Of a stretch of DNA of 64,000 nt, positions 1 through 64,000 are shown one piece after another. Origin of the DNA: Myxococcus guangdongensis (GTDB lineage: Bacteria > Myxococcota > Myxococcia > Myxococcales > Myxococcaceae); contig NZ_JAJVKW010000001.1 of NCBI RefSeq assembly GCF_024198255.1, forward strand, positions 186,001-250,000, given 5' to 3'. Each line of letters opens with the position of its first letter. Position 1 is the first letter of the stretch. The position numbers and the translations under genes were made by a program. A model generated the notes under the pieces. That model ran no database searches and was not told where the DNA came from. It was given only the letters and a program-made list of their open reading frames with translations.

Positions 1-3000
1 TCGATCGAGCCGGCGGCCTCGAGCTTCTGCTCCAGCGCCACCACGTACTCACGCTCGTGGCCCCGGCGCTGGAACACGGCGGCCAGTCCGTCCAGCGCGG
101 TGGCGTTGGTCGGGTCGAACTCGAGAATCTTCCGGAACGCCCCTTCCGCGGCCTGCGGGTCATCCAGCCGCGTGTCGTGGACTCGCGCGAGCGTCGCGTA
201 CAGCCGCTCCGCCAATGGCCCGCGCGGTAGCTCGTCCGCGACCTCCTCGTAGACGGCCGCCAGCTCCTCGTGGCTGCCCGTCTCGTCCGCCAGCCGCTCC
301 ACTTCCTCGCGGAGCGTGTCGTCCGAGGCATCCAGCTGCAGCGCGCGGCAGAGCGCCAGGAAGGCCACGTCCTTCTGCCCCAGCCGCTCCTCCTGGACGC
401 GAGCCAGCTCGCGCAGGGCGGCCATCTTCTCCTCGTCCGTGACGAAGTGGGGCATGTACCGGTCGACGGCCGTCGCGTACGCGCGCCAGTCGTTGTACGT
501 CCGGTACAGCTCGCACACGCGCTCGTACGCCGCGCGGTTCGCGGGGTCCAGCTCCAGCACCTTCTCCAGCGCCCCGGTGGACTGCTCGGGCTTGCCGCCC
601 GGCCCCGCCCACAGGTCCGCCACCTCGTAGTACGTGGCGACGGCGCGCTCACGCTCTTCGGCGGCCAGGTGCACCTGCACCTTCAGCTCCAGCGCGCGCA
701 CCGCGTCGTTCCACGCGCGCAGCGAGACGAACAGCGTGTGCACGCGCTCCAGCTCGGACACCTGGTGGGGCTCCACCTCCAACGCGCGACGGGCGGCGTC
801 CAGCGCCTCCTCGCGGCGCCCCATTCCGGCGAGCACCTCCGCCAGGCGCAGGCGCAGCGCCTTCACGCCCTCGCTGTTCTCCTGAAGCGGGATGAGGCGG
901 CGCAGCACGCCCACCAGCTCCTCGCGCTGCTCCGTCTCGTCGTACAGCTCGCGCAGCGTGTCCAGCACCGCGCGGTTGCGCGCGTCACGGTCCAACGCCG
1001 CCTTGAAGTACGGAACGGCGGCCTCGGGCTGCTTGAGCAGCCGGTACACCACACGCCCCAGCCGCTCGTTGAGCCGCACCACCTCGCGCGGGTCCAGCGT
1101 CATCGCCAGACGGCCCTCGAGCAGCGCGCGCAAATCCTCCGGCCGATTCGCCCGCTCGTACAGCGACTCGAGCGCGGAGAAGGCCTGGTCGTTGCGCGCG
1201 TTCTTCGCCAGCAGCTCGCGGTACAGCTCGATGGAGCCGCCCAGGTCCGACAGCCCCTCGGCGGACACCTGCGCCATCTTCGCGAGGACGCGGTCCCGCT
1301 CCGCCCCCGCCACCTTCTCCGACTGGAGCTTGAGGATGGCGTAGAGCTTCTCCGACGCGGAGGCCGCCTCGTAGATGCTCTCCAGGAGTCGCGCGGACGC
1401 CAGGTGCCCGGGCTCCAGCTTGAGGATGCCCTCGTAGGCGCTCGCCGCGCGGTCCGGGCTGTCCAACCGCTCCTGATAGAGCTGCCCCAGGCGGAAGAGG
1501 TAGCCCACGCGCTCGGCCTGCTCGGTGGCGCCCGTGACGAGCGCCTCCAGGATGCCCGCGAGCTCCGGCCACGCCTGCAGCTCCAGGTACAGCCGGTCCA
1601 GCGCCACCAGCGCCTTGGCCTGCACGGCGACATGCAGCGTGCGCGCCCGCTCGTAGTACGAGACGGCGCGGTCCGAGTCCCGCAGCTTCGACTCGAGCAA
1701 CTGCCCCAGCTTCAGGCACACCTGCGCCGCGTCGGCGGCCTCGGCCACGCGCGGCAGCGCCTCCTCGTACGCCGCGACCAGCTCGTCGTAGCTGTCCGAG
1801 GCATCCGTGGCGTTCTCCAGACGACGGCGCACCTCACCGTCGTTCGGGTCCTCCTTGAACGCGCGGAAGAGCGCCAGGAACGTCAGCTCCGACTCGCCCT
1901 GCGACTCGCGCAGTGTCGCCAGCTCGCCCAACAGCGCCTTGCGCTCGAAGGCATCCGTGGACACGCCCACGCGCGTCTCGATGAGCTGCGCCAGTCGCGG
2001 CACGTCGCCACTCGCGCGGAAGGCGCGCAGCAACGTCTCCACCGCGAGCAGGTTCTGCGGCTCGCGCGACACCAGCGCCTCCATCCGGCCCACCGCGCCC
2101 GGATGGTTGGGCTGCACCGTCAGCACCTCACCGTACAGCGCCAGCGCGCCCGTGCGGTCCAACAGCCGCGTCTCGCGCACCGAGGCCAGGCGGAACTTCA
2201 GCTCCAGCCCCGCCTCCGGAGGCATCAGCGCGATGCGGCGGGCCAGCACGTCCGCCAGCTCCGGCCAGCGCTCCTGCTTCTGGCACAGCGCCTCCATGCG
2301 CTCCAGGCCGGCCACGTCGTCCGGCTTGAGCTCCAAGAGGCGCCGGAAGGTCGCCAGCGCGCCCAGCGCGTCCTGGAGCTGCTCCTCCTGCAGGTGTCCA
2401 ATCTGGAAGAGCACCGCCGCACGACGCGCGGGGTCCTCGGCCACCGCGAGCTGACGGCGCAGCACCTCGAGCAGCTCCGTCGGCTTGCCCTGCGACGCCA
2501 CCAGTCGCACGGTGCCATCCAACGCCTCGGTGTCCGAGGGCCGCAGCTCGAGCACGCGCTTCCAGGACGTCAGCGCCTCGGAGGGCTCGCCCAGGTCCGT
2601 CTGCAGCCGCGCCAGCGCGCGATACATCTCCGCGCGCGCCGCGTCCCCCGCCTTGGGCGCCACTTCCATCAGCACCGCGCCCAGCTCCTCGGGAGCCTCG
2701 GCGCGATCCACCAGCGACACGCACAGCTCCAGCGAGCGCAGGTCGTCGGGCAGCTCGCGCAGCGCACGCGTCGCCGCCAGGAAGCCCATCTCCGCGTTCT
2801 CCAGCGGACCGGCGTACATCTCGGCGATGCGGCGCAAGAGCGCGGCGCGCTCCTGGGGCACCGCCTCCGCCGACGCGCGCGACTCCAGCATCTCCACCTG
2901 CTTGAGGTGGTTGCCGACGGCGACGAAGACAGGCTCCAGCGCGCTCGCGGCCGCGCCACGCAGCGGGCTCTCCGAGCGGGCCATCTCCTCGAGCGCGCCC

Positions 3001-6000
3001 ACCGCGCCCGCGTGTCCCGCCCGCCGCTCCAACACGGACTGGTACAGCTCCAGCGCGCCACGCGGGTCGTCCAGGCGCGAGAACTTCAGGCGCCCCAACC
3101 GCACGCGCAAATCGGACGATTCCTCCTGAGCACCGCGCGCGTCGGCGAGCTGGATTTCACGCTCGATGTGCTGCGCCAGCTCCGCCCAGCGCTCCATGTC
3201 CGCCAGCACGCGCCCCAACAACTTGAGCGCGTTCGCGTTCTCCGGACGCAGCAGCAGAATCTCGCGGTAGGCCTGCGCCGCGAGCGCCTTGTCCGCGAGC
3301 GTCTCCTCGGCCAGGTGCGCCAGCTCGAACAACAGATTCACCTGCGACGCGGCGCTCGGCTCCGCCGCCACCTGCCGCCGCATGACCAGCGCCAGCTCTC
3401 GGTGAGCCCCGGTGCGCCGATGGACGCGGGCGATGGACTCCAGCACCGCCTTGTTCTTCGGGTCCCTGCGGCTCACCTCCTCCAGCGCGCGCACCGCGAG
3501 GTCGTAGCGCTTGAGGCGGTTGTCGTAGAGCGTCGCCAGCCGGCGCCACAAATCCCCGGCGAGCGGCTCCTGGGTGTCACGCTCGAGCTGGTCCTCGTAC
3601 GCGCCAGCGACCTCCTCGAACGAGCCGGAGTCCGCCGCGAGCCGCTCCAGCTCGTCGCGCACCGACGTCTCCTGCGGGAACTCGTTGAACGCGCGCAGCC
3701 GCGCCACGAAGGCCAGCGACGTCTGCCCCAGCGCCTCGCGCAGGGTGGCGATCTCCTGGATGTGCTCCAGCCGCCGCTCCGGCGCCACGCCGGGCAACAG
3801 CACCTCCATGACCTCCACCAGCTTCCGCGTGTCGTTCAGGCCCCGGTAGACGGGCTCCAACAGGCGCGCCGCCTCGACGCGAGGCCCATCGTGCGCCATC
3901 AACCGCTCCAGGCCCGCCACCACCTGGCCATCCCCGGGCGCCAGCTCCAACAGCCGGCGATACACGGGCAGCGCCTCCGCCGGGCCCACTTCCTTCTCGA
4001 GCAACTGCGCGCGCTTGAGCAGCCAGCCCCGCCGCGCGCCATCGTCGGCCGCGCCGTCCGCGAGCTGGTCCAACACGTCCGCCTGCTCCACGAAGCGCCG
4101 CGCCTTCGCGTACAGCCGCTCCAGCGCCAGGAGCCCCTCGGGCAGCCGCCTCAGCGCCAGCGCCGAGCGGTACGTCTCGATGGCCCGCGCGTCCTCACCG
4201 GCGTTGGCGTAGGCCTCGCCCGCCTTGAGCAACAACCCCACGCGCTCCTCTGCGTCCTGGGAGAGCTGGGCCTGACGCGTGTAGACCTCCGACAGGCTCT
4301 TGGCGTTCTGGCCCTTCTCGTACAGCCGGGACAGCGCCTCCAATGCCTGGCGGTCCTGCGGCGCGTCCGCGAGCAGGTTCTTCCAGAGGCGCGCGGCCTC
4401 CTCGGGCTGGTCCAACGACTCACGCAGCTCCGCGGCACGGCGCAACAGGTCCAGCGCGGCCGAGTCGCCCTCGGTGAGCTCCACCGTGGCCGTCTCGTAG
4501 ATCTCCGCGAGCACCTCGTGCGAGCCCGTCTCGCGCGCCAGGCGCTCCAGGTCGGGGCGCACACCGTCCCGGTCCAGGCCCTGCGCGAAGGACTTCACCG
4601 AGGACATGAAGGCCAGCGACGGCTGGCTCATGTCACGCTCGTAGATGCGACGAATCTCCCCCGCGAGGAGGATCTTCTCCGTGGTGAGCGCGGACTCCAT
4701 CCGCGCCTCGCGCAGCGACACGCGGCGGGCATGGTCGCCCACCTGCACGAGCACCGGGTCCAACACATCCAGCGCGGCGCCACTGGCGGACACCGCCGCC
4801 TTCACCCACGCCTCGAGCGCGGCCCGAGCACCGGGATGGCCCGAGTCCTCCGCGAGGATGCGCTTGTAGAGGCCCAGCGCCGCGTTCGAATCGTCGAGCA
4901 CCGTGCGCTGCAGCTCAGCCAGACGGAAGGAGACCTCGCGCCCCTGAGGGCTCTGGCCTTCCTGATTGCGGCGCAGTGCCAGCGCCCACGCCAGGTCCTG
5001 ATGCCGCCCGAGCTCCGTGTAGAGCCGGTCCAACGTGGCCGCGGCCTCGCGGTTGGCCGGGTCTCGCTGGGCAATCGCGCGCCACGCCTCCGCCGCGCTC
5101 TCCAGGTCCGACAGGCGAGCCTCATGCAGCAGCGCGGCCTCGCGCAGGAACACGAGCTGCTCGGCCGGCTCCGGCGACGCGGCCGCCAGCTTCTCCAGCA
5201 CCTCCGCCAGCGCGGCCCACTCCTCGCCGCCGCGGTGCAGACGCTGCAAGGCGCGCAGGCTGTCCAGGTTGCCCGGCTCCAGCGCCAGCAGCGCGCGCAG
5301 GGCCTTCACCGCGCCCGCCTTGTCGTCGAGCTTCTTCTCCTGCACCTCGGCCAGCTCGCGCAGCAGCGCCGCGCGCGCGGAGCCCACGTCGCCTTCCTCC
5401 GCCAGCTCCTCGATGATCTCCGCGTAGCTGTCCAGCGCGTCGGCGTCCTCCGCCGCCTGACGCGCCGTGGAGCGAAGCCCCGCGTCGCCGGGCGCCAATC
5501 GGAGCGCACGGGCCAGGGCCGCGAACGCCAGCTCCGGCTGCCGCAGATGCGCCAGATGCACCTGCGCGGCCTGCCGCAGCACCTGCACCCGCGCCGTGTC
5601 GTCCTTGGCCACCTCCGCCAGCACATCCAGCGTGGCCACCAGCTTGCGGTAGTCCTTGGTCCGCTCGAGCGCGGGCAACAACACGCGCGCCGCGGCCTCG
5701 CGCGCCGTGCCCGACGCCAGCATGGCCTCCAGCGCCGCGAGCGCGTCCGGGTCCGAGGGGCGCTGCAGCAGGATGTCCGCGTAGCTGCTCACCGCCTCCG
5801 CGCTGCCGTCCTGCAGGCCCTGCAGCAACTGCGCGCGGCGGAGCTTCAGGCGAGAGACCTTGTCCGACTCGCCCGCCGACTCCGCCAGACCAATCATCCT
5901 CGCCAGCGTGTCGCCCAGCTCCCGCGTGCGGCCGGCCTTTTCGTACAGCTCCGCCAGGCGCGGCAGGTGCCGGCCCTCTTCCGCGCCGTGCGAGAGCGCG

Positions 6001-8810
6001 GACTGGAGCGCCTCGGCGGCCTGCGCCGGTCGCCCGAGCTCCGTGTTCAGGTCCACCAACTGGAGCAGCAGCTCCAGCTTCTCCGCGCCGCGAGCGCCCT
6101 GGATGCGCTTGCGCAGCAGCTCCTCCGCGTCCGCCGCGCGGCCCGCGCGCCCATACAGGCGCACCAGTCGCTGCAGCACCGCGCCCGACTCCGGAGCACG
6201 CTCCACCGCCGCCTCGAGCGCGGCGATGGCCTCCGCCACCAGCCCGCCCTCCTCCGCCAGGCCCGCCGCCTCGGTCAGCAGCGACAGCGCCACCGCGGGG
6301 TCCTCGGCCTCGGCCGCCAGCGTGCGCAACACGCGCCCCAGCTCGGCGTGCGCCGACAAATCCCTCGCCAGCCGCAAGGCCTCGCCGCGCGATGACTCGT
6401 CCCGCGGGTCCTCGCGCACCACGCGCACGCGCGTGTCGAAGGCCGCGCGGCTGTCCGCGAGCTGCTTCTCGTGGATGCTCGCCAGGAGCGAGAACAGCCG
6501 CTTGCGCGCGGCCGCGTCCGTCGTGGACTCGAGCTGCTGCTGCAGCGCCGCCACCTGTCGCTGGTGGTCACCCGCGCGCCCGTAGTGCGCCGCCAGCGCC
6601 TCGGTGACCTCCTGCGTCCGCACGCCCGAGGCCGCCAGTCTCTCGAGGCCGCCCACCACCACGCCCGTGGACACGTTCTCCGTCAGCAGACCCAGGAACA
6701 GGTCGGCCGCGTCCTCCTGCCGTCCCAACCGCTCCGCGTACAGCTTGGCCTGGCGCGCCGTCCACTCGTTGCGCTCCAGCTGCGTCTCCGCCAGCGAAGC
6801 CAGTCTCCCCGCCAACGCCGCCGCCTCGTCGAAGCGGGACAACGCCACGCACAAGGCCTGCAGCCGCTGCACCGCGCCCACTTCATCGGGCGCCAGCTGC
6901 GTCCACTCACGGACCAGCGGCTCCAGCTCCTCGGGCGGAGCGCCCGCGGCCTCGCGCCGCGTCACCTCCGCCTCGATGCGCGCCTTCGGATCATCCGCGA
7001 GCGCCGCGGCCGCCTGCAGCGACTTCACCGCCTCCGCGGCGGCCTCGTCACCGGGCACGCGCACCAACACCTCGCGCCACGCGGCCTCCGCGCGCACCGG
7101 GTCCGCCAACGGTCCCTCCAGCAGCTGCGCGAGCTGCCGCCACAGCGTCGCGGCGACCTCCACCACCGGGGCCGCCTGCGCCGCGCGCTGGAGCGCCAGG
7201 GCCAGCGCGGGCCTCGCGTTCGCCTTCTCCGCGTGCTCCACCACCGAGCCGAGCAGCAGCGGACGCGCCGGGTCCAACTCCAGCGCCCGCGACAGCACCT
7301 CGAAGGCGCCGCGCGCGTCGTCCTTCTCCTCGAACATCAGCGCGAGCGCCTCGCAGAAGGCCACCCGCTCCGCCCTCGGCCGGGGCGCCAGCAACGCCAG
7401 GTCCAGGAGCGGCACCACCGCCTCCAGCTCCTCGTCCTCCGCCAGGAGCCGCGCGAGCTGGAAGGCCGCCAGCGCGTGCGTGGGGTCCAGCTTGAGCGCC
7501 GCCTCCAGGTGCGCGCGCGCCGCCGAGCCATCCTTGAGCTGCGTCAGGCACAGCTCCGCCAGCCGCAGGCGCATCCCCGCTTGTCCCGACTTGTCCTTCA
7601 CGGTGCCCAGGTAGCGCTCCAGCACCACTACCGCGTCCTGAGCCCGGCCTCCCTCCAGCAGTTGCTCCGCCGTGAGGCTCGCCGCGTCCGCGCGCGACGG
7701 GTCCGCCGCCACCGCCTTCTCGAAGGCCGCCAGCGCGCCGGGCGCGTCGTTCAGCCTGCCCAGGCGCAGCGTGCCCACGCGCAGCCACAGGTCCACCTGT
7801 GCGCCGCGGTCCTTCACCTCGCCCGCCATCGCCTCGATCTGCTCGATGGCCGGCGCGAAGTCCGTGCCCGCGCGCGCGGCCATCTTCTCGATGAGGGACA
7901 GGCCCTCCGGCATGCCCGGCCACAGGAGGAAGCAGCGGTCCAACGCCTCCTTCACCTTGCCGGCCGAGCCCGGGTCGTACCAGGCGAACAGCTTCGCCAC
8001 GAGCAGCGACAGCCGCGCGGCGCTCTTCCGGTCCCGCTCCTCCAACGACATCCCGCGCAACATCCGCACGCGGTCACGCCACGTCTGCTCGAAGCGCTGC
8101 AGCGCCCGGGTGGCCTTCTCCACGCGCGCGTTCTGCGGCTCCAACGTCCGGGCGACCTCGAGCACCCGCTGCGCCAGCTCGTGCTCGGTGGGGTCGTCCA
8201 CCAGTCGCTCGGCGAGCGCCGCGTACTCCTCGGCCATGCCCGCGTCGCCCAACGCCTCGCGCTCGCGCTCCAGCGCCTCGAACGCCGTCTGGAAGCGCTC
8301 CTCGGACAACAGCAGCTGCCGCACCCGCCGGAAGATGGCCCGGTCCGACTTCGCGCGCGCCGCGCGCTGCAGACACAACACCGCCCGGTCGCGACGGAAG
8401 AGCTTCTGCTCGTAGAGGTCCGCCGCCTTCAGGTAGTGGCCCGCGCTCTCCTCGCCCTGGGTCGCGCTGCCCAACTTCTCCAGCACGTCCGACAACGCCG
8501 CGGCGTCCTGCCGCGACTCGTGGAGGCGCTTGAGGCCGCGCAACGCCGGCAGCGGCTCCTTCGCCACCAGCAGCGCTCGCTTGAGCAGCTCCTCCGCCCG
8601 AGGCGCGTTGCGCTGCCGCTCGTGCGCGAGCTCCGCCGCGCGGCACAACAGTCGCACCGCTTCATCACTGGCGACGTCGCGCGAGCGTCCCTCGTACAGG
8701 CGGATCAACTCCTCCACACGGCCGGCCTTCTCCAGGGCGGCCTCGGCTTCGACGAAGCTCCGGTCATCGGACACGCGCAGCGTGGGTCGAGCAGACGTGG
8801 GCTGTTGCAT
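1..8810 (-). CDS. gltI: Giant TPR gliding-motility protein GltI/AgmK (3' end outside window)
   Basis: The minus-strand frame is open for about 2,936 codons, from an ATG at 8810 to the left edge, so the C-terminus is missing. Translation gives back-to-back TPR-like helix pairs with recurring [13 protein letters not shown] and [15 protein letters not shown] type motifs at both ends of the frame. There is no signal peptide or membrane segment, so a cytoplasmic scaffold is expected. In Myxococcus xanthus a several-thousand-residue TPR protein, AgmK/GltI, sits in the same cluster after gltH and takes part in the focal-adhesion gliding machinery. Size and position make that assignment strong. No clear Shine-Dalgarno sequence precedes the ATG, so the exact start is less certain than the gene. 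A candidate promoter lies about 57 to 86 bases upstream. Confidence 0.9.
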
Positions 8811-8866
8811 GGGGACGGCGGGCCTCGGGGGTGAAAATGGAACGCAGCGGGGGCGCCAGCCGCCGG

Positions 8867-8896
8867 ACTCTACCGGCCGCGAGCGCCCCCGAGCAA
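8867..8896 (-). promoter_or_regulatory. Candidate sigma-70 promoter for gltI
   Basis: On the minus strand TTGCTC (8896-8891) and TAGAGT (8872-8867) are separated by 18 bases. They lie just downstream of a terminator-like hairpin and upstream of the gltI ATG. The layout suggests gltI has its own transcription start with a leader of about 50 bases. It is a motif match only. Confidence 0.5.
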
Positions 8897-8902
8897 TCGT
8901 GC

Positions 8903-8922
8903 AAAACCCGCCAAAGGGCGGG
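8903..8922 (-). terminator. Rho-independent terminator between the repeat protein and gltI
   Basis: Read on the minus strand, CCCGCC, loop CTTT, then GGCGGG form a six-base-pair stem followed by TTTT. It begins 17 bases past the stop codon of the gene ending at 8940. It could end or attenuate the upstream glt transcript. Confidence 0.65.
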
Positions 8923-8939
8923 AATCATTGGCCTTCTTG

Positions 8940-10793
8940 CTACTCGGCCGAGGAAGCGTCGGGGGGTACGTCCCCGTCCTCGCCCCCCGCGGACGCCTCG
9001 GTGGGCGCCGGAGCAGGGGCCGCCTCGGGCAGCGCCTTGGCCCGCTCCACGCCCGCGCTGTCATTCAGCTGGGTGTAGAGGGCCACGGCCTTGTCGCGCT
9101 GCTGCAGCTCCTCCGCGAGCTGGGCGGCGCGCGGCAGGTTGCCGAGCTTCTCGTGGAGCGGAAGGGCCTTGTCCTTGCGCCCCGCGGCCTCCCACGCCTC
9201 GGCGGACGCGGCGACGTCGCCGAGCAGCTCCAGCCACCGGGCACGGCCCGCGGGCTTCTGCTCCGACTCGGCCCGGGCCAGCTCGCGCTGCGCCAGCTCC
9301 TTCGCCTCTTCATCCAGCTTCAGCCGCTGCATGAAGTGGAACGCCTTGGGAGGAGGCAGCGTGCCGAGCACCTCCACCGCCTCGCGGCGCTGGCCGGCCG
9401 CCACGAGCAGCGTGGCCGCGCCCAGACGGTCGCCACGCTCCACCAGGCTCTTCACCTCGAGCCCGCGGATGCGGTTGGCGCTGGCCATGTCCCGCGAGCG
9501 CTCGTACGACTTGCGCGCCAGGGTCAGCTTGCCCGCGCGCTCGTAGGCGAGCGCGGCCTGGTCGAACTGACGGGCCCGCTCGTACAGGCGCGCCACGTTC
9601 TCGAAGTCACCCTTGCCCACGTAGTGCTCCATGAGGAGCTCGTAGGCACCGGCCTTCTCCAGCGTGGGGGCGAGCTGATCCGCCGGCAGCGTGCTCACCA
9701 GCTTGCGCGCGGAGTCGTTGTCCCCACCCGCCAGGGCGTTGCGCAGGGCGCTCTTGAGGTCCCCGCCCGCCTCGAACAGGCGCGTCGCGTCGGCGAAGCC
9801 GCCGTTGCGCTCGTAGAGCCGGCCCGCGTCACGCGTGCGGCCCATGGCCTCCAGCTGCTTGGCCTGCTCCTTCCAGTCCCCGGTCAGCTCGGGCACCGGG
9901 CGGCGCTCACCGGGCGCGCCGCGCTCGGGACGCTCAGCGCGCTCCCGACGCTCGCCTCGCTCCGGGCGCTCGCGACGCTCTCCGGCAGCGCCGCGCTCGG
10001 GGCGCTCACCACGCTCCCGACGCTCGCCTCGCTCCGGGCGCTCGCGACGCTCTCCGCGCTCCGGACGCGACTCGGTCCGGGCCTGCGGCGCCGCCTGGGG
10101 CTCCTCGACCTCGGGACCCGGCTGACGGCCGCTGGCGGTGAAGGCCACCTCGGCGCGCTCCTTGTCACCCGCCGCGCGCCAGACCTGTCCCACCAGGAAC
10201 AGCACGTCCGTCCACGCGTCGAACTTCTCCTTCGCGGGGTCCACCGCGGGCGCCGCCGGAGCAGCCGCCTCCGCGGGAGCGCCCTCCGTCGCGACAGCCT
10301 CCGCGCCCTCGGCGGGAGCGGCGGCCTCGGCCGGAGCCTCGGGGGCCTCGACCGGAGCGGCGTCGGCGGCGGCAGCCTGCGGCGCGGCCGGCTTGGGCTG
10401 ACGCTGCACGCGCAGCATCGTGGTGATGAGGCGACCGCGCGTGTTGAGGTCCAGATCATCCAGGGACTTCAGCCGCATGGGCCGCAGCGAGCGGACAATC
10501 GCTTGCAGCGGGGCCTTCTCGGCCGAGAAGTCCGTCTTGGAAAGCGCCTTCTCCAGCACGCTCAGCTCGGAGATGACCCGCTGACCCGGGCCCACGGGCC
10601 CCTCGTCGCGGCCACGCCCCCGGCCATCGCCACGGCCACGCCCCTCGCCCCTGCCACCACCAGGGCCTCCGGGACCGCCACGGCCACCAAATCCACCGCC
10701 AGGACCATCACGGCGCGGGCCCTGACCCGGCGCACCCCCGTCACGACCGCGCCCACCCTGGCGCGGCCCACCGCTTCCATTCTCCTGAGGCAC
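8940..10793 (-). CDS. Gly/Arg-rich, TPR-like protein of the gliding cluster, function unknown
   Basis: This protein has 617 residues and no signal peptide or membrane segment. Residues 1 to about 65 are a Gly/Arg-rich RGG-like tail. A short conserved segment follows (ISELSVLEKALSKTDFSAEK). Next come an Ala/Pro/Glu-rich linker, a highly charged Arg-Glu-Arg-Pro repeat tract near residues 235-295, and a long helical TPR-like half with recurring RLYER, LAYERAGK and YERSRD motifs. It starts 12 bases after gltH on the same strand, so it is almost certainly co-transcribed with the glt genes. I do not recall an assigned Glt letter for it. Its place between gltH and gltI and its solenoid half suggest a cytoplasmic partner of GltI. 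The RGG and RERP tracts resemble disordered nucleic-acid-binding tails, but that is inference. Confidence 0.85.
   Translation of the reverse strand: MPQENGSGGPRQGGRGRDGGAPGQGPRRDGPGGGFGGRGGPGGPGGGRGEGRGRGDGRGRGRDEGPVGPGQRVISELSVLEKALSKTDFSAEKAPLQAIVRSLRPMRLKSLDDLDLNTRGRLITTMLRVQRQPKPAAPQAAAADAAPVEAPEAPAEAAAPAEGAEAVATEGAPAEAAAPAAPAVDPAKEKFDAWTDVLFLVGQVWRAAGDKERAEVAFTASGRQPGPEVEEPQAAPQARTESRPERGERRERPERGERRERGERPERGAAGERRERPERGERRERAERPERGAPGERRPVPELTGDWKEQAKQLEAMGRTRDAGRLYERNGGFADATRLFEAGGDLKSALRNALAGGDNDSARKLVSTLPADQLAPTLEKAGAYELLMEHYVGKGDFENVARLYERARQFDQAALAYERAGKLTLARKSYERSRDMASANRIRGLEVKSLVERGDRLGAATLLVAAGQRREAVEVLGTLPPPKAFHFMQRLKLDEEAKELAQRELARAESEQKPAGRARWLELLGDVAASAEAWEAAGRKDKALPLHEKLGNLPRAAQLAEELQQRDKAVALYTQLNDSAGVERAKALPEAAPAPAPTEASAGGEDGDVPPDASSAE
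9941..10056. repeat. In-frame direct repeat coding the Arg-Glu-Arg-Pro tract
   Basis: An identical 44-base unit occurs at 9941-9984 and 10013-10056, offset by 72 bases (24 codons). It sits within a wider array of imperfect copies across about 9920-10070. Because the period is a multiple of three, copy-number change would lengthen or shorten the charged linker without a frameshift. Confidence 0.8.
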
Positions 10794-10805
10794 GTCTATC
10801 TCCCG

Positions 10806-11438
10806 CTAGAACGCGTAGCGAATGTTCGGCGCCACAGCGAATCCGAACGAGCCTCCGGAAACGAGGTAGTTCCCCGTGACCTCGAGCCCCACGGAAAAGT
10901 GGCGCAACCGTGTGTAGTACTCCACTCCGGGCCCGGCAAACACAAGAATGTCGGAATCCGGAAGGAGACGCTTCGGCGAGAACATCGCATAACCCGCGCC
11001 CGCGCGGACGTAGAACCACGTGCGCTTCACCTCCTGGCTGTCGGCCAGGCCCACCAGGCGCGCGCGCAGCACCGCGCCCGGGACGAAGGTGGAGTAGTCC
11101 CCGGACACCGCGCCACCGGACTCGCCGATGTACTCGGCGCTGGTGCGGATGCTGGAGCCCATGACGAACAGGCCCACGGAGATGCGCTCACCCAGGTCCA
11201 CGCCGACTTCCACCTGGGCCATGGGGCCCGAGGAGAACGGCCGGGGCGTCCCCTCGGCCGCGGGCGGGTTCGTCACGAAGAGCGGCCCGCCGAGCAGCGC
11301 GAAGTAGAAGCCCCGCTCGATTTCATCGAACGTGGTGGCGGGCCGGTCGCCCGTCGCCGTGGAGGGTGGTTGCTGTGCGCTCGCGGCCAGGGGGAGGACG
11401 AACGCGGCACACAGGGCAATGGGGGCGAGGGCTTTCAT
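10806..11438 (-). CDS. gltH: Outer-membrane beta-barrel gliding protein GltH
   Basis: The chosen ATG at 11438 opens a clear signal peptide (MKALAPIALCAAFVLPLAASA) and has AGGA eight bases upstream. The frame extends further upstream, but without a plausible leader. The mature protein is about 190 residues of alternating beta-strand pattern (YFALLGGPLF, AQVEVGVDLG, VGLEVTGNYLV) and ends in phenylalanine (IRYAF), the usual C-terminal signature of an outer-membrane barrel. In M. xanthus GltH is a predicted outer-membrane component of the gliding complex and lies between gltG and gltI, as here. The assignment rests on order, size and barrel features. Confidence 0.82.
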   Translation of the reverse strand: MKALAPIALCAAFVLPLAASAQQPPSTATGDRPATTFDEIERGFYFALLGGPLFVTNPPAAEGTPRPFSSGPMAQVEVGVDLGERISVGLFVMGSSIRTSAEYIGESGGAVSGDYSTFVPGAVLRARLVGLADSQEVKRTWFYVRAGAGYAMFSPKRLLPDSDILVFAGPGVEYYTRLRHFSVGLEVTGNYLVSGGSFGFAVAPNIRYAF

Positions 11439-11493
11439 GCGGTCCTGAGGTTGACAGGGGCTCCCTCGGGGGACGGGAGCCGGGGTGACTGCG

Positions 11494-11520
11494 CGGGCGA
11501 CCCTGGGGAAGGGCCGCCCG
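11494..11520 (-). other. Hairpin in the gltG-gltH spacer
   Basis: A stem of CGGGCG with CGCCCG, one A/C mismatch, then CCCT with AGGG closes a five-base loop. It has no T-run, so it may act in RNA processing or mRNA stability rather than termination. Confidence 0.4.
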
Positions 11521-11543
11521 TCCAACGGTGAACACCCGGCGCG

Positions 11544-13496
11544 CTACTCGCCGGACTGCTTGAAGATGAACGGATAGGTGACGACCACCACGCCACCACC
11601 CTTGGGCTCCGGGAACTTCCAGGTGCGCACGCGGCCCGCCACGCACGTCTCCAGCTCCGCGTTGCCCGCCGTGGACTGAGCCACCGAGGACGACGCCACG
11701 GAGCCGGTGGCCGTGATGACGAACTTCACCGCCACCTTGCCACCCAGCTTCGGGAAGCGGTTGAGCATGCTCTCGTAGCAGTAGCGGATCTGCGCGCGGT
11801 TGGCCTGGATGACCTTGCGGATGAGCTCCTTGTCCAAGGAGCCCATGACCTCCGGGTCGGACGAGGTGATGCCCACGTCCACGCTGGACTTGCCGCCCAG
11901 CACACCCACGCCGGTGCCGTAGCTGCCGGTGCCACCGCCGCGGCCCTTCGTACCGATGCCGCCGATGCCCACGGTGTCACCCGTGCCGCCGCCGCCGCCG
12001 CCAGAGCCGCGCAGGCCCAGGCCGCCGAAGCCGCCCGAGTCACCCGCCTTGGCGCCGAACATGTTGCCCATGGCGCTCTTCAGGTCGCCGCCCAGGCCCT
12101 TGCTGCCGAAGACGGTGGAGATGCCGCCCTTGCCGCCGCCGAAGATCTTGGCGGTCAGCGCGCGCGCCTCGTCCTTCTTGTTCGGGTCGCCCTTGGGCGC
12201 GGTGCGGTTGTTGGTCTTGGGCGCGTCCTTCTTGCCCATCTGACCCTCGTCACCGCGGCTCTTGGCCGCCATCTCGCCGCTCTTCTTCGCCTCCTTCTGC
12301 TGATTGAGGCGCTCGAGGAACTTGTTCTTCTGCACCTCGGGCGGCTTGATGATGAGCTTGGCGATGCGCGCGGAGTTGGCGGACAGCTCGTCCGCGTACT
12401 CGTCACCCTCGCCCGTGCGGTTCATCGCGGTGATGACGAACGCGGTGGCCGCGAAGAACATCACCAGGAAGATGTTGAGCGCGGTGTAGTCCAGCGACTC
12501 GCCCAGCGGCGCCACGACGCGCTTGGGGACCGCCTGGAAGACGGCCTCCATCGTCACGCCGCCCAGGTCCACCCAGAAGAAGTCCTCCGCGTCGAGCGTG
12601 AGCGTGTACGCGTCACCCTCGTGCGAGGCCTTGCCGGACTCGATGACCGCCTTGAGCTCCTGCGTCTCGCCCTTGCGGACCAGTTCGCCCTTCATCTTCC
12701 CCGTGAAGCGCACGGTGAAGGACTGGCCGTCGGTGCGGAGCACCTCGAAGCGCGGGCCGCCCAGCTTGGCGTCGCCCATGACGAAGTCGACACCCGCGGC
12801 GCTGCCCACGGCCACGGCGCGCTTGGCGCCCGGGCCCACGAAGAACTCGCCCACCCGCTGGTCACCCCAGGAGAAGCGCAGCGCCACGCCCTGCGGACCG
12901 CTCGACTTGGAGCGGCGCACGGTGCGAGCGCGCGGCGCGACCTCGGCGGCGGCCTCACGGGCCACGGGAGCGGGCTCCTCGGCGGCGACGATGGCGTTCT
13001 TCTGCGTGGCGGCGACCGAGGCATCCAGCGCGCCCGTGCTCGCGGCGGCGGCCGGAGCGGGAGCCTCTGGCTCGGCGGCCACGGCGGCGGCCTGCGCGAG
13101 CCCCGCGGCCGGAGCGCCCGGGACCAGCACGGGGTTCTTCTCCGTGGTGGCGTCGGTGCTCGCGGCGGCGACCGCCAGGTTCACCGCGGCCACGGCGGCC
13201 GGGTTCTCCAGGTGGATGGTCGTCCCACCCACGCGAATCCTGTCACCGAACGAGAGCTGGCCCTTGTTGACCCGCTTGTCGTTGACGTACGTCCCCTCGA
13301 CGCTGCCCATGTCGATGATGGACATGGAGCCGTCGCCGGCGACCTCGATGACGGAGTGGATGCGGCTGACCTTCTCGTCCTCCAGGCACAGGTGCGCCGA
13401 GGACAGACGGCCAATCTTGATGATGTCGCGCTCGTAGTCCTTGGAGGCGACCAACGTCTCGCCCTTGAAGACCTTGAGTGTCAGCGGAACGGCCAT
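11544..13496 (-). CDS. gltG: FHA-domain, TonB-like inner-membrane gliding protein GltG
   Basis: The 650-residue protein has a clear multidomain layout. An FHA domain lies at about residues 20-98 (IGRLSSAH, SRIHSVIE, GTYVNDKRV). An Ala/Pro-rich linker and a degenerate beta-rich domain (about 200-328) follow. A single membrane segment spans about 339-357 (ALNIFLVMFFAATAFVITAM). After a charged and then Gly-rich periplasmic linker (about 480-530), the last 95 residues form the AgmX/PglI-type TonB-like C-terminal domain (IRYCYESMLNRFP, VTYPFIFKQ). This matches M. xanthus GltG, an inner-membrane component thought to link the AglRQS proton-driven motor to periplasmic and outer-membrane parts. It lies 78 bases after gltF and 105 bases before gltH. 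The FHA domain may read threonine phosphorylation on a cytoplasmic partner. Confidence 0.92.
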   Translation of the reverse strand: MAVPLTLKVFKGETLVASKDYERDIIKIGRLSSAHLCLEDEKVSRIHSVIEVAGDGSMSIIDMGSVEGTYVNDKRVNKGQLSFGDRIRVGGTTIHLENPAAVAAVNLAVAAASTDATTEKNPVLVPGAPAAGLAQAAAVAAEPEAPAPAAAASTGALDASVAATQKNAIVAAEEPAPVAREAAAEVAPRARTVRRSKSSGPQGVALRFSWGDQRVGEFFVGPGAKRAVAVGSAAGVDFVMGDAKLGGPRFEVLRTDGQSFTVRFTGKMKGELVRKGETQELKAVIESGKASHEGDAYTLTLDAEDFFWVDLGGVTMEAVFQAVPKRVVAPLGESLDYTALNIFLVMFFAATAFVITAMNRTGEGDEYADELSANSARIAKLIIKPPEVQKNKFLERLNQQKEAKKSGEMAAKSRGDEGQMGKKDAPKTNNRTAPKGDPNKKDEARALTAKIFGGGKGGISTVFGSKGLGGDLKSAMGNMFGAKAGDSGGFGGLGLRGSGGGGGGTGDTVGIGGIGTKGRGGGTGSYGTGVGVLGGKSSVDVGITSSDPEVMGSLDKELIRKVIQANRAQIRYCYESMLNRFPKLGGKVAVKFVITATGSVASSSVAQSTAGNAELETCVAGRVRTWKFPEPKGGGVVVVTYPFIFKQSGE

Positions 13497-13538
13497 GAAG
13501 GCTCCTGCGTGGGGTCAATGCTCGCTATGACAACGCTC

Positions 13539-13562
13539 GCGCCGGCAGGTTCCCACCGGCGC
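13539..13562 (-). other. Hairpin in the gltF-gltG spacer
   Basis: GCGCCGG and CCGGCGC form a perfect seven-base-pair stem around a ten-base loop. It lies 12 bases downstream of the gltF stop and 42 bases upstream of gltG. It has no T-run. Confidence 0.4.
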
Positions 13563-13574
13563 AGGAAGGCGGAA

Positions 13575-13850
13575 TTACAGCTCGCCCACCGACTGCATCA
13601 CCTTGTCCTCGAAGTCCTCGCGGATGCGGATGAGGTTCGAGTGCTTCACCTTGTCGCGCGCCTCGATGTACTCGCCGTCCGGCTTGGTGAGGTCGCCTTC
13701 GATGGTGTCGTCCTCGAAGTCGATACTGGTCGTCTTCGAGTAGCGCACATTGCCCTCGCCCGCCCCACCGCCCGCCGGCTTGGCGGCGTCATCCTGGGCG
13801 AACGCAGTCCCGGCCGAGAGCACCACGCACAGCATCAGAGCCTTCCGCAT
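13575..13850 (-). CDS. gltF: Small periplasmic gliding protein GltF
   Basis: The chosen ATG at 13850 opens a signal peptide (MRKALMLCVVLSAGTAFAQ) and has GGAG at the right distance. A longer frame begins at 13982 but reads through the spacer with no sense. The product is 91 residues. The mature part is short and acidic (TSIDFEDDTIEGDLTKPDGEY) and ends in a helix (IREDFEDKVMQSVGEL). M. xanthus gltF is a small secreted protein at this position between gltE and gltG and is placed in the periplasm. The assignment is mostly by position and size, since the family has no catalytic motif. Confidence 0.8.
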   Translation of the reverse strand: MRKALMLCVVLSAGTAFAQDDAAKPAGGGAGEGNVRYSKTTSIDFEDDTIEGDLTKPDGEYIEARDKVKHSNLIRIREDFEDKVMQSVGEL

Positions 13851-13864
13851 CACTGTCTCCCACG

Positions 13865-13882
13865 CGGGCCCCGCCGGGCCCG
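13865..13882 (-). other. Strong hairpin just upstream of the gltF ribosome-binding site
   Basis: CGGGCCC and GGGCCCG pair around a four-base loop, ending 15 bases before the gltF ATG. A weaker GTGTCC/GGACAC hairpin lies immediately upstream. They may tune gltF translation or stabilise mRNA. Confidence 0.4.
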
Positions 13883-13978
13883 TTCCACACCGTGTGTCCA
13901 CTGACGCGGACACCGCGAAGGTTCGCATCATCGCCCCGGGGCCCGCCACAGCGAAGGCACCCGGGGACGTCCCAACTT

Positions 13979-15439
13979 TCACAGCAGGTCGTCTTCCGGC
14001 TCACCCGGCTCGGAAGGATCCGCCGTGCCTGCATTCTTCTTCTCCGCGGGCGCGGGAGCAGGTGCGGGCGACGGGGGTGGAGTCCCACCCGCGGGCGTGG
14101 CCTGCGCGCCCGTACCGGAGCCAGCCGCCGGAGCCACGGCGCCACCCGGAGGCGGGGGCGCGTTCTTCTCCTGGTTCTTCTTCTCCGCGGCCTGCATCTG
14201 GGTCTGCTGCTGCTTCTGGAGCTCCTCCATCTTCTTCGCCTGCTGCTCGGCCATGGAGGCCTCGCGCTTGGCGTTGACGATGGTCTCCGCCTCACGCAGC
14301 AGCCCGAAGACAGGGGACTCACCGGAGAGCCCCACGCCGTCACCCGCCATGGCCACGTACTTCTTGTAGAGCTCCACGGCGCGCTCGGGGGCGTCCTTCA
14401 CCTTGTGCAGGATGATGGCGCGGTTGAGGCTCACCGCCGCCAGCTCCGGATCCAGCTTCTCCGCCTCGTCGTACTCCTGCATCGCCTTGTCGTACTGACC
14501 CTGGCCCTTGTAGGAGAGGCCCAGGTTCAGGTGCGCGGTGGCGTTCTTCCCATCCGCCTGCAGGATGCGGCGCAGGTGCTCCTCAGCGCCGGGATAGTCC
14601 TCCGCGTCGAGCGACAGCTGGGCCAGCTCCACGTGCGAGGGGACATAGTCCTCGCGCGCCTCGAGCGCCTTCTTGAAGGACAGCCGAGCGTCGTCCGCGT
14701 TGCCCTCGCGCAGCTGGATGATGCCCACCAGGTGGTGCAGCTCCGGGTCCGCGCCGTCCAGCTTCACGCCGCGCAGCGCCACCAGCTTCGCCATGGAGAG
14801 CTGCTTGCGGTCCAGGTAGCTGCGGATCATCACCTTCAGCGCGGTGGTGGACGCGGGGTCGCGCATCAGCGCGCCGCGCGACAGCTCCATCGCCTTGTCG
14901 TGGTCGTTCTGCTGCCGGTAGATCTCCGCCAGACGGGCGCGCGACTGCGCGTCATCCGGGTAGCGCTGGAGGACCTCCTGGTAGAGGGCCACCGCGCCGG
15001 CCACGTTGCCCGCGTTCTGCTCCATGACGGCCAGGTTCTCCGACGCCTGGCGCAGCGAGGGCTTCTTGGTGAGCGCGGCCTTGTAGCGGGCCTTGGCCTC
15101 TGTGGTGTTGCCCTGGCGCTCGGCGATGACGCCCAGGTTGTACTCGGCCTCGGCCAGGTTCGCGTCGGACTCCAGCGCCGACTTGAACTTGCGCTCCAGC
15201 GCCGGGTAGTCGAACGCCTTGGCCTTCTTCTGCGTGTCGAAGGACTTCACCGCGTCCTCGAAGCGGGCCTTGGCCGTGTTCGAGATGGGCGGCGGCGGCG
15301 CGTCCGACGGCGTCTTCGCGATGGGGCCCTTGGACGGAGCCGCGGGGCCGGTGGCCTTGGACGAGGAGCAGCCGGCGGCGATGAGCGCCGCGGCGGCCAG
15401 CAGGGGGAACAGGCGCATGGTACGGGTCGTCCGGTTCAT
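13979..15439 (-). CDS. gltE: TPR outer-membrane lipoprotein GltE/AglT
   Basis: This is a 486-residue lipoprotein with lipobox LIAAGC (Cys24). Multiple TPR units follow across about residues 75-420 (ERKFKSALESDANLAEAEYN, NLGLSYKGQGQYDKAMQEYD). The tail is Gln/Lys- then Pro/Gly-rich. The ATG overlaps the gltD stop by one base (TAATG), which implies translational coupling. A second ATG seven codons in would also give a good signal peptide. M. xanthus AglT/GltE is a TPR lipoprotein needed for adventurous gliding and lies directly after gltD/agmU. The order, lipobox and TPR content fit well. Confidence 0.9.
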   Translation of the reverse strand: MNRTTRTMRLFPLLAAAALIAAGCSSSKATGPAAPSKGPIAKTPSDAPPPPISNTAKARFEDAVKSFDTQKKAKAFDYPALERKFKSALESDANLAEAEYNLGVIAERQGNTTEAKARYKAALTKKPSLRQASENLAVMEQNAGNVAGAVALYQEVLQRYPDDAQSRARLAEIYRQQNDHDKAMELSRGALMRDPASTTALKVMIRSYLDRKQLSMAKLVALRGVKLDGADPELHHLVGIIQLREGNADDARLSFKKALEAREDYVPSHVELAQLSLDAEDYPGAEEHLRRILQADGKNATAHLNLGLSYKGQGQYDKAMQEYDEAEKLDPELAAVSLNRAIILHKVKDAPERAVELYKKYVAMAGDGVGLSGESPVFGLLREAETIVNAKREASMAEQQAKKMEELQKQQQTQMQAAEKKNQEKNAPPPPGGAVAPAAGSGTGAQATPAGGTPPPSPAPAPAPAEKKNAGTADPSEPGEPEDDLL

Positions 15440-18400
15440 TAGAGGAAGTCCTCCGGCTCCTCGTCGGCGCCGCCCGTCTTGGCGGGCTTGGTGCCGTCCG
15501 GGGTGGAGGCGGTGGACTTGGTGTCCACCTGGGTCTCGGTCTGCGAGCGCAGCTGCGCGGTGAGGTCCGTGAGGTCCTCCTGCAGCGTCTCCTTCTTCTT
15601 GACCTCGGCCACCGCGGTGGGCGCCGGGGGCGGCACGTCCTGGATGCCCGCCAGCACGTCACCACCGATGAGCTGGCTGCGGCTCTTCAGGGCGACCTTC
15701 TCCTCGTGCATGTCCGGGTAGCGGTCCGGCTGGTACGTGGTGCGCAGCATCTTCAGCGCCTCGGCGGCGCAGTCGTTGAAGACGTCCAGCTCGCGGCTCT
15801 TGGCCACCGTGGCGGCGAAGGCCTCCGTGGCCTTGTCCTTGAGCGGCTGGGCCTGGTTGGAGAACTCGTCGCGCAGCGCCTGCTGGGACTCCTCATCCAG
15901 GCCGCGCGGCATGGGCGCGTTGGTGACGCGGTCGGCGAAGTGGTCATACGCCAGGCCGATGCGGTTGAGCGCGCACAGCGACGGCTCGGGCGCGCCCAGG
16001 GCCACCGTCTGCACGTACTTCTTCTCCACCACCTGCAGCGCGCGGCTCTTGTCCTGGATGCTGGCGCGGAAGCGGTCCGGCGACGGCGGCGCGCCCCAGG
16101 CCAGCTTCAGGCGCTTGTACTCGGCCCAGTCCGGCTCCACGCCCAGGAAGTGCGCCTGCGCGGCGGTGGCCAGCGCGGGCTTCTCCAGCGTGCCCTGCAC
16201 ACGGCGCGGCAGCTGGTCGAAGTGCTCGCCCACGCGCTTGTACATGCGCACCACGTCGCGCGTCTTGTTCATCTTCTTGTACAGGTCGATGATGCGACCC
16301 TCGGCCGTGAGGAACTTGCTGGCCGAGCGCATGTTGTCGCGCTCGTACTCCTCCAACATCTTGATGGCCTTCATCCCCGCGCCGCTCTTGCCGGTCAGGT
16401 CGATGATGGACAGCCGGATATCGTCCGCGTCCTTCGCCTTGGGCCACAGCTCCAGGTAGCGCTCGCGGTTCTTCAGCGCGGCCTTCGTCTGGCCCAGGCC
16501 CTCGCGGTAGGTGGACGCGTTGAACAGCGCCACCTGCGCCTTGGACTCGTCCCACTTCTGCACCACGGCCGGCTTGTCGTCGCCGCCGCCCTTCTTGGCG
16601 CCCTTGGCGTTCTTGCCGCGCGCCTTGGCGCTGCCGCCGCCCTTCTCCCCCACGCTGCGCTCGTAGCCCTTCACGTACAGCTCGTACGTGGTCGCGGCCT
16701 GCTCGAAGTCGCCGATGGCCTCCAGCGCCTCCGCGTTCGCGTAGATGGAGTCCGGGACGTACTTGGAACGGGGGTACTGCGCGAAGAGCCGGGCGCGGAC
16801 CTCGATGGTCTTATCCAGCATCTTGGCTTTGTAGTAGTCGACGGACGCGTTGTAGAGCGCCAGGTCGGCGATCTCCGTCTGCGGGAAGTCGTGCACGAAG
16901 TTGAGGTACGCCTCGGCCGCCTTGGCGAACTCCTTCTTCTCCTCCAGCTGGCTGACCAGCTTGAAGGACGACTGCTCGATGAGCTTGGCCAGGTCGTCGC
17001 GGAACTTGCCCGTCGCCAGCTTGTCGTTGGCGTAGAAGCGGCGCGCCCACTCGTTCACCTTCGCGAAGTCCTGCAGCAGGTTGTACGAGTCCAGGATGAG
17101 GTTGGCGCTGATCTCCGCCGCGCGCGAGCCGTCCTCGAACTTGTACTCGGGGTAGCCGAGCGCGATTTCGCTGAAGCGCAGCACCGCCTCGTCGAAGTGG
17201 TTGTGGCGGTAGTAGATGTTGGCCGCCTTGAAGGCGATCTCCACCCGCTTGTCGCCCTTGGGCACGTACTTGAGGTAGCGCTCGCACGCGTCCAGCAGCG
17301 CCTTCTTCAGCGTGGGGATGGTGGCCTTCTTGGTGATGTCCGAGGACACACCCTCGCTCTTCGCCTCGCCGCGCGACTCGGCCGTCTTCACGACCTCGTC
17401 GTAGGCGAGCACCGCGTTGTAGGCGGCGTTCTGCAGCCACTTGCCCGGCTTGCCCGGCTTGGGCTTGCCCTTGTCGTCCTTGGCCTCCAGCACCTTGGCG
17501 TCCTGCAGGACGACCAGCGTGTAGTTGGCGGCGGACTTCTCGTAGTTCTGCAGGTTGTCGTTGAGCAGCTCCGCCCAGAAGAAGCGCAGGTCATACGCCT
17601 TGGGGTTGTCCGGGAAGAGCGTGAGGTAGTCGCTGTAGACGGCGTCCGCGTAGCGGAACGTGTCCTCGTTGCGCGTCTTCTTGCCCTCGTTGTGCCAGGT
17701 GACGGCCAGGTTGGACAGGGTGCGCTCGGACAGCTCCTTCGCCTCGGCGAGCAGCTTCTTGTCCTTGTCCTCCTTGATGACGCCGGAGCCCTCGACCTCC
17801 TTCATGATCTTCACGAGCCGGCGCACCTGGGCCACGGTGCGCTCCTTGTTGCCCATGCGCAGGATGCAGTCGACGATCTTCCCCTGGAAGCCCGGCGCCT
17901 CGGGCGACAGCGGCTTCTCCTTGATGAGGGAGTTGAAGGTCAGCGCCGCTTCGCGGTCCTTGCCGTCGCCGTAGTACATGTTGGCGAGCTGCTTCATCAT
18001 CGTGAAGCGATCATCCGGATTGGACGCGACCTTGCCGAAGTCCGCGCGCGCCTGGGCCACGTCACCCTGATGCGCGTACGCGCGCACGTAGTCCGTGCGG
18101 GCCTCGCGCACCAGCGAGCCACGGCCGCTCTTGCCGCCGTCCTTCTCCACCGCGTTGGCGCCGGCGAGCTCACCGTAGAGCACCACCGTCTTGAACTTGT
18201 CCTTCGCCGCCTCGTAGTCGCCCAGGTTGTAGTGGCACCAGCCCTGCTTGTAGAGGGCGAACGCGTACACCTGGCTCTCGGGGAACTCGGCGGCCTTCTT
18301 GTAGGCCACCAGCGCCTTCTCCAGCTCCGGGCGCTTGCCCTTGGAGTTGTTGAAGTAGTACTCGCCGAACGCCAGGTAGGCGTCGGGGATGAACTTGGAC

Positions 18401-19020
18401 GTCGGGTGCTTCTCCACCAGGCGCTTGAAGGCGACGAGCGCCTTCCTGTCCTGGCCCTCTTCCATCAGGTACTGACCGAGGAAGAAGAGCACTTCGTCCG
18501 TGCGCTCGAACTTCGGGTGCTCCTGGACGATCTTCGTGTACTGCTCGACAGCGAGCTTGCCGTACTCCTTCTGCTTGAGGACGAGCTCGGCCTTCTCCGC
18601 CTTGGCGCGCTGCTGGCCCGCGGCGTCGTTGGCGTTCATCGCCTTGAGCAGGTCGTCGTCCTTGCGGTTGGCCTCGAAGAAGTAGAACTTCGATTCCTCC
18701 CAATAGAACTCACCCAACCGGAACAACAGGCTGGGGACCTCCTTCGGGTCCGGCGACAGGGAGATGATCTTCTTCAGCGAGGCGATCTGCTCGCGCCGCT
18801 TGGAAGCCACCTGGAACTCGACGCCGAGACGGAACTGGTCGTACTGGAGCGCGGGAGCGACTTCTTCCTTCTTCTTCTCGCGCGTGATGTCTCCGGCAAG
18901 GGACTTGTCCACCGCGGTGGCGGACTTCCTGCCGAGGTCGGCGTCACGCGGCGCTTTCTTCTCCTGAGCGGCGGAGGCCGTGGCCAGGAGCACGAGGCAG
19001 ACGAGGAGCGAACGGCGCAT
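15439..19020 (-). CDS. gltD: Large periplasmic TPR gliding protein GltD/AgmU
   Basis: The 1,193-residue protein starts at an ATG (19020) preceded by AGGAAG. It has a signal peptide (MRRSLLVCLVLLATASAAQ) that likely cleaves after ASA. The rest is charged alpha-solenoid with many TPR-like helices (DEVLFFLGQYLMEEGQDRKA, YALYKQGWCHYNLGDYEAAKD, AALTFNSLIKEKP) and a Lys/Gly-rich insert near the middle. The C-terminal tail is acidic and ends PEDFL. AgmU/GltD of M. xanthus is a TPR protein of about this length, is mainly periplasmic and decorates moving focal-adhesion sites. It is the first gene of the cluster here, with a candidate promoter upstream. The 66-codon upstream extension of the frame looks like non-coding sequence and was left out. 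Confidence 0.92.
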   Translation of the reverse strand: MRRSLLVCLVLLATASAAQEKKAPRDADLGRKSATAVDKSLAGDITREKKKEEVAPALQYDQFRLGVEFQVASKRREQIASLKKIISLSPDPKEVPSLLFRLGEFYWEESKFYFFEANRKDDDLLKAMNANDAAGQQRAKAEKAELVLKQKEYGKLAVEQYTKIVQEHPKFERTDEVLFFLGQYLMEEGQDRKALVAFKRLVEKHPTSKFIPDAYLAFGEYYFNNSKGKRPELEKALVAYKKAAEFPESQVYAFALYKQGWCHYNLGDYEAAKDKFKTVVLYGELAGANAVEKDGGKSGRGSLVREARTDYVRAYAHQGDVAQARADFGKVASNPDDRFTMMKQLANMYYGDGKDREAALTFNSLIKEKPLSPEAPGFQGKIVDCILRMGNKERTVAQVRRLVKIMKEVEGSGVIKEDKDKKLLAEAKELSERTLSNLAVTWHNEGKKTRNEDTFRYADAVYSDYLTLFPDNPKAYDLRFFWAELLNDNLQNYEKSAANYTLVVLQDAKVLEAKDDKGKPKPGKPGKWLQNAAYNAVLAYDEVVKTAESRGEAKSEGVSSDITKKATIPTLKKALLDACERYLKYVPKGDKRVEIAFKAANIYYRHNHFDEAVLRFSEIALGYPEYKFEDGSRAAEISANLILDSYNLLQDFAKVNEWARRFYANDKLATGKFRDDLAKLIEQSSFKLVSQLEEKKEFAKAAEAYLNFVHDFPQTEIADLALYNASVDYYKAKMLDKTIEVRARLFAQYPRSKYVPDSIYANAEALEAIGDFEQAATTYELYVKGYERSVGEKGGGSAKARGKNAKGAKKGGGDDKPAVVQKWDESKAQVALFNASTYREGLGQTKAALKNRERYLELWPKAKDADDIRLSIIDLTGKSGAGMKAIKMLEEYERDNMRSASKFLTAEGRIIDLYKKMNKTRDVVRMYKRVGEHFDQLPRRVQGTLEKPALATAAQAHFLGVEPDWAEYKRLKLAWGAPPSPDRFRASIQDKSRALQVVEKKYVQTVALGAPEPSLCALNRIGLAYDHFADRVTNAPMPRGLDEESQQALRDEFSNQAQPLKDKATEAFAATVAKSRELDVFNDCAAEALKMLRTTYQPDRYPDMHEEKVALKSRSQLIGGDVLAGIQDVPPPAPTAVAEVKKKETLQEDLTDLTAQLRSQTETQVDTKSTASTPDGTKPAKTGGADEEPEDFL

Positions 19021-19113
19021 GGTCTTCCTAAGCGGGGGGGACCGGCGTCCCCGGTTGCTTGCCAGACAGCCAAGTGGCCGGGAATCTTCGGGAATTTCCA
19101 TTCGGGGAGAACC

Positions 19114-19143
19114 ACTATGCGCGGTTTCCAAGGGCAGGGTCAA
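19114..19143 (-). promoter_or_regulatory. Candidate sigma-70 promoter of the glt operon
   Basis: On the minus strand TTGACC (19143-19138) and CATAGT (19119-19114) are 18 bases apart. The start point would fall about 85-90 bases before the gltD ATG. Confidence 0.55.
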
Positions 19144-19223
19144 CCCTGACTGGCTGGCCGCTCCAGAAGTGGAAAGCATGCCGGCAAACTTCCAGAACGA
19201 CTGTGAAAAGGACGACAAGGTGG

Positions 19224-19251
19224 TTGCCTTGTCGGACCCACCGGGTATGGG
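19224..19251 (+). promoter_or_regulatory. Candidate promoter for the DnaD-like/DnaC-like pair
   Basis: TTGCCT (19224-19229) and TATGGG (19246-19251) have a 16-base spacer and lie about 50 bases before the start at 19302. The match is moderate. Confidence 0.35.
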
Positions 19252-19301
19252 GGAGCGGACGGCCGGCTGTCCGGTCGCCCTGCTGGGAGTCGTGCTGGAT
19301 C

Positions 19302-19964
19302 ATGAGCCTGTTGCCGGAGAGCGCCAGCTTCGAGGAGCTGGTGCAGGACTACTTCCTCGCGGTGCGTGGCGCGGGGCTCATGTTGTCGGCGTTGGACACG
19401 GAGCTGCTCACGGCGTGGGCGCGGGAAGGCGTGCCCTTCGAGGTGGTGGCGCGAGGCATCTCCCGCTCCGCTGAGAAGGCCCTGTGGGATGCGCGTCCGG
19501 GTGAGCCGGTGCTGCGCAACCTGCGCGCATGTCGGCGGCAGGTGGACGCGGAGATCAAGAAGTACCGCTCGCTGGCGGCGGGCGCGGGCATGGCCGCGGA
19601 GCCGGAGGCCCCCTCGCGACGTCGCAAGGCGCTGTCGTGGGAGCAGACCCGACACGCCCGGCTGGTGGACGCGCTCCAGGACCTGGCGGGGCGGGAGTCC
19701 CTGCTGGCGCCCCGGGTGGCGTGGCTGCGCGGGACGGTGCTCGCCCGGATTCCGGAGGAGCCCTCGGCGCTGGATGCCCAGGAGTCCCTGAGCTTCCTGG
19801 TGCTCCTGCGCGCCCTGCCCTTCCCACAGCGGCGCCAGGTGTGGCGTGACGCGCTTTCGGTGGGTACCGAACAACAGGTGATGTCCGTGCGCGCGCGGAA
19901 GCTGTCGCGGCGCTTTCGCCTGGTGGCGGCGGTGCGGCGGCGACTGGGCGTGAAGGAAGTCTGA
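19302..19964 (+). CDS. Conserved protein of unknown function, possibly DnaD-like
   Basis: The product is 220 residues from ATG 19302, with no signal peptide or membrane segment. The N-terminal 80 residues (EELVQDYFLAVRGAGLMLSA, then ELLTAWAREGVPFEVVARGI) have the spacing of the DnaD/DnaB_2-type helical domain: a YF motif, a serine/aspartate turn, a Leu-x2-Trp helix and a GVP-x-EVV helix. The middle is basic (EIKKYRSLAAG, SRRRKALSW) and the C-terminal half is Arg-rich and helical. The next gene, 58 bases downstream, is a DnaC/DnaI-like ATPase. In Firmicutes, DnaD and DnaI act together to load the replicative helicase, so the pairing suggests a similar role here. The DnaD link is my pattern reading, not a confirmed family match. 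Confidence 0.75.
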   Translation: MSLLPESASFEELVQDYFLAVRGAGLMLSALDTELLTAWAREGVPFEVVARGISRSAEKALWDARPGEPVLRNLRACRRQVDAEIKKYRSLAAGAGMAAEPEAPSRRRKALSWEQTRHARLVDALQDLAGRESLLAPRVAWLRGTVLARIPEEPSALDAQESLSFLVLLRALPFPQRRQVWRDALSVGTEQQVMSVRARKLSRRFRLVAAVRRRLGVKEV

Positions 19965-20022
19965 GAAGCACCCGACACTGCTCGTGCGTTCAGTTCACGA
20001 GGCGACGGGGAAGGGCTCTGCT

Positions 20023-20985
20023 ATGGCGATGCGCGAGACGGGTGTGGGAGCGAAGGTGGGCGGCGACGGCTGCCGTGTCTGTGCTGGCCGGACGTACGTC
20101 ATCGAACGGCAGGGAGACCAGGCCCAGGCGCGCGTGTGCGTGTGTTCGGAGAACTGCTCCGTCTGCGAGGGACGGGGTCATGTGCTCGTCGAGCGCGAGA
20201 ACGTGTTCAGCCAGAAGGTGGGCCCCAAGCGCTACGAGGTGATGGAGCCGTGCACGTGCACGCGGCGGCGCAAGCGCGTGGCGAACTACAACGAGGTGCG
20301 GCTGCCCGGCGTGGTGGCGCATGCGTCGTTCGACAACTACCGGGCCTTCAACGAAGCGCAGGACCGGGGGCGCGGCGTGGCGATGCACTTCGGCCACCAG
20401 TACGTGAAGGGCGCGACGTCCAAGGGCTTCATCCTGAGCGGGCCTGTCGGCACGGGGAAGACGCACCTGCTGGCGGCCACGCTGGGCCACCTGGTCATCG
20501 AGGTGGGCGCGCGGGCGCGGTACGTGGAGATCTCGCTGCTGTACGCCACCATCCGGCGCGGCTTCCAGGAGGGCAAGAGCGGCGGGGAGATCATCGGCCC
20601 GCTGTCGGAGGTGGAGGTGCTGGCCATCGACGAGCTGGGCAAGGGGCGCGGCAGCCCCTTCGAGATGGAGACCCTCGATGAGCTCATCGCCCGCCGGTAC
20701 AACGCGGGGCGCACCACGCTGTTCGCGACGAACTACTCGCTGGAGCCGGAGAAGAAGCAGCGCGCCAACGGGCCCACGGGTTACCGGACCACGGAGGACG
20801 CGCGCGCCACGGTGAAGGACTCCGAGCTGCTGCGTGAGCGCGTGGGCGAGCGCATCTACAGCCGCCTGTGCGAGATGTGCACCTTCGTGGAGCTGCCGAG
20901 GGACACGCCGGACCGACGGCGCACGCGTCAGGAGATGGACTCGCTGCACAACCCGCCCCCCGGAATGCGCAGCGCGGGCCGGTGA
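20023..20985 (+). CDS. Zinc-finger AAA+ ATPase of the DnaC/DnaI (IstB-like) family, possible helicase loader
   Basis: The ATG at 20023 follows AAGGG by seven bases. An upstream GTG in frame is less well placed. The 320-residue product has an N-terminal region with eight cysteines (17, 20, 39, 41, 45, 48, 77, 79) in CxxC-like groups, suggesting bound zinc. An AAA+ core follows, with Walker A (GPVGTGKTH, about 140-148), Walker B (LAIDELGKG), sensor 1 (LFATNY) and the family arginine-finger box (RVGERIYSRL). A cysteine-rich N-terminus before a DnaC-type ATPase is the layout of Bacillus DnaI. There is no transposase nearby, which argues against an IstB role in transposition. The basic C-terminus has no obvious extra domain. 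Confidence 0.85.
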   Translation: MAMRETGVGAKVGGDGCRVCAGRTYVIERQGDQAQARVCVCSENCSVCEGRGHVLVERENVFSQKVGPKRYEVMEPCTCTRRRKRVANYNEVRLPGVVAHASFDNYRAFNEAQDRGRGVAMHFGHQYVKGATSKGFILSGPVGTGKTHLLAATLGHLVIEVGARARYVEISLLYATIRRGFQEGKSGGEIIGPLSEVEVLAIDELGKGRGSPFEMETLDELIARRYNAGRTTLFATNYSLEPEKKQRANGPTGYRTTEDARATVKDSELLRERVGERIYSRLCEMCTFVELPRDTPDRRRTRQEMDSLHNPPPGMRSAGR

Positions 20986-21066
20986 GGTCTCCAGGTCGGA
21001 GCCGTGATGTCCGGCTCCGGCTCACGACAGTGGACGCGCCCACGTGTCCTTTGCGTCAATGCGCGG

Positions 21067-21393
21067 ATGACCGACGCCATCCTCGTCCTCGTCACCGCGC
21101 CCTCCGCCGACAAGGCCGCCGAGCTGGCGCGAAGTCTCGTGGAGGCGCAGCTCGCCGCGTGCGGCAACATCCTCCCCGGGCTTCGCTCCATCTACCGCTG
21201 GGAGGGCAAGGTGCAGGACGAAGCAGAGGCGCTCATCCTCTTCAAGACGCGCGCCTCGCTCTTCGACGCCCTGCGCTCGCGAATCGTCGAGCTGCACCCC
21301 TACGACGTCCCGGAGGTGCTCCGCTTCGACATCGCCGATGGCCATGCGCCCTACCTGGCCTGGATTCTCGACAGCACCCGCGCGCCGTCATGA
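21067..21393 (+). CDS. cutA: Divalent-cation tolerance protein CutA
   Basis: The 108-residue protein matches the small trimeric CutA family over its full length. Features are an opening beta strand (AILVLVTAPS), the ACGNILPGLRSIYRWEGK segment, EALILFKT, and the typical ELHPYDVPEVLRFDI...YLAWI C-terminal stretch. The ATG at 21067 was chosen because the family begins at this strand. The in-frame upstream ATGs add unrelated sequence. CutA proteins are cytoplasmic and have been linked to copper tolerance, although the biochemical role is unsettled. The gene's last six bases overlap the end of the convergent clp gene. Confidence 0.92.
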   Translation: MTDAILVLVTAPSADKAAELARSLVEAQLAACGNILPGLRSIYRWEGKVQDEAEALILFKTRASLFDALRSRIVELHPYDVPEVLRFDIADGHAPYLAWILDSTRAPS

Positions 21394-24057
21394 CGTCGCC
21401 GGCGTCGGCTCAGGAGCAACAGAGACACCGGCATCCGCGGTGAAGACGAAGTGCCCGTCCTGGAAGTCGACGAGGATGCGCTGGCCCTCGCTCACCGTGC
21501 CTCGGAGCAGCATGCGGCTGATCTCCGTCTCCAGCTCCCGCTGGATGACGCGGCGAAGCGGCCTCGCGCCGTAGCGCGGCTCGAAGCCCCGCTCGGCCAA
21601 CGTGTCGCGCGCCGCATCCGTCAACTCCAGGCGCAGGTTCTGCCCGTGCAGCTTGCGGCGCGTGGCCTCCAGCATCGTGTCGACGATGCGCCTCAGCTGC
21701 GTCGGGTTGAGCGGATGGAAGACGATGATCTCGTCGATGCGGTTGATGAACTCCGGGCGGAAGTGGCCGCGCAGCGCATTCATCACCGCCTCACTGGCGC
21801 GCTCACGACCCGTCTTCTCCTCGTCCTCCGAGCGCTGGAAGCCCAGCGCGGCCCTCGCGGCCCCCATCGCCTCCGAGCCCAGGTTGGACGTCATGATGAT
21901 GACCGCGTTCTTGAAGTCCACGGTGCGCCCGCGTGAGTCCGTGAGCCGGCCGTCATCCAGGATTTGCAGCAGCAGGTTGAACACGTCCGGGTGGGCCTTC
22001 TCCACCTCGTCGAACAGCAGCACCGAGTAGGGCCTGCGCCGCACCGCCTCCGTCAGACGTCCCGCCTCCTCGTAGCCCACGTACCCGGGCGGCGCGCCGA
22101 TGAGGCGGCTCACCGTGTGACGCTCCTGGAACTCGGACATGTCCAGGCGGATCATCGCGGCCTCGTCGTTGAACAGGTAGTCGGCCAGCGCGCGCGCCGT
22201 CTCCGTCTTCCCCACGCCCGTGGGCCCCAGGAACAGGAACGAGCCGATGGGGCGGTTCGGGTCCTTCAGGCCCGCGCGGGCACGACGCACCGCCTCGGCG
22301 ATGGCCCGGAGCGCGTCCTCCTGCCCCACCACGCGCTGCTTCAGCGCGTCCTCCATCTCCAGCAGTCGCTGGCTCTCCTCCTGCTGCAGCTTGCGCGCGG
22401 GGATGCCCGTCCACTCGCTCACCACCGTGGCGATGTCCTCCGGCGTCACGGAGGGCTCGGTGACACCGCGCTTCAATTGCCACTGGGTCCGCAGCCCCTC
22501 CAGCTCGGTGCGCAGGGTCTCGATGTCACCCTTGAGCCGGCTGGCCTCCTCGTAGTGCTCCCCCGCCACCGCGGCGCTCTTGTCCTTCTCCTTCTGCTCC
22601 AGCATCGCCTCCACTTCGCCCAGGCGGTCCGGCGCCGTGCGCGCGCCCAGGCGCACCATGGCCGAGGCCTCGTCGAGCAGGTCGATGGCCTTGTCCGGCA
22701 GGAAGCGGTCATTGACGTACTTGTCCGACAGCTCGACGGACGCCGTCAGCGACGTGTCCAGGATCTTCACCCGGTGGTGCGCCTCGTACGCGTCACGCAG
22801 CCCGCGCAGGATTTCGATGGCCTGCTCCGGCGTGGGCTCCGCCACCATGACGGGCTGGAAGCGGCGCTCGAGCGCGGCGTCCTTCTCGATGTTCTTGCGG
22901 TACTCGTCCAGCGTCGTGGCCCCCAGACACTGGAGCTCGCCCCGCGCCAGGGACGGCTTGAGCAGGTTGGACGCGTCCACCGCGCCCTCCGCGCCGCCCG
23001 CGCCCACCACCGTGTGCACCTCGTCGATGAAGAGGATGATCTGCCCCTTGAGGGCGCGAATCTCATCCATCAATCCCTTGAAGCGCTCCTCGAACTCGCC
23101 CCGGAACTTCGTGCCACCCAGCACGCTGCCCAGGTCCAACGACAACACACGCTTGTCCTTGAGCACCTCCGGCACGTCCCCGGAGATGATTCGCTGCGCG
23201 AGCCCCTCCGCGATGGCCGTCTTGCCCACGCCCGGCTCGCCGATGAGCACCGGGTTGTTCTTCGTCTTGCGGCTCAAGATGCGGATGACGCGGCTGATCT
23301 CCTTCTCGCGGCCGATGACGGGGTCCAGCTCCCCGGCCCGCGCGAGCGCGGACACGTCCCGCGTGAAGCGCGTGAGGTTCGGCGGCAGACCTCCTCCTCC
23401 CTGACGGGCTCCGCCACCCGGAGTGGGCGTGGCCGGGCCACCTATCGAGGCCATCAGGCGCTTGCGCAGCTCGTTGACGTCGACGCCCGAGAGGAACTGC
23501 GCGGCGAAGCTCTCCGCCTCCATCAGGATGCCCAGCAAGAGATGCTCGGGGCCGATGAAGCTGTGCCCCATCTGCAGGGCCTGGAGCCGCGCGATTTGAA
23601 GCACGCGCTTGACGCCGGACGACAGCGCGACGACGGCCGCCTTCCGAGGCTCGCGGCGCGGCATCACCGCGTCCAGTCGCGTCTCGAACTCGTCCACGGG
23701 CGCGCCCAGGTGCTTGAGCGTCTCGCGCAGCTCTGGCACCGAGTGCAACAACGACAACAGCAGGTGCTCGATGCGCATCCGCTCATAGCCCGAGTCGAGC
23801 GTCATCCGCGCCGCGCGCTCCAGCACCTGCTGCGCCATCTCCGACAGCTGCGTGAGCAGGTTCTCCCGGCTCCGGGGGCGCGGCCCCATCAATTGCTCGA
23901 TGAGGCTCTCCAGGCTGCCGAAGCCATTCGCTCCAGCCAGTCCCACGCCCATCGCGCTCGCGCAGTGGTTGCAGAGCTGGAGGGTCGTCTCCTGTCCCTC
24001 CATCCGCTTCTTGAGCTGGACCGCGGCCGGGCGCGTTCCACAGTTCTGACACAGCAT
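21388..24057 (-). CDS. ClpC/ClpE-type AAA+ unfoldase with N-terminal zinc finger
   Basis: The protein has 889 residues. A four-cysteine finger (C3, C6, C29, C32) opens it, as in ClpE and McsA. Clp N-type repeats follow at about residues 75-205 ([22 protein letters not shown]). ATPase domain 1 has Walker A GEPGVGKT (about 273-280) and Walker [13 protein letters not shown]-like coiled middle segment ([20 protein letters not shown]) comes next. Domain 2 has Walker A GPTGVGKT and [18 protein letters not shown]. An ALGF loop sits where ClpP-binding IGF/VGF loops lie in ClpA and ClpC, so it probably feeds ClpP. Such unfoldases remove misfolded or regulated proteins in the cytoplasm. The ATG at 24057 has GGAGG nine bases upstream. 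Combining a zinc finger with a complete N domain is less usual than either alone. Confidence 0.92.
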
Positions 24058-24305
24058 GGTCGACGACCTCCGCGCTCCACTCCCTCGGGCAAGCTAGGAA
24101 CGGAAGCGAGCGCGGTCGCGGCCCCGAGCGGGCATGCGGACGAGGCCCCCTCCTGCTCCTCGGCGGGAGGTCACGCCTGGGCGCATCCCCTCGTCCTCCA
24201 GGACGTTGCCCCCGGATGAAGCCGGCCGCAGATCTTCCCTTCGAGTCGAGCGCAAGAGAACATCGGTCCGAGCGCTCATGCCCCGCGCTCCGTGTCCGGA
24301 GAGCC

Positions 24306-24746
24306 ATGGTGCGTCCCCTGTCCTTCCCAGCCCGTCCCGCACGTATCGCGCTCCTGGGCGCCACGGTGCTGTGTGCGTGTACTTCGGGGCGTGTCGCGAC
24401 GCGGGACGAGGGCACCGAGCGCATCGCGGCCATCATCGGGACACCGGAGCGCGAGGAGCCCATCCCCGAGGGCCTCGTCTTCGTGCCGGACACGACGCCG
24501 CTGCCCGAGGAGGACTCGCTCGCCCTCAACGACGAGCCCGCGCCGCCCCCTCGTCCAGAGAGGGTGGACCGTGGGTTGCCCTGGGCGCCCTACTCCGCCG
24601 GACCGATGCTCGGCATGTGCACGCGGCCACCGCACGGGGCCATCCTCCCGGCCCCCGTGCCTCCGGCGTGTCTGCTGGCGCCAGGCTCCATCCGCTTCCA
24701 CCTCACGCCCAGGCCCGGCGGCAGCATCCCGGGCCTGTTGCCCTGA
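24306..24746 (+). CDS. Small proline-rich lipoprotein, unknown function
   Basis: The chosen ATG at 24306 has GGAGAG upstream and starts a signal sequence (RIALLGATVLCAC) with a possible lipobox LCAC. The 146-residue product has a short acidic region and then a Pro-rich tail (PAPPPRPERVDRG, LTPRPGGSIPG). No domain is recognised. Its stop codon lies inside a hairpin shared with the convergent BON/LysM gene. It stands alone on its strand. A surface or periplasmic lipoprotein is likely, and nothing more specific can be said. Confidence 0.65.
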   Translation: MVRPLSFPARPARIALLGATVLCACTSGRVATRDEGTERIAAIIGTPEREEPIPEGLVFVPDTTPLPEEDSLALNDEPAPPPRPERVDRGLPWAPYSAGPMLGMCTRPPHGAILPAPVPPACLLAPGSIRFHLTPRPGGSIPGLLP

Positions 24747-24760
24747 CGGACTCCGTCAGG
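24742..24760. terminator. Palindromic hairpin containing the stop codons of two convergent genes
   Basis: CCTGACGGA, one base, then TCCGTCAGG form a near-perfect palindrome. The left arm contains the TGA of the upstream gene (24744-24746) and the right arm contains the TGA of the BON/LysM gene on the other strand (24756-24758). It may serve as a bidirectional terminator, but there is no T-run. Confidence 0.45.
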
Positions 24761-25148
24761 CCGTCGCAATCGTCTTCGGCGGGAGCTTGAGCTTCTGGCC
24801 CACCTTGATCTTGTCCGGGTCCGTGAGCTGGTCCTTGTTGATCTCGAAAATCTTCGGGTACAGCTTCGCGTCCCCGTAGATGTCCTTGGCCAGCTTCCCC
24901 AGCGTGTCGCCGGACTTCACCGTGTAGAGGCCATACGGCTCCGCGTTCGTCACGGTGAGGTTGACCATGATCTCCTGCTGCCACTTCGCGTGCTTCGCCT
25001 TGATCTGATCCCAGATGCGGTCGCGGTCCCACGCGTAGTCCACCGAGCCCTTGAGGATGAGCTTCCCGTTCTCCTCTCGGGACTCGACCTTCGCGCCAAC
25101 CGTCTTCGCCACATCGAGCACGTCCTGATAGTCGTTCTGCAGGGCCAT
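24756..25148 (-). CDS. BON-like/LysM protein resembling potassium-binding Kbp (YgaU)
   Basis: The ATG at 25148 follows a strong AGGAGGAG. The 130-residue protein has no signal peptide. Residues 1-75 look like a BON-type fold (KVESREENGKLILKGSVDYA). A LysM domain ends it (YTVKSGDTLGKLAKDIYGDA, then FEINKDQLTDPDKIKVGQKL). Escherichia coli Kbp/YgaU has the same order, length and lack of export signal and binds potassium in the cytoplasm. This protein is a good candidate for a similar role, but the BON half is divergent. The frame runs upstream to 25421, but that part is low-complexity and lacks a ribosome-binding site. Confidence 0.85.
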   Translation of the reverse strand: MALQNDYQDVLDVAKTVGAKVESREENGKLILKGSVDYAWDRDRIWDQIKAKHAKWQQEIMVNLTVTNAEPYGLYTVKSGDTLGKLAKDIYGDAKLYPKIFEINKDQLTDPDKIKVGQKLKLPPKTIATA

Positions 25149-25553
25149 GGGCGCTCCTCCTGTCGGGTCCGGTCGCACGATGTCCACGCATCGGCCAGCG
25201 TGCGAGGCAGCGCACTGTAGGCACGCCCGCCTCGCCCCCTGTCTCGCCCTCCAGGCCCTCGTGTTCGCCGCGCAACGGACACCGTCGCCCGTGACTGCTT
25301 CGTCGCTCGACGGCAGGCCTGTCGAGCCACTGCCGCCCGTCAAGTGGACGAGCACGAGTGACGTTCCATCCGCGCGGCGCTTCGTGGTACCGGAATGGAC
25401 CGAGCCACGGCCCTCCTTCACCAGTGCTTCTCGCGCGGGAAGGAAGACAGGTCGCCTGCTTCACGAGGGAACGGACGGCGCGGGGAGGCAGAATAGCGCT
25501 CGCCCTCCCGGACGTTCATTGGCTCGCTCAACCCCCAGAGGAGTCAACCCCCC
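25149..25553. other. Divergent intergenic region, 405 bases, no gene found
   Basis: This stretch separates the BON/LysM gene and the beta-helix gene, which point away from each other. Open frames on both strands cross it, but their translations are unlike any family and have no ribosome-binding sites. It must hold the promoters of both neighbours. I found no convincing -35/-10 pair, tRNA or long repeat. Confidence 0.5.
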
Positions 25554-27191
25554 ATGTCCACGCTGCGCAGCCTGTGCCTCATCGGAGCTTTCTCCGTGGG
25601 AGGCCTCGCCTGTACCGGAAACACGGAGTCCACCTCCCCATCGGGCGCCATCCCCAGCCCCACCCGCCCCACCCTCCCGTCGACCGGAAATCCCCAACAA
25701 CCCGAGCCGGACCCCACGCCCCCCGTCACGGAGATTCCGACGCCCTCTCCGACGACGCCCACCACTCCGGACACGCCCGCACCCGAGGCGCCCAGCGAGC
25801 CCCAGTACTCCCGCGAGTGGTTCGTGAGCCCGTCCGGCAACGACACCGCGGCAGGCAACGCGTCGAGGCCGCTGCGCACCATCTCCAAGGCCATCACCCT
25901 GGCGGGACCGGGCGAAATCATCCGCGTCCAGGCGGGCACCTATGCGGAGAAGCTGGTGTTCGACTCCAGCGTGCGCGCCGGCACCGCGAGCGCGCCCATC
26001 ACGCTGCGCGGTGAGGGCAAGGCGAAGCTCGTCCCCACGTCGGGGGGCTGGTACATGGCGCTCGTGCAGCGGCCGAACTGGCGCATCGAGGGCTTCGAGT
26101 TCGACGTGCGCGGCCAGCGCCAGGTCGCGGTGACGTTCGCCGGGGACACGCAGGGCACCGTGCTGGCGAACAACGACCTGCACCACGGCACCTTCGGCAG
26201 CGGCATCAGCACGGACGCCGGCGCGCGCGGCATCACCATCGAGAACAACCACATCCATCACTTCGCCCAGGGGACCACCGACTCCCACGGCGTCGTCATC
26301 GCGCCCACGTCGAAGAACATCACCGTGCGCGGCAATGACATCCACGACAACTCGGGTGACTCCGTGCAGTGCCTGGGGCCCGAGGGCTTCAGCAACGACG
26401 CGCCCGCGGCCGGGGTCCTCATCGAGGGCAACGACATGTATGACAACCGCGAGAACGCCGTGGACATCAAGACGTGCCACGACGTCACGGTGCGGGGCAA
26501 CCGGATGCACGGCTTCACCAAGTCCTCCACGTCACGTGGCGAGGCGGTGGTGGTGCACTACTCCGCGAAGAACATCACCATCGAGGACAACGACATCTCC
26601 GAGTCCTCGCTGGGCGTCGCCATCGGCGGCAACCGCTTGAATGCCCCGCCCACCAACGTGTCCATCCGGCGCAACCGCATCTTCAACCTGAAGACGCCCG
26701 AGGGCTCCGCCATCCGCATCGAGAACGGCGTGGACGTGCGCGTGCTGCACAACACCGTGACGGGGACGAACGGCTTCGCGCTGGTGCTCGGCCACGGCAC
26801 GGGGGGCAACTCCACCAACGTGGCCGTGCGCAACAACATCTTCGACACGAAGAACGCGGTGCACCTGGGCCACAGCGCGCCGGGCCTGAAGATGGAGTCC
26901 AACCTCTACCGGCCGGGCGCCAACTTCACGACGGGCAACTTCTTCGTCCCCGAGCTCTCGTGGGTGGGGACGCTGTTCGCCGCGTGGAAGCAGCAGGAGG
27001 GCCAGGACGTGACCTCCATCGAGGCGCTCAACGCGCTGGTCGACGCGGACTCGCTCGAGCCCGGACCGGGCGCGGTGGACAAGGGCATGGACCTGGGCCT
27101 GCCCTACTGCGGCGCCGCGCCGGACGTGGGCGCCATCGAGTCCGACTGCCCCACCGCCATCCAGACGGCGACGGCGGAGCTCACCGAGTAG
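25554..27191 (+). CDS. Secreted lipoprotein with right-handed parallel beta-helix
   Basis: This 545-residue lipoprotein has lipobox GLAC (Cys20). A long Pro/Thr-rich spacer (about residues 25-85) follows. The next segment (WFVSPSGNDTAAGNASRPL) is the typical opening of pectate-lyase-like beta-helix proteins. The body has at least seven coil repeats with an asparagine ladder (ITVRGNDIHDN, VLIEGNDMYDN, VTVRGNRMHGF, ITIEDNDISES, VSIRRNRIFNL). These folds usually bind or cleave acidic polysaccharide. The likely site is the cell surface, tethered to the outer membrane. I cannot pick out catalytic lysine or arginine residues with confidence, so lyase activity is not claimed. GAGGAG precedes the ATG. 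The gene is monocistronic and ends at a strong hairpin. Confidence 0.85.
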   Translation: MSTLRSLCLIGAFSVGGLACTGNTESTSPSGAIPSPTRPTLPSTGNPQQPEPDPTPPVTEIPTPSPTTPTTPDTPAPEAPSEPQYSREWFVSPSGNDTAAGNASRPLRTISKAITLAGPGEIIRVQAGTYAEKLVFDSSVRAGTASAPITLRGEGKAKLVPTSGGWYMALVQRPNWRIEGFEFDVRGQRQVAVTFAGDTQGTVLANNDLHHGTFGSGISTDAGARGITIENNHIHHFAQGTTDSHGVVIAPTSKNITVRGNDIHDNSGDSVQCLGPEGFSNDAPAAGVLIEGNDMYDNRENAVDIKTCHDVTVRGNRMHGFTKSSTSRGEAVVVHYSAKNITIEDNDISESSLGVAIGGNRLNAPPTNVSIRRNRIFNLKTPEGSAIRIENGVDVRVLHNTVTGTNGFALVLGHGTGGNSTNVAVRNNIFDTKNAVHLGHSAPGLKMESNLYRPGANFTTGNFFVPELSWVGTLFAAWKQQEGQDVTSIEALNALVDADSLEPGPGAVDKGMDLGLPYCGAAPDVGAIESDCPTAIQTATAELTE

Positions 27192-27204
27192 TTTGGGGTG
27201 AGGA

Positions 27205-27232
27205 CCTCCCACGCGCGTCGTCGCGTGGGAGG
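27205..27232. terminator. Bidirectional hairpin between the beta-helix gene and lysC
   Basis: CCTCCCACGCG and CGCGTGGGAGG form a perfect 11-base-pair stem with a six-base loop. It lies between two convergent genes, 14 bases after one stop and 12 bases after the other. Confidence 0.75.
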
Positions 27233-27243
27233 CTTCTCCAGGG

Positions 27244-28437
27244 CTACGCGCCGAGCAGCTCGCGGTGCAGCCTCGCCGTCAGCGGCTTCAAGTGCGGCTT
27301 GTCGACCAGGAGCGTGAGCTGGAGCGGAGACGTGTGCGCCGCATGCACCTTCGCGCCCAGCTCCTCCGCCGCCGCCAGCGACTGACGCAGGGGCGCCCAG
27401 TCCGCGTTGAGGCCCACGCCCACGCACGTGACGGTGCCCAGCTCCTCGCGCCACGTCACCGCCGCGCCGAAGCGCGTGGCCAGCTCCTTGCGCAGCGCCT
27501 CCGGCCCGTGGATGTCCGCCAGCGGCACCAGCAGGTACGAATGCCCGGCGCCGCCCGTCAGCCCGTCGTACCCGAGCGAGCGGCCTCGCACGCCCCGGGC
27601 GTCGAGGAACTCCAACAACTCCGCCAACGCAACCGTGGAGCCCGCCGCGAGCACCGCCAGCTCCGCGTCCGCGGTGACGCCCTTGATGCGACTGTCCGAC
27701 GGCGCGGTCAGCTCGCGCACCACCGTGCCGCTGCCCTCCGCATGCGCCGTGCGGGCGAGGATGGCGATGCCACGCGACTTCGCCCACTCCACCGCCTGCG
27801 CGTTGAGCACCTTCGCGCCCGCGCTCGCCAGCTCCTGCATCTCGTCGTAGCTGAGTGACTCCAGCTTGCGCGCGTCCGGCACCACGCGCGGGTCCGCGCT
27901 GAAGATGCCATCCACGTCCGAGTAGATTTCACACGCCTCCGCCTCCAACGCCGCGGCCAGCGCCACCGCCGTCGTGTCCGAGCCGCCACGCCCCAGCGTG
28001 GTGACCTCCTTCTTGTACGACACGCCCTGGTAGCCCGCGACGATGACCACCTTGCCCCGCGCCAGCTCGTCGTGGATGCGGTAGGGCCGCACCTCCACGA
28101 TTCGCGCCTGCGCGTGCGCGTCCGTGGTGATGATGCCGCTCTGGCTGCCCGTGAAGCTGATGGCCGGCACCTCCATCTCCTGGAGCGCCATGGACAGCAG
28201 CGCCATGGAGATGCGCTCGCCGCACGTCAGCAGCATGTCCAGCTCCCGCCGCGCGGGGTCCGGGGACACCTGCTTGGCCAACGCCAGCAACTCGTCCGTG
28301 GTGTCGCCCATGGCGCTCACCACCACCACCACCTGGTACCCGGCGTCGCGCTTGTCCTTCACACGGCGCGCCACCTTGCGAATCTTCTCCACGTCGGCCA
28401 CCGACGAGCCGCCGTACTTCTGGACCACGATAGGCAT
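27244..28437 (-). CDS. lysC: Aspartate kinase
   Basis: The 397-residue protein catalyses phosphorylation of aspartate, the first step toward lysine, threonine, methionine and diaminopimelate. The kinase half shows KYGGSSVA at the N-terminus, [21 protein letters not shown], the [14 protein letters not shown] nucleotide motif and [15 protein letters not shown]. The C-terminal 135 residues form the ACT regulatory pair ([24 protein letters not shown]), so feedback inhibition is likely. The start at ATG 28437 matches the family's [10 protein letters not shown] opening. The upstream frame to 28608 was dropped because it crosses the divergent promoter of the ABC operon. No neighbouring lysine or threonine gene is present. 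Confidence 0.95.
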
Positions 28438-28547
28438 GAGCGTCTCACTACCCTTCTTGGGCGTGTCCGGGGAACCACACCGGAGCGGAGTCTTGCAGGA
28501 GCCCGGCCAGCGAGGGGAAGCACCCAGGCCACTCGCCGGGCGTCGCC

Positions 28548-28575
28548 TTGACACCCCGAAGACCCCTCCTATAGT
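28548..28575 (+). promoter_or_regulatory. Strong sigma-70 promoter of the Gld-type ABC operon
   Basis: TTGACA (28548-28553) and TATAGT (28570-28575) are separated by 16 bases, an almost consensus promoter. A leader of about 77 bases precedes the ATG at 28659. Confidence 0.75.
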
Positions 28576-28658
28576 CGGCGGCGGTTCTGCCCGGGCCGTC
28601 CGAGACACACCTCCACGGCCGGCGGCCCAGGTCGAGCACGTCTTCCTGGAGCCTCCCC

Positions 28659-29387
28659 ATGGCGATGATCGAGGTGCAGCACCTCACCAAGCGGTATCGC
28701 GACCGCGTGGCCATCGACGACCTCACCTTCAGCGTCGAAGAGGGCGAAATCCTCGGCTTCCTCGGGCCCAACGGCGCGGGCAAGTCCACCACGATGAAGA
28801 TCCTCACCGGCTTCCTCCCCGCCTCGGAGGGGGTGGCCCGGGTGGGCGGGTTCGACGTCCACCAGCATCCGCTCGAGGTGAAGCGCCGCATCGGCTACCT
28901 GCCGGAGACGCCGCCGCTCTACCCGGAGATGACCGTGGAGAGCTACCTGCGCTTCGTCGCCTCGCTCAAGCGCCTGCCCTCGCGTGAGCAGAAGACCGAG
29001 GTCGAGCGTGTGGCCGCCCTCACCGGCGTCACCCAGGTGTTGGGCCGCGTCCTCGGGAACCTGTCCAAGGGCTACAAGCAGCGCACCGGCATCGCCCAGG
29101 CGCTGCTCGGCTCGCCGCCGGTGCTCATCCTCGACGAGCCGACGGAGGGACTCGACCCCGCCCAGCGCGCCGAGGTGCGCGCGCTCATCAAGGGCCTCGC
29201 GGGCAAGCACACCGTCATCCTCTCCACGCACATCCTCCCGGAGGTGACGATGACGTGCCAGAAGGTCCTCATCCTCCACCAGGGGCGCATCGCCGCGTAC
29301 GACGACCTTGGCAAGCTGGCCGGAACCCAGGGCACCGCCGAGAGCGCGTCGCTGGAAGAAGTCTTCATCAAGCTGACCGCCGCCTGA
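28659..29387 (+). CDS. ABC transporter ATP-binding protein (GldA/CcmA-type)
   Basis: The 242-residue ATPase has Walker A (GPNGAGKST), Q-loop context ([20 protein letters not shown]), signature motif (NLSKGYKQR), Walker B ([14 protein letters not shown]) and the switch histidine (LSTHILPEV). The overall pattern is that of the ABC-2 ATPases paired with GldF/GldG-like membrane proteins. It would power the permease encoded 42 bases downstream from the cytoplasmic face. GGAG lies 11 bases before the ATG. Substrate is unknown. In Bacteroidetes the GldAFG transporter is linked to gliding, but this subtype is widespread in non-gliders too. Confidence 0.93.
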
Positions 29388-29429
29388 GCGCGCGCCTTTC
29401 GTCCCCCTTCCAAGGAAACCCGTCGGCCC

Positions 29430-30236
29430 ATGCGCATCGCCCTGGCCATCGCTCGCAAGGAGCTGTCCCTCTACTTCACCACCCCGTGGGCCTATGGCGT
29501 CTTCACGGCGATGGTGGCGCTCTCGTCGTTCTTCTTCGTGGGCCTGCTGGAGCGCTTCCAGCAGGTGCAGGAGATGGCGCGACGCACGAGCTGGTCCCAG
29601 CTGCCCGAGGACTTCACCGCCTACCGCAACCTCACCGACGGCGTCGTCGTGCAGCTGTGGGGCATCGTCATCATCATCACCCTGTTCGTCGCCCCCTTCC
29701 TCTCCATGCGCCTGTTCGCGGAGGAGAAGCGCAACAAGACCTTCGAGCTGCTGATGACCGCGCCGGTGCGCCCCATCGAAATCGTGCTGGGCAAGTACCT
29801 GGGCGGCGTGGGCATCATCTGCGCGACGCTGGGCCTCACGCTCGTCTTCCCCGTGGTGCTCTCCGCGTTCGGCAAGGCGGACTCCGGCACCGCGCTGGAG
29901 TGGTCCACCGTGCTGCTGGGCTACGGCGGCATCCTCATGTGGGGCGCCACGTGCATGGCGGTGGGCATGTTCATCTCCGCGCTGACGGAGAGCCAGATGC
30001 TCGCGGCCTTCCTCACCTTCGCGGTGCTCTTGCCGTGGATGCTGCTGTCCGGCGTGGCGCAGGGAGCCGAGGAGCCAGCGCGCTCGGTGCTGATGTACCT
30101 GTCCTTCGACGCGCAGCTGCAGAACCTGCTCAAGGGCATCCTGGACGTGAAGAGCTTCGTCTTCTTCGCCTCCGTCATCGTCTTCTCGCTGGTGCTCACG
30201 CACCGCACCGTGGAAGCGCGACGCTGGGTCTCGTGA
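29430..30236 (+). CDS. ABC-2 type permease (GldF-like)
   Basis: The 268-residue integral membrane protein has about six hydrophobic segments. These include VFTAMVALSSFFFVGLLE near the start, LWGIVIIITLFVAPFLSM, the GIICATLGLTLVFPVVLSAF stretch and VFFASVIVFSLVLTH near the end. The EEKRNKTFELLMTAPVRPIE segment after the second helix is typical of ABC-2/GldF permeases. It pairs with the upstream ATPase and the downstream GldG-like subunit, with 42- and 31-base gaps. AAGGAAA precedes the ATG. Confidence 0.92.
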   Translation: MRIALAIARKELSLYFTTPWAYGVFTAMVALSSFFFVGLLERFQQVQEMARRTSWSQLPEDFTAYRNLTDGVVVQLWGIVIIITLFVAPFLSMRLFAEEKRNKTFELLMTAPVRPIEIVLGKYLGGVGIICATLGLTLVFPVVLSAFGKADSGTALEWSTVLLGYGGILMWGATCMAVGMFISALTESQMLAAFLTFAVLLPWMLLSGVAQGAEEPARSVLMYLSFDAQLQNLLKGILDVKSFVFFASVIVFSLVLTHRTVEARRWVS

Positions 30237-30267
30237 ACCGCCCCCACGTGAAAGGCCATCCCCGGAC

Positions 30268-31827
30268 ATGAACGCGACCCTCATCGGCAGGTACCTGGGC
30301 GCCTTCGGGCTGCTGCTCCTGGTCTCCAGCCCCTTCACCCTCTTCGTCACCTCCGGCAGCCCCATCGCCTCGGGGGTGAAGGCGGGCGTGGGCCTGGTGC
30401 TCGTCGGCGTGTACCTGGCCACGAACCTGAAGCAGTTCGGCCAGCTCGCCACGCGCAAGTCGAGCACCTTCTTCATCACCTCCGTGCTCACCGTGCTCGG
30501 GGTCCTGGGCGCGCTCGTGGGCATCAACTACGTGGCCCACCAGCAGGCGCCCCAGTGGGATTTGACGAAGGAGCGCATCCACACGCTGGCGCCGCAGACC
30601 ATCGCCACGCTGGGCACGATGCCGGAGAAGGTGAAGGCCATCGGCTTCCTGCCCCCGACGCATGAGTCCTACGCGCTGCTGGAGACGCTCTTCCAGCGCT
30701 ACCACGCGGAGGCGCCGGCGAAGTTCGAGTACGAGTTCAAGGACCCGCGCCGCTCCCCCGAGATGGCCGCGAAGTACCAGCTCAAGGAAGGTCAGGCGAG
30801 CGTGGTGCTCGCGCGCGGCGAGTCGCACACGACGCTCGCCGCCGTGTCCGAGCAGGACCTCACCAACGCGCTCATCAAGCTGGGCGCGGTGGGCACCCAG
30901 CGCGTCTACTTCATCACCGGGCACGGAGAATGGCCGCTCGACAAGGATGAGGCCGCGCCCTCGGACCCGGGAGGCTCGCTGTCCGAGCTGCGCCGGCAGC
31001 TGCTCCAGGAGGGCTACGCCGCGGAGGCCATGTACCTGGTGGGCACCACGGACATCCCTCGCGATGCCTCGCTCGTGGTCATCGCGGGCGCCCGCGTGCC
31101 GTACACGCAGCCGGAGGTGGCCGTGCTGCGCAAGTACCTCGCGAGCGGCGGACGGCTCGTGTACTTCACCGACGCGGGACTGGTGGATGGCCTGGGCGAG
31201 CTGCTCGCCGAGCACGGCATCCTGGTCGACGACGGCGTCGCGGCGGATGCGCAGTTCAACAGCGGCAACCCGTATGTCGTGCTGTCGCCCTTCTACAGCA
31301 CCCACGCCATCGTCGCGCCGCTCAAGCAGCGAGGCATGAACGTGGAGCTGCCCACGCCGCGCAGCCTCACCGTGCTGCGCGAGGGCATGGCCGGGGGCGT
31401 GCACGTGGAGCCGCTGGTGCACACCTCGCAGCACGGCTGGGTGGAGACGAAGCCCGACGAGAACGCGGTGCCTTCGGATGGCGAGAAGACGGGCCAGCTC
31501 ACGCTCGCGGCCGCCATCACCCGCGACACGAAGGACGCCGCCGACAAGCGCTTCGATGAGGCGCGGCTCGTGGTGGTGGGCGACTCGGAGCTGCTGTTGG
31601 ACCCGAACTGGGGCCACGAGCCCAATCGCAACCTGGTGATGAACACGCTGGGGTGGACCTCCAACCAGGTGAGCAAGGTGACGATGCGACCTCCGGACCG
31701 CGAGGTGTCCACGCTGGAGCTCGACACGGATGCGATGGACCCCATCCGCTTCATCTCCACGGACCTGATTCCCCTCTCCATGATGGGCCTGGGGCTGGCC
31801 ATCTGGCTGACGCGGCGGAACAAGTGA
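30268..31827 (+). CDS. GldG-like ABC transporter auxiliary membrane protein
   Basis: This is a 519-residue protein with two N-terminal membrane helices (about residues 10-30 and 70-90). A large extracytoplasmic domain and a C-terminal helix (PLSMMGLGLAIWLTRRN) follow. The sequence after helix 2, DLTKERIHTLAPQTI, is characteristic of the GldG/ABC_transp_aux family. So are VYFITGHGE and the VVIAGARVPYTQPEVAVLRKYLASGGRL glutamine-amidotransferase-like core. These subunits sit with GldF-type permeases and probably present substrate or couple the transporter to surface parts. The last four bases overlap the next gene (GTGA), so the two are translationally coupled. Confidence 0.9.
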   Translation: MNATLIGRYLGAFGLLLLVSSPFTLFVTSGSPIASGVKAGVGLVLVGVYLATNLKQFGQLATRKSSTFFITSVLTVLGVLGALVGINYVAHQQAPQWDLTKERIHTLAPQTIATLGTMPEKVKAIGFLPPTHESYALLETLFQRYHAEAPAKFEYEFKDPRRSPEMAAKYQLKEGQASVVLARGESHTTLAAVSEQDLTNALIKLGAVGTQRVYFITGHGEWPLDKDEAAPSDPGGSLSELRRQLLQEGYAAEAMYLVGTTDIPRDASLVVIAGARVPYTQPEVAVLRKYLASGGRLVYFTDAGLVDGLGELLAEHGILVDDGVAADAQFNSGNPYVVLSPFYSTHAIVAPLKQRGMNVELPTPRSLTVLREGMAGGVHVEPLVHTSQHGWVETKPDENAVPSDGEKTGQLTLAAAITRDTKDAADKRFDEARLVVVGDSELLLDPNWGHEPNRNLVMNTLGWTSNQVSKVTMRPPDREVSTLELDTDAMDPIRFISTDLIPLSMMGLGLAIWLTRRNK

Positions 31828-33281
31828 GCACCTCGCGCGGAGGACTCGTCGCGCTGCTCGTCCTGGGCACGGCCGCATTGCCCGCGTGCAAGGAGTCCGG
31901 GCCGCGCGAGCCTCGGCAAGGCGCGGTGGCCGAGCAGCTCTTCGCGCCTCCACCAGGGACGACGAGCAAGGACGCGGCGCCCGTGTTCACCCGCATCACC
32001 GTGCGCGCGCAAGGTGACACCACCGAGCTGGAGCGCGGGCCGGAGGGTTCGTGGCGCATCGTCGCGCCCGTGCAGGCTCGCGCGGAGCCGGCGGCCGTGG
32101 AGGCGCTGCTCGAGACGCTGGAGCGCTCGAAGTCGAGCACCTTGGTGGCCGAGGCCCCCACCGACGCGGACCTGAAGAAGTACGGGCTCGATTCGCCCGT
32201 GTTCACCGTGACGGCCCAGGCCCAGGTGTCGGGCTCGCCGCACACGGTGACGCTGCATGGCGGCGTCGAGAACACGTTCGATGGCTCCGTCTACGTGCGC
32301 CGCGAGGGAGACCCCAAGGTGTACGCCGCGCAGGGCTCCGTGCGGTGGAGCCTGGACAAGGACACCTTCGCGCTGCGCTCGAAGGAGCTGCTCGGCGAGC
32401 TGGAGGCCACCGCGCTCTCGGGCGTCGAGGTCCGCGCGCGGACGCACACCTACGTGCTGGAGCACGAGAAGGGGACCTCGCGCTGGCGGCTGACGAAGCC
32501 TATCTCCGAGCGCGCGGACGAGGCCCGGGTGTCCGCGCTGCTCAAGGCGCTGAAGGAGCACCGCGCGCTCTCCTTCCCCAAGGACACACCGGAGACTCGC
32601 AAGAGGCTCGGTCTGGAGACGCCGCTGGTGGACGCGCGCTTCACGCGAACCTCGGGCGACACGGTCCGCATCCGGATGGCGCAGGTGATGGAGGACGGAG
32701 CGCCTCGCTTCCACGCGCTGCGTGAGCAGGGCTTCGTCGCGACGCTGGCCGAGGTGCCCGAGGGCGCGCTCGACGTGCTGGACGTGGATGTGCTCGAGCT
32801 GAAGGACAAGCACGTGCTGAGCTTCCGCCGCGAGGACGTGCGGCGCGTGGTGTTCCACCCGGGCGGAGGCGCGCCCGCCATCATCCTGGTCAACGCGTCC
32901 GAGGGTGACGGCGGCACCGAGTCCTGGCAGGTGGAGTCGCCCGCGAAGGGCAAGGCGCAGCACTTCCGCGTCGTGTCGCTGCTGCGCGCGCTGGGCGCCA
33001 TCAAGGCGACGAGCTTCGGTGAGGCGAAGCCCCGCAGCTGGGCGAAGTACGGCATCGACGACGCCTCGCGCGGCGCGGTGCTGCTGGGCGCACAGGGACA
33101 GGAGTTGGCCCGACTGTGGCTGGGCGCCGAGGTCCCGGAGTCCTCCGAGCTGCGCTACGCCCGAGGCTCCGGCCCCGAGGTGATGGAGGTCTCCGTCGAA
33201 GGCCTCGCCCTGCCCCAACGGGCCGAGGACCTGATGGACGCCGCGCCCGCGACAGAGCCCGCCAACGCACGCGGTCCGTGA
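31824..33281 (+). CDS. DUF4340-type lipoprotein of the Gld-type ABC operon
   Basis: Translation most likely starts at GTG 31824, which overlaps the stop of the previous gene and opens a signal with lipobox LPAC (Cys22). The product is 485 residues. It is built from repeated modules with a KKYGLDSP-like turn (about residue 115, then KRLGLETP and WAKYGIDD), the hallmark of DUF4340. The molecular role of the family is unknown. It is often the last gene of GldF/GldG-like operons, as here, which points to a shared surface or periplasmic function. No upstream in-frame ATG gives a sensible signal. Confidence 0.85.
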   Translation: MSTSRGGLVALLVLGTAALPACKESGPREPRQGAVAEQLFAPPPGTTSKDAAPVFTRITVRAQGDTTELERGPEGSWRIVAPVQARAEPAAVEALLETLERSKSSTLVAEAPTDADLKKYGLDSPVFTVTAQAQVSGSPHTVTLHGGVENTFDGSVYVRREGDPKVYAAQGSVRWSLDKDTFALRSKELLGELEATALSGVEVRARTHTYVLEHEKGTSRWRLTKPISERADEARVSALLKALKEHRALSFPKDTPETRKRLGLETPLVDARFTRTSGDTVRIRMAQVMEDGAPRFHALREQGFVATLAEVPEGALDVLDVDVLELKDKHVLSFRREDVRRVVFHPGGGAPAIILVNASEGDGGTESWQVESPAKGKAQHFRVVSLLRALGAIKATSFGEAKPRSWAKYGIDDASRGAVLLGAQGQELARLWLGAEVPESSELRYARGSGPEVMEVSVEGLALPQRAEDLMDAAPATEPANARGP

Positions 33282-33497
33282 GGGCGCACACGCCCGCATC
33301 GTGACAATCCACTACGTCGGAAAGGTGACGCGACGCGCCGCCGGCTTTGACGCGCGCCTCGCGCACATTCGCGCGCGGCTCCCCTCGGGAGATGGTGCGG
33401 ACCGCTGACATTCTCTGGCAATCCTTTGTGCTTTCCTCCTCCCCCGCCCCTCCCTACCTTTTGGTCACACTCGTAGATGATGTTCGGAGGCAGTGTC

Positions 33498-34574
33498 ATG
33501 GCGACCACGGCGGAAAACCCGATTGGGCTGAATGGCTTCGAGTTCGTGGAGTTCACGAGCCCCGCGCCCGAGGCGATGGTGGCGCTGGTGGAGAAGCTGG
33601 GCTTCACGGCCTACGCCAGGCACCCGACCAAGGCACTGGTCCGCTACAAGCAGGGCGACATCAACCTGCTCATCAACCAGGAGCCCACCGGCCAGGCCGC
33701 CGAGTTCCGCGCCGAGCACGGCCCGTCCGCCAACGCCATGGCCTTCCGCGTGGCCAACGCCCGCGCCGCGTACGAGCTGGCGCTGGAGCGTGGCGCCGTC
33801 GCCGCGGACCCCGCCGTCAGCTCCCTGGGCGAGGGCTTCTATGTCCTGCAGGGCATCGGTGGCAGCCTGCTGTATCTCATCGACCGTCACGGCCCCGCCG
33901 GCACCCTCTATGACTCCTGGGTGCAGATTCCCGGCGCCGCCGAGGCCGAGGCGAAGAACAGCGTGGGCCTGGAGTCGCTGGACCACCTGACGCACAACGT
34001 GCGCCGGGGCCAGATGCGCACCTGGTCGACCTTCTACAACCGCATCTTCGGCTTCACCGAGCAGAAGTACTTCGACATCAAGGGCCAGGCCACGGGCCTG
34101 TTCAGCCAGGCGATGATCGCCCCGGACCGCGCCATCCGGATTCCGCTCAACGAGAGCCAGGACGAGAAGTCCCAAATCGAGGAGTTCCTGCGCGAGTACA
34201 AGGGCGAGGGCATCCAGCACCTGGCCCTGTCCACCCAGGACATCTACGCCACCGTGGAGAAGCTGCGCGCGCGCGGCGTGGACCTGCAGGACACGCTCGA
34301 GGCGTACTACGACCTGGTCGACAAGCGCGTGCCCAACCACGGTGAGGACCTGGAGCGGATGCGCAAGAACCGCATCCTCATCGACGGCAACGAGCAGGAA
34401 GGCCTGCTGCTGCAGATCTTCACCAACAACCTGTTCGGCCCCATCTTCTTCGAGATCATCCAGCGCAAGGGCAACGAGGGCTTCGGCAACGGCAACTTCC
34501 AGGCCCTGTTCGAGTCCATCGAGCTGGACCAGATCCGCCGCGGCGTCATCAAGGTGGAGAAGTCCCGGAAGTAG
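33498..34574 (+). CDS. hppD: 4-Hydroxyphenylpyruvate dioxygenase
   Basis: The 358-residue enzyme converts 4-hydroxyphenylpyruvate to homogentisate in tyrosine breakdown. It shows the two-domain vicinal-oxygen-chelate fold. The iron ligands appear as His in SLDHLTHNV, His in GIQHLALST and Glu in FFEIIQRKG. The C-terminal signature RMRKNRILIDGNEQEGLLLQ and NNLFGPIFFEII is diagnostic. ATG 33498 was preferred over 33477 because GGAGG lies eight bases before it and the family starts at this point. It lies 30 bases upstream of hmgA, the next enzyme in the pathway. I did not find a convincing promoter in the 216 bases upstream. Confidence 0.96.
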   Translation: MATTAENPIGLNGFEFVEFTSPAPEAMVALVEKLGFTAYARHPTKALVRYKQGDINLLINQEPTGQAAEFRAEHGPSANAMAFRVANARAAYELALERGAVAADPAVSSLGEGFYVLQGIGGSLLYLIDRHGPAGTLYDSWVQIPGAAEAEAKNSVGLESLDHLTHNVRRGQMRTWSTFYNRIFGFTEQKYFDIKGQATGLFSQAMIAPDRAIRIPLNESQDEKSQIEEFLREYKGEGIQHLALSTQDIYATVEKLRARGVDLQDTLEAYYDLVDKRVPNHGEDLERMRKNRILIDGNEQEGLLLQIFTNNLFGPIFFEIIQRKGNEGFGNGNFQALFESIELDQIRRGVIKVEKSRK

Positions 34575-34604
34575 CTCCCGGCCCGACTGCGGAGGAACTT
34601 CACG

Positions 34605-35942
34605 GTGACCCTCGAGAATCGAACCGCGGTACCTCCGAAGAGCGGGCTGCGCAAGGCGCCCGGCGACTACCTCTCCGGATTCGGCAACGAAGTGGCGACG
34701 GAGGCCGTCCCCGGTGCGCTGCCCGTGGGACAGAACTCTCCGCAGAAGGCCCCCTTCGGGCTGTACGCGGAGCAGCTGTCCGGCACGGCCTTCACCGTGG
34801 CGCGCCGGGAAAACAAGCGCTCCTGGATGTACCGCCTGCGTCCGAGCGCCAACCATCCCGCGTATCAGCCCCATCCCCAGGGGCTGGTGCGCGGGGGTCC
34901 CTTCGACGAGGTGCCGCCCTCGCCCAACCGCATGCGCTGGAGCCCCCAGCCCGTGCCCACCGAGCCCACCGACTTCGTGGAGGGACTCATCACCTACGCC
35001 GGCAACGGCGACACGGCCACGAGCAGCGGCATCTCCATCCACCTGTACCGCGCCAACCGGTCCATGACCGACAAGGTATTCTACAGCGCGGACGGCGAGC
35101 TGCTCCTCGTCCCGCAGGCGGGGCGGCTGACGCTGGTGACGGAGATGGGCGTGCTGGAGCTGCGCCCGGGTGAAATCGCCATCGTGCCACGCGGCGTGCG
35201 CTTCCGCGCGGAGCTGCCGGACGGCCCCGTGGCGGGCTACATCTGCGAGAACCACGGCGCGCTCTTCCGCCTGCCGGACCTGGGGCCCATCGGCTCCAAC
35301 GGCCTGGCCAACGCGCGCGACTTCCTCACGCCGGTGGCCGCCTTCGAGGACGTGGACCGTCCGACGCTGGTGGTGCAGAAGTACCAGGGCCGGCTGTGGG
35401 CCTCCCAGTTCAACCACTCACCGCTCGACGTGGTGGCGTGGCACGGCAACCTGGCGCCGTACAAGTATGACCTGGCGCGCTTCAACACCATCGGCACGGT
35501 GAGCTACGACCACCCGGACCCGTCCATCTTCACGGTGCTGACGTCGCCCAGTGAGTCCCCCGGCACGGCCAACTGCGACTTCGTCATCTTCCCGCCCCGG
35601 TGGATGGTGGCCGAGGACACCTTCCGTCCGCCCTGGTTCCACCGCAACGTGATGAGCGAGTTCATGGGGCTGGTGCAGGGCGTGTACGACGCCAAGGTCG
35701 GCGGCTTCGCCCCGGGCGGCGCGTCGCTGCACAACTGCATGAGTGGCCACGGTCCGGACCGCGCCAGCTACGAGCAGGCCATCAAGGCGGAGCTCAAGCC
35801 GCACAAGATTCAGGACACGATGGCGTTCATGTTCGAGTCGCGCTGGGTCATCCGCCCCACGCGCTTCGCCATGGAGACGTCCACCATGCAGCTCGACTAC
35901 GACGACTGCTGGGCGGGCTTCGAGAAGGCCCGTCTGCCTTGA
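34605..35942 (+). CDS. hmgA: Homogentisate 1,2-dioxygenase
   Basis: This 445-residue enzyme opens the ring of homogentisate to maleylacetoacetate. The start codon is GTG with GGAGG upstream. The family opening [19 protein letters not shown] is clear. The iron ligands match known ones: His and Glu in [12 protein letters not shown], and the His of [11 protein letters not shown]. Length is normal. The gene is in an operon with hppD and the Rieske protein, whose start overlaps its stop by four bases. No fumarylacetoacetate hydrolase or maleylacetoacetate isomerase gene is seen in the window, so the pathway must finish elsewhere. Confidence 0.97.
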
Positions 35943-36307
35943 GCCTCCCGCCGCGGCAGCGCGTCTGGACGACGCCGCCTGACGTCACGCTGTGCCCGGT
36001 GGACTCCCTCACGGACCCGGGCGCGCGCAACTTCGTCCTCCAGATAGAGGAGGCCTTCTTCCACGGCTTCCTCGTGCGCCACAACGGTCAGGTCCACGGC
36101 TACGTGGACCGGTGTCCTCACGCGGGCCTGCCGCTGGCGCGCGTGCTGGACCAGTACCTGACGCCGGACAAGCAGCACCTGGTCTGCGGCTGGCACGGCG
36201 CGCTCTTCCGCCCCGACGACGGCAAGTGCGTGGGAGGTCCGTGCAACGGCGCCTCCCTGACGCCCTGGCCCGTGAAGGTGGAGGACGGCATGGTCGTCAC
36301 CACCTGA
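35939..36307 (+). CDS. Rieske [2Fe-2S] ferredoxin-like protein
   Basis: The frame is open and contiguous with a TTG at 35939 that overlaps the hmgA stop (TTGA), so TTG is the probable start. A GTG about 20 codons in is the alternative. The product is about 122 residues. The cluster ligands are the pairs CPH (in [12 protein letters not shown]) and CGWH (in [16 protein letters not shown]). There are no membrane segments, so a soluble electron carrier or a small regulatory Rieske protein is expected. Its coupling to hmgA suggests a link to aromatic amino-acid catabolism. The partner oxygenase, if any, is not in the window. Confidence 0.88.
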
Positions 36308-36319
36308 GCCGCGGCGGCG

Positions 36320-37054
36320 CTACACCTCCAGCAGCATGTAGCGCTGGTCCGGCGTGTGCTTCGTGAGCAGGGGCATGGCGACGTTGAAGACGGGGATGCC
36401 GCTCTTCGTCTTGCCCTGCAGCGAGCCGTGGTGCGCGTGTCCGTGGAAGACCGCCTCCGCGCCGTAGTGGTCGATGGGCATCGCCAGACGGCTGGTGCCG
36501 AGGAAGGGGCGGATCTCGATGTTCTCCCCCTCCAGCGTCTCCGGAATCGGGGCGTAGTGCATGATGATGACCTTGCGCGGCGTGTCCAGGTGGCTCAGCG
36601 CCGCCTCCAGCTTGAGCGACTCCGTCACCGCCTCCTGCACGAAGGCCTTCGTCTGCCCTTCACCGAAGGCCTGCAGCGTGGCGTTGCCGTAGCCGCCGCC
36701 GAAGCCCTTCACCCCGGCCACGCCGAGCACCTTCTCGAAGATGAAGTGGTCCCCGTCGAGGATGTGCACGCCGGCCTTGGACAGCTCCGCGCAGATGTCC
36801 TTCACGTGGCCCTGCTCGTAGTCGTGGTTGCCGAGCACCGCCGCGCACGGCACGCGCAGCGCGGACAGGTCCTCGGCGAGCACCTTGCCCTCCTCCACCA
36901 TGCCGCGGTCCGTGAGGTCGCCGCACAGCACCAGCAGGTCCGCCGTCGCGTTCACCTGTTTGACGAGGTGCCGGAACCGGCCGTGCTGGTCCTCACGACA
37001 GTGAAGGTCACCGACCGCCGCCAATCGAATCTTCGAGCTCGGGTCCCTCGCCAC
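36320..37054 (-). CDS. Calcineurin-like metallophosphoesterase
   Basis: The 244-residue protein shows the dinuclear-metal motifs GDLH (residue 15 region), GDLTD, GNHD and GHAHHG. An internal MHYAPIP histidine is also present. It starts at a GTG (37054). No better start lies before the essential GDLH motif. It overlaps the upstream nucleotidyltransferase gene by 47 bases. The substrate is unknown. The family includes enzymes that act on cyclic nucleotides, nucleotide diphosphates and other phosphodiesters. The cytoplasm is the likely location. Confidence 0.88.
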   Translation of the reverse strand: MARDPSSKIRLAAVGDLHCREDQHGRFRHLVKQVNATADLLVLCGDLTDRGMVEEGKVLAEDLSALRVPCAAVLGNHDYEQGHVKDICAELSKAGVHILDGDHFIFEKVLGVAGVKGFGGGYGNATLQAFGEGQTKAFVQEAVTESLKLEAALSHLDTPRKVIIMHYAPIPETLEGENIEIRPFLGTSRLAMPIDHYGAEAVFHGHAHHGSLQGKTKSGIPVFNVAMPLLTKHTPDQRYMLLEV

Positions 37055-37865
37055 GCGCGCCCCCCTGTCGTCGTTCGTTCTCGTCCCAGGCCCGCCCGTC
37101 CCCGAACCCCCAGTGGTGGATGTCCACGTGGTAGTTCACCTTGGAGACGAGGTTGCCCCGACACAGCTTCTGCTCCCAGCCGCCGTCGCGCATGCTGTCC
37201 AGCGTGCGCCGCATCAGCTCCGCCAGCACCCATTCGGGGATGACATCCCTCTCCGAGGGATAGGCGAAGCGGAACATCATCACGTGGCTGAGCAGCACCT
37301 CCCAGTACCGGTCGAAGCGGCGCATCAGCCGCTCCCAGTCCATCTGCTGCCCCGCCTTGAGGATGAGGTGGTTGACGTCCGCGCCGTCGAAGCGCTCGCG
37401 CTCCGCGACGAACGCCTTGGACCAGATCATCTCCTCGGCGGGCGCGACCAGGCACTCGTGGCCGAAGATGGTGGAGGTGCGCGCGTGCTCGAACCACTCG
37501 TCGTCCACCACCGCCACGCCGTTGCCGGACGAGAAGATGAAGTCGACGAAGTACTCCCCCTTGAAGGCCTTGTAGAGCCACACCTCGTCGGTGCGCTCGG
37601 TGCGCCAGCCGTCCTTCTCCAGGACCTCTAGCGCGCGCGCCGCGTCCGCCTTGCGGGGGAACAAGTCCAGGTCCTTCGTGTCCCGGTAGATGCCGGTATA
37701 GGTGGCATACGCGTACGCACCGCCCACCACGAAGGGCACCCCCGCATCACGCAGCAACCCCACCGCGCGCGCTCGGGCGTTGAGCTCGTCCGAGCTGCGC
37801 TCGCGCTCGGCCAGCGCCGCGTCGGTGCCCATCTCGCCAGGATGGTTGGGGTGTCGTTTTTCCAT
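37008..37865 (-). CDS. Nucleotidyltransferase-like protein
   Basis: The product is about 285 residues. The nucleotidyltransferase core reads VPFVVGGAYAYATYTGIYRDTKDLDLF, in which GG and the catalytic DxD (DLD) fit the minimal polymerase-beta-like fold. The rest is helical. Start choice is uncertain: ATG 37865 was taken, and ATG 37889 or 37832 are possible, since none has a strong ribosome-binding site. The 3' end runs 47 bases into the metallophosphoesterase gene. The two genes may act as a pair that adds and removes a nucleotide or phosphate, but that is only a guess from their overlap. Confidence 0.82.
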   Translation of the reverse strand: MEKRHPNHPGEMGTDAALAERERSSDELNARARAVGLLRDAGVPFVVGGAYAYATYTGIYRDTKDLDLFPRKADAARALEVLEKDGWRTERTDEVWLYKAFKGEYFVDFIFSSGNGVAVVDDEWFEHARTSTIFGHECLVAPAEEMIWSKAFVAERERFDGADVNHLILKAGQQMDWERLMRRFDRYWEVLLSHVMMFRFAYPSERDVIPEWVLAELMRRTLDSMRDGGWEQKLCRGNLVSKVNYHVDIHHWGFGDGRAWDENERRQGGARGEGPELEDSIGGGR

Positions 37866-38078
37866 GGGCGAAAGGTAGGGACGCTGCATTTCCAGCGTCC
37901 GAAAGCCCGTTGAAGTCGCCCGAGGAGCAGCCAGGCGGCCCCCAACCCCCTGGAATCACGAAGCCTTTCAAAGTCAGACAGCTCCCTTTTCTGTTTTCCG
38001 ACGGGGCTGTGTCCATAGGAGCGAACACGCTGCCGCACGGCCCGCCGGGGGCCATCCGAACAGGAAGGAAGAAGGACC

Positions 38079-39071
38079 ATGCTGCGCAAGAGCCTGCTGT
38101 GTGCCGCCCTGATGCTGGTGGGTTGTGAGTCCGAGGACAAGAAGCCCCAGGACGTCGAGTCGTTCCGTCAGGGCGTGCCCTCCAAGCAGATGGTGGAGGT
38201 GTCGTCGCCGGGACCGATGGGCGAGGAGCAGGGCAAGACGTCCGCGTACTACGGCGAAGGGGAGCTGTCGGGGAACTACTTCCTCACCGCGACCGCCGCC
38301 TTCAGCATGAACAGCGCCACGCTGAGCGTGCTCGGGTTGGTGGCGGAGATCGTCAAGCACCCGCCCTCCTCCATCGAGGGAGACATCGCCGTGTGGGGCC
38401 CGCACGCCGACCCCCTGGACCCCATCTCCTGGAGGCTGACCGTCCAGCACAAGGAGGGCGACACGTATTCGTGGGTGCTGGACGCCAAGGGCCGCAACGC
38501 GCCGGACGCGAGCTTCAAGACGGTGCTGTCCGGCTCGCACACGGCGGGCGTGGATGGGGATGGGGAGCGGCTGTCGGGCTACGGCTCTGGCCAGTTCCTC
38601 GTCGACTTCGACAACGAGCGCGGGCTGCCCGGCAACGAGGAGGACGTGCAGCCGCTGGCGACCCTGGAGGTCCGCTACGCGCGCACCGGGCCGGACGCGA
38701 CGGCGTCGGTGGAGGCGGACCTCGAGTACACGGATGAGCAGGACCTGGTCACGAACACGAAGTACCGCTTCAAGCAGGCCCCGGGCGCCGGGGGTGAGCT
38801 GGACTTCGTGTCGCAGCAGGACATCGACGCGGACCCGACGCGCGCGCAGTTGGAGCGGCTGGCCATCAAGAGCCGCTGGGAGCGCAACGGGGCTGGTCGC
38901 TCGGACATCAAGCTGTCGGGCGGGGACCTCTTCGGCGAGGCCACCGTCAACGAGTGCTGGGACCAGGGACACATGAGCACCTACTACGCGGCCAGCTTCA
39001 ACCCGGTCCTCGGCTACGGGGCGGTGAGCGCCTGCGGAAGCTTCAGCACCGCGGTCTACTCCTCGTTGTGA
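38079..39071 (+). CDS. Lipoprotein A of the sigma/caspase operon
   Basis: The 330-residue lipoprotein has lipobox LVGC (Cys16). GGAAGAAGGA lies upstream of the ATG. The mature part is probably beta-rich and acidic. It shares a pattern with the lipoprotein at 42016: a VWGP motif, then LSGS, then a C-terminal stretch (RWERNGAGRSDIKLSGGDLF) that leads to ECWD and a final FNP. It lacks any enzyme motif I know. It ends 25 bases before the sigma-factor gene on the same strand, so it probably belongs to that operon. An outer-membrane or periplasmic sensor or substrate is plausible, but this is inference. Confidence 0.8.
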   Translation: MLRKSLLCAALMLVGCESEDKKPQDVESFRQGVPSKQMVEVSSPGPMGEEQGKTSAYYGEGELSGNYFLTATAAFSMNSATLSVLGLVAEIVKHPPSSIEGDIAVWGPHADPLDPISWRLTVQHKEGDTYSWVLDAKGRNAPDASFKTVLSGSHTAGVDGDGERLSGYGSGQFLVDFDNERGLPGNEEDVQPLATLEVRYARTGPDATASVEADLEYTDEQDLVTNTKYRFKQAPGAGGELDFVSQQDIDADPTRAQLERLAIKSRWERNGAGRSDIKLSGGDLFGEATVNECWDQGHMSTYYAASFNPVLGYGAVSACGSFSTAVYSSL

Positions 39072-39083
39072 CGCGGCTCGCGG

Positions 39084-39089
39084 TAGTCT
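39084..39089 (+). promoter_or_regulatory. Candidate -10 element TAGTCT of the sigma gene, implying a leaderless start
   Basis: TAGTCT ends seven bases before the GTG, so transcription would begin at the start codon itself. There is no strong -35 element, so the call is weak. Confidence 0.25.
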
Positions 39090-39096
39090 GGGGCGC

Positions 39097-39639
39097 GTGA
39101 CAGCTCCGCGCCAGCCGGCCCTCCGGGTCATCCAAGGCGGTCCCCTCCCGGACCGGCGAGACTTCCTGCGCGAGCTGTACACGCGGTACGGCGGCAGCGT
39201 GATGGGGCGCTGCCGCTATCTGTTGAAGGACGCGGCGAAGGCGGAGGACGCGATGCATGACGTCTTCGCGCGCGCCCTGAGCCACGCGGACGACTTCCGC
39301 GCGGACGCCTCGCCGCTGACGTGGTTGATGAAGATCGCCACCCACCACTGCCTCAACCAGCTGCGCTCGGAGCGCGCGGGATGGAGGCAGTGGTTCGAGC
39401 GCGACGCCGCCGCGCGCTCGGAGGGACACGGTGGCGACGGTGAGATGGAGACGCGGGATCTGGTGCGCCGGCTGCTGTCGAAGGTGGATGAGGAGACGCA
39501 GGCGGCGGTGGTCCACTACCACGTGGACGGGATGACCCTGGAAGAGGTGGCCGCGTTGCTGGGACGCTCGGTGCCCACCATCCGCAAGCGGCTGGAGCGC
39601 TTCGCCGAGCTGGGCGGAGAGGAGCTGAGGGTTCGATGA
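39097..39639 (+). CDS. ECF-type RNA polymerase sigma factor
   Basis: The 180-residue protein starts at GTG 39097. Region 2 is SVMGRCRYLLKDAAKAEDAM followed by HDVFARALSH. Region 4 is VHYHVDGMTLEEVAALLGRS with PTIRKRLERF. The family directs RNA polymerase to alternative promoters in response to envelope signals. The stop overlaps the anti-sigma ATG (ATGA), so the pair is translationally coupled. It likely controls the operon that encodes it. I could not identify the cognate -35 sequence. Confidence 0.9.
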   Translation: MTAPRQPALRVIQGGPLPDRRDFLRELYTRYGGSVMGRCRYLLKDAAKAEDAMHDVFARALSHADDFRADASPLTWLMKIATHHCLNQLRSERAGWRQWFERDAAARSEGHGGDGEMETRDLVRRLLSKVDEETQAAVVHYHVDGMTLEEVAALLGRSVPTIRKRLERFAELGGEELRVR

Positions 39640-40406
39640 GCGCGCACGAGTCGGAGTGGACACTGCGCCGCCTGCGGGCCGGCGAGCTGGCCTCCCCCGA
39701 GGCCCACCGAGTCCGGGCCCACGCGGCCGGCTGCACGACCTGCGGCGCCGTGCTGAAAGGGCTCGAGGAGAACCAGGCCCGCTTCGAGGCGGAGCTCCCC
39801 TTCGAGCGCTTCGAGGCCGGCGTCGAGCGCGCCCTGGAGCGCCAGCAGCGGCAGCCAGCCACGCGCCCTGCGCCCCGGCGCTGGGTGCCCGCGACGGTGG
39901 CCCTGGCCGCGTCGCTGCTGGTGGTGGTGCTGGCGAAGCCGCTCCTGGAGGAGGGGCCTGGGAGGAACCGGCTCAAGGGTGGCGGCGACGTGGCGGAGCT
40001 GCGCATCGGCGGCGGCACGGGTCCGCAGCGAGAGGCGCGTCCGGACAGGCCCGAGGCGCTGGAGCCCGGTGAGCGGGTGATGCTGGGCTACAAGGCGGGC
40101 GCGCACCGGTACATGGCCGCGGTGTCCGTGGATGCCATCGGCGAGGTGTCGGCGCTGCATCCGGAGTCCGGCGCCAGCGTGGCGGTGGAGCCCGGCGAGG
40201 AGGTGCACTGGCTGGAGGGGAGCTGGGAGCTCACCGGCTCGGGCGCCGAGCGCGTGGTGCTGGTGCTGGGTGACGAACCCTTCGCGGTGGAGTCGCTGGT
40301 GGAGGCGACGCGGCGTGCCTTCGCGGCGGCGGGCGGCGAGGTGGAGCGGATGGCGCCGCTCGACGTGAAGGGCGCGCAGACGCACTGGGTGCTGCTCAAG
40401 CCATGA
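39636..40406 (+). CDS. Zinc-binding anti-sigma factor with single membrane segment
   Basis: The 256-residue protein has an N-terminal zinc-finger anti-sigma motif, H29-x3-C33-x2-C36 (AHAAGCTTCGAV). One membrane segment spans about 84-100 (VPATVALAASLLVVVLA). The periplasmic domain has a DUF4384-like beta pattern (GAHRYMAAVSVDAIGEVSAL, HPESG). It should hold the adjacent ECF sigma at the membrane until a periplasmic signal releases it. Both ends overlap neighbours by four bases (ATGA). Whether the caspase-like protease cuts it is untested. Confidence 0.85.
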   Translation: MSAHESEWTLRRLRAGELASPEAHRVRAHAAGCTTCGAVLKGLEENQARFEAELPFERFEAGVERALERQQRQPATRPAPRRWVPATVALAASLLVVVLAKPLLEEGPGRNRLKGGGDVAELRIGGGTGPQREARPDRPEALEPGERVMLGYKAGAHRYMAAVSVDAIGEVSALHPESGASVAVEPGEEVHWLEGSWELTGSGAERVVLVLGDEPFAVESLVEATRRAFAAAGGEVERMAPLDVKGAQTHWVLLKP

Positions 40407-42004
40407 GCCCGTCCCTCTTCCCTCTCGGGCGGGCCCTGGGCCTGGCGCTCGCGCTCACCGTGGCCTCTGCGGCGCACGCGGACAGCCTGCGCCGCTTCGC
40501 GCTGATTGCCGGCAACGACGAGGGCGGCGACGAGACACGGCCCCTGCGCTTCGCCCGAGACGACGCGCGCAAGATGCACGGGCTGTTGGCGCGGCTGGGC
40601 GGCGTGGCGCCCGGCGACGCGAAGCTCCTGCTCAACGAGACGTCGAAGGACTTCCTCGCGGCGCTCACGGAGCTGGAGGCGCGGGCGAAGGCGGCGCAGG
40701 ACAGAGGCGAGCGCACGGCGCTGCTCGTCTATTACTCCGGCCACGCGAAGGACGGCACGCTGCGGCTGGGCAACACGCGCCTGGGCTTCGACGATTTGAA
40801 GCGCCGGCTGTCGAACGCGCCCGCGGACATCCGCATCGCGATTCTGGACTCGTGCCGCTCCGGGGCGATGACGCGCACCAAGGGCGCGCGGCGGGCCCCG
40901 GCCTTCGAAATCGAGTCCGGCGCGCCACGCGACGCGCGGGGCCTGGTCATCCTCACCTCCAGCGCGGCGGATGAGGACTCGCAGGAGTCGGACGCGCTGG
41001 GTGGCAGCTACTTCTCCCACCACCTGGCCAGCGGCCTGTTGGGTGACGCGGACCGCAGCGGCGATGGGCGGGTGACGCTGTTCGAGGCGTACTCGCATGC
41101 GTACGCGCGCACGGTGGCGGACACCGCGGCGAGCAGCGGCGGCGCGCAGCACCCCACGTTCAGCTACGACCTGGCGGGCAACGGCGACCTGGTGCTCACG
41201 GACCTGCGCGCGGGCGGCGACGGGCTGGTGGTGCCGCAGGTGGCGCCTCCGGGCATGTACTACTTCGTGGACCCGGCCGGGCTGGTGGTGGCGGAGCTGG
41301 ACAAGACGGACGGCGTGGAGCGCCGCGTGGCCCTTGCGCCCGGCACCTACCGCGTGAAGCGCCGGCTCCCGGACAAGTTGCGCATCGGCGAGGTGCAGGT
41401 GTCGCGCGGCCAGCCCGTGGTGCTGGAGGAGTCGCGCTTGAGGGACGCGCCCTTCTCCGATGATCCGGTGAAGGGCGTGAGCCTGGATGGAGGGGCGTGG
41501 TGGACCTTGGGCCTGTCCGGCGCGGTGCAGTCCTACTTCGACGCGCCCACGCGACAGTCGCTGTTCCTCTCGGTGGGCATGTTGGGGGTGGAGGCGCAGC
41601 TCCATGACTACTTCCGGCGCGACTGGGTGTGGGGCGTGGACGTGGCGATGGGCCGCAAGCAGGCGCTGCTCGACTTGCCCACGTTGAGCGGGCCGCCGTA
41701 CCGGTACTCGGTGACGAGCCTGGGCACGACGCTCGCTTCCGAGTGGCCCCAGGGACGCATCACCCCCTTCGTGGGCGCGCGAATGGCGTACCTCGTGATG
41801 CGGCGCGACTTCGAGGAGGCCGCGTATCCGGACCAGAAGTACGCGATGTTCTCGCCGGGACTCGTCGCGGGCCTGCGCTGGCAGCCCCTGCCGCGCCTGC
41901 ACGTGACGGGACGTGCCCGGCTCCACTACCTGCTCTACACCGTGGACGAGCAACGCTCCCTGGGCTTCTGGGAGCTGGGCGCGCTCCTCACCTACCGGCC
42001 ATGA
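40403..42004 (+). CDS. Secreted caspase-like protease (C14) with C-terminal outer-membrane barrel
   Basis: This is a 533-residue protein with a signal peptide (cleavage near AAHA-DS). A caspase p20-like domain follows, with catalytic His114 (YYSGHAKDG) and Cys151 in DSCRSG, plus the family's NTRLGFDDLKRRL segment. Residues 217-228 (DRSGDGRVTLFE) match an EF-hand calcium loop. A beta-sandwich linker comes next. The last 160 residues alternate like a beta-barrel (WTLGLSGAVQSYF, RITPFVGARMAYLVM) and end in ALLTYRP. The start overlaps the anti-sigma stop. The protease thus probably works on the periplasmic face of the outer membrane. The barrel call is by pattern only. Confidence 0.85.
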   Translation: MSPSLFPLGRALGLALALTVASAAHADSLRRFALIAGNDEGGDETRPLRFARDDARKMHGLLARLGGVAPGDAKLLLNETSKDFLAALTELEARAKAAQDRGERTALLVYYSGHAKDGTLRLGNTRLGFDDLKRRLSNAPADIRIAILDSCRSGAMTRTKGARRAPAFEIESGAPRDARGLVILTSSAADEDSQESDALGGSYFSHHLASGLLGDADRSGDGRVTLFEAYSHAYARTVADTAASSGGAQHPTFSYDLAGNGDLVLTDLRAGGDGLVVPQVAPPGMYYFVDPAGLVVAELDKTDGVERRVALAPGTYRVKRRLPDKLRIGEVQVSRGQPVVLEESRLRDAPFSDDPVKGVSLDGGAWWTLGLSGAVQSYFDAPTRQSLFLSVGMLGVEAQLHDYFRRDWVWGVDVAMGRKQALLDLPTLSGPPYRYSVTSLGTTLASEWPQGRITPFVGARMAYLVMRRDFEEAAYPDQKYAMFSPGLVAGLRWQPLPRLHVTGRARLHYLLYTVDEQRSLGFWELGALLTYRP

Positions 42005-42015
42005 AGGAGCGTTCG

Positions 42016-42978
42016 ATGCGATACCTGACGCCCATCTGCCTGTGTCTGGCCCTGGCCGCTTGCGGCGGCGACTTCTCCAACGACGACCTGGAGTTCCAGA
42101 ACGCCATCCCCCTGCGCGAGGACCTGATGGCGAAGGTGCTCGGGGAGGAGCAGGCGAAGGCGCGGGCCCTGCGCGCGGCGTCCAAGGTCCAGGCACTGCA
42201 GCTGGGACGGCTGGGAGAGGTGTCCAGCATCGTCGGCGACACGAGCGAGACGGGCCGAGACTTCAACGACTCGGTCGGCAACATGCTGCAGGCCATCGAC
42301 AACATCCGGACCCTGCCCGCGACCACCCGCGGCCCCAACCGCCGGGTCTGGGGGCCCTTCCTGGGCAAGAACGACATGAAGTTCGACACGCGCTTCGTGA
42401 TGACGCGTGAAGGGGGGCGCTTCGACTACCACCTCCAGCTTCGCGACGTCGGAGAGGGCGAGGACGACTGGTGGAGCTTCCTCTCCGGCTCGTTCGAGGC
42501 GAGCGGCGGCGTGCGCCGGGGGACGGGCAGCCTCATCCTCGACCTGAAGCGCTCGCGCGAGGAGGATTACCTGGGCGTGGACTTCATCGACCGGGAGGAG
42601 ATCCACTACCAGACGAAGACGTTCCCCACGCGGGTGGAGCTGGTCTGGGTCTTCGCGGAGAACACCCTGCCCCTGCCCTCGCGCTACGTGTACCGGGAGG
42701 CAGAGAGCGGCGTGGCGGAGATGACCTTCGAGCTGGTCCAGACGGACTTCGTGCTCGGGGGCCAGAAGGAGGACATCGCGCTCACCACGCGCTGGGCGCC
42801 GGACGGACGGGGCCTGGGGGCGGTGGAGATTCTGCGCGGCGACATCCCGGGCGCGAAGTACACCGAGTGCTGGGACGCCCAGGGGAAGGTGACGTTCCTC
42901 TCCCGCTCCTGGGACATCTTCAATCCGACGGAGGGCGTGCGCGCCTCCTGCCCGGACCTGTCGGCGCTGGACCGGTGA
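42016..42978 (+). CDS. Lipoprotein B of the sigma/caspase operon, paralogue of lipoprotein A
   Basis: The ATG at 42016 has AAGGAG six bases before it, a better site than ATG 42001, which overlaps the caspase stop (ATGA). The product has 320 residues with lipobox LAAC (Cys16). The body shares VWGP, LSGS and a final TRWAPDGRGLGAVEILRGD...ECWD segment ending near FNP with the lipoprotein at 38079. The two are likely duplicated genes. Its first part is helical with a charged stretch (LMAKVLGEEQAKARALRAAS) and differs from lipoprotein A. Function is unknown. It ends the operon. Confidence 0.8.
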   Translation: MRYLTPICLCLALAACGGDFSNDDLEFQNAIPLREDLMAKVLGEEQAKARALRAASKVQALQLGRLGEVSSIVGDTSETGRDFNDSVGNMLQAIDNIRTLPATTRGPNRRVWGPFLGKNDMKFDTRFVMTREGGRFDYHLQLRDVGEGEDDWWSFLSGSFEASGGVRRGTGSLILDLKRSREEDYLGVDFIDREEIHYQTKTFPTRVELVWVFAENTLPLPSRYVYREAESGVAEMTFELVQTDFVLGGQKEDIALTTRWAPDGRGLGAVEILRGDIPGAKYTECWDAQGKVTFLSRSWDIFNPTEGVRASCPDLSALDR

Positions 42979-43035
42979 CCGGCCAACCCTCCGAGCGCAG
43001 GAGCGCGGGACGGCCTGGGCCCCGCACGCGGCTGG

Positions 43036-43041
43036 TATAGA
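43036..43041 (+). promoter_or_regulatory. Candidate -10 element TATAGA of the AmpG-like gene
   Basis: TATAGA ends 11 bases before the ATG, with no Shine-Dalgarno sequence between them. The transcript would be nearly leaderless. No good -35 was found. Confidence 0.3.
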
Positions 43042-43052
43042 GTCCGCCGCCT

Positions 43053-44678
43053 ATGCGCGAGCAGGGCGGCAAGAGTGGGGAGAAGCGACCGGGGACGTGG
43101 GCCAGCCTGGCCCGGGCCATGGCCTCCTGGAGGACGGCCTCCGTCACCCTGCTCTCGTTCTCCTCGGGTCTGCCGCTGGGCCTGGTGTGGATCGCCATCC
43201 CCGACTGGCTGCGCAGCATCGGCGTGGACATCCGCGTGGTGGGCCTCATCACGCTGGCGCAGGCCCCCTGGTCCTTCAAGTTCATCTGGTCCCCGCTGAT
43301 GGACCGCTACGTGCCGCCCTTCTGGGGACGGCGCCGGGGCTGGATGGCGGTGGCGCAGGTGGCGCTGTTCGCCACGACCCTGGCGCTCGCGGGGCTGGGG
43401 GAACATCCCGAGGCTGCGTGGGTGGTGGGCGCGCTGGCCATGGCGGTGGCCTTCGCGTCCGCGACGCAGGACATCGCCATCGACGCGTACGCGGTGGAGG
43501 TGCTGCGCAAGGAGGAGCAGGGCGTGGCGGTGGGCGCGCGCGTGGCGCTGTATCGCGCGGCCATGTTCATCGCGGGCTCGGCGGCGATCACCCTCGCGGG
43601 CCGCGTGTCGTGGAAGTGGGTGGTCATCGGGCTGGCGACGCTGTACCTGCCCATGCTCATCATCACCCGCTTCGCGCCGGAGCCCGAGGAGCGGCTCACC
43701 CCGCCCAAGTCCCTCAAGGACGCTGTCTGGTATCCGTTCGTGGGCTTCCTGTCGCGGCACCGCGCGCTCGAAATCCTCGCCTTCGTCTTCCTCTACAAGC
43801 TGGCCGACAACCTCGGCGGCACGCTGCTCCGCCCGTTCCTGGTGGACATGGGGTACAGCGACTTGCACCGCGGCGTGGCGCTCGGGACGATTGGCCTGTT
43901 CGGCACCATCCTGGGCACGCTGGTGGGCGGCGCGTGGACGACGGTGCTGGGGCTGGGCCGCGCGCTCTGGGTGTTCGGCGTCATCCAGATTGTGTCCAAC
44001 ATCGGCTACGTGCTCGTCGCCCGGGCGGGTGGGCCCAACGTGTGGCTGATGTACAGCGCCATCGGCTTCGAGCAGGTGACGCAGGGCCTGGGCACGGGCG
44101 CCTTCTCCGTGCTGCTGATGCGGCTGACACAGAAGCGCTTCTCGGCCACGCAGTTCGCGCTGCTCTCCAGCCTGTTCTCCATTCCGCGCGTGGTGGCGGG
44201 GCCCATCGCCGGCTTCCTCGTGTACTCCATCGGCTGGGAGCCCTTCTTCTGGTTCACCATGGTGGGCGGCATCCCCGGCCTGCTCCTGCTCGCGCGCTTC
44301 GTGCCGCTGGGCGTGAGGGACCCGGACTTCGACGTGCAGAGCCGCCCCACCACGCGCGCCGTGAGCCGGCCGATGATGGTGGGCAGCGCGGCGCTCGCGG
44401 CCGTGGTGGGCATGGGCCTGGGGCTGGTGACGACGGCGCTGCTCACCGCGGTGCAGAACCTGCGCAAGACGCCGCAGGCGGGCTTCGACTTCGCCACGCC
44501 CTTCGGCGCGCTGTTCCAGCCCTCGGGCGTCACCGACTGGGTGACGCTGGCGAGCATCATCGTCTTCGGGTTGACGGTGGGCCTGCTCACCGCCGCCGTG
44601 CTCGCCGCGCGCTCCGGGGCCTTCTACCTGCCCGAACAGGAGGCGCCGACCTCCCCCTCCGGCGCGCCCAGCCCGTAG
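43053..44678 (+). CDS. MFS transporter, AmpG-like
   Basis: The 541-residue integral membrane protein has about 12-14 hydrophobic segments. The opening ([20 protein letters not shown]) and the conserved [22 protein letters not shown] loop between helices 2 and 3 are typical of the AmpG branch of the major facilitator family. The segment [18 protein letters not shown] also belongs to that branch. AmpG proteins import muropeptides for wall recycling. The branch also includes transporters of unknown substrate. No other recycling gene is beside it, so substrate is uncertain. The C-terminus is a short Pro-rich tail in the cytoplasm. Confidence 0.88.
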
Positions 44679-44757
44679 CAGCGGGCCTTGGGGCGGGTCT
44701 GGGTCCACCCGAGGACAGCGCGTCGAGAAGGCTGAGCAAACTGTCGGGCCGCGCGCC

Positions 44758-44763
44758 TATGGT
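44758..44763 (+). promoter_or_regulatory. Candidate -10 element TATGGT of pgm
   Basis: TATGGT ends nine bases before the ATG of the phosphoglucomutase gene, with no Shine-Dalgarno sequence. It may mark a leaderless transcript. Confidence 0.3.
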
Positions 44764-44772
44764 GCGGTCGAC

Positions 44773-46410
44773 ATGGCCCATCCTCTCGCTGGAAAGCTCC
44801 CGCCCGAAGACCTCCTCATCGACCCCGAGAAGCTGCGCGCGCGCTACTACGCGGAGACGCCCGACGTGGGCATCCCCGAGCAGCGCGTGGCCTTCGGCAC
44901 CTCGGGACACCGCGGCTCATCGGCGCGCACCAGCTTCAACGAGGCGCACATCGTCGCGGTGACGCAGGCGCTCTGCGAGTACCGCCAGCAGCAGGGCATC
45001 GACGGCCCGCTGTACCTGGGCATGGACACCCACGCCCTGTCCGCCCCCGCGCAACAGACGGCGCTGGAGGTGCTCGCCGCCCACGGCGTGCAGGTGCGCT
45101 TCACCGACGGCGCCACGCCCACGCCCGTCATCTCCCACGCCATCCTCACGTTCAACAAGGGGCGCACCACGGGGCTCGCGGACGGCATCGTCATCACCCC
45201 GTCCCACAACCCGCCCGAGGACGGCGGAATCAAATACAACCCGCCCAACGGCGGCCCCGCGGACACGAACGTCACCGCGCTCATCGAGCGCCGGGCCAAC
45301 GCGCTGCTCGGCGAGGGCAACCGCGGCGTCCAGCGCACCCCGTACGAGCGGGCGCGCACGGCCCCCACGGTGAAGCCGTACGACTTCATCACGCCGTACG
45401 TCGAGGACCTGGGCTCCGTCGTCGACATGGAGGCCATCCAGGGCGCGAAGCTGAAGATTGGCGCGGACCCGCTCGGCGGCTCCAACGTGGCGTACTGGGA
45501 GCCCATCGCCACGCGCTACGGGCTGAATCTCACGGTGGTGAACCCCACCGTGGACCCGACGTTCCGGTTCATGCCGGTGGACCACGACGGCAAGATCCGC
45601 ATGGACTGCTCGTCGCCGTACGCCATGGCGAACCTGGTGAAGCTCAAGGACCAGTATGACCTGGCCTTCGGCAACGACGCGGACTCGGACCGGCACGGCA
45701 TCGTCACGCGCTCGCTGGGGTTGATGAACCCCAACCATTACCTGGCGGTGGCCATCCACTACCTGTTCCAGAACCGCCCCGGCTGGAAGGCGGGCACCGC
45801 GGTGGGCAAGACGCTGGTGTCCAGCGGGCTCATCGACCGCGTGGCGCAGAGCCTCCACCGCCGCGTCGTCGAGGTGCCGGTGGGCTTCAAGTGGTTCGTG
45901 GACGGGCTCCTGGCGGGCACGCTGGGCTTCGGCGGTGAGGAGAGCGCGGGCGCATCCTTCCTGCGCCGCGACGGCACGGTGTGGACCACGGACAAGGACG
46001 GCATGCTGTTGGACCTGCTCGCGGTGGAGATCCTCGCGCGCACGGGAAAGGACCCGGGCGAGCACTACCAGGACCTGGCCGCGCGCTTCGGCACGCCCTA
46101 CTACGCGCGCATCGACCAGCCGGCCACGCCCGCGCAGAAGGCGGTGCTCAAGAAACTCTCCCCGGACGCGGTGAAGGCGCAGAGCCTGGCCGGCGAGCCC
46201 ATCCTCCAGCGCCTCACCCGCGCGCCCGGCAACGACGCGGACATCGGCGGCCTGAAAGTCGTGGCCCAGAATGGCTGGTTCGCCGCGCGGCCCTCGGGCA
46301 CCGAGGACGTGTACAAAATCTACGCGGAGAGCTTCCGCGACGAGGCCCACCTGAACGCCATCCTCGAGGAGGCCCGCGCCATCGTCGCCCAGGCCTTCGC
46401 CGGCACGTGA
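44773..46410 (+). CDS. pgm: Phosphoglucomutase (alpha-D-glucose phosphate-specific)
   Basis: This 545-residue cytoplasmic enzyme interconverts glucose 1-phosphate and glucose 6-phosphate. It feeds glycogen, exopolysaccharide and lipopolysaccharide precursors. [10 protein letters not shown] at the N-terminus, the active-site serine in [12 protein letters not shown], the metal loop NDADSDRHG, the sugar-binding [16 protein letters not shown] and the C-terminal [13 protein letters not shown] are all present. Length matches the bacterial Pgm family. The stop codon overlaps the DoxX gene (GTGA), so the two are probably co-expressed. Confidence 0.96.
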
Positions 46411-46757
46411 AGACCGTCCTGATGTACGTGCTGGGCCTCTTCATGGTGGCCGGCGGCATCAACCACTTCGTCCATCCGCGCGCCTACGTGCGGATGATGC
46501 CGCCGTACCTGCCCTGGCACGGCCCGCTCGTCTTCTGGAGCGGCGTGGCGGAGGTGCTCTTGGGGGTGGGCCTGCTCATCCCCGCCACCCGGGTGGTGTC
46601 GGCGTGGGGGCTCATCGCGCTGTTCATCGCCGTCTTCCCCGCCAACCTCCAGATGGCGCGGGAGCCCGAGCGCTTCCGGAAGATTCCCAAGGCGGCCCTC
46701 TGGGCGAGGCTCCCGCTGCAGGGCGTCCTCATCCTCTGGGCCTGGTGGTACACCTGA
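46407..46757 (+). CDS. DoxX-family membrane protein
   Basis: The frame begins at GTG 46407, overlapping the pgm stop by four bases. The product is 116 residues with four hydrophobic helices: [53 protein letters not shown] and [15 protein letters not shown]. The [18 protein letters not shown] segment is typical of small DoxX/DUF-type proteins. Function in this family is poorly defined. Coupling to pgm does not suggest an obvious role. Confidence 0.85.
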
Positions 46758-46803
46758 TCCACGAAGCGCCTGTCCGCCCGGCGGCCCTGGGGTACGTCCT
46801 TCC

Positions 46804-46832
46804 TTGACTCCCCCCGGGGTGCTCTTTAGGTT
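46804..46832 (+). promoter_or_regulatory. Candidate sigma-70 promoter of rpoZ
   Basis: TTGACT (46804-46809) and TAGGTT (46827-46832) are 17 bases apart. The start would fall about 35-40 bases before the rpoZ ATG. Confidence 0.5.
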
Positions 46833-46876
46833 TCAGTGTTCTCAGGTAGCCCCACCGAAATCCCGAAGGACGTTCC

Positions 46877-47113
46877 ATGGCTCGCGTCACAGTCGAAGAC
46901 TGCCTCCCCCTCGTCGACAACCGGTTCGCGCTGGTGCTGCTCGGTGCGAAGCGCGCGCGTCAGCTGATGGCCGGCGCCCGCCCCATCATCGAGCAGTCCA
47001 AGAACAAGCCCCCCGTGCTGTCGCTGCGCGAGGTGGCCACCGGCCGCGTGAAGTTCGACCGTGACGTGCGCGAGGCGCTGTCCGGCAAGTACACCCCCGA
47101 CACCGCCAAGTAG
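46877..47113 (+). CDS. rpoZ: RNA polymerase omega subunit
   Basis: The 78-residue protein has the omega family's opening ([20 protein letters not shown]) and the RARQL and VALREV-like ([11 protein letters not shown]) core helices. It helps assemble and stabilise RNA polymerase by binding beta-prime. GAAGGA precedes the ATG. It stands alone in the window, without the gmk or spoT neighbours often seen in other proteobacteria. Confidence 0.95.
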
Positions 47114-47126
47114 TCCGCTGTCCTTC

Positions 47127-47606
47127 TCAGGTTCCCTTCCCCTCGGGCCCCACGGCCGGGGAAGGGGCCTCGGGCAGGAGGCCCTGGGCGCGCATCCACC
47201 GCACGGCGCGCGCGGCCACGGCCTTCTCGCCCTTGTAGCCGAGCAGGGGCACCAGCTGTCCCACCGGCACCCATCTCACCTCGTCCACCTCCACGCGCGG
47301 CCCTGGCAGCGGCCCCAGCGCGCCTTCCTGGTAACGGAAGAGGAAGAAGTGGACGCGCTTGAAGATGCGCTGCCCCCGGAACTGGTAGACGTAGCGAATC
47401 TCGCCCAGCGGCGCGACCAGCGCGGCGGTGAGTCCCGTCTCCTCGTGCACCTCGCGGCTCGCCGTCTGCTCCGGCGTCTCCCCCGGGTCCACGTGTCCCT
47501 TGGGCAGCGCCCACAGGGGACGGCCATGCGGACGGATGACGACCACCTCCCAGGTGCCGTCACTCTCCCGGATGACAATCCCGCCTGCGGACGCCTCGCG
47601 TGGCAT
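47127..47606 (-). CDS. Nudix hydrolase
   Basis: The ATG at 47606 has AGGTGG upstream. A GTG six bases earlier is possible. The 159-residue protein contains a complete Nudix box, G-x5-E-x7-REVHEETGL (from GHVDPGE), with the preceding PLWALPKG. The opening ASAGGIVIRESDGTWEVVVI and the RVHFFLFRY strand fit the family. Substrates are nucleoside diphosphates linked to another group, and cannot be told from sequence. It is convergent with rpoZ, with only 13 bases between the stop codons. Confidence 0.93.
   Translation of the reverse strand: MPREASAGGIVIRESDGTWEVVVIRPHGRPLWALPKGHVDPGETPEQTASREVHEETGLTAALVAPLGEIRYVYQFRGQRIFKRVHFFLFRYQEGALGPLPGPRVEVDEVRWVPVGQLVPLLGYKGEKAVAARAVRWMRAQGLLPEAPSPAVGPEGKGT
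47134..47166 (+). terminator. Possible rpoZ terminator hairpin inside the end of the Nudix gene
   Basis: CCCTTCCCC (47134-47142) and GGGGAAGGG (47158-47166) form a nine-base-pair stem with a 15-base loop, 20 bases past the rpoZ stop. The loop is large and there is no T-run. Confidence 0.35.
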
Positions 47607-47651
47607 GCCCACCTACCCTAACCGATGGCGGCGGGACGTGGGGGCCTGGAC

Positions 47652-48293
47652 TCACCCGCCATGGGCGAAGTGGCTCAGCTTCGCCTCCGCCCCCAGCCGG
47701 TAGGCGTACCGCAGGTCCGACAGGAGCCGCTCCAGCCGCCGTCCGGCGACGTGCGTCATCATCCGCGAGCAGAACCGCCGCGACAGCCGGTTGGCCTCCT
47801 GGTACCGCCAGCGCTCCTGGGAGGACAGCCTGTCCCGGTAGGACACCCGGTCGAACAGCCGGGTGAGCAGCTCCTGGGCCCAGGCCCCCACGCCCTCGCC
47901 CCAGCGGTGCAGCAGGCACACGGCGAACTTGTCCACCTCCGCCTGGGCCTCCAGCTCCAGCAGCGACACCGTGCGCCCGTGCGCCGCGGTGTGGGCCATG
48001 TAGAGGAAGTGGCTGACGCCCTCGGCCACCTGGCAGTAGCCGGCGAGGTCCCCGTCCAGCACGTACCCCAGCGGCCCGGCCTCGTAGGGCTTGAGCCGGT
48101 CCAAGAGCGCCGGCGACAGGTACAGCGCCAGCTCCAGCGCGTCGTCCGACTCGTGGACGAGCAGCTCCTCGTCGGTGCGCCCGGTGGCGCCCAGCCGGAC
48201 GGCGGCCTCCGTGTCCACCACGAAGGTCTCCGCCCGTGCCTCGCACGTGAAGCCGTAGATGGCCTCCAGGTGGTCCTGAACGCGGCCAATCAT
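47652..48293 (-). CDS. Conserved hypothetical protein (213 aa)
   Basis: I do not recognise the family. The protein has no signal peptide or membrane segment. It opens MIGRVQDHLEAIYGFTCEAR, has an acidic stretch (HESDDALELALYL) and ends in a long basic helix (QEANRLSRRFCSRMMTHVAG). Histidines cluster near residues 95-105 (HFLYMAHTAAHGR). It follows the gene ending at 48312 with 18 bases between, so the two form an operon. GC pattern matches that of neighbours. Confidence 0.7.
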   Translation of the reverse strand: MIGRVQDHLEAIYGFTCEARAETFVVDTEAAVRLGATGRTDEELLVHESDDALELALYLSPALLDRLKPYEAGPLGYVLDGDLAGYCQVAEGVSHFLYMAHTAAHGRTVSLLELEAQAEVDKFAVCLLHRWGEGVGAWAQELLTRLFDRVSYRDRLSSQERWRYQEANRLSRRFCSRMMTHVAGRRLERLLSDLRYAYRLGAEAKLSHFAHGG

Positions 48294-48311
48294 GTGGCGA
48301 CCTCCCTCACG

Positions 48312-48911
48312 TCAGTTGGGGAGCTGTCCCTTGGGCGCCGGCATCATCCCCGCGTCCACCAGGACCCGCTCCAGCCGGTCGCTCCCCGTGCGCGCCCAGG
48401 TCTCGTAGACCTTGAGCGCCCCGCTGGGCCCCGCCTGCACCATGCCCCGCGCGGCGATCTCCTCCAGGACCTCGGCCACCGCGCGGAACTTGTCGCGCAG
48501 CTCCCGGTACACGCCCGCGAAGCCCGCGCGGGGCGACAGGTCCGCCACCTGGCCGTACGCGGTGCCGCCCATCTGGATGTAGTAGTCGGGCCCCACCACG
48601 CCGCCCTGCAGCGCGCCGGAGAAGAACCCCACGGTGTAGAGCGAGACGTCGCCCAGCCGCCGCAGCGTCTTGATGCGCGCCTCACGCTCCTGCTGGAGGG
48701 CCTGGTGGTAGAGCACCGCCAGGGGCTCGCGCGCGCGGCGGCCGTCCTCCTGGCGGTCGAACAGATTGTCGGTGCTGGCGAAGTCCGCCAGCAGGTTCAC
48801 CAGGTAGAACTCCGTCACCTCTTCCAGCGTCACCCGTTGCCGCGAGGTGACCTCGTCCAGGAGCGATTTGAAGAACTCCTTCAACGACAGGGACGCCACC
48901 AGTTGACTCAT
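48312..48911 (-). CDS. Conserved hypothetical helical protein (199 aa)
   Basis: I do not recognise the family. The ATG at 48911 has GGGAG with a five-base spacer. A GTG two codons earlier overlaps that site and is unlikely. The protein is cytoplasmic and mostly helical (EFFKSLLDEVTSRQRVTLEEV, ARIKTLRRLGDVSLYTVGFF), with a Gly-rich middle (GALQGGVVGPDYYIQMGGTAYG). It heads a two-gene operon that diverges from groES-groEL and has its own candidate promoter. The first CIRCE element lies just upstream of that promoter, so heat-shock control is possible. Confidence 0.72.
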   Translation of the reverse strand: MSQLVASLSLKEFFKSLLDEVTSRQRVTLEEVTEFYLVNLLADFASTDNLFDRQEDGRRAREPLAVLYHQALQQEREARIKTLRRLGDVSLYTVGFFSGALQGGVVGPDYYIQMGGTAYGQVADLSPRAGFAGVYRELRDKFRAVAEVLEEIAARGMVQAGPSGALKVYETWARTGSDRLERVLVDAGMMPAPKGQLPN

Positions 48912-48962
48912 CGACACTCCCTTCCCCCCGCCCAGGCCCGCGTGGCCGGCGGGAATAAGGGA

Positions 48963-48991
48963 ACGGTAGCAACCGGCTCACCGCGTCGCAA
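48963..48991 (-). promoter_or_regulatory. Candidate promoter for the unknown two-gene operon
   Basis: On the minus strand TTGCGA (48991-48986) and TACCGT (48968-48963) are 17 bases apart, about 50-80 bases before the ATG at 48911. Confidence 0.45.
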
Positions 48992-49022
48992 AAGCACCCG
49001 TCAATGATTCCAGGCACTTGCG

Positions 49023-49049
49023 CTAGCACTCGTGACGTCCGAGTGCCAA
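49023..49049. promoter_or_regulatory. CIRCE-like element 1 (HrcA operator, upstream copy)
   Basis: CTAGCACTC, nine bases, then GAGTGCCAA. It differs from the CIRCE consensus by one base in each arm. It lies between the divergent gene at 48911 and the groES promoter, 158 bases before the second element. Confidence 0.75.
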
Positions 49050-49162
49050 TCCGAGCCGTGCGGGCATGCGGACGGGCTCTACCTGTCACGGACGCAACGG
49101 GAGGGGAAAAAGACAGCAATGCCGGGCAGTTGGCAGCTCACGGCACGAGCAACCCGCGTCGC

Positions 49163-49190
49163 TTGACGGGTCATCTTCCCTGGTTATTAT
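49163..49190 (+). promoter_or_regulatory. groES: Sigma-70 promoter of groES-groEL
   Basis: TTGACG (49163-49168) and TATTAT (49185-49190) are 16 bases apart. The predicted start at about 49197 places CIRCE element 2 in the first bases of the leader, the usual arrangement for HrcA repression. Confidence 0.8.
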
Positions 49191-49206
49191 CCGCCGCGCC
49201 TAGGCG

Positions 49207-49233
49207 TTAGCACTCGCGATGTCGGAGTGCTAA
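49207..49233. promoter_or_regulatory. CIRCE element 2 (HrcA operator, perfect)
   Basis: TTAGCACTC, nine bases, then GAGTGCTAA, an exact match to the CIRCE consensus. It follows the promoter by 16 bases. HrcA is not encoded in the window. Confidence 0.95.
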
Positions 49234-49327
49234 TGCCGCGGGCCGTCACGGCCCTTTTTCAACCCCCAGCGGCGCCGACAGTCGCCCGGAGTCCCCGGAC
49301 GGTGGGCGCCCCATCAAGGAGCAGACC

Positions 49328-49618
49328 ATGAAGATTCGTCCCCTGCAGGATCGGCTCATCGTCAAGCGGGTCGCCGAGGAGAACAAGACCAAGGGCGGCC
49401 TCTTCATCCCGGACACGGCGAAGGAGAAGCCCCTCGAGGGCAAGGTCGTCGCCGTCGGCAACGGCAAGGTGCAGGAGGACGGCAAGGTGCGTCCCCTGGA
49501 CATCAAGGCCGGCGACACCATCCTCTTCAGCAAGTACGCCGGGACCGAGATCAAGCTCGACGGCGAGGAGCACCTCATCCTCCGTGAAGAGGATGTGCTC
49601 GGCGTCATCGAGAAGTAA
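49328..49618 (+). CDS. groES: Co-chaperonin GroES
   Basis: The 96-residue protein forms the heptameric lid of the GroEL folding chamber. It has the family opening ([19 protein letters not shown]), the mobile loop ([18 protein letters not shown]) and the C-terminal [16 protein letters not shown] precedes the ATG. It is followed by groEL after 36 bases, and the two are co-transcribed from the CIRCE-controlled promoter. Confidence 0.98.
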
Positions 49619-51298
<1,680 letters not shown>

Positions 51299-51304
51299 TT
51301 CCCC

Positions 51305-51326
51305 CACCCCGGCTTCGTCCGGGGTG
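51305..51326 (+). terminator. Stem-loop after groEL
   Basis: CACCCCGG, loop CTTCGT, CCGGGGTG, beginning seven bases after the stop codon. The eight-base-pair stem is strong, but there is no T-run. Confidence 0.6.
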
Positions 51327-51446
51327 ACTGCTGTCGAAGACGGCCTCCGGTTCCTGTTCAGGGAGCCGGGGGCCGTCGTGCTTTCATGTCCCGGGTGGCG
51401 CGGGGCAGGCCCCGCCCTTACGTTTGGGAATGAAGGAGGAGACACC

Positions 51447-51704
51447 GTGAAGCCCGTGAAGATCTACACCACGAACTACTGTGGCTTTTGCGTCCGCGCG
51501 AAGGACCTGCTCAAGCGCAAGGGCGTTGATTTCCAGGAGCTGGACGTCACCGGAGACGACGACACGCGCGCCAAGCTCGTGGAGATGAGCGGCGGCCAGC
51601 GCACCGTGCCGCAAATCTTCATCGGCGACACGCACGTCGGCGGCTACTCGGACCTGGCCCAGCTCGACAAGGAAGGCAAGCTGGACCCCATGCTGCAAGC
51701 CTGA
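51447..51704 (+). CDS. Glutaredoxin 3-type protein
   Basis: The start is GTG 51447, preceded by AAGGAGG. The 85-residue protein has active site CGFC (NYCGFCVRAKDLL), the cis-proline segment TVPQIFIG and the glutathione-binding GGYSDLAQL. Length is right for a monothiol/dithiol glutaredoxin of the GrxC group, although the usual motif is CPYC. It is a cytoplasmic disulfide reductase. It is preceded by the groEL terminator, so it has its own transcript or read-through. Confidence 0.93.
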   Translation: MKPVKIYTTNYCGFCVRAKDLLKRKGVDFQELDVTGDDDTRAKLVEMSGGQRTVPQIFIGDTHVGGYSDLAQLDKEGKLDPMLQA

Positions 51705-51804
51705 CCGTGTGCAAGCAGGCGGGCGGGCGCCCCACCCGGGGCCGCCCACCGCCACCGTGGCTAGCTTTCCCCCATGGCACACCACCCTTTCTCGGGAGGC
51801 GGAC

Positions 51805-52221
51805 ATGGCAGGTGAAGAGCGGCAGACGGGGACCCGGGACGCGCACGAGAACGTCATCAGCACGCTGTACCACCTGCTCAAGGGCGCCTCGACGGCCGAG
51901 CAGTTCATCCGCGACGCGGAGCAGGCGGGCGACCCGGAGCTGGCGCAGTTCTTCCGCGACTGGCAGGACGAACAGCGCCACCTGGCCGAGCGCGCGAAGA
52001 ACCTCCTGGGCTCGCGCCTCGCGTCCGTGGAGAAGCCCGCTGCGGAGGCCGGGAAGAAGCGCGCGTCCGGCTCCAGCAAGTCCAGCGCATCCAGCAAGAC
52101 GCCGCGAGCCGGTGCTCCTGTGAATGCGGGTGTGAAGTCCGGCGGCAACGCGTCCGACGACCTGGTCGACGAGCTGTCGAAGGAGTCCTTCCCCGCCAGC
52201 GACGCGCCGGCGACGTACTGA
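51805..52221 (+). CDS. Small helical, possibly ferritin-like protein with FPASD tail
   Basis: The ATG at 51805 has GGGAGG upstream. The 138-residue protein has an N-terminal helical pair (NVISTLYHLLKGASTAEQFI, then ELAQFFRDWQDEQRHLAERA) that looks like half a ferritin-like bundle. A Ser/Lys-rich linker follows. The C-terminus ends DELSKESFPASDAPATY, a short motif that recurs at the ends of many small bacterial proteins of unknown role. There is no export signal. A stress or storage role is conceivable, but not shown. Confidence 0.75.
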   Translation: MAGEERQTGTRDAHENVISTLYHLLKGASTAEQFIRDAEQAGDPELAQFFRDWQDEQRHLAERAKNLLGSRLASVEKPAAEAGKKRASGSSKSSASSKTPRAGAPVNAGVKSGGNASDDLVDELSKESFPASDAPATY

Positions 52222-52232
52222 AGTGAAGCACG

Positions 52233-52263
52233 GCCTCGCGTGAGCACTGGATTCGCGCGAGGC
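52233..52263 (+). terminator. Hairpin after the FPASD-tail gene
   Basis: GCCTCGCG and CGCGAGGC pair around a 15-base loop, 11 bases past the stop. No T-run follows. Confidence 0.4.
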
Positions 52264-52819
52264 GTTCGCATTGGATGCCGGCCGTGAGTTTCAGGAACGG
52301 CCCTTCCCTCCCCGGACGATGCGAGTCGGCGCGCCTGCCCATGTGGCGGGACGCCGGACGTGCCGTGTCTTCCGGATGGGGCCCTCGGACCCACGACGTC
52401 GTGGCCTCTCCTCCCGCGCGCCTCCCCGGGCGCGCGCTGGACGAGGCCGCGCGCCATGAGCCCGACGCGTCCTGGCGCGCGACCGGTGGTGAACGTGTCC
52501 TGGTGGACACTCGCCGCCGACCCCTGACTGGCGCCCTCCCGGTGCCAGGCGCCGCCCCTCGACGCGTCCTCCCGAAGCCCATCAGCGAGGCCGTGCTCGC
52601 GCCGCATGCGAGCGCGGAACCCTTCCTCGCCATGAAGCGTCCCCCCTCGACGTTTCCCAGGTCCCGGGCCGCGATGCCCGGGTTTTCCTTCTCGCAGGAG
52701 GCTCGCTCGCAACTGCCTTCCGGGAAGAATCTTTCACTCGTGTTGCCCCCGCGAAGTGGGGGCGCGCTGATGGTGCGTCGGGCTTGCCCGCCCGGTCCCC
52801 TCGCACCTAAAGAGGACCC
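52264..52819. other. Non-coding stretch upstream of the FHA regulator, possible sRNA or leader
   Basis: About 556 bases without a convincing gene. Open frames exist on both strands, but they read as low-complexity Arg/Pro/Ala peptides with no ribosome-binding site. It contains a good terminator (52663-52686) and a second GC-rich hairpin at 52745-52763 (GCCCCCGC, GAA, GTGGGGGC). It may carry a small RNA ending at the terminator, or a long regulated leader for the FHA gene. Confidence 0.5.
52663..52686 (+). terminator. Rho-independent terminator inside the non-coding stretch
   Basis: CCCGGGC, loop CGCGAT, GCCCGGG, then TTTTCC. It is one of the few hairpins in the window with a T-run. It lies 134 bases before the next gene and 440 bases after the previous one. 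Confidence 0.75.
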
Positions 52820-54208
<1,389 letters not shown>

Positions 54209-54246
54209 GTGCCCCCTCGCAGTCCTACCCCAGGGAGAACAACCGC

Positions 54247-55455
54247 ATGTTGCGTCGTCTCGTCGTAGCCTCCGTCGTCTTCACCGCCGCTTGCGCCGGT
54301 CAGCAGAAGCCCGCAGAGGATGCGGCGGCCAATGGCAATGGCGGCAAGCCCGTGAGCACCGAGGAGCGCGTGCGCATCGGCAACCAGCCCGCCTTCGACG
54401 TGGCCAGCTGCTTCCCGCGTGAGCTGGACCTGCCCCCGTCCAACCAGGGCGTGCTCGTGGGCGCCATGCTCACCACCCGCCCGGAGGTGCTCGAGTGTCT
54501 GGTGAGCCCCAGCAACCGGGGCCCCGCCGAGAAGACCGTCGTGACGGTGAAGACCACCGTGACGGACACCAGCGCCACGCACGCCGTCACCGGCGACAAC
54601 CTCACCCCCACCGGCCAGCAGTGCGTGCAGGGCGTGGTGGACAAGCTCGTCAAGCCGAAGCTGCTCGCCAAGGGCGCCGCGGCCGTCGAGTCCACCGCGA
54701 CGTTCGAGCACGACACGGGCAGCAGCGCCTCGGTGAAGTTCGGGATGAACGACGGCTCGGACTTCTCCGGCGCGGTGCGCCTGGCCCAGCAGGAGTGGTG
54801 TGACTGCTACGCCGGCTACAAGGGCGCGACGCCGCCCGTGCTGACGTCGCACATCACGCTCGTCAAGGCGCAGCCCACGGCGGAGGTGACGTTCGACGCC
54901 TCCGGCAGCACCGAGGGTGACCAGCTGGCCGCGTGCCTCAAGACGAAGGTGCTCGCGGTGCCCGCCAAGGTGTCCACCGACAAGCTCACCTACCCGCACC
55001 GCTTCGTGCACTTCAACTCCAACGCCACCGAGGCGACGTCCTCGCTGCCCCCGCAGCTGCGCTTCTTCCAGCTCGAGGTGGTCCGCAACCAGCGCGCGGC
55101 GGACGCGGCCATCGCCTTCGGCGCCCGCGCCGCGGCGGCCGAGGCCTTCGAGGCCGTGGTGGCGAAGTACCAGAAGACCAAGGACTACAAGCTCTTCGAC
55201 GAGCTGTCCGGCAAGTGCAGCAGCCTGGTCGAGGCCGCGCAGGGCTGGGTGAAGGCGCTGGAGGCCCAGCAGGTCGTGGACCAGGCCGCCGTGTCGCTGG
55301 TGCAGGAGCTGAAGACGACGGACGCCGAGGGTTGGACGCCGGTGGAGACCGCCAGCCAGGCGGCCCTCACCAACACCCAGAAGGACCTGAGCACCGCCCA
55401 GGCCCGCGTCGAGGCCGACCAGAAGGCCTGCCCGAAGAAGAACTACAAGAAGTAG
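54247..55455 (+). CDS. Lipoprotein of unknown function
   Basis: The ATG at 54247 opens a lipoprotein signal (lipobox TAAC at about Cys16) and has GGAG upstream. The frame also opens at GTG 54205, overlapping the FHA stop, but without a leader. The 402-residue product begins with a short linker. A beta-rich domain follows (VLVGAMLTTRPEVLECLVSP, TVVTVKTTVTDTSATHAVTG), with six or more cysteines spaced along the chain. It ends in a long coiled helix (AALTNTQKDLSTAQARVEAD). I do not know the family. It is coupled to the FHA regulator and closes with a strong terminator. Confidence 0.8.
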   Translation: MLRRLVVASVVFTAACAGQQKPAEDAAANGNGGKPVSTEERVRIGNQPAFDVASCFPRELDLPPSNQGVLVGAMLTTRPEVLECLVSPSNRGPAEKTVVTVKTTVTDTSATHAVTGDNLTPTGQQCVQGVVDKLVKPKLLAKGAAAVESTATFEHDTGSSASVKFGMNDGSDFSGAVRLAQQEWCDCYAGYKGATPPVLTSHITLVKAQPTAEVTFDASGSTEGDQLAACLKTKVLAVPAKVSTDKLTYPHRFVHFNSNATEATSSLPPQLRFFQLEVVRNQRAADAAIAFGARAAAAEAFEAVVAKYQKTKDYKLFDELSGKCSSLVEAAQGWVKALEAQQVVDQAAVSLVQELKTTDAEGWTPVETASQAALTNTQKDLSTAQARVEADQKACPKKNYKK

Positions 55456-55479
55456 CCCCAGGCACCGCCTGAAACGCAC

Positions 55480-55517
55480 GAAGGCGCGGGTTCCCGAAAG
55501 CCGGGGCCCGCGCCTTC
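55480..55517 (+). terminator. Terminator hairpin after the FHA operon
   Basis: GAAGGCGCGGG and CCCGCGCCTTC form a perfect 11-base-pair stem with further pairing in the loop, followed by TGTGTTTC. It separates this operon from the convergent smc gene. Confidence 0.75.
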
Positions 55518-55594
55518 TGTGTTTCTGGCCTGCTGTCCAGCGCCGCCGCCAGCATGGGGGCCGGGAGGTGTCCCCGGCCCCGGGCCCCGAGCGA

Positions 55595-58500
55595 CTACGC
55601 GCTGATCTTGTCGTCGTTGGCCGCGTGGGCCTCGCGAATCTTCACGCTGACCAGCTTGGAGATGCCCGGCTCCTCCATGGTGACGCCGTAGAGGGTGTTG
55701 GAGACCTCCATGGTCCGCTTGTTGTGCGTAATCAGGATGAACTGCGACTGGCGGCTCATCTCCTTCACCATGTCGTTGTAGCGGCCCACGTTGCCCTCAT
55801 CCAGCGGCGCGTCGACCTCGTCCAGGAGGCAGAAGGGCGTGGGCTTGATGAGGAAGATGCCGAAGATGAGGCCCACGGCGGTGAGGGCCTTCTCACCACC
55901 GGAGAGCAGGTTGACGCTCTGGAGCTTCTTGCCTGGCGGCTGCGCGACGATTTCCACGCCCGGCTCGCCATTGGGTCCGTCGTTGGTGAGCACCAGGCTG
56001 GCGCGGCCACCGCCGAACAGGCGGGGGAAGATGGCCTGGAACTTCTCGTTCACCACGTCGAAGGTCTGCTTGAAGCGCTCGCGGCTGGTCGCGTCGATGC
56101 GCTGGATGGCCTCCCGCAGCTGCCCCATGGAGGCCTGCAGGTCCGTCTTCTGCGCGGTGAGGAAGTCGAAGCGCTTGGAGAGCTCCGCGTGCTCGTCGAT
56201 GGCGGTGAGGTTGATCTCCCCCATCTTCTCCACCTGGGCGCGCAGGTCCTTCAGCTCCGCCTCCGTCTCCGGCGTCAGCGACGCCAGCAGGTGGTAGCGG
56301 TGCAGCTCCAGCGCCAGGTCCACCTGGTGGCGCTCGCGGATGCCGGCCGACAGGTGCTCCAGCTCCAGGGCAATCTCGCGCTCGCGCAGCGAAATCTGCG
56401 ACAGCCCCTGCATCAGCTCCTCCACCCGGCCGCGCAGCTCGCGGAACTGGGTGTCCTGCTCACGCACCTCGCTGGAGGCGAGCAGGTGCGCGGCGCGGCG
56501 GGACTCCAGCCCCTCCGCGGCGACGCGGTGCTCCTCCACGCGCTGGGACAGCCCCGCCTCGGTCTCCGTGGTGCGCTTGCCCAGCTCCTCCGTGCGCGCG
56601 CCGCCCTCGGCCAGCGTCGCCTGCAGGCGCGCCACGCGCGTCTCCATCTCCCGGCGCTGGGTGACGAGGCTGTCGAGCTCCTTGCGCGCGGACTCACCGC
56701 GCTCGCTGCCGGCGGCCACCTTGATGCGCAGGCCCGTCAGGTCCGCGTTGGCGGCCTCCGCGCGCTGGCGCAGGGACTCCTGCTCACCGGCGAGCTGCTT
56801 GACGCGCTCCTCGCGGGCCTCGCGGTCCGTCTGGCCGTGGGCCACCTCGCCGCGGCTGGCCTCCTCCTCGTGGGCCAGGGCCATGTGGCTCTGCCCCAGC
56901 TGCCCGTCCTCCTGCTCCAGGGAGCGCACCCGCTCGCGCACGCGCGCCAGGTCCTCGCCCGCCTTGTGCAGGTCCTTCTCCTGGCTGGCGAGGTTCACCT
57001 CCTCGGCGTGCTGGTTCTTGGCCAGCCCCTTGAGGACGCCCTCGGTGTGCCCCATCTGCTTCTGGAGCGTGTAGTGCCGGGTGAGGATTTCGTTGTAGCG
57101 CTCCTCCACCCGCGCCACCTCGGTGGCCAGCTCCGCGATTTCGCGCTTCTTCTGGAGCGCGCCCACCGCCGCGCCCTCGCGCTCACCGCCGACGATGGTG
57201 CCGTCCTGACGGAACACCTCGCCGTCCTGCGTGACGAGCGTGACGACGGGGCCGCCCGCCTCCGAGTACGCGCGCGCCGTCGCCAGGTCCTGGACGATGA
57301 CGACGTCGCCGAGCAAGAGCCGCACGACGGGCTGCAGCGCCTCCTCGCACGTCACCTCTTTCAGCGCGTGCGCCAGCACGCCCGGGCGCTCGAAGTCCGG
57401 CTCCTGCACCGGCGGCAGGACGTCCAGCGCGGGCACGGGCAGGAAGCTGCCCCGGCCCTCCGCGTGGCCCTTGAGGTACTCCACCAGCTCCACGCCCTTG
57501 TCGCGGCTCTCGACGATGACGTGCTGGAGCCGCTCGCCCAGGGCGGCCTCCACCGCGCGCTCGTAGCGCGGCGTCACCGTGAGCACGTCCGCCACGAGGC
57601 CGAAGATGCCCTGCTCCCGGGCCACCGTGCCCGCGCGCACCATGACGGCGCGCACGCCGCGGTCGAACCCGTCGTAGTTCTTCTGGATGTCCTCCAGGGA
57701 CGACAGGCGGCTCCTCTTGTCGCTCAGCTCCTCGCGCAGCGCGATGACCTGGATTTCGTTCTCCGTGAAGGCCGCGCGCGTGCGCGACAGGGCGTCCTCC
57801 TCCTGCGCCTTGTGCTCGGCCAGCTCCGCGGCCAGGTGCCGGGTGTCCTCCACCCGCCTCGCCACCTCACCGCGCGCCGACTCCAGCTGCGTCTCCTGCT
57901 CGCGCAGCGCCGCCAGCTCCGCCTGCAGCTTGGCGCGGCGGCCCTCCAGGTCCGTGCGCTGACGGGCCAGGCCCACCAGGTTGCTCTCGTGGTTGGCCAG
58001 CCGGGTGGCCACGGCGACCAGGCCCGCGCGCTCCTGCTCGAGCCTGAGGGCCACTTCGGTCTGCAGCTGGGTGACGCGGCGCAGCTCCTCCTGCGCCACC
58101 TGCATCGAGACCTCGTCCTCCTTCCACGAGCCCGCGATGCCGGACAGCTCGGCCTCGCGCGCGGCCATGGCCTCGGACATCTCCGCCTGCCGCGCCAGCA
58201 GCCCGTCCAGCTCCGTGCGGGCCTGGGCCACGCGGGCCTGCGTCTCCTCCAGGTCGCGCTTGCCGTAGGACAGGTCCTGCGTGTCGCGCTGCAGCGAGCT
58301 CTCCAGCGCGTGCACCTCGGCGGCCAGGGCCTGGAGCGCCGCGGCCTCCGCGTCCAGCTCCGCGCGGCGCCGGGCGATGGTCTCCTCCAGCTCCTTCACG
58401 CGGTCCAGGCTGTCGCGCTCCTCGGTGCCCAGGTTGGACAGGCGCGACTGGAGGACCTGCTTCTCCGCGAGCAGCTCCAGGTGGCGGTGGCTGGCCGCGT

Positions 58501-59194
58501 GCAGGTCGATGTCCCGCATGCGCGCCTTGAGCTTCTTGTACTTCTCCGCCTTCTTCGCCTGACGCGACAGCGCGTCCAGCCGCTTCTCCAGCTCGCTGGT
58601 GATGTCGGTGACGCGCAGGAGGTTGGCCTCGGTGGCCTCCATCTTCCGCTCGGCGGCCTTGCGGCGCGCCTTGTACTTGGTGACGCCCGCGGCCTCCTCC
58701 AACAGGTGCCGGCGGTCCTCCGGCTTGCTGGAGACGATGAGGCCCACGCGGCCCTGCTCGATGATGGAGTAGGCCTTGGTGCCCACGCCCGTGCCCAGGA
58801 ACAGCTCGGTGATGTCGAGCAGGCGGCACAGCGTCTTGTTGATGAGGTACTCCGAGTCCCCGTTGCGGAACAGGCGCCGCGTGACGGTGATCTCCGAGAA
58901 GCCCTGGTACTGGGGCGCCAGCTGGTCCGTGTCGTCCACCAGGAAGGTCAGCGACACCTCCGCCATGGACAAAGGCGGCTTGTTCTCCGAGCCGTTGAAG
59001 ATGACGTCCTCCATGCCACGGCCACGGAGGTTCTTCGCGCTCTGCTCACCCATCACCCAGCGGATGGCGTCCACGACGTTCGACTTGCCGCAGCCGTTGG
59101 GGCCGACGATGCCGGTGACGCCTTCGTCGAACGTGAAGACGCTGCGCTCCATGAAGGACTTGAAGCCAGTGATGTCCAACCGCTTGATACGCAT
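55595..59194 (-). CDS. smc: Chromosome segregation protein SMC
   Basis: The 1,199-residue protein has the complete SMC plan. The N-terminal ATPase half has IVGPNGCGKSNVVDAIRWVM (residues about 29-48). A long first coiled coil follows, and a hinge sits around residues 520-640 (VADVLTVTPRYERAVEAALG). The returning coiled coil ends in the signature LLSGGEKALTAVGLIFGI and Walker B FCLLDEVDAPLDEGN. It organises and separates replicated DNA with ScpA and ScpB, which are not in this window. The ATG at 59194 matches the family's MRIKRLDITGFKSF opening. The leader contains two overlapping hairpins. Confidence 0.97.
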   Translation of the reverse strand: MRIKRLDITGFKSFMERSVFTFDEGVTGIVGPNGCGKSNVVDAIRWVMGEQSAKNLRGRGMEDVIFNGSENKPPLSMAEVSLTFLVDDTDQLAPQYQGFSEITVTRRLFRNGDSEYLINKTLCRLLDITELFLGTGVGTKAYSIIEQGRVGLIVSSKPEDRRHLLEEAAGVTKYKARRKAAERKMEATEANLLRVTDITSELEKRLDALSRQAKKAEKYKKLKARMRDIDLHAASHRHLELLAEKQVLQSRLSNLGTEERDSLDRVKELEETIARRRAELDAEAAALQALAAEVHALESSLQRDTQDLSYGKRDLEETQARVAQARTELDGLLARQAEMSEAMAAREAELSGIAGSWKEDEVSMQVAQEELRRVTQLQTEVALRLEQERAGLVAVATRLANHESNLVGLARQRTDLEGRRAKLQAELAALREQETQLESARGEVARRVEDTRHLAAELAEHKAQEEDALSRTRAAFTENEIQVIALREELSDKRSRLSSLEDIQKNYDGFDRGVRAVMVRAGTVAREQGIFGLVADVLTVTPRYERAVEAALGERLQHVIVESRDKGVELVEYLKGHAEGRGSFLPVPALDVLPPVQEPDFERPGVLAHALKEVTCEEALQPVVRLLLGDVVIVQDLATARAYSEAGGPVVTLVTQDGEVFRQDGTIVGGEREGAAVGALQKKREIAELATEVARVEERYNEILTRHYTLQKQMGHTEGVLKGLAKNQHAEEVNLASQEKDLHKAGEDLARVRERVRSLEQEDGQLGQSHMALAHEEEASRGEVAHGQTDREAREERVKQLAGEQESLRQRAEAANADLTGLRIKVAAGSERGESARKELDSLVTQRREMETRVARLQATLAEGGARTEELGKRTTETEAGLSQRVEEHRVAAEGLESRRAAHLLASSEVREQDTQFRELRGRVEELMQGLSQISLREREIALELEHLSAGIRERHQVDLALELHRYHLLASLTPETEAELKDLRAQVEKMGEINLTAIDEHAELSKRFDFLTAQKTDLQASMGQLREAIQRIDATSRERFKQTFDVVNEKFQAIFPRLFGGGRASLVLTNDGPNGEPGVEIVAQPPGKKLQSVNLLSGGEKALTAVGLIFGIFLIKPTPFCLLDEVDAPLDEGNVGRYNDMVKEMSRQSQFILITHNKRTMEVSNTLYGVTMEEPGISKLVSVKIREAHAANDDKISA

Positions 59195-59243
59195 GCCAGC
59201 GGGCTCCCGGGAGACGCGCGAGGTACTGAGTGAAAAGTGAGCG

Positions 59244-59276
59244 CGAGGCCTAGAAATCGGCCTCGGAACGATTTCT
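59244..59276 (-). promoter_or_regulatory. Two overlapping, mutually exclusive hairpins in the smc leader
   Basis: CGAGGCC (59244-59250) pairs with GGCCTCG (59259-59265). AGAAATCG (59252-59259) pairs with CGATTTCT (59269-59276). The arms overlap, so only one can form at a time. The block lies 50-82 bases before the smc ATG and could act as a switch or as a dyad operator. Confidence 0.45.
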
Positions 59277-59319
59277 CCGAGGACTACCAGCCGCCTCCCA
59301 GGCGATCAAGCGTGACCAT

Positions 59320-59331
59320 GCCACGCGTGGC
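59320..59331. promoter_or_regulatory. Perfect 12-base palindrome upstream of smc
   Basis: GCCACGCGTGGC lies in the divergent promoter region between smc and the gene at 59443. The two outer flanks are near-symmetrical (CAT on each side). It may be a protein-binding site. No regulator is assigned. Confidence 0.35.
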
Positions 59332-59442
59332 CATACGTTCGGCTGCTTGCCCTTCGGTCGGACGGGAGTCGGCCAGGAAGGTCCTCTCTCGGACTTGCAC
59401 CCTGGGCGCCCCACCCTACCTTCCCATTGACTTTTCCGGAGG

Positions 59443-60243
59443 TTGCATACGTTCCAGCCCTTTCTCGCCATGACGCTCCTCATGGGAGCGTCTCCTACGC
59501 CGGAGGTAGCACCCCGGTCTGACACTCCAGCAGTGGAGGCGGTTGCCCCCTGCCCCAACCCGTACTTCCCCCTCGAGGAGGGGCTGACGCTCACCTACCG
59601 GGCGGGCAGGTCCTCGCAGATGGTGCTGAGCACGCACGGCGTGACGCCCACGCCGGAGGGCCTGTCCGGCAAGGTGGCCGTGAAGCTCAAGGGCCGACAG
59701 GGCGAAACGGATGCAACCTGTAGCAGCCTGGGCATGAACACGGGCCTGGGCGGCCTGGAGGGTACGCTGCTGTCGGCGTCCGGCATGGATGTCCAGGTGG
59801 TGAGCTCCGAGGGCGTGGCCGTGCCCGCGCCGTCGACCATGGTCCTGGGCGGCACCTGGAAGAACAGCCTGTCGGTGAAGCTCCAGCCTCCGGTGGGCAA
59901 GACGGGCGGCATCCGCCCCATCATCGCGACCACGTTCGACAAGGAGTCCACGGTGGTGGGCGAGGAGGAGGTCACCGTCGCGGCCGGGACGTTCAAGGCC
60001 CTGAAGGTGAAGAACATCGTCACCGCGCGCGCCAGCCGCCCCGGCTCCGAGGGCCGCTCCATGGAGAGCTACATCTGGTTCGCGCCGGGCGTGGGCATCA
60101 TCAAGTTCGCCACGCCGGAGAGCACTGACCTGGAGCTGCTCAAGATTGACCGGCCCCAGCCCGCACAGGCCAAGGCCTCCGGCCAGGAGAAGCGGCCCGT
60201 GAAGAAGGCCGCGGCCGACAAGAAGGGCTCGTCCGCGCCCTGA
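59443..60243 (+). CDS. Probable secreted protein, unknown function (DUF3108-like pattern)
   Basis: The product is about 266 residues. The frame opens at TTG 59443, directly after GGAGG with no spacer. ATG 59470 is the alternative. A TTGACT at 59427 may be a -35, so the start is not settled. TTG gives a hydrophobic leader (FLAMTLLMGA), and the shorter start does not. The body is beta-rich, opening PYFPLEEGLTLTYRAG, with EVTVAAGTFKALKVKNIV and SYIWFAPGVGIIKFATPEST, a pattern seen in small secreted proteins of the DUF3108 type. The C-terminus is Lys/Ala-rich. Role unknown. Confidence 0.7.
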   Translation: MHTFQPFLAMTLLMGASPTPEVAPRSDTPAVEAVAPCPNPYFPLEEGLTLTYRAGRSSQMVLSTHGVTPTPEGLSGKVAVKLKGRQGETDATCSSLGMNTGLGGLEGTLLSASGMDVQVVSSEGVAVPAPSTMVLGGTWKNSLSVKLQPPVGKTGGIRPIIATTFDKESTVVGEEEVTVAAGTFKALKVKNIVTARASRPGSEGRSMESYIWFAPGVGIIKFATPESTDLELLKIDRPQPAQAKASGQEKRPVKKAAADKKGSSAP

Positions 60244-60279
60244 GCCCCGCGGCGGGACAGGGAGCGCCAAGGCAGCACG

Positions 60280-60307
60280 GCCCGCGTCGCGAATGAACGA
60301 CGCGGGC
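60280..60307 (+). terminator. Terminator after the DUF3108-like gene
   Basis: GCCCGCGTCG and CGACGCGGGC form a perfect ten-base-pair stem around an eight-base loop, 37 bases past the stop. Confidence 0.65.
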
Positions 60308-60326
60308 TGTTGCGCGGGGAATCAAC

Positions 60327-60345
60327 GCCCTCGCCACGCGAGGGC
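60327..60345 (-). terminator. Terminator for the CNNM/CorC gene
   Basis: GCCCTCGC, loop CAC, GCGAGGGC. It lies 26 bases past the end of the minus-strand gene at 60372, so each convergent gene has its own hairpin. Confidence 0.6.
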
Positions 60346-60371
60346 CCGACGTCACGACCGAGCGCCGAGGC

Positions 60372-61799
60372 TCAGGCGGACTCGCCACCCGAGCTGGAGG
60401 ACGTCGGGGGCGTCTCACCCGAGGCGCTGGCGCCATCCGCCGGTGAGGCCGGCGCGGAGCCATCCACGGACGTCCTGGACGCGGCGCGGGACTGGGGCTC
60501 CACCACCACGCGCACCACGCGGGGCCCGTCCACCTCCTCCACGAGGATGCGCCACATGTCGAGCCGCAGCGAGTCGCCCTTCTCCGGCACCCGCCCCAGC
60601 TTCGACATCAGGAAGCCGGCGATCGTCGTCACCTCGCCCTCTTCGTCCTCGTCCAGGTCGAAGCTGACGTCCAGCCGCTCCTCCAAGTCATCCAGCTGCG
60701 CGGTGCCGGGCAGCTCGAAGCGTCCACCGGGCAACGAGCGCACCTCCTCCACCCGCCGGCCCAGCTCCGCCACGTCGCCCACCACCTCCGCCACCACGTC
60801 CGCGATGGTGACCAGGCCCGACGTGCCGCCGTGCTCGTCCACCACCAGCGCCGTCTGACGACGCCTGCGCCGGAACTCCGCGAGCAGCTGCTCCAGCGTC
60901 GCGTTCTCCGGGATGAACAGCACCGGCCGCTGCACCTGCGCCAGGCTGCGCAGCTCGCCGCGCGACAACAGGAAGAAGAGGTCCTTGGCGTTCACCACGC
61001 CCTCGACCTCGTCCAGGTTGCCCCGGCACACCGGCAGCCACGTGTGCCCCGCGGCGCGCGCGTCCGCGATGCACTTCTCCAGCGGCTCCTCCACGTCCAG
61101 GAACTTCACCTGGTTTCGCGGCACCATCACCTGCCGCGCCGTCTTCTGCGCCATCTCCAGCGCGCGCTCGAGCAGCTCCGCGCGCGCCGTCGTGATCGCG
61201 CCCGCCTGCGCCGAGCTGTGGAGGATGACGAGCAGCTCGTCCTCGCTGTGCGCCTCGTGCGCCTCGCCCACCGACTGCAACCCCACCACCCGCAGCACCC
61301 ACGCCGCCAGCCCGTTGAGCAGGACGATGGCCGGGTAGAACAGCAGATAGAAGGCCCGCATCGGCAGCGCCACCGCGAGCGTCGTCGCCTCCGCGCGCTG
61401 GATGGCCAGGCTCTTGGGCGCCAGCTCCCCGAGCACGATGTGCAGGAACGTGATGATGCTGAAGGCGATGACCACCGACGCCGTGTGCGCCACCGTGGGG
61501 CTCGCGCCCTCGGGCACCACCCGCGTCAGCACCGGCTCCAACAGCTTCGCGAAGGCGGGCTCACCCAGCCAGCCCAGCCCCAGCGACGCCAGGGTGATGC
61601 CGAACTGGGTGGCGGACAGGTACGCGTCCAGTTGCTCCACCATCTTCAGCGCCTGCGTGGAGCCCGGCTGCCCCTCGTCCACCAGCGCCTGCAGCCGCGT
61701 GGCGCGAACCTTCACGATGGCGAACTCGGTCGCCACGAAGAAGCCGTTGGCGAAGACCAGGAGGATCGCCAGCCCCAGGAACACCCATTCCATGCCCAT
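60372..61799 (-). CDS. CNNM-CBS-CorC-type membrane protein (hemolysin C family)
   Basis: The 475-residue protein has an N-terminal CNNM domain of about three to four membrane helices (FLGLAILLVFANGFFVATEF; VVIAFSIITFLHIVLGELAP). A tandem CBS pair follows (about 200-330: VMVPRNQVKFLDVEEPLEKC, ALVVDEHGGTSGLVTIADVV). The CorC/HlyC domain (RFELPGTAQLDDLEERLDV) comes next, and the tail is Ser/Ala-rich. Such proteins take part in magnesium or cobalt efflux, and the hemolysin label is historical. It starts three bases after the end of the TPR gene, so they are an operon. ATG 61799 or 61793 is the start. Confidence 0.93.
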   Translation of the reverse strand: MGMEWVFLGLAILLVFANGFFVATEFAIVKVRATRLQALVDEGQPGSTQALKMVEQLDAYLSATQFGITLASLGLGWLGEPAFAKLLEPVLTRVVPEGASPTVAHTASVVIAFSIITFLHIVLGELAPKSLAIQRAEATTLAVALPMRAFYLLFYPAIVLLNGLAAWVLRVVGLQSVGEAHEAHSEDELLVILHSSAQAGAITTARAELLERALEMAQKTARQVMVPRNQVKFLDVEEPLEKCIADARAAGHTWLPVCRGNLDEVEGVVNAKDLFFLLSRGELRSLAQVQRPVLFIPENATLEQLLAEFRRRRRQTALVVDEHGGTSGLVTIADVVAEVVGDVAELGRRVEEVRSLPGGRFELPGTAQLDDLEERLDVSFDLDEDEEGEVTTIAGFLMSKLGRVPEKGDSLRLDMWRILVEEVDGPRVVRVVVEPQSRAASRTSVDGSAPASPADGASASGETPPTSSSSGGESA

Positions 61800-61802
61800 G
61801 GC

Positions 61803-62618
61803 TCAGAACAAGGCTTCGAAGTCGGTGTCGCCCTTGAGGGCGTCGAACATGGGGTCCGTCGACAACCACCCCATCACCTTCTGCCGGTCCGCCGTGAGCG
61901 CCGACTTCAGGTACTGCACCGCGTCCTTCGGCCGCCCCCACAGGGCATACAGCGCGGACAGGTTGTAGTTGAGCAGCAGGTCCTCGGCGTTGAGCGCCCG
62001 GGCCCGCTCGTACGCGCGCTCGGCCTCCGCGTAGAAGCCCTTCTGCGCGTAGCAGATGCCCAGGTCCAGCTGGGCCTCGAAGTTGTCCGGCTCCAGCCGC
62101 ACCACGTCCTTGAGCAGCGTGATGGCGGAGCGGTAGTCGCCCTCGTCCATCATCAGCGCCGCCAGTTCGTGCCGGGGGAACGCGTCCTGCGGGTCCAGCT
62201 CGATGGCCGCCTGCAGCTCGCGCATCGCCTCCTCGACGCGGCCCTGGTCCGCGTAGGTGAGGCCCAGGTTGAGGTGCGCGTCCGGGTACTCGGGGTCCAG
62301 CTCGATGGCCTCCTTGTACTCCTCCACCGCCATCTCCCCCGCGTGCGTGGAGAGGAAGCAGGCCAGGTTGTAGTGCGCCGTGGCGCTCTCCGGCTCCAGC
62401 TTCAGGGCGGTGAGGTACTCGGTGAGCGCCTCGCGGAAGAGCTTCTTCTCCGCGTAGACGGTGGCCAGGTTGTCGTGGGCGTGGGCCGAGCTGGGGTCCA
62501 GCTCGATGGCCTTCTTGAACTCCTTGATGGCCTCGTCCAGCCAACCCCGGTCCGCCAGCTCGATTCCGCGAGTGTTGTGCTCGTCGGAGAGCGCGATGTT
62601 GTCCTTTTCCCGGGCCAT
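61803..62618 (-). CDS. TPR-repeat protein
   Basis: The 271-residue protein is almost entirely TPRs, about six to seven consecutive units (AIKEFKKAIELDPSSAHAHD, EALTEYLTALKLEPESATAH, AVEEYKEAIELDPEYPDAHL, AMRELQAAIELDPQDAFPRH). It has no signal or membrane segment, so it is a cytoplasmic scaffold. ATG 62618 is taken, because the upstream extension of the frame crosses the capA promoter and is not TPR-like. It is co-transcribed with the CNNM gene three bases downstream. Partner unknown. Confidence 0.9.
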   Translation of the reverse strand: MAREKDNIALSDEHNTRGIELADRGWLDEAIKEFKKAIELDPSSAHAHDNLATVYAEKKLFREALTEYLTALKLEPESATAHYNLACFLSTHAGEMAVEEYKEAIELDPEYPDAHLNLGLTYADQGRVEEAMRELQAAIELDPQDAFPRHELAALMMDEGDYRSAITLLKDVVRLEPDNFEAQLDLGICYAQKGFYAEAERAYERARALNAEDLLLNYNLSALYALWGRPKDAVQYLKSALTADRQKVMGWLSTDPMFDALKGDTDFEALF

Positions 62619-62663
62619 GAGAGCGCGGGGCAATCTACGCGCCGCGCAAACACAGGTGCAAGG

Positions 62664-62669
62664 TAGAGT
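62664..62669 (+). promoter_or_regulatory. Candidate -10 element TAGAGT of the capA-like gene
   Basis: TAGAGT ends 12 bases before the ATG, with no Shine-Dalgarno sequence. The transcript would be nearly leaderless. Confidence 0.3.
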
Positions 62670-62681
62670 TTCCCTCCGCCC

Positions 62682-63881
62682 ATGCGCCACGTCGCCCTGC
62701 TGCTCCTCCTGTTCTCCGCCTGTCATCCACGCCCCGTCCCGGTGACGGTGGACCCCACCCCCACCGCCCCGGCCCCGCCCCCTGGGGACGCTGGGCCCCC
62801 CGCCGCCCTGGCGCCCCCCTCCCCGCCCGCCGTCACCCGGCCCATCACCCTGCTGTTCGGCGGGGACGTGACGCTCGGCCACAACCACCAGAAGTTCTTC
62901 GACGACGAGCTGGCCAAGGGCCGCCCCCGGGACGAGCTCTTCGCCTACGGCTTCAAGGAGGTCCGGGCCCTGGGGGACGCGGCGGACCTCTTCGTCATCA
63001 ACCTGGAGTGCCCCTTCACCGAAGGGGGCGAGAAGCTGCCCAAGAACTTCAACTTCCGGGCCCGCCCGGAGCTGGTGGGCGCGCTCACCGCGGGCGGCGT
63101 GGACGTGGTCAGCCTGGCCAACAACCACCTGATGGACTACGGCGCCCAGGGGCTGCTCGACACCCTGGCGACGCTGGAGGCCGCGCGCATCCCCTACTTC
63201 GGCGCCGGGCGCACCCTGGCCGAGGCGCGCCGCCCCGCCATCGTCACCGTGGGCGGCCTGCGGGTGGCCTTCCTGGGCTACTTCTTCCTGGGCGAGCGCA
63301 ACATCGAGCCGCCGGAGGTCTACGCCACCGACACCACGCCGGGCGTCGCGGGCCACTTCTCCGACGTGGACGTGATGGAGCGGATGCTGCGCGAGGACAT
63401 CACCGCGGCGAAGGCCCAGGCGGACGTCGTGCTGCCCTACTTCCACTGGGGCCGCGAGGGCACCCAGGTGCTGGAGCCCTACCAGGTCCGCCTGGCGCAC
63501 GCCGCCATCGACGCGGGCGCGTCGGGCGTGCTGGGCAGCCACCCGCACGTGCTCCAGGGCATGGAGCTCTTCCAGGGCAAGCCCGTGGTGTACTCGCTGG
63601 GCAACTTCGTCTTCGGGGGCAACTGGAACCCGCGCGACAAGCGCAGCGCGCTGTGGAAGGGGACCTTCGGTCCGGAGGGCTACCTCAAGAGTGAGGTGCT
63701 GCCGCTGCGCACGGACCGCTTCCCGGAGCTCCCCTTCCAGCCGGTGCCCGTGACGGGGCCGGCGGCCGAGGAGGTGCTGCGACTGCTGGCCGAAAGCTCA
63801 CGCTCCCTGGGGAGGATGCTCCCCGAGTTGGAGCCGTGGGCCGGGCCGACTCCCTCCCCCGCGACGGGCGGGAGGGAGTAA
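62682..63881 (+). CDS. CapA-family lipoprotein (PGA synthesis-type metallophosphoesterase fold)
   Basis: The 399-residue lipoprotein has lipobox FSAC (Cys14) and then a Pro-rich spacer to about residue 53. The CapA domain shows the metal-site motifs LLFGGDVTLGH, VINLECPFTE, VSLANNHLMDYG, YFHWGREG, GSHPHVLQGMEL and YSLGNFVFGG. The family is named after capsular poly-gamma-glutamate synthesis. In this setting it more likely acts on a surface polymer of unknown type, since no capBC genes are present. The C-terminal 60 residues are outside the core. It diverges from the TPR/CNNM operon across a 63-base gap. Confidence 0.9.
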   Translation: MRHVALLLLLFSACHPRPVPVTVDPTPTAPAPPPGDAGPPAALAPPSPPAVTRPITLLFGGDVTLGHNHQKFFDDELAKGRPRDELFAYGFKEVRALGDAADLFVINLECPFTEGGEKLPKNFNFRARPELVGALTAGGVDVVSLANNHLMDYGAQGLLDTLATLEAARIPYFGAGRTLAEARRPAIVTVGGLRVAFLGYFFLGERNIEPPEVYATDTTPGVAGHFSDVDVMERMLREDITAAKAQADVVLPYFHWGREGTQVLEPYQVRLAHAAIDAGASGVLGSHPHVLQGMELFQGKPVVYSLGNFVFGGNWNPRDKRSALWKGTFGPEGYLKSEVLPLRTDRFPELPFQPVPVTGPAAEEVLRLLAESSRSLGRMLPELEPWAGPTPSPATGGRE

Positions 63882-63889
63882 CCGGCGCG

Positions 63890-64000
63890 TCAGACCTTGT
63901 TGTTGGACTGGCCCTTCTTGGCGCGGCTGCGGCGGCGCTTCAGCTGGGCCTTCCGGCCCTTGGCGCGGTTGGCGACCTTCTTCTTGGAACGATTTCCCTT
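63890..64000 (-). CDS. Very basic small protein (5' end outside window)
   Basis: The last 36 codons read KGNRSKKKVANRAKGRKAQ then LKRRRSRAKKGQSNNKV and stop. About half the residues are lysine or arginine. It continues past the right edge. The size and charge suggest a small RNA- or ribosome-binding protein. I could not match it to a known ribosomal protein. Confidence 0.65.
   Translation of the reverse strand, partial: KGNRSKKKVANRAKGRKAQLKRRRSRAKKGQSNNKV

Follow-up and report, generated by a model that had tools for sequence, protein, structure and literature searches.

A conserved myxobacterial five-gene unit in which a predicted outer-membrane caspase and a predicted membrane anti-sigma factor share an R-x-K-G motif

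Introduction

What does a caspase-like protease do when its gene is packed into one operon with an ECF sigma factor, a membrane anti-sigma factor, and two lipoproteins? Caspase homologues are widespread in bacteria and are usually guessed to act in cell death; to our knowledge, few of their substrates are known. Cell death is likewise the role weighed in the relevant sections of a 2012 survey, which reports operons joining a caspase homologue to a sigma-70 gene in Myxococcus, Anaeromyxobacter, Haliangium, Sorangium, Ralstonia, and Fibrobacter, and places four of the five M. xanthus homologues in an operon with a sigma-70 gene (Asplund-Samuelsson 2012, PMC3501461). The locus considered here lies in a 64,000-nucleotide stretch of the Myxococcus guangdongensis genome (hereafter the window; contig NZ_JAJVKW010000001.1, positions 186,001 to 250,000), to which all coordinates below refer. 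A first-pass annotation had proposed that the five genes form a self-contained surface-stress system, in which the caspase cleaves the anti-sigma factor or a lipoprotein to release sigma.

Results

Layout of the unit and its paralogous lipoproteins

The unit comprises five open reading frames at 38079-42978, and these, like every feature described below, lie on the + strand. They encode a predicted lipoprotein of 330 aa (lipA, 38079..39071), an ECF sigma factor of 180 aa with a GTG start (39097..39639), a predicted membrane anti-sigma factor of 256 aa (39636..40406), a 533-aa caspase-like protease predicted to be secreted and to end in an outer-membrane barrel (40403..42004), and a second predicted lipoprotein of 320 aa (lipB, 42016..42978). 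ATGA overlaps join sigma to anti-sigma (39636-39639) and anti-sigma to caspase (40403-40406), and lipB begins 11 bases past the caspase stop if its start is the ATG at 42016, a gap that near relatives retain. The open reading frame coordinates thus bear out the five same-strand genes, both overlaps, and the 11-base gap described in the first-pass annotation. An in-frame ATG at 42001 offers an alternative lipB start that would create a third ATGA overlap.

LipA and LipB are true paralogues, since a tblastn search with each finds the other's place (21–29% identity, best E 4e-19). Their joint alignment (A3, 53 sequences) holds seven invariant positions, comprising the lipobox cysteine C16 together with N84, W112, G171, G266, C285, and W286, and neither Lys nor Arg occurs among its invariant or nearly invariant columns. 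The VWGP, LSGS, and ECWD patterns previously ascribed to both proteins are all present in each. A Pfam scan of the two sequences gave no family above cut-off.

An ECF sigma factor and a predicted zinc-binding anti-sigma factor

The sigma factor contains only sigma-70 regions 2 and 4, as expected of the ECF type, and both score above curated cut-offs (Sigma70_r2, 5.9e-15, 55.3 bits against a cut-off of 24; Sigma70_r4_2, 9e-10, 38.5 bits against 25.7), as does TIGR02937 (3.2e-19, 69.1 bits against 42.9). The adjoining gene encodes a predicted membrane anti-sigma factor of the ZAS type, whose binding and inhibition of sigma are putative. Its N-terminal part carries an H-x3-C-x2-C motif in which H29, C33, and C36 are nearly invariant in the family alignment (A2), and a single transmembrane segment is predicted to separate this internal zinc domain from an external, periplasmic DUF4384-like domain. 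In the Pfam scan the window protein matched zf-HC2 below cut-off (0.0032) and did not match DUF4384; among the 34 A2 members scanned, 20 matched zf-HC2 and 24 matched DUF4384 at E<=0.1. The same genome holds a near-duplicate sigma/anti-sigma pair that has no caspase (L207, compared with L080).

A C14 caspase domain fused to a predicted outer-membrane barrel

The caspase matches Peptidase_C14 above the Pfam cut-off (1.4e-12), and its domain (residues 26-270, 40478..41212) combines that match with a caspase fold and a His/Cys dyad, which places it in family C14. His114 (40742-40744), Asp149, and Cys151 (40853-40855) occur in 87/87 orthologues having a residue there, and Asp54 in 86/86. Cys151, which the first-pass annotation had proposed to mutate, is confirmed as the catalytic Cys along with its partner His114. 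In a profile alignment, Asp54 and the Asp149 of the D-S-C motif fall on the acidic positions of metacaspases. The S1-pocket residues given for TbMCA2 (Asp95, Asp211) and MALT1 (Asp365, Asp462) in PMC4357240 would, by spacing, correspond to this pair. The acidic S1 pocket of the C14B type (metacaspase/paracaspase-type) is therefore assigned by alignment and spacing only, and the caspase is predicted to have a pocket for a basic (K/R) P1 residue. The protein carries SGHA where the readable C14 proteins outside such cassettes carry GHG, a difference that we count against a role as site-1 protease.

The structure model (mean pLDDT 82.8, pTM 0.63) joins the caspase fold to an OmpA-like barrel at residues 366-531 (41498..41995), built of eight long antiparallel strands. 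Foldseek matches this region to NspA (4.8e-9, TMt 0.78) and OmpA (9fzc; 7.0e-9, TMt 0.74), and profile comparison with NspA gives 4.1e-4. We therefore predict a barrel of the OmpA/NspA type, by which the secreted caspase would be anchored in the outer membrane.

Conserved gene order and a single upstream element

The complete five-gene order recurs in 36/39 loci retrieved around the best matches among relatives and in 54/76 loci of a second set, which overlaps the first in that several of its loci come from the same genomes; contig ends cut 13 of the 22 second-set loci lacking the full order. Across both sets, intergenic spacing is mostly tight. The order is thus no accident of one strain, an outcome that the first-pass annotation had said would refute its proposal.

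Phylogenetic footprinting identified a candidate operon promoter, TTTTCTGTTTT-n10-TGTGTCCAT, upstream of lipA (37987..38016). The exact pattern occurs once per genome, before lipA and nowhere else, in 13/13 genomes of the genus, and a search allowing <=3 mismatches returned a single site in each of 10/10 genomes. A relaxed form was present in 55/62 lipA upstream regions, compared with 1/3100 shuffles, and at a locus without lipA (L150) the element stands before sigma instead. We infer that the operon's own sigma factor uses this element, which may alternatively belong to another regulator. With its deeply conserved order and an element found only before the operon in the genus genomes searched, the unit does appear self-contained, and it is most likely a private envelope-sensing switch.

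The same R-x-K-G motif in protease and anti-sigma factor

Both proteins at the center of the unit carry R-x-K-G. In the caspase, R158-T-K160-G161 (40874..40885) lies in a disordered loop past the catalytic Cys, is present in 87/87 orthologues with residues there, and falls within a stretch (residues 155-177) modelled at pLDDT <50. In the anti-sigma factor, R112-L-K114-G115 (39969..39980) lies just outside the membrane, with K conserved in 88/88, G in 87/88, and R in 83/88 orthologues. R112 and K114 are, with A91 and A92, the only invariant positions in A2, and their conservation exceeds that of the zinc ligands. Among paralogous cassettes, the caspase loop K-G sits exactly nine residues past the Cys in 32/33, and it is found in 0/20 readable C14 caspases whose fetched flanks contain no sigma or anti-sigma match.

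Discussion

A model for the switch

Sequence comparison establishes the gene order and its breadth, an intact dyad, the shared R-x-K-G, and a conserved upstream element found at no other site in the searched genomes of the genus. On this footing, the caspase most likely acts as site-1 protease on the anti-sigma factor of its own unit, which it would cut at the shared motif. The complete scheme, in which the outer-membrane caspase cuts the anti-sigma factor at R-x-K-G and the freed sigma activates the operon's promoter-like element, we put at a probability of roughly 0.4. A surface disturbance, for which the barrel or the lipoprotein pair may be the sensor, would lead the caspase to cleave itself at the proposed processing site K160-G161 and then the anti-sigma factor at K114-G115. 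General intramembrane and cytoplasmic proteases would degrade the remainder, and free sigma would raise expression of its own operon, replenishing lipoproteins, protease, and brake. Of the two substrates originally suggested for the caspase, the anti-sigma factor gains from the shared motif and the predicted basic P1 pocket, although retention of K/R-G in anti-sigma factors without a caspase neighbor, and one mismatched cassette (L279, below), weaken the case; the lipoproteins found no specific support. For the self-cleavage step, a fungal metacaspase can be cited both for and against the model: according to PMC9622860 it cleaves itself at Lys263, which lies 25 residues past Cys238, and at Arg307, yet replacing the basic cleavage residues did not prevent its maturation.

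We hold more tentatively, and with some doubt, the wider proposal that one R-x-K|G cut in each protein serves both caspase self-activation and sigma release, that myxobacteria possess a family of such caspase-driven transmembrane switches, each with its own sensor, and that the five-gene version is private, feeds itself, and has just one promoter in the genome.

Alternative readings of the motif

The caspase might instead be an output of the system, with another site-1 protease freeing sigma and the caspase processing proteins of the surface or periplasm, the lipoproteins perhaps among them, or acting in cell death or development. Its gene sits behind sigma in the operon, where targets of ECF sigma factors often lie. 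Moreover, the near-duplicate caspase-less pair in this genome, together with 13/47 paralogous anti-sigma factors whose fetched surroundings contain no caspase match, indicates that such sigma factors can work without a caspase, and an autolysis role for Myxococcus caspase homologues was deemed conceivable in the 2012 discussion of their function (PMC3501461). This reading leaves unexplained the K-G common to the anti-sigma factor and the caspase, which the 20 readable C14 caspases with neither a sigma nor an anti-sigma match nearby lack, and the conserved lipoprotein columns offer no basic residue for cleavage; we consider it rather unlikely.

Alternatively, R-x-K-G could mark a structural element in each family, at the start of the DUF4384-like fold in one and in a caspase-clade loop in the other, the match being coincidental and the genes merely co-inherited. 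Several observations lend themselves to this view: K/R-G after the transmembrane segment is kept in 11/11 readable members of the 13 caspase-less anti-sigma factors; one caspase (L077) has the loop K-G with no anti-sigma gene adjoining; and of six C14 loci in the phylum near a sigma and/or anti-sigma match, three have the loop K-G (L277, L280, L281), whereas the other three are of a divergent ACHSGSGKS-like type without it (L268, L279, L282). One of the latter, L279, is a sigma/anti-sigma/caspase cassette whose anti-sigma factor has VKGS after the transmembrane segment. The residue three before the G showed no covariation between the partners. Set against coincidence, the caspase copy lies in a loop of very low model confidence, and R112 and K114 outrank even the zinc ligands in conservation; we regard this explanation as improbable. 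The least probable is that the two proteins bind through R-x-K-G with no productive cut, the anti-sigma motif acting as a pseudo-substrate that idles the caspase, or the caspase serving as a scaffold between outer membrane and anti-sigma factor; one motif in both proteins would fit competition for a single active site, and PMC4357240 describes the RgpB gingipain zymogen, whose active site is filled by a prodomain Arg, but the fully conserved dyad suggests that the caspase is catalytic in at least one step.

Relation to known systems

If the caspase is indeed the site-1 protease, its likely substrate is the product of the adjacent gene, and one short motif is common to this substrate and the loop of the enzyme. 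Caspases would then monitor the envelope and induce genes in response, a new way of sensing trouble at the surface that would join DegS and receptor contact as a type of site-1 activation; this would also explain the retention of several caspase-sigma operons in myxobacteria. DegS, the site-1 protease of the RseA system, belongs to the serine proteases and is anchored in the inner membrane. The E. coli DegS-RseP-RseA-RpoE pathway, as outlined in PMC10028731, resembles our model in that an envelope signal triggers site-1 cleavage of an anti-sigma factor spanning the membrane, and an ECF sigma is released. The RseA family is absent from the Pfam matches listed for the window anti-sigma factor and the other 33 A2 members, which places the unit outside that system. 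FecIRA cell-surface signalling, as generally outlined, likewise unites an outer-membrane barrel protein, an inner-membrane anti-sigma factor, and an ECF sigma, but its barrel is a TonB-dependent transporter, whereas here a small eight-stranded barrel bears a protease; no TonB-dependent receptor or FecR Pfam match was found in the five proteins, and with the barrel predicted to be eight-stranded we do not assign the unit to this group.

A similar logic underlies the Cas7-11/Csx29 (TPR-CHAT)-Csx30-CASP-sigma system, where, as summarized in PMC10028731, an ECF-like sigma is restrained by an inhibitor that a caspase-like protease cleaves. That system relies on an RNA-triggered CRISPR complex and a CHAT protease, whereas the parts predicted here are a C14 domain that is secreted, a barrel in the outer membrane, and an anti-sigma factor with a transmembrane segment. 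Peptidase_C14 is the sole match in the window caspase, which is not of the CHAT type. The orthocaspase MaOC1 also cleaves a regulator encoded alongside it, in that case a toxin-antitoxin pair, and the account of this pair in PMC7935541 mentions no sigma factor. The 2012 operons share with ours a caspase-homologue gene and a sigma-70 gene in one operon; the barrel, the DUF4384 domain of the anti-sigma factor, the lipoprotein pair, the shared R-x-K-G, and the unique promoter do not figure in the operon descriptions of that survey (PMC3501461). The impression that this exact five-gene unit had gone undescribed therefore holds for the literature searched, but the pairing of caspase homologue and sigma-70 gene in Myxococcus was already reported there. 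What is new here is the R-x-K-G shared by caspase loop and anti-sigma factor, along with the promoter-like element that the searched genomes of the genus carry only before this operon.

Natural loss of the caspase

Four small genomes of the genus have lost the unit. Three genomes of the genus have in common a lipA-sigma deletion, and in these the caspase has decayed too, which we count in favor of the model. In a further case (G005), which we count against it, an IS66-like element interrupts the caspase while the remaining four genes are still open, indicating that the unit can persist at least briefly without its protease.

A conserved five-gene unit in the Myxococcus genome and its relatives

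The five-gene unit at 38079-42978 is real, old and conserved, and it is likely to constitute a caspase-driven transmembrane sigma switch, in which a predicted outer-membrane caspase would cut its own anti-sigma at a shared R-x-K-G motif and free the sigma factor. The first-pass annotation had described five same-strand genes with ATGA overlaps at the sigma/anti-sigma and anti-sigma/caspase junctions; we confirmed both the overlaps and the order lipA, ECF sigma, anti-sigma, caspase-barrel and lipB. Pfam matches above cut-off comprised sigma-70 regions 2 and 4 (sigma) and Peptidase_C14 (caspase), zf-HC2 matched the anti-sigma below cut-off, and lipA and lipB, paralogous predicted lipoproteins, matched no family above cut-off. 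A joint lipA/lipB profile returned these two as its sole matches (E≤0.01) in the 11.2-Mb host genome (G000), which contains the window. Across a 34-member anti-sigma alignment (E≤0.1), DUF4384 was matched in 24 and zf-HC2 in 20; the window anti-sigma had no DUF4384 match in this Pfam scan, and a topology of zinc domain, TM and DUF4384-like periplasmic domain is predicted from its relatives' domain matches. Among the matches listed, the closest caspase came from Myxococcus sp. AB025B (97%).

The full order was present in 36 of 39 loci fetched at the top-scoring caspase matches across 61 genomes, including L065, where the caspase is split; the exceptions were L061 (a degenerate second copy in genome G033), L066 (cut by a contig end) and L076. 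A second, overlapping set of 76 named loci held the full order on a single strand in 54, and in 13 of the other 22 the missing gene falls at a contig edge. The nine departures lack a lipA match ahead of sigma (L150, L156, L161, L176), lack a lipB match (L160), place lipA 3' of lipB (L177, L179) or are without lipoproteins (L185, L187). The complete arrangement is found in Myxococcus, Pyxidicoccus, Corallococcus, Citreicoccus, Archangium, Hyalangium and Anaeromyxobacter, among other genera. A full myxobacterial unit (80% identity) also occurs at L118, in a record labelled Comamonas sp. KCTC 72670 (BNCN01000006.1), and protein record P0012 is likewise labelled 'Comamonas sp. JC664'; both are probably mislabelled or myxobacterium-mixed. 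The Stigmatella aurantiaca orthologue, P0058, bears the UniRef name 'ActD'.

Within the genus, 22 of 27 genomes encode a full-length caspase orthologue. The G005 gene is broken by an element (L065:7212-9502) that carries IS66-like transposase ORFs, as judged from reading frames, with an apparent short target duplication; the other four genes remain open, making this genome a natural caspase knock-out. A common deletion in G001, G006 and G018 fuses lipA with the latter half of sigma, leaving the anti-sigma ORF open and the caspase in pieces, and G023 retains only a lipA fragment, with a best sigma match of 43% and no match when lipB was searched. This joint decay of caspase and sigma fits joint function; the events, however, are few.

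A candidate promoter precedes lipA

Alignment of lipA upstream regions revealed a conserved TTTTCTGTTTT-n-TGTGTCCAT. The strict pattern occurs once per genome, ahead of lipA, in all 13 genus genomes searched, including ahead of the decayed operon in G001 and G006, with no occurrence in the reversed control and one extra match elsewhere, in G037; with up to three mismatches there was still one site per genome (10/10). A relaxed pattern lies ahead of lipA at 55/62 loci, ahead of sigma at 3/69, and ahead of anti-sigma, caspase and lipB at 0/69, 0/73 and 0/66, respectively; it was absent from reversed and reverse-complement controls, and appeared in 1 of 3100 shuffles and at 1 of 47 paralogous loci (L222). 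At L150, without lipA, the element stands ahead of sigma. The simplest reading of these patterns is a dedicated sigma-promoter pair, with this sigma presumably using the element, and the operon would therefore be mainly self-regulating.

Caspase and anti-sigma share an R-x-K-G motif

Caspase R158-x-K160-G161 is invariant in 87/87 orthologues, with K at the ninth residue past catalytic Cys151 (Cys+9) and G at Cys+10 in 86/86 that were pattern-matched. The motif lies behind the catalytic Cys in residues 155-177, the sole stretch of the structure model beyond the first 27 residues with pLDDT <50. A fungal metacaspase is cut during maturation at Lys263, 25 residues past Cys238, according to an excerpt of its description (PMC9622860). 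The anti-sigma carries R-x-K-G (R112-x-K114-G115) about a dozen residues past its TM, with R in 83, K in 88 and G in 87 of 88 sequences. Caspases of paralogous cassettes keep the loop KG in 33/33, at Cys+9 in 32 and at +11 in L080.

As a control, a phylum-wide C14 family search returned 30 loci, 24 with readable loops. Among the readable caspases whose fetched flanks showed neither a sigma nor an anti-sigma match, none of 20 had KG at Cys+9. A match of this kind was present at six of the 30 loci: L277, L280 and L281 carry KG at Cys+9, and L268, L279 and L282, of a divergent type with an ACHSGSGKS-like loop, do not, although the L279 anti-sigma has VKGS behind its TM. These divergent caspase-like proteins are encoded directly 3' of a sigma factor, perhaps forming another lineage of such switches. 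Among 47 anti-sigma paralogues, 13 had no caspase match nearby, and K/R-G was kept in 11/11 readable of those. At L077, a caspase that lacks an adjoining anti-sigma still has KG. At the remote cassette L084 (7190-8920 and 8917-9687), RG replaces KG both in the caspase loop, at exactly Cys+9, and at the anti-sigma juxtamembrane site, a suggestive single case. The motif match is strong inside this caspase clade, yet it is no proof of cutting. The proposed switch could be probed through single residues.

The unit would work like the Csx29/Csx30/CASP-sigma system (PMC10028731) and like the DegS/RseA pathway, but is a member of neither. Of the five caspase homologues of M. xanthus, four were reported in 2012 to lie in sigma-70 operons (PMC3501461), so caspase/sigma pairing was already known; in the open-licence PMC literature we found no description of the barrel-anchored five-gene unit, nor of the shared R-x-K-G or the private promoter.

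Related cassettes in the host genome and beyond

Besides L084, the host genome has sigma/anti-sigma/caspase cassettes L079, L080 and L081 and an anti-sigma/caspase locus, L078. L080 (C7) and L207 (C4) are similar sigma/anti-sigma/lipoprotein cassettes, only one with a caspase gene between, and in each the anti-sigma motif is VRGG. The paralogous caspase at L077:6620-8881 (C2; loop YKGG) is last in a run of TonB-like, ExbD-like and TPR-type proteins, by ORF reading, with no adjoining anti-sigma match. L206:6459-7667 and its relatives L233-L237 and L241 are sigma/anti-sigma pairs (RSKG/RIKG) with no caspase match, and the next gene at L206 resembles a bare outer-membrane barrel protein.
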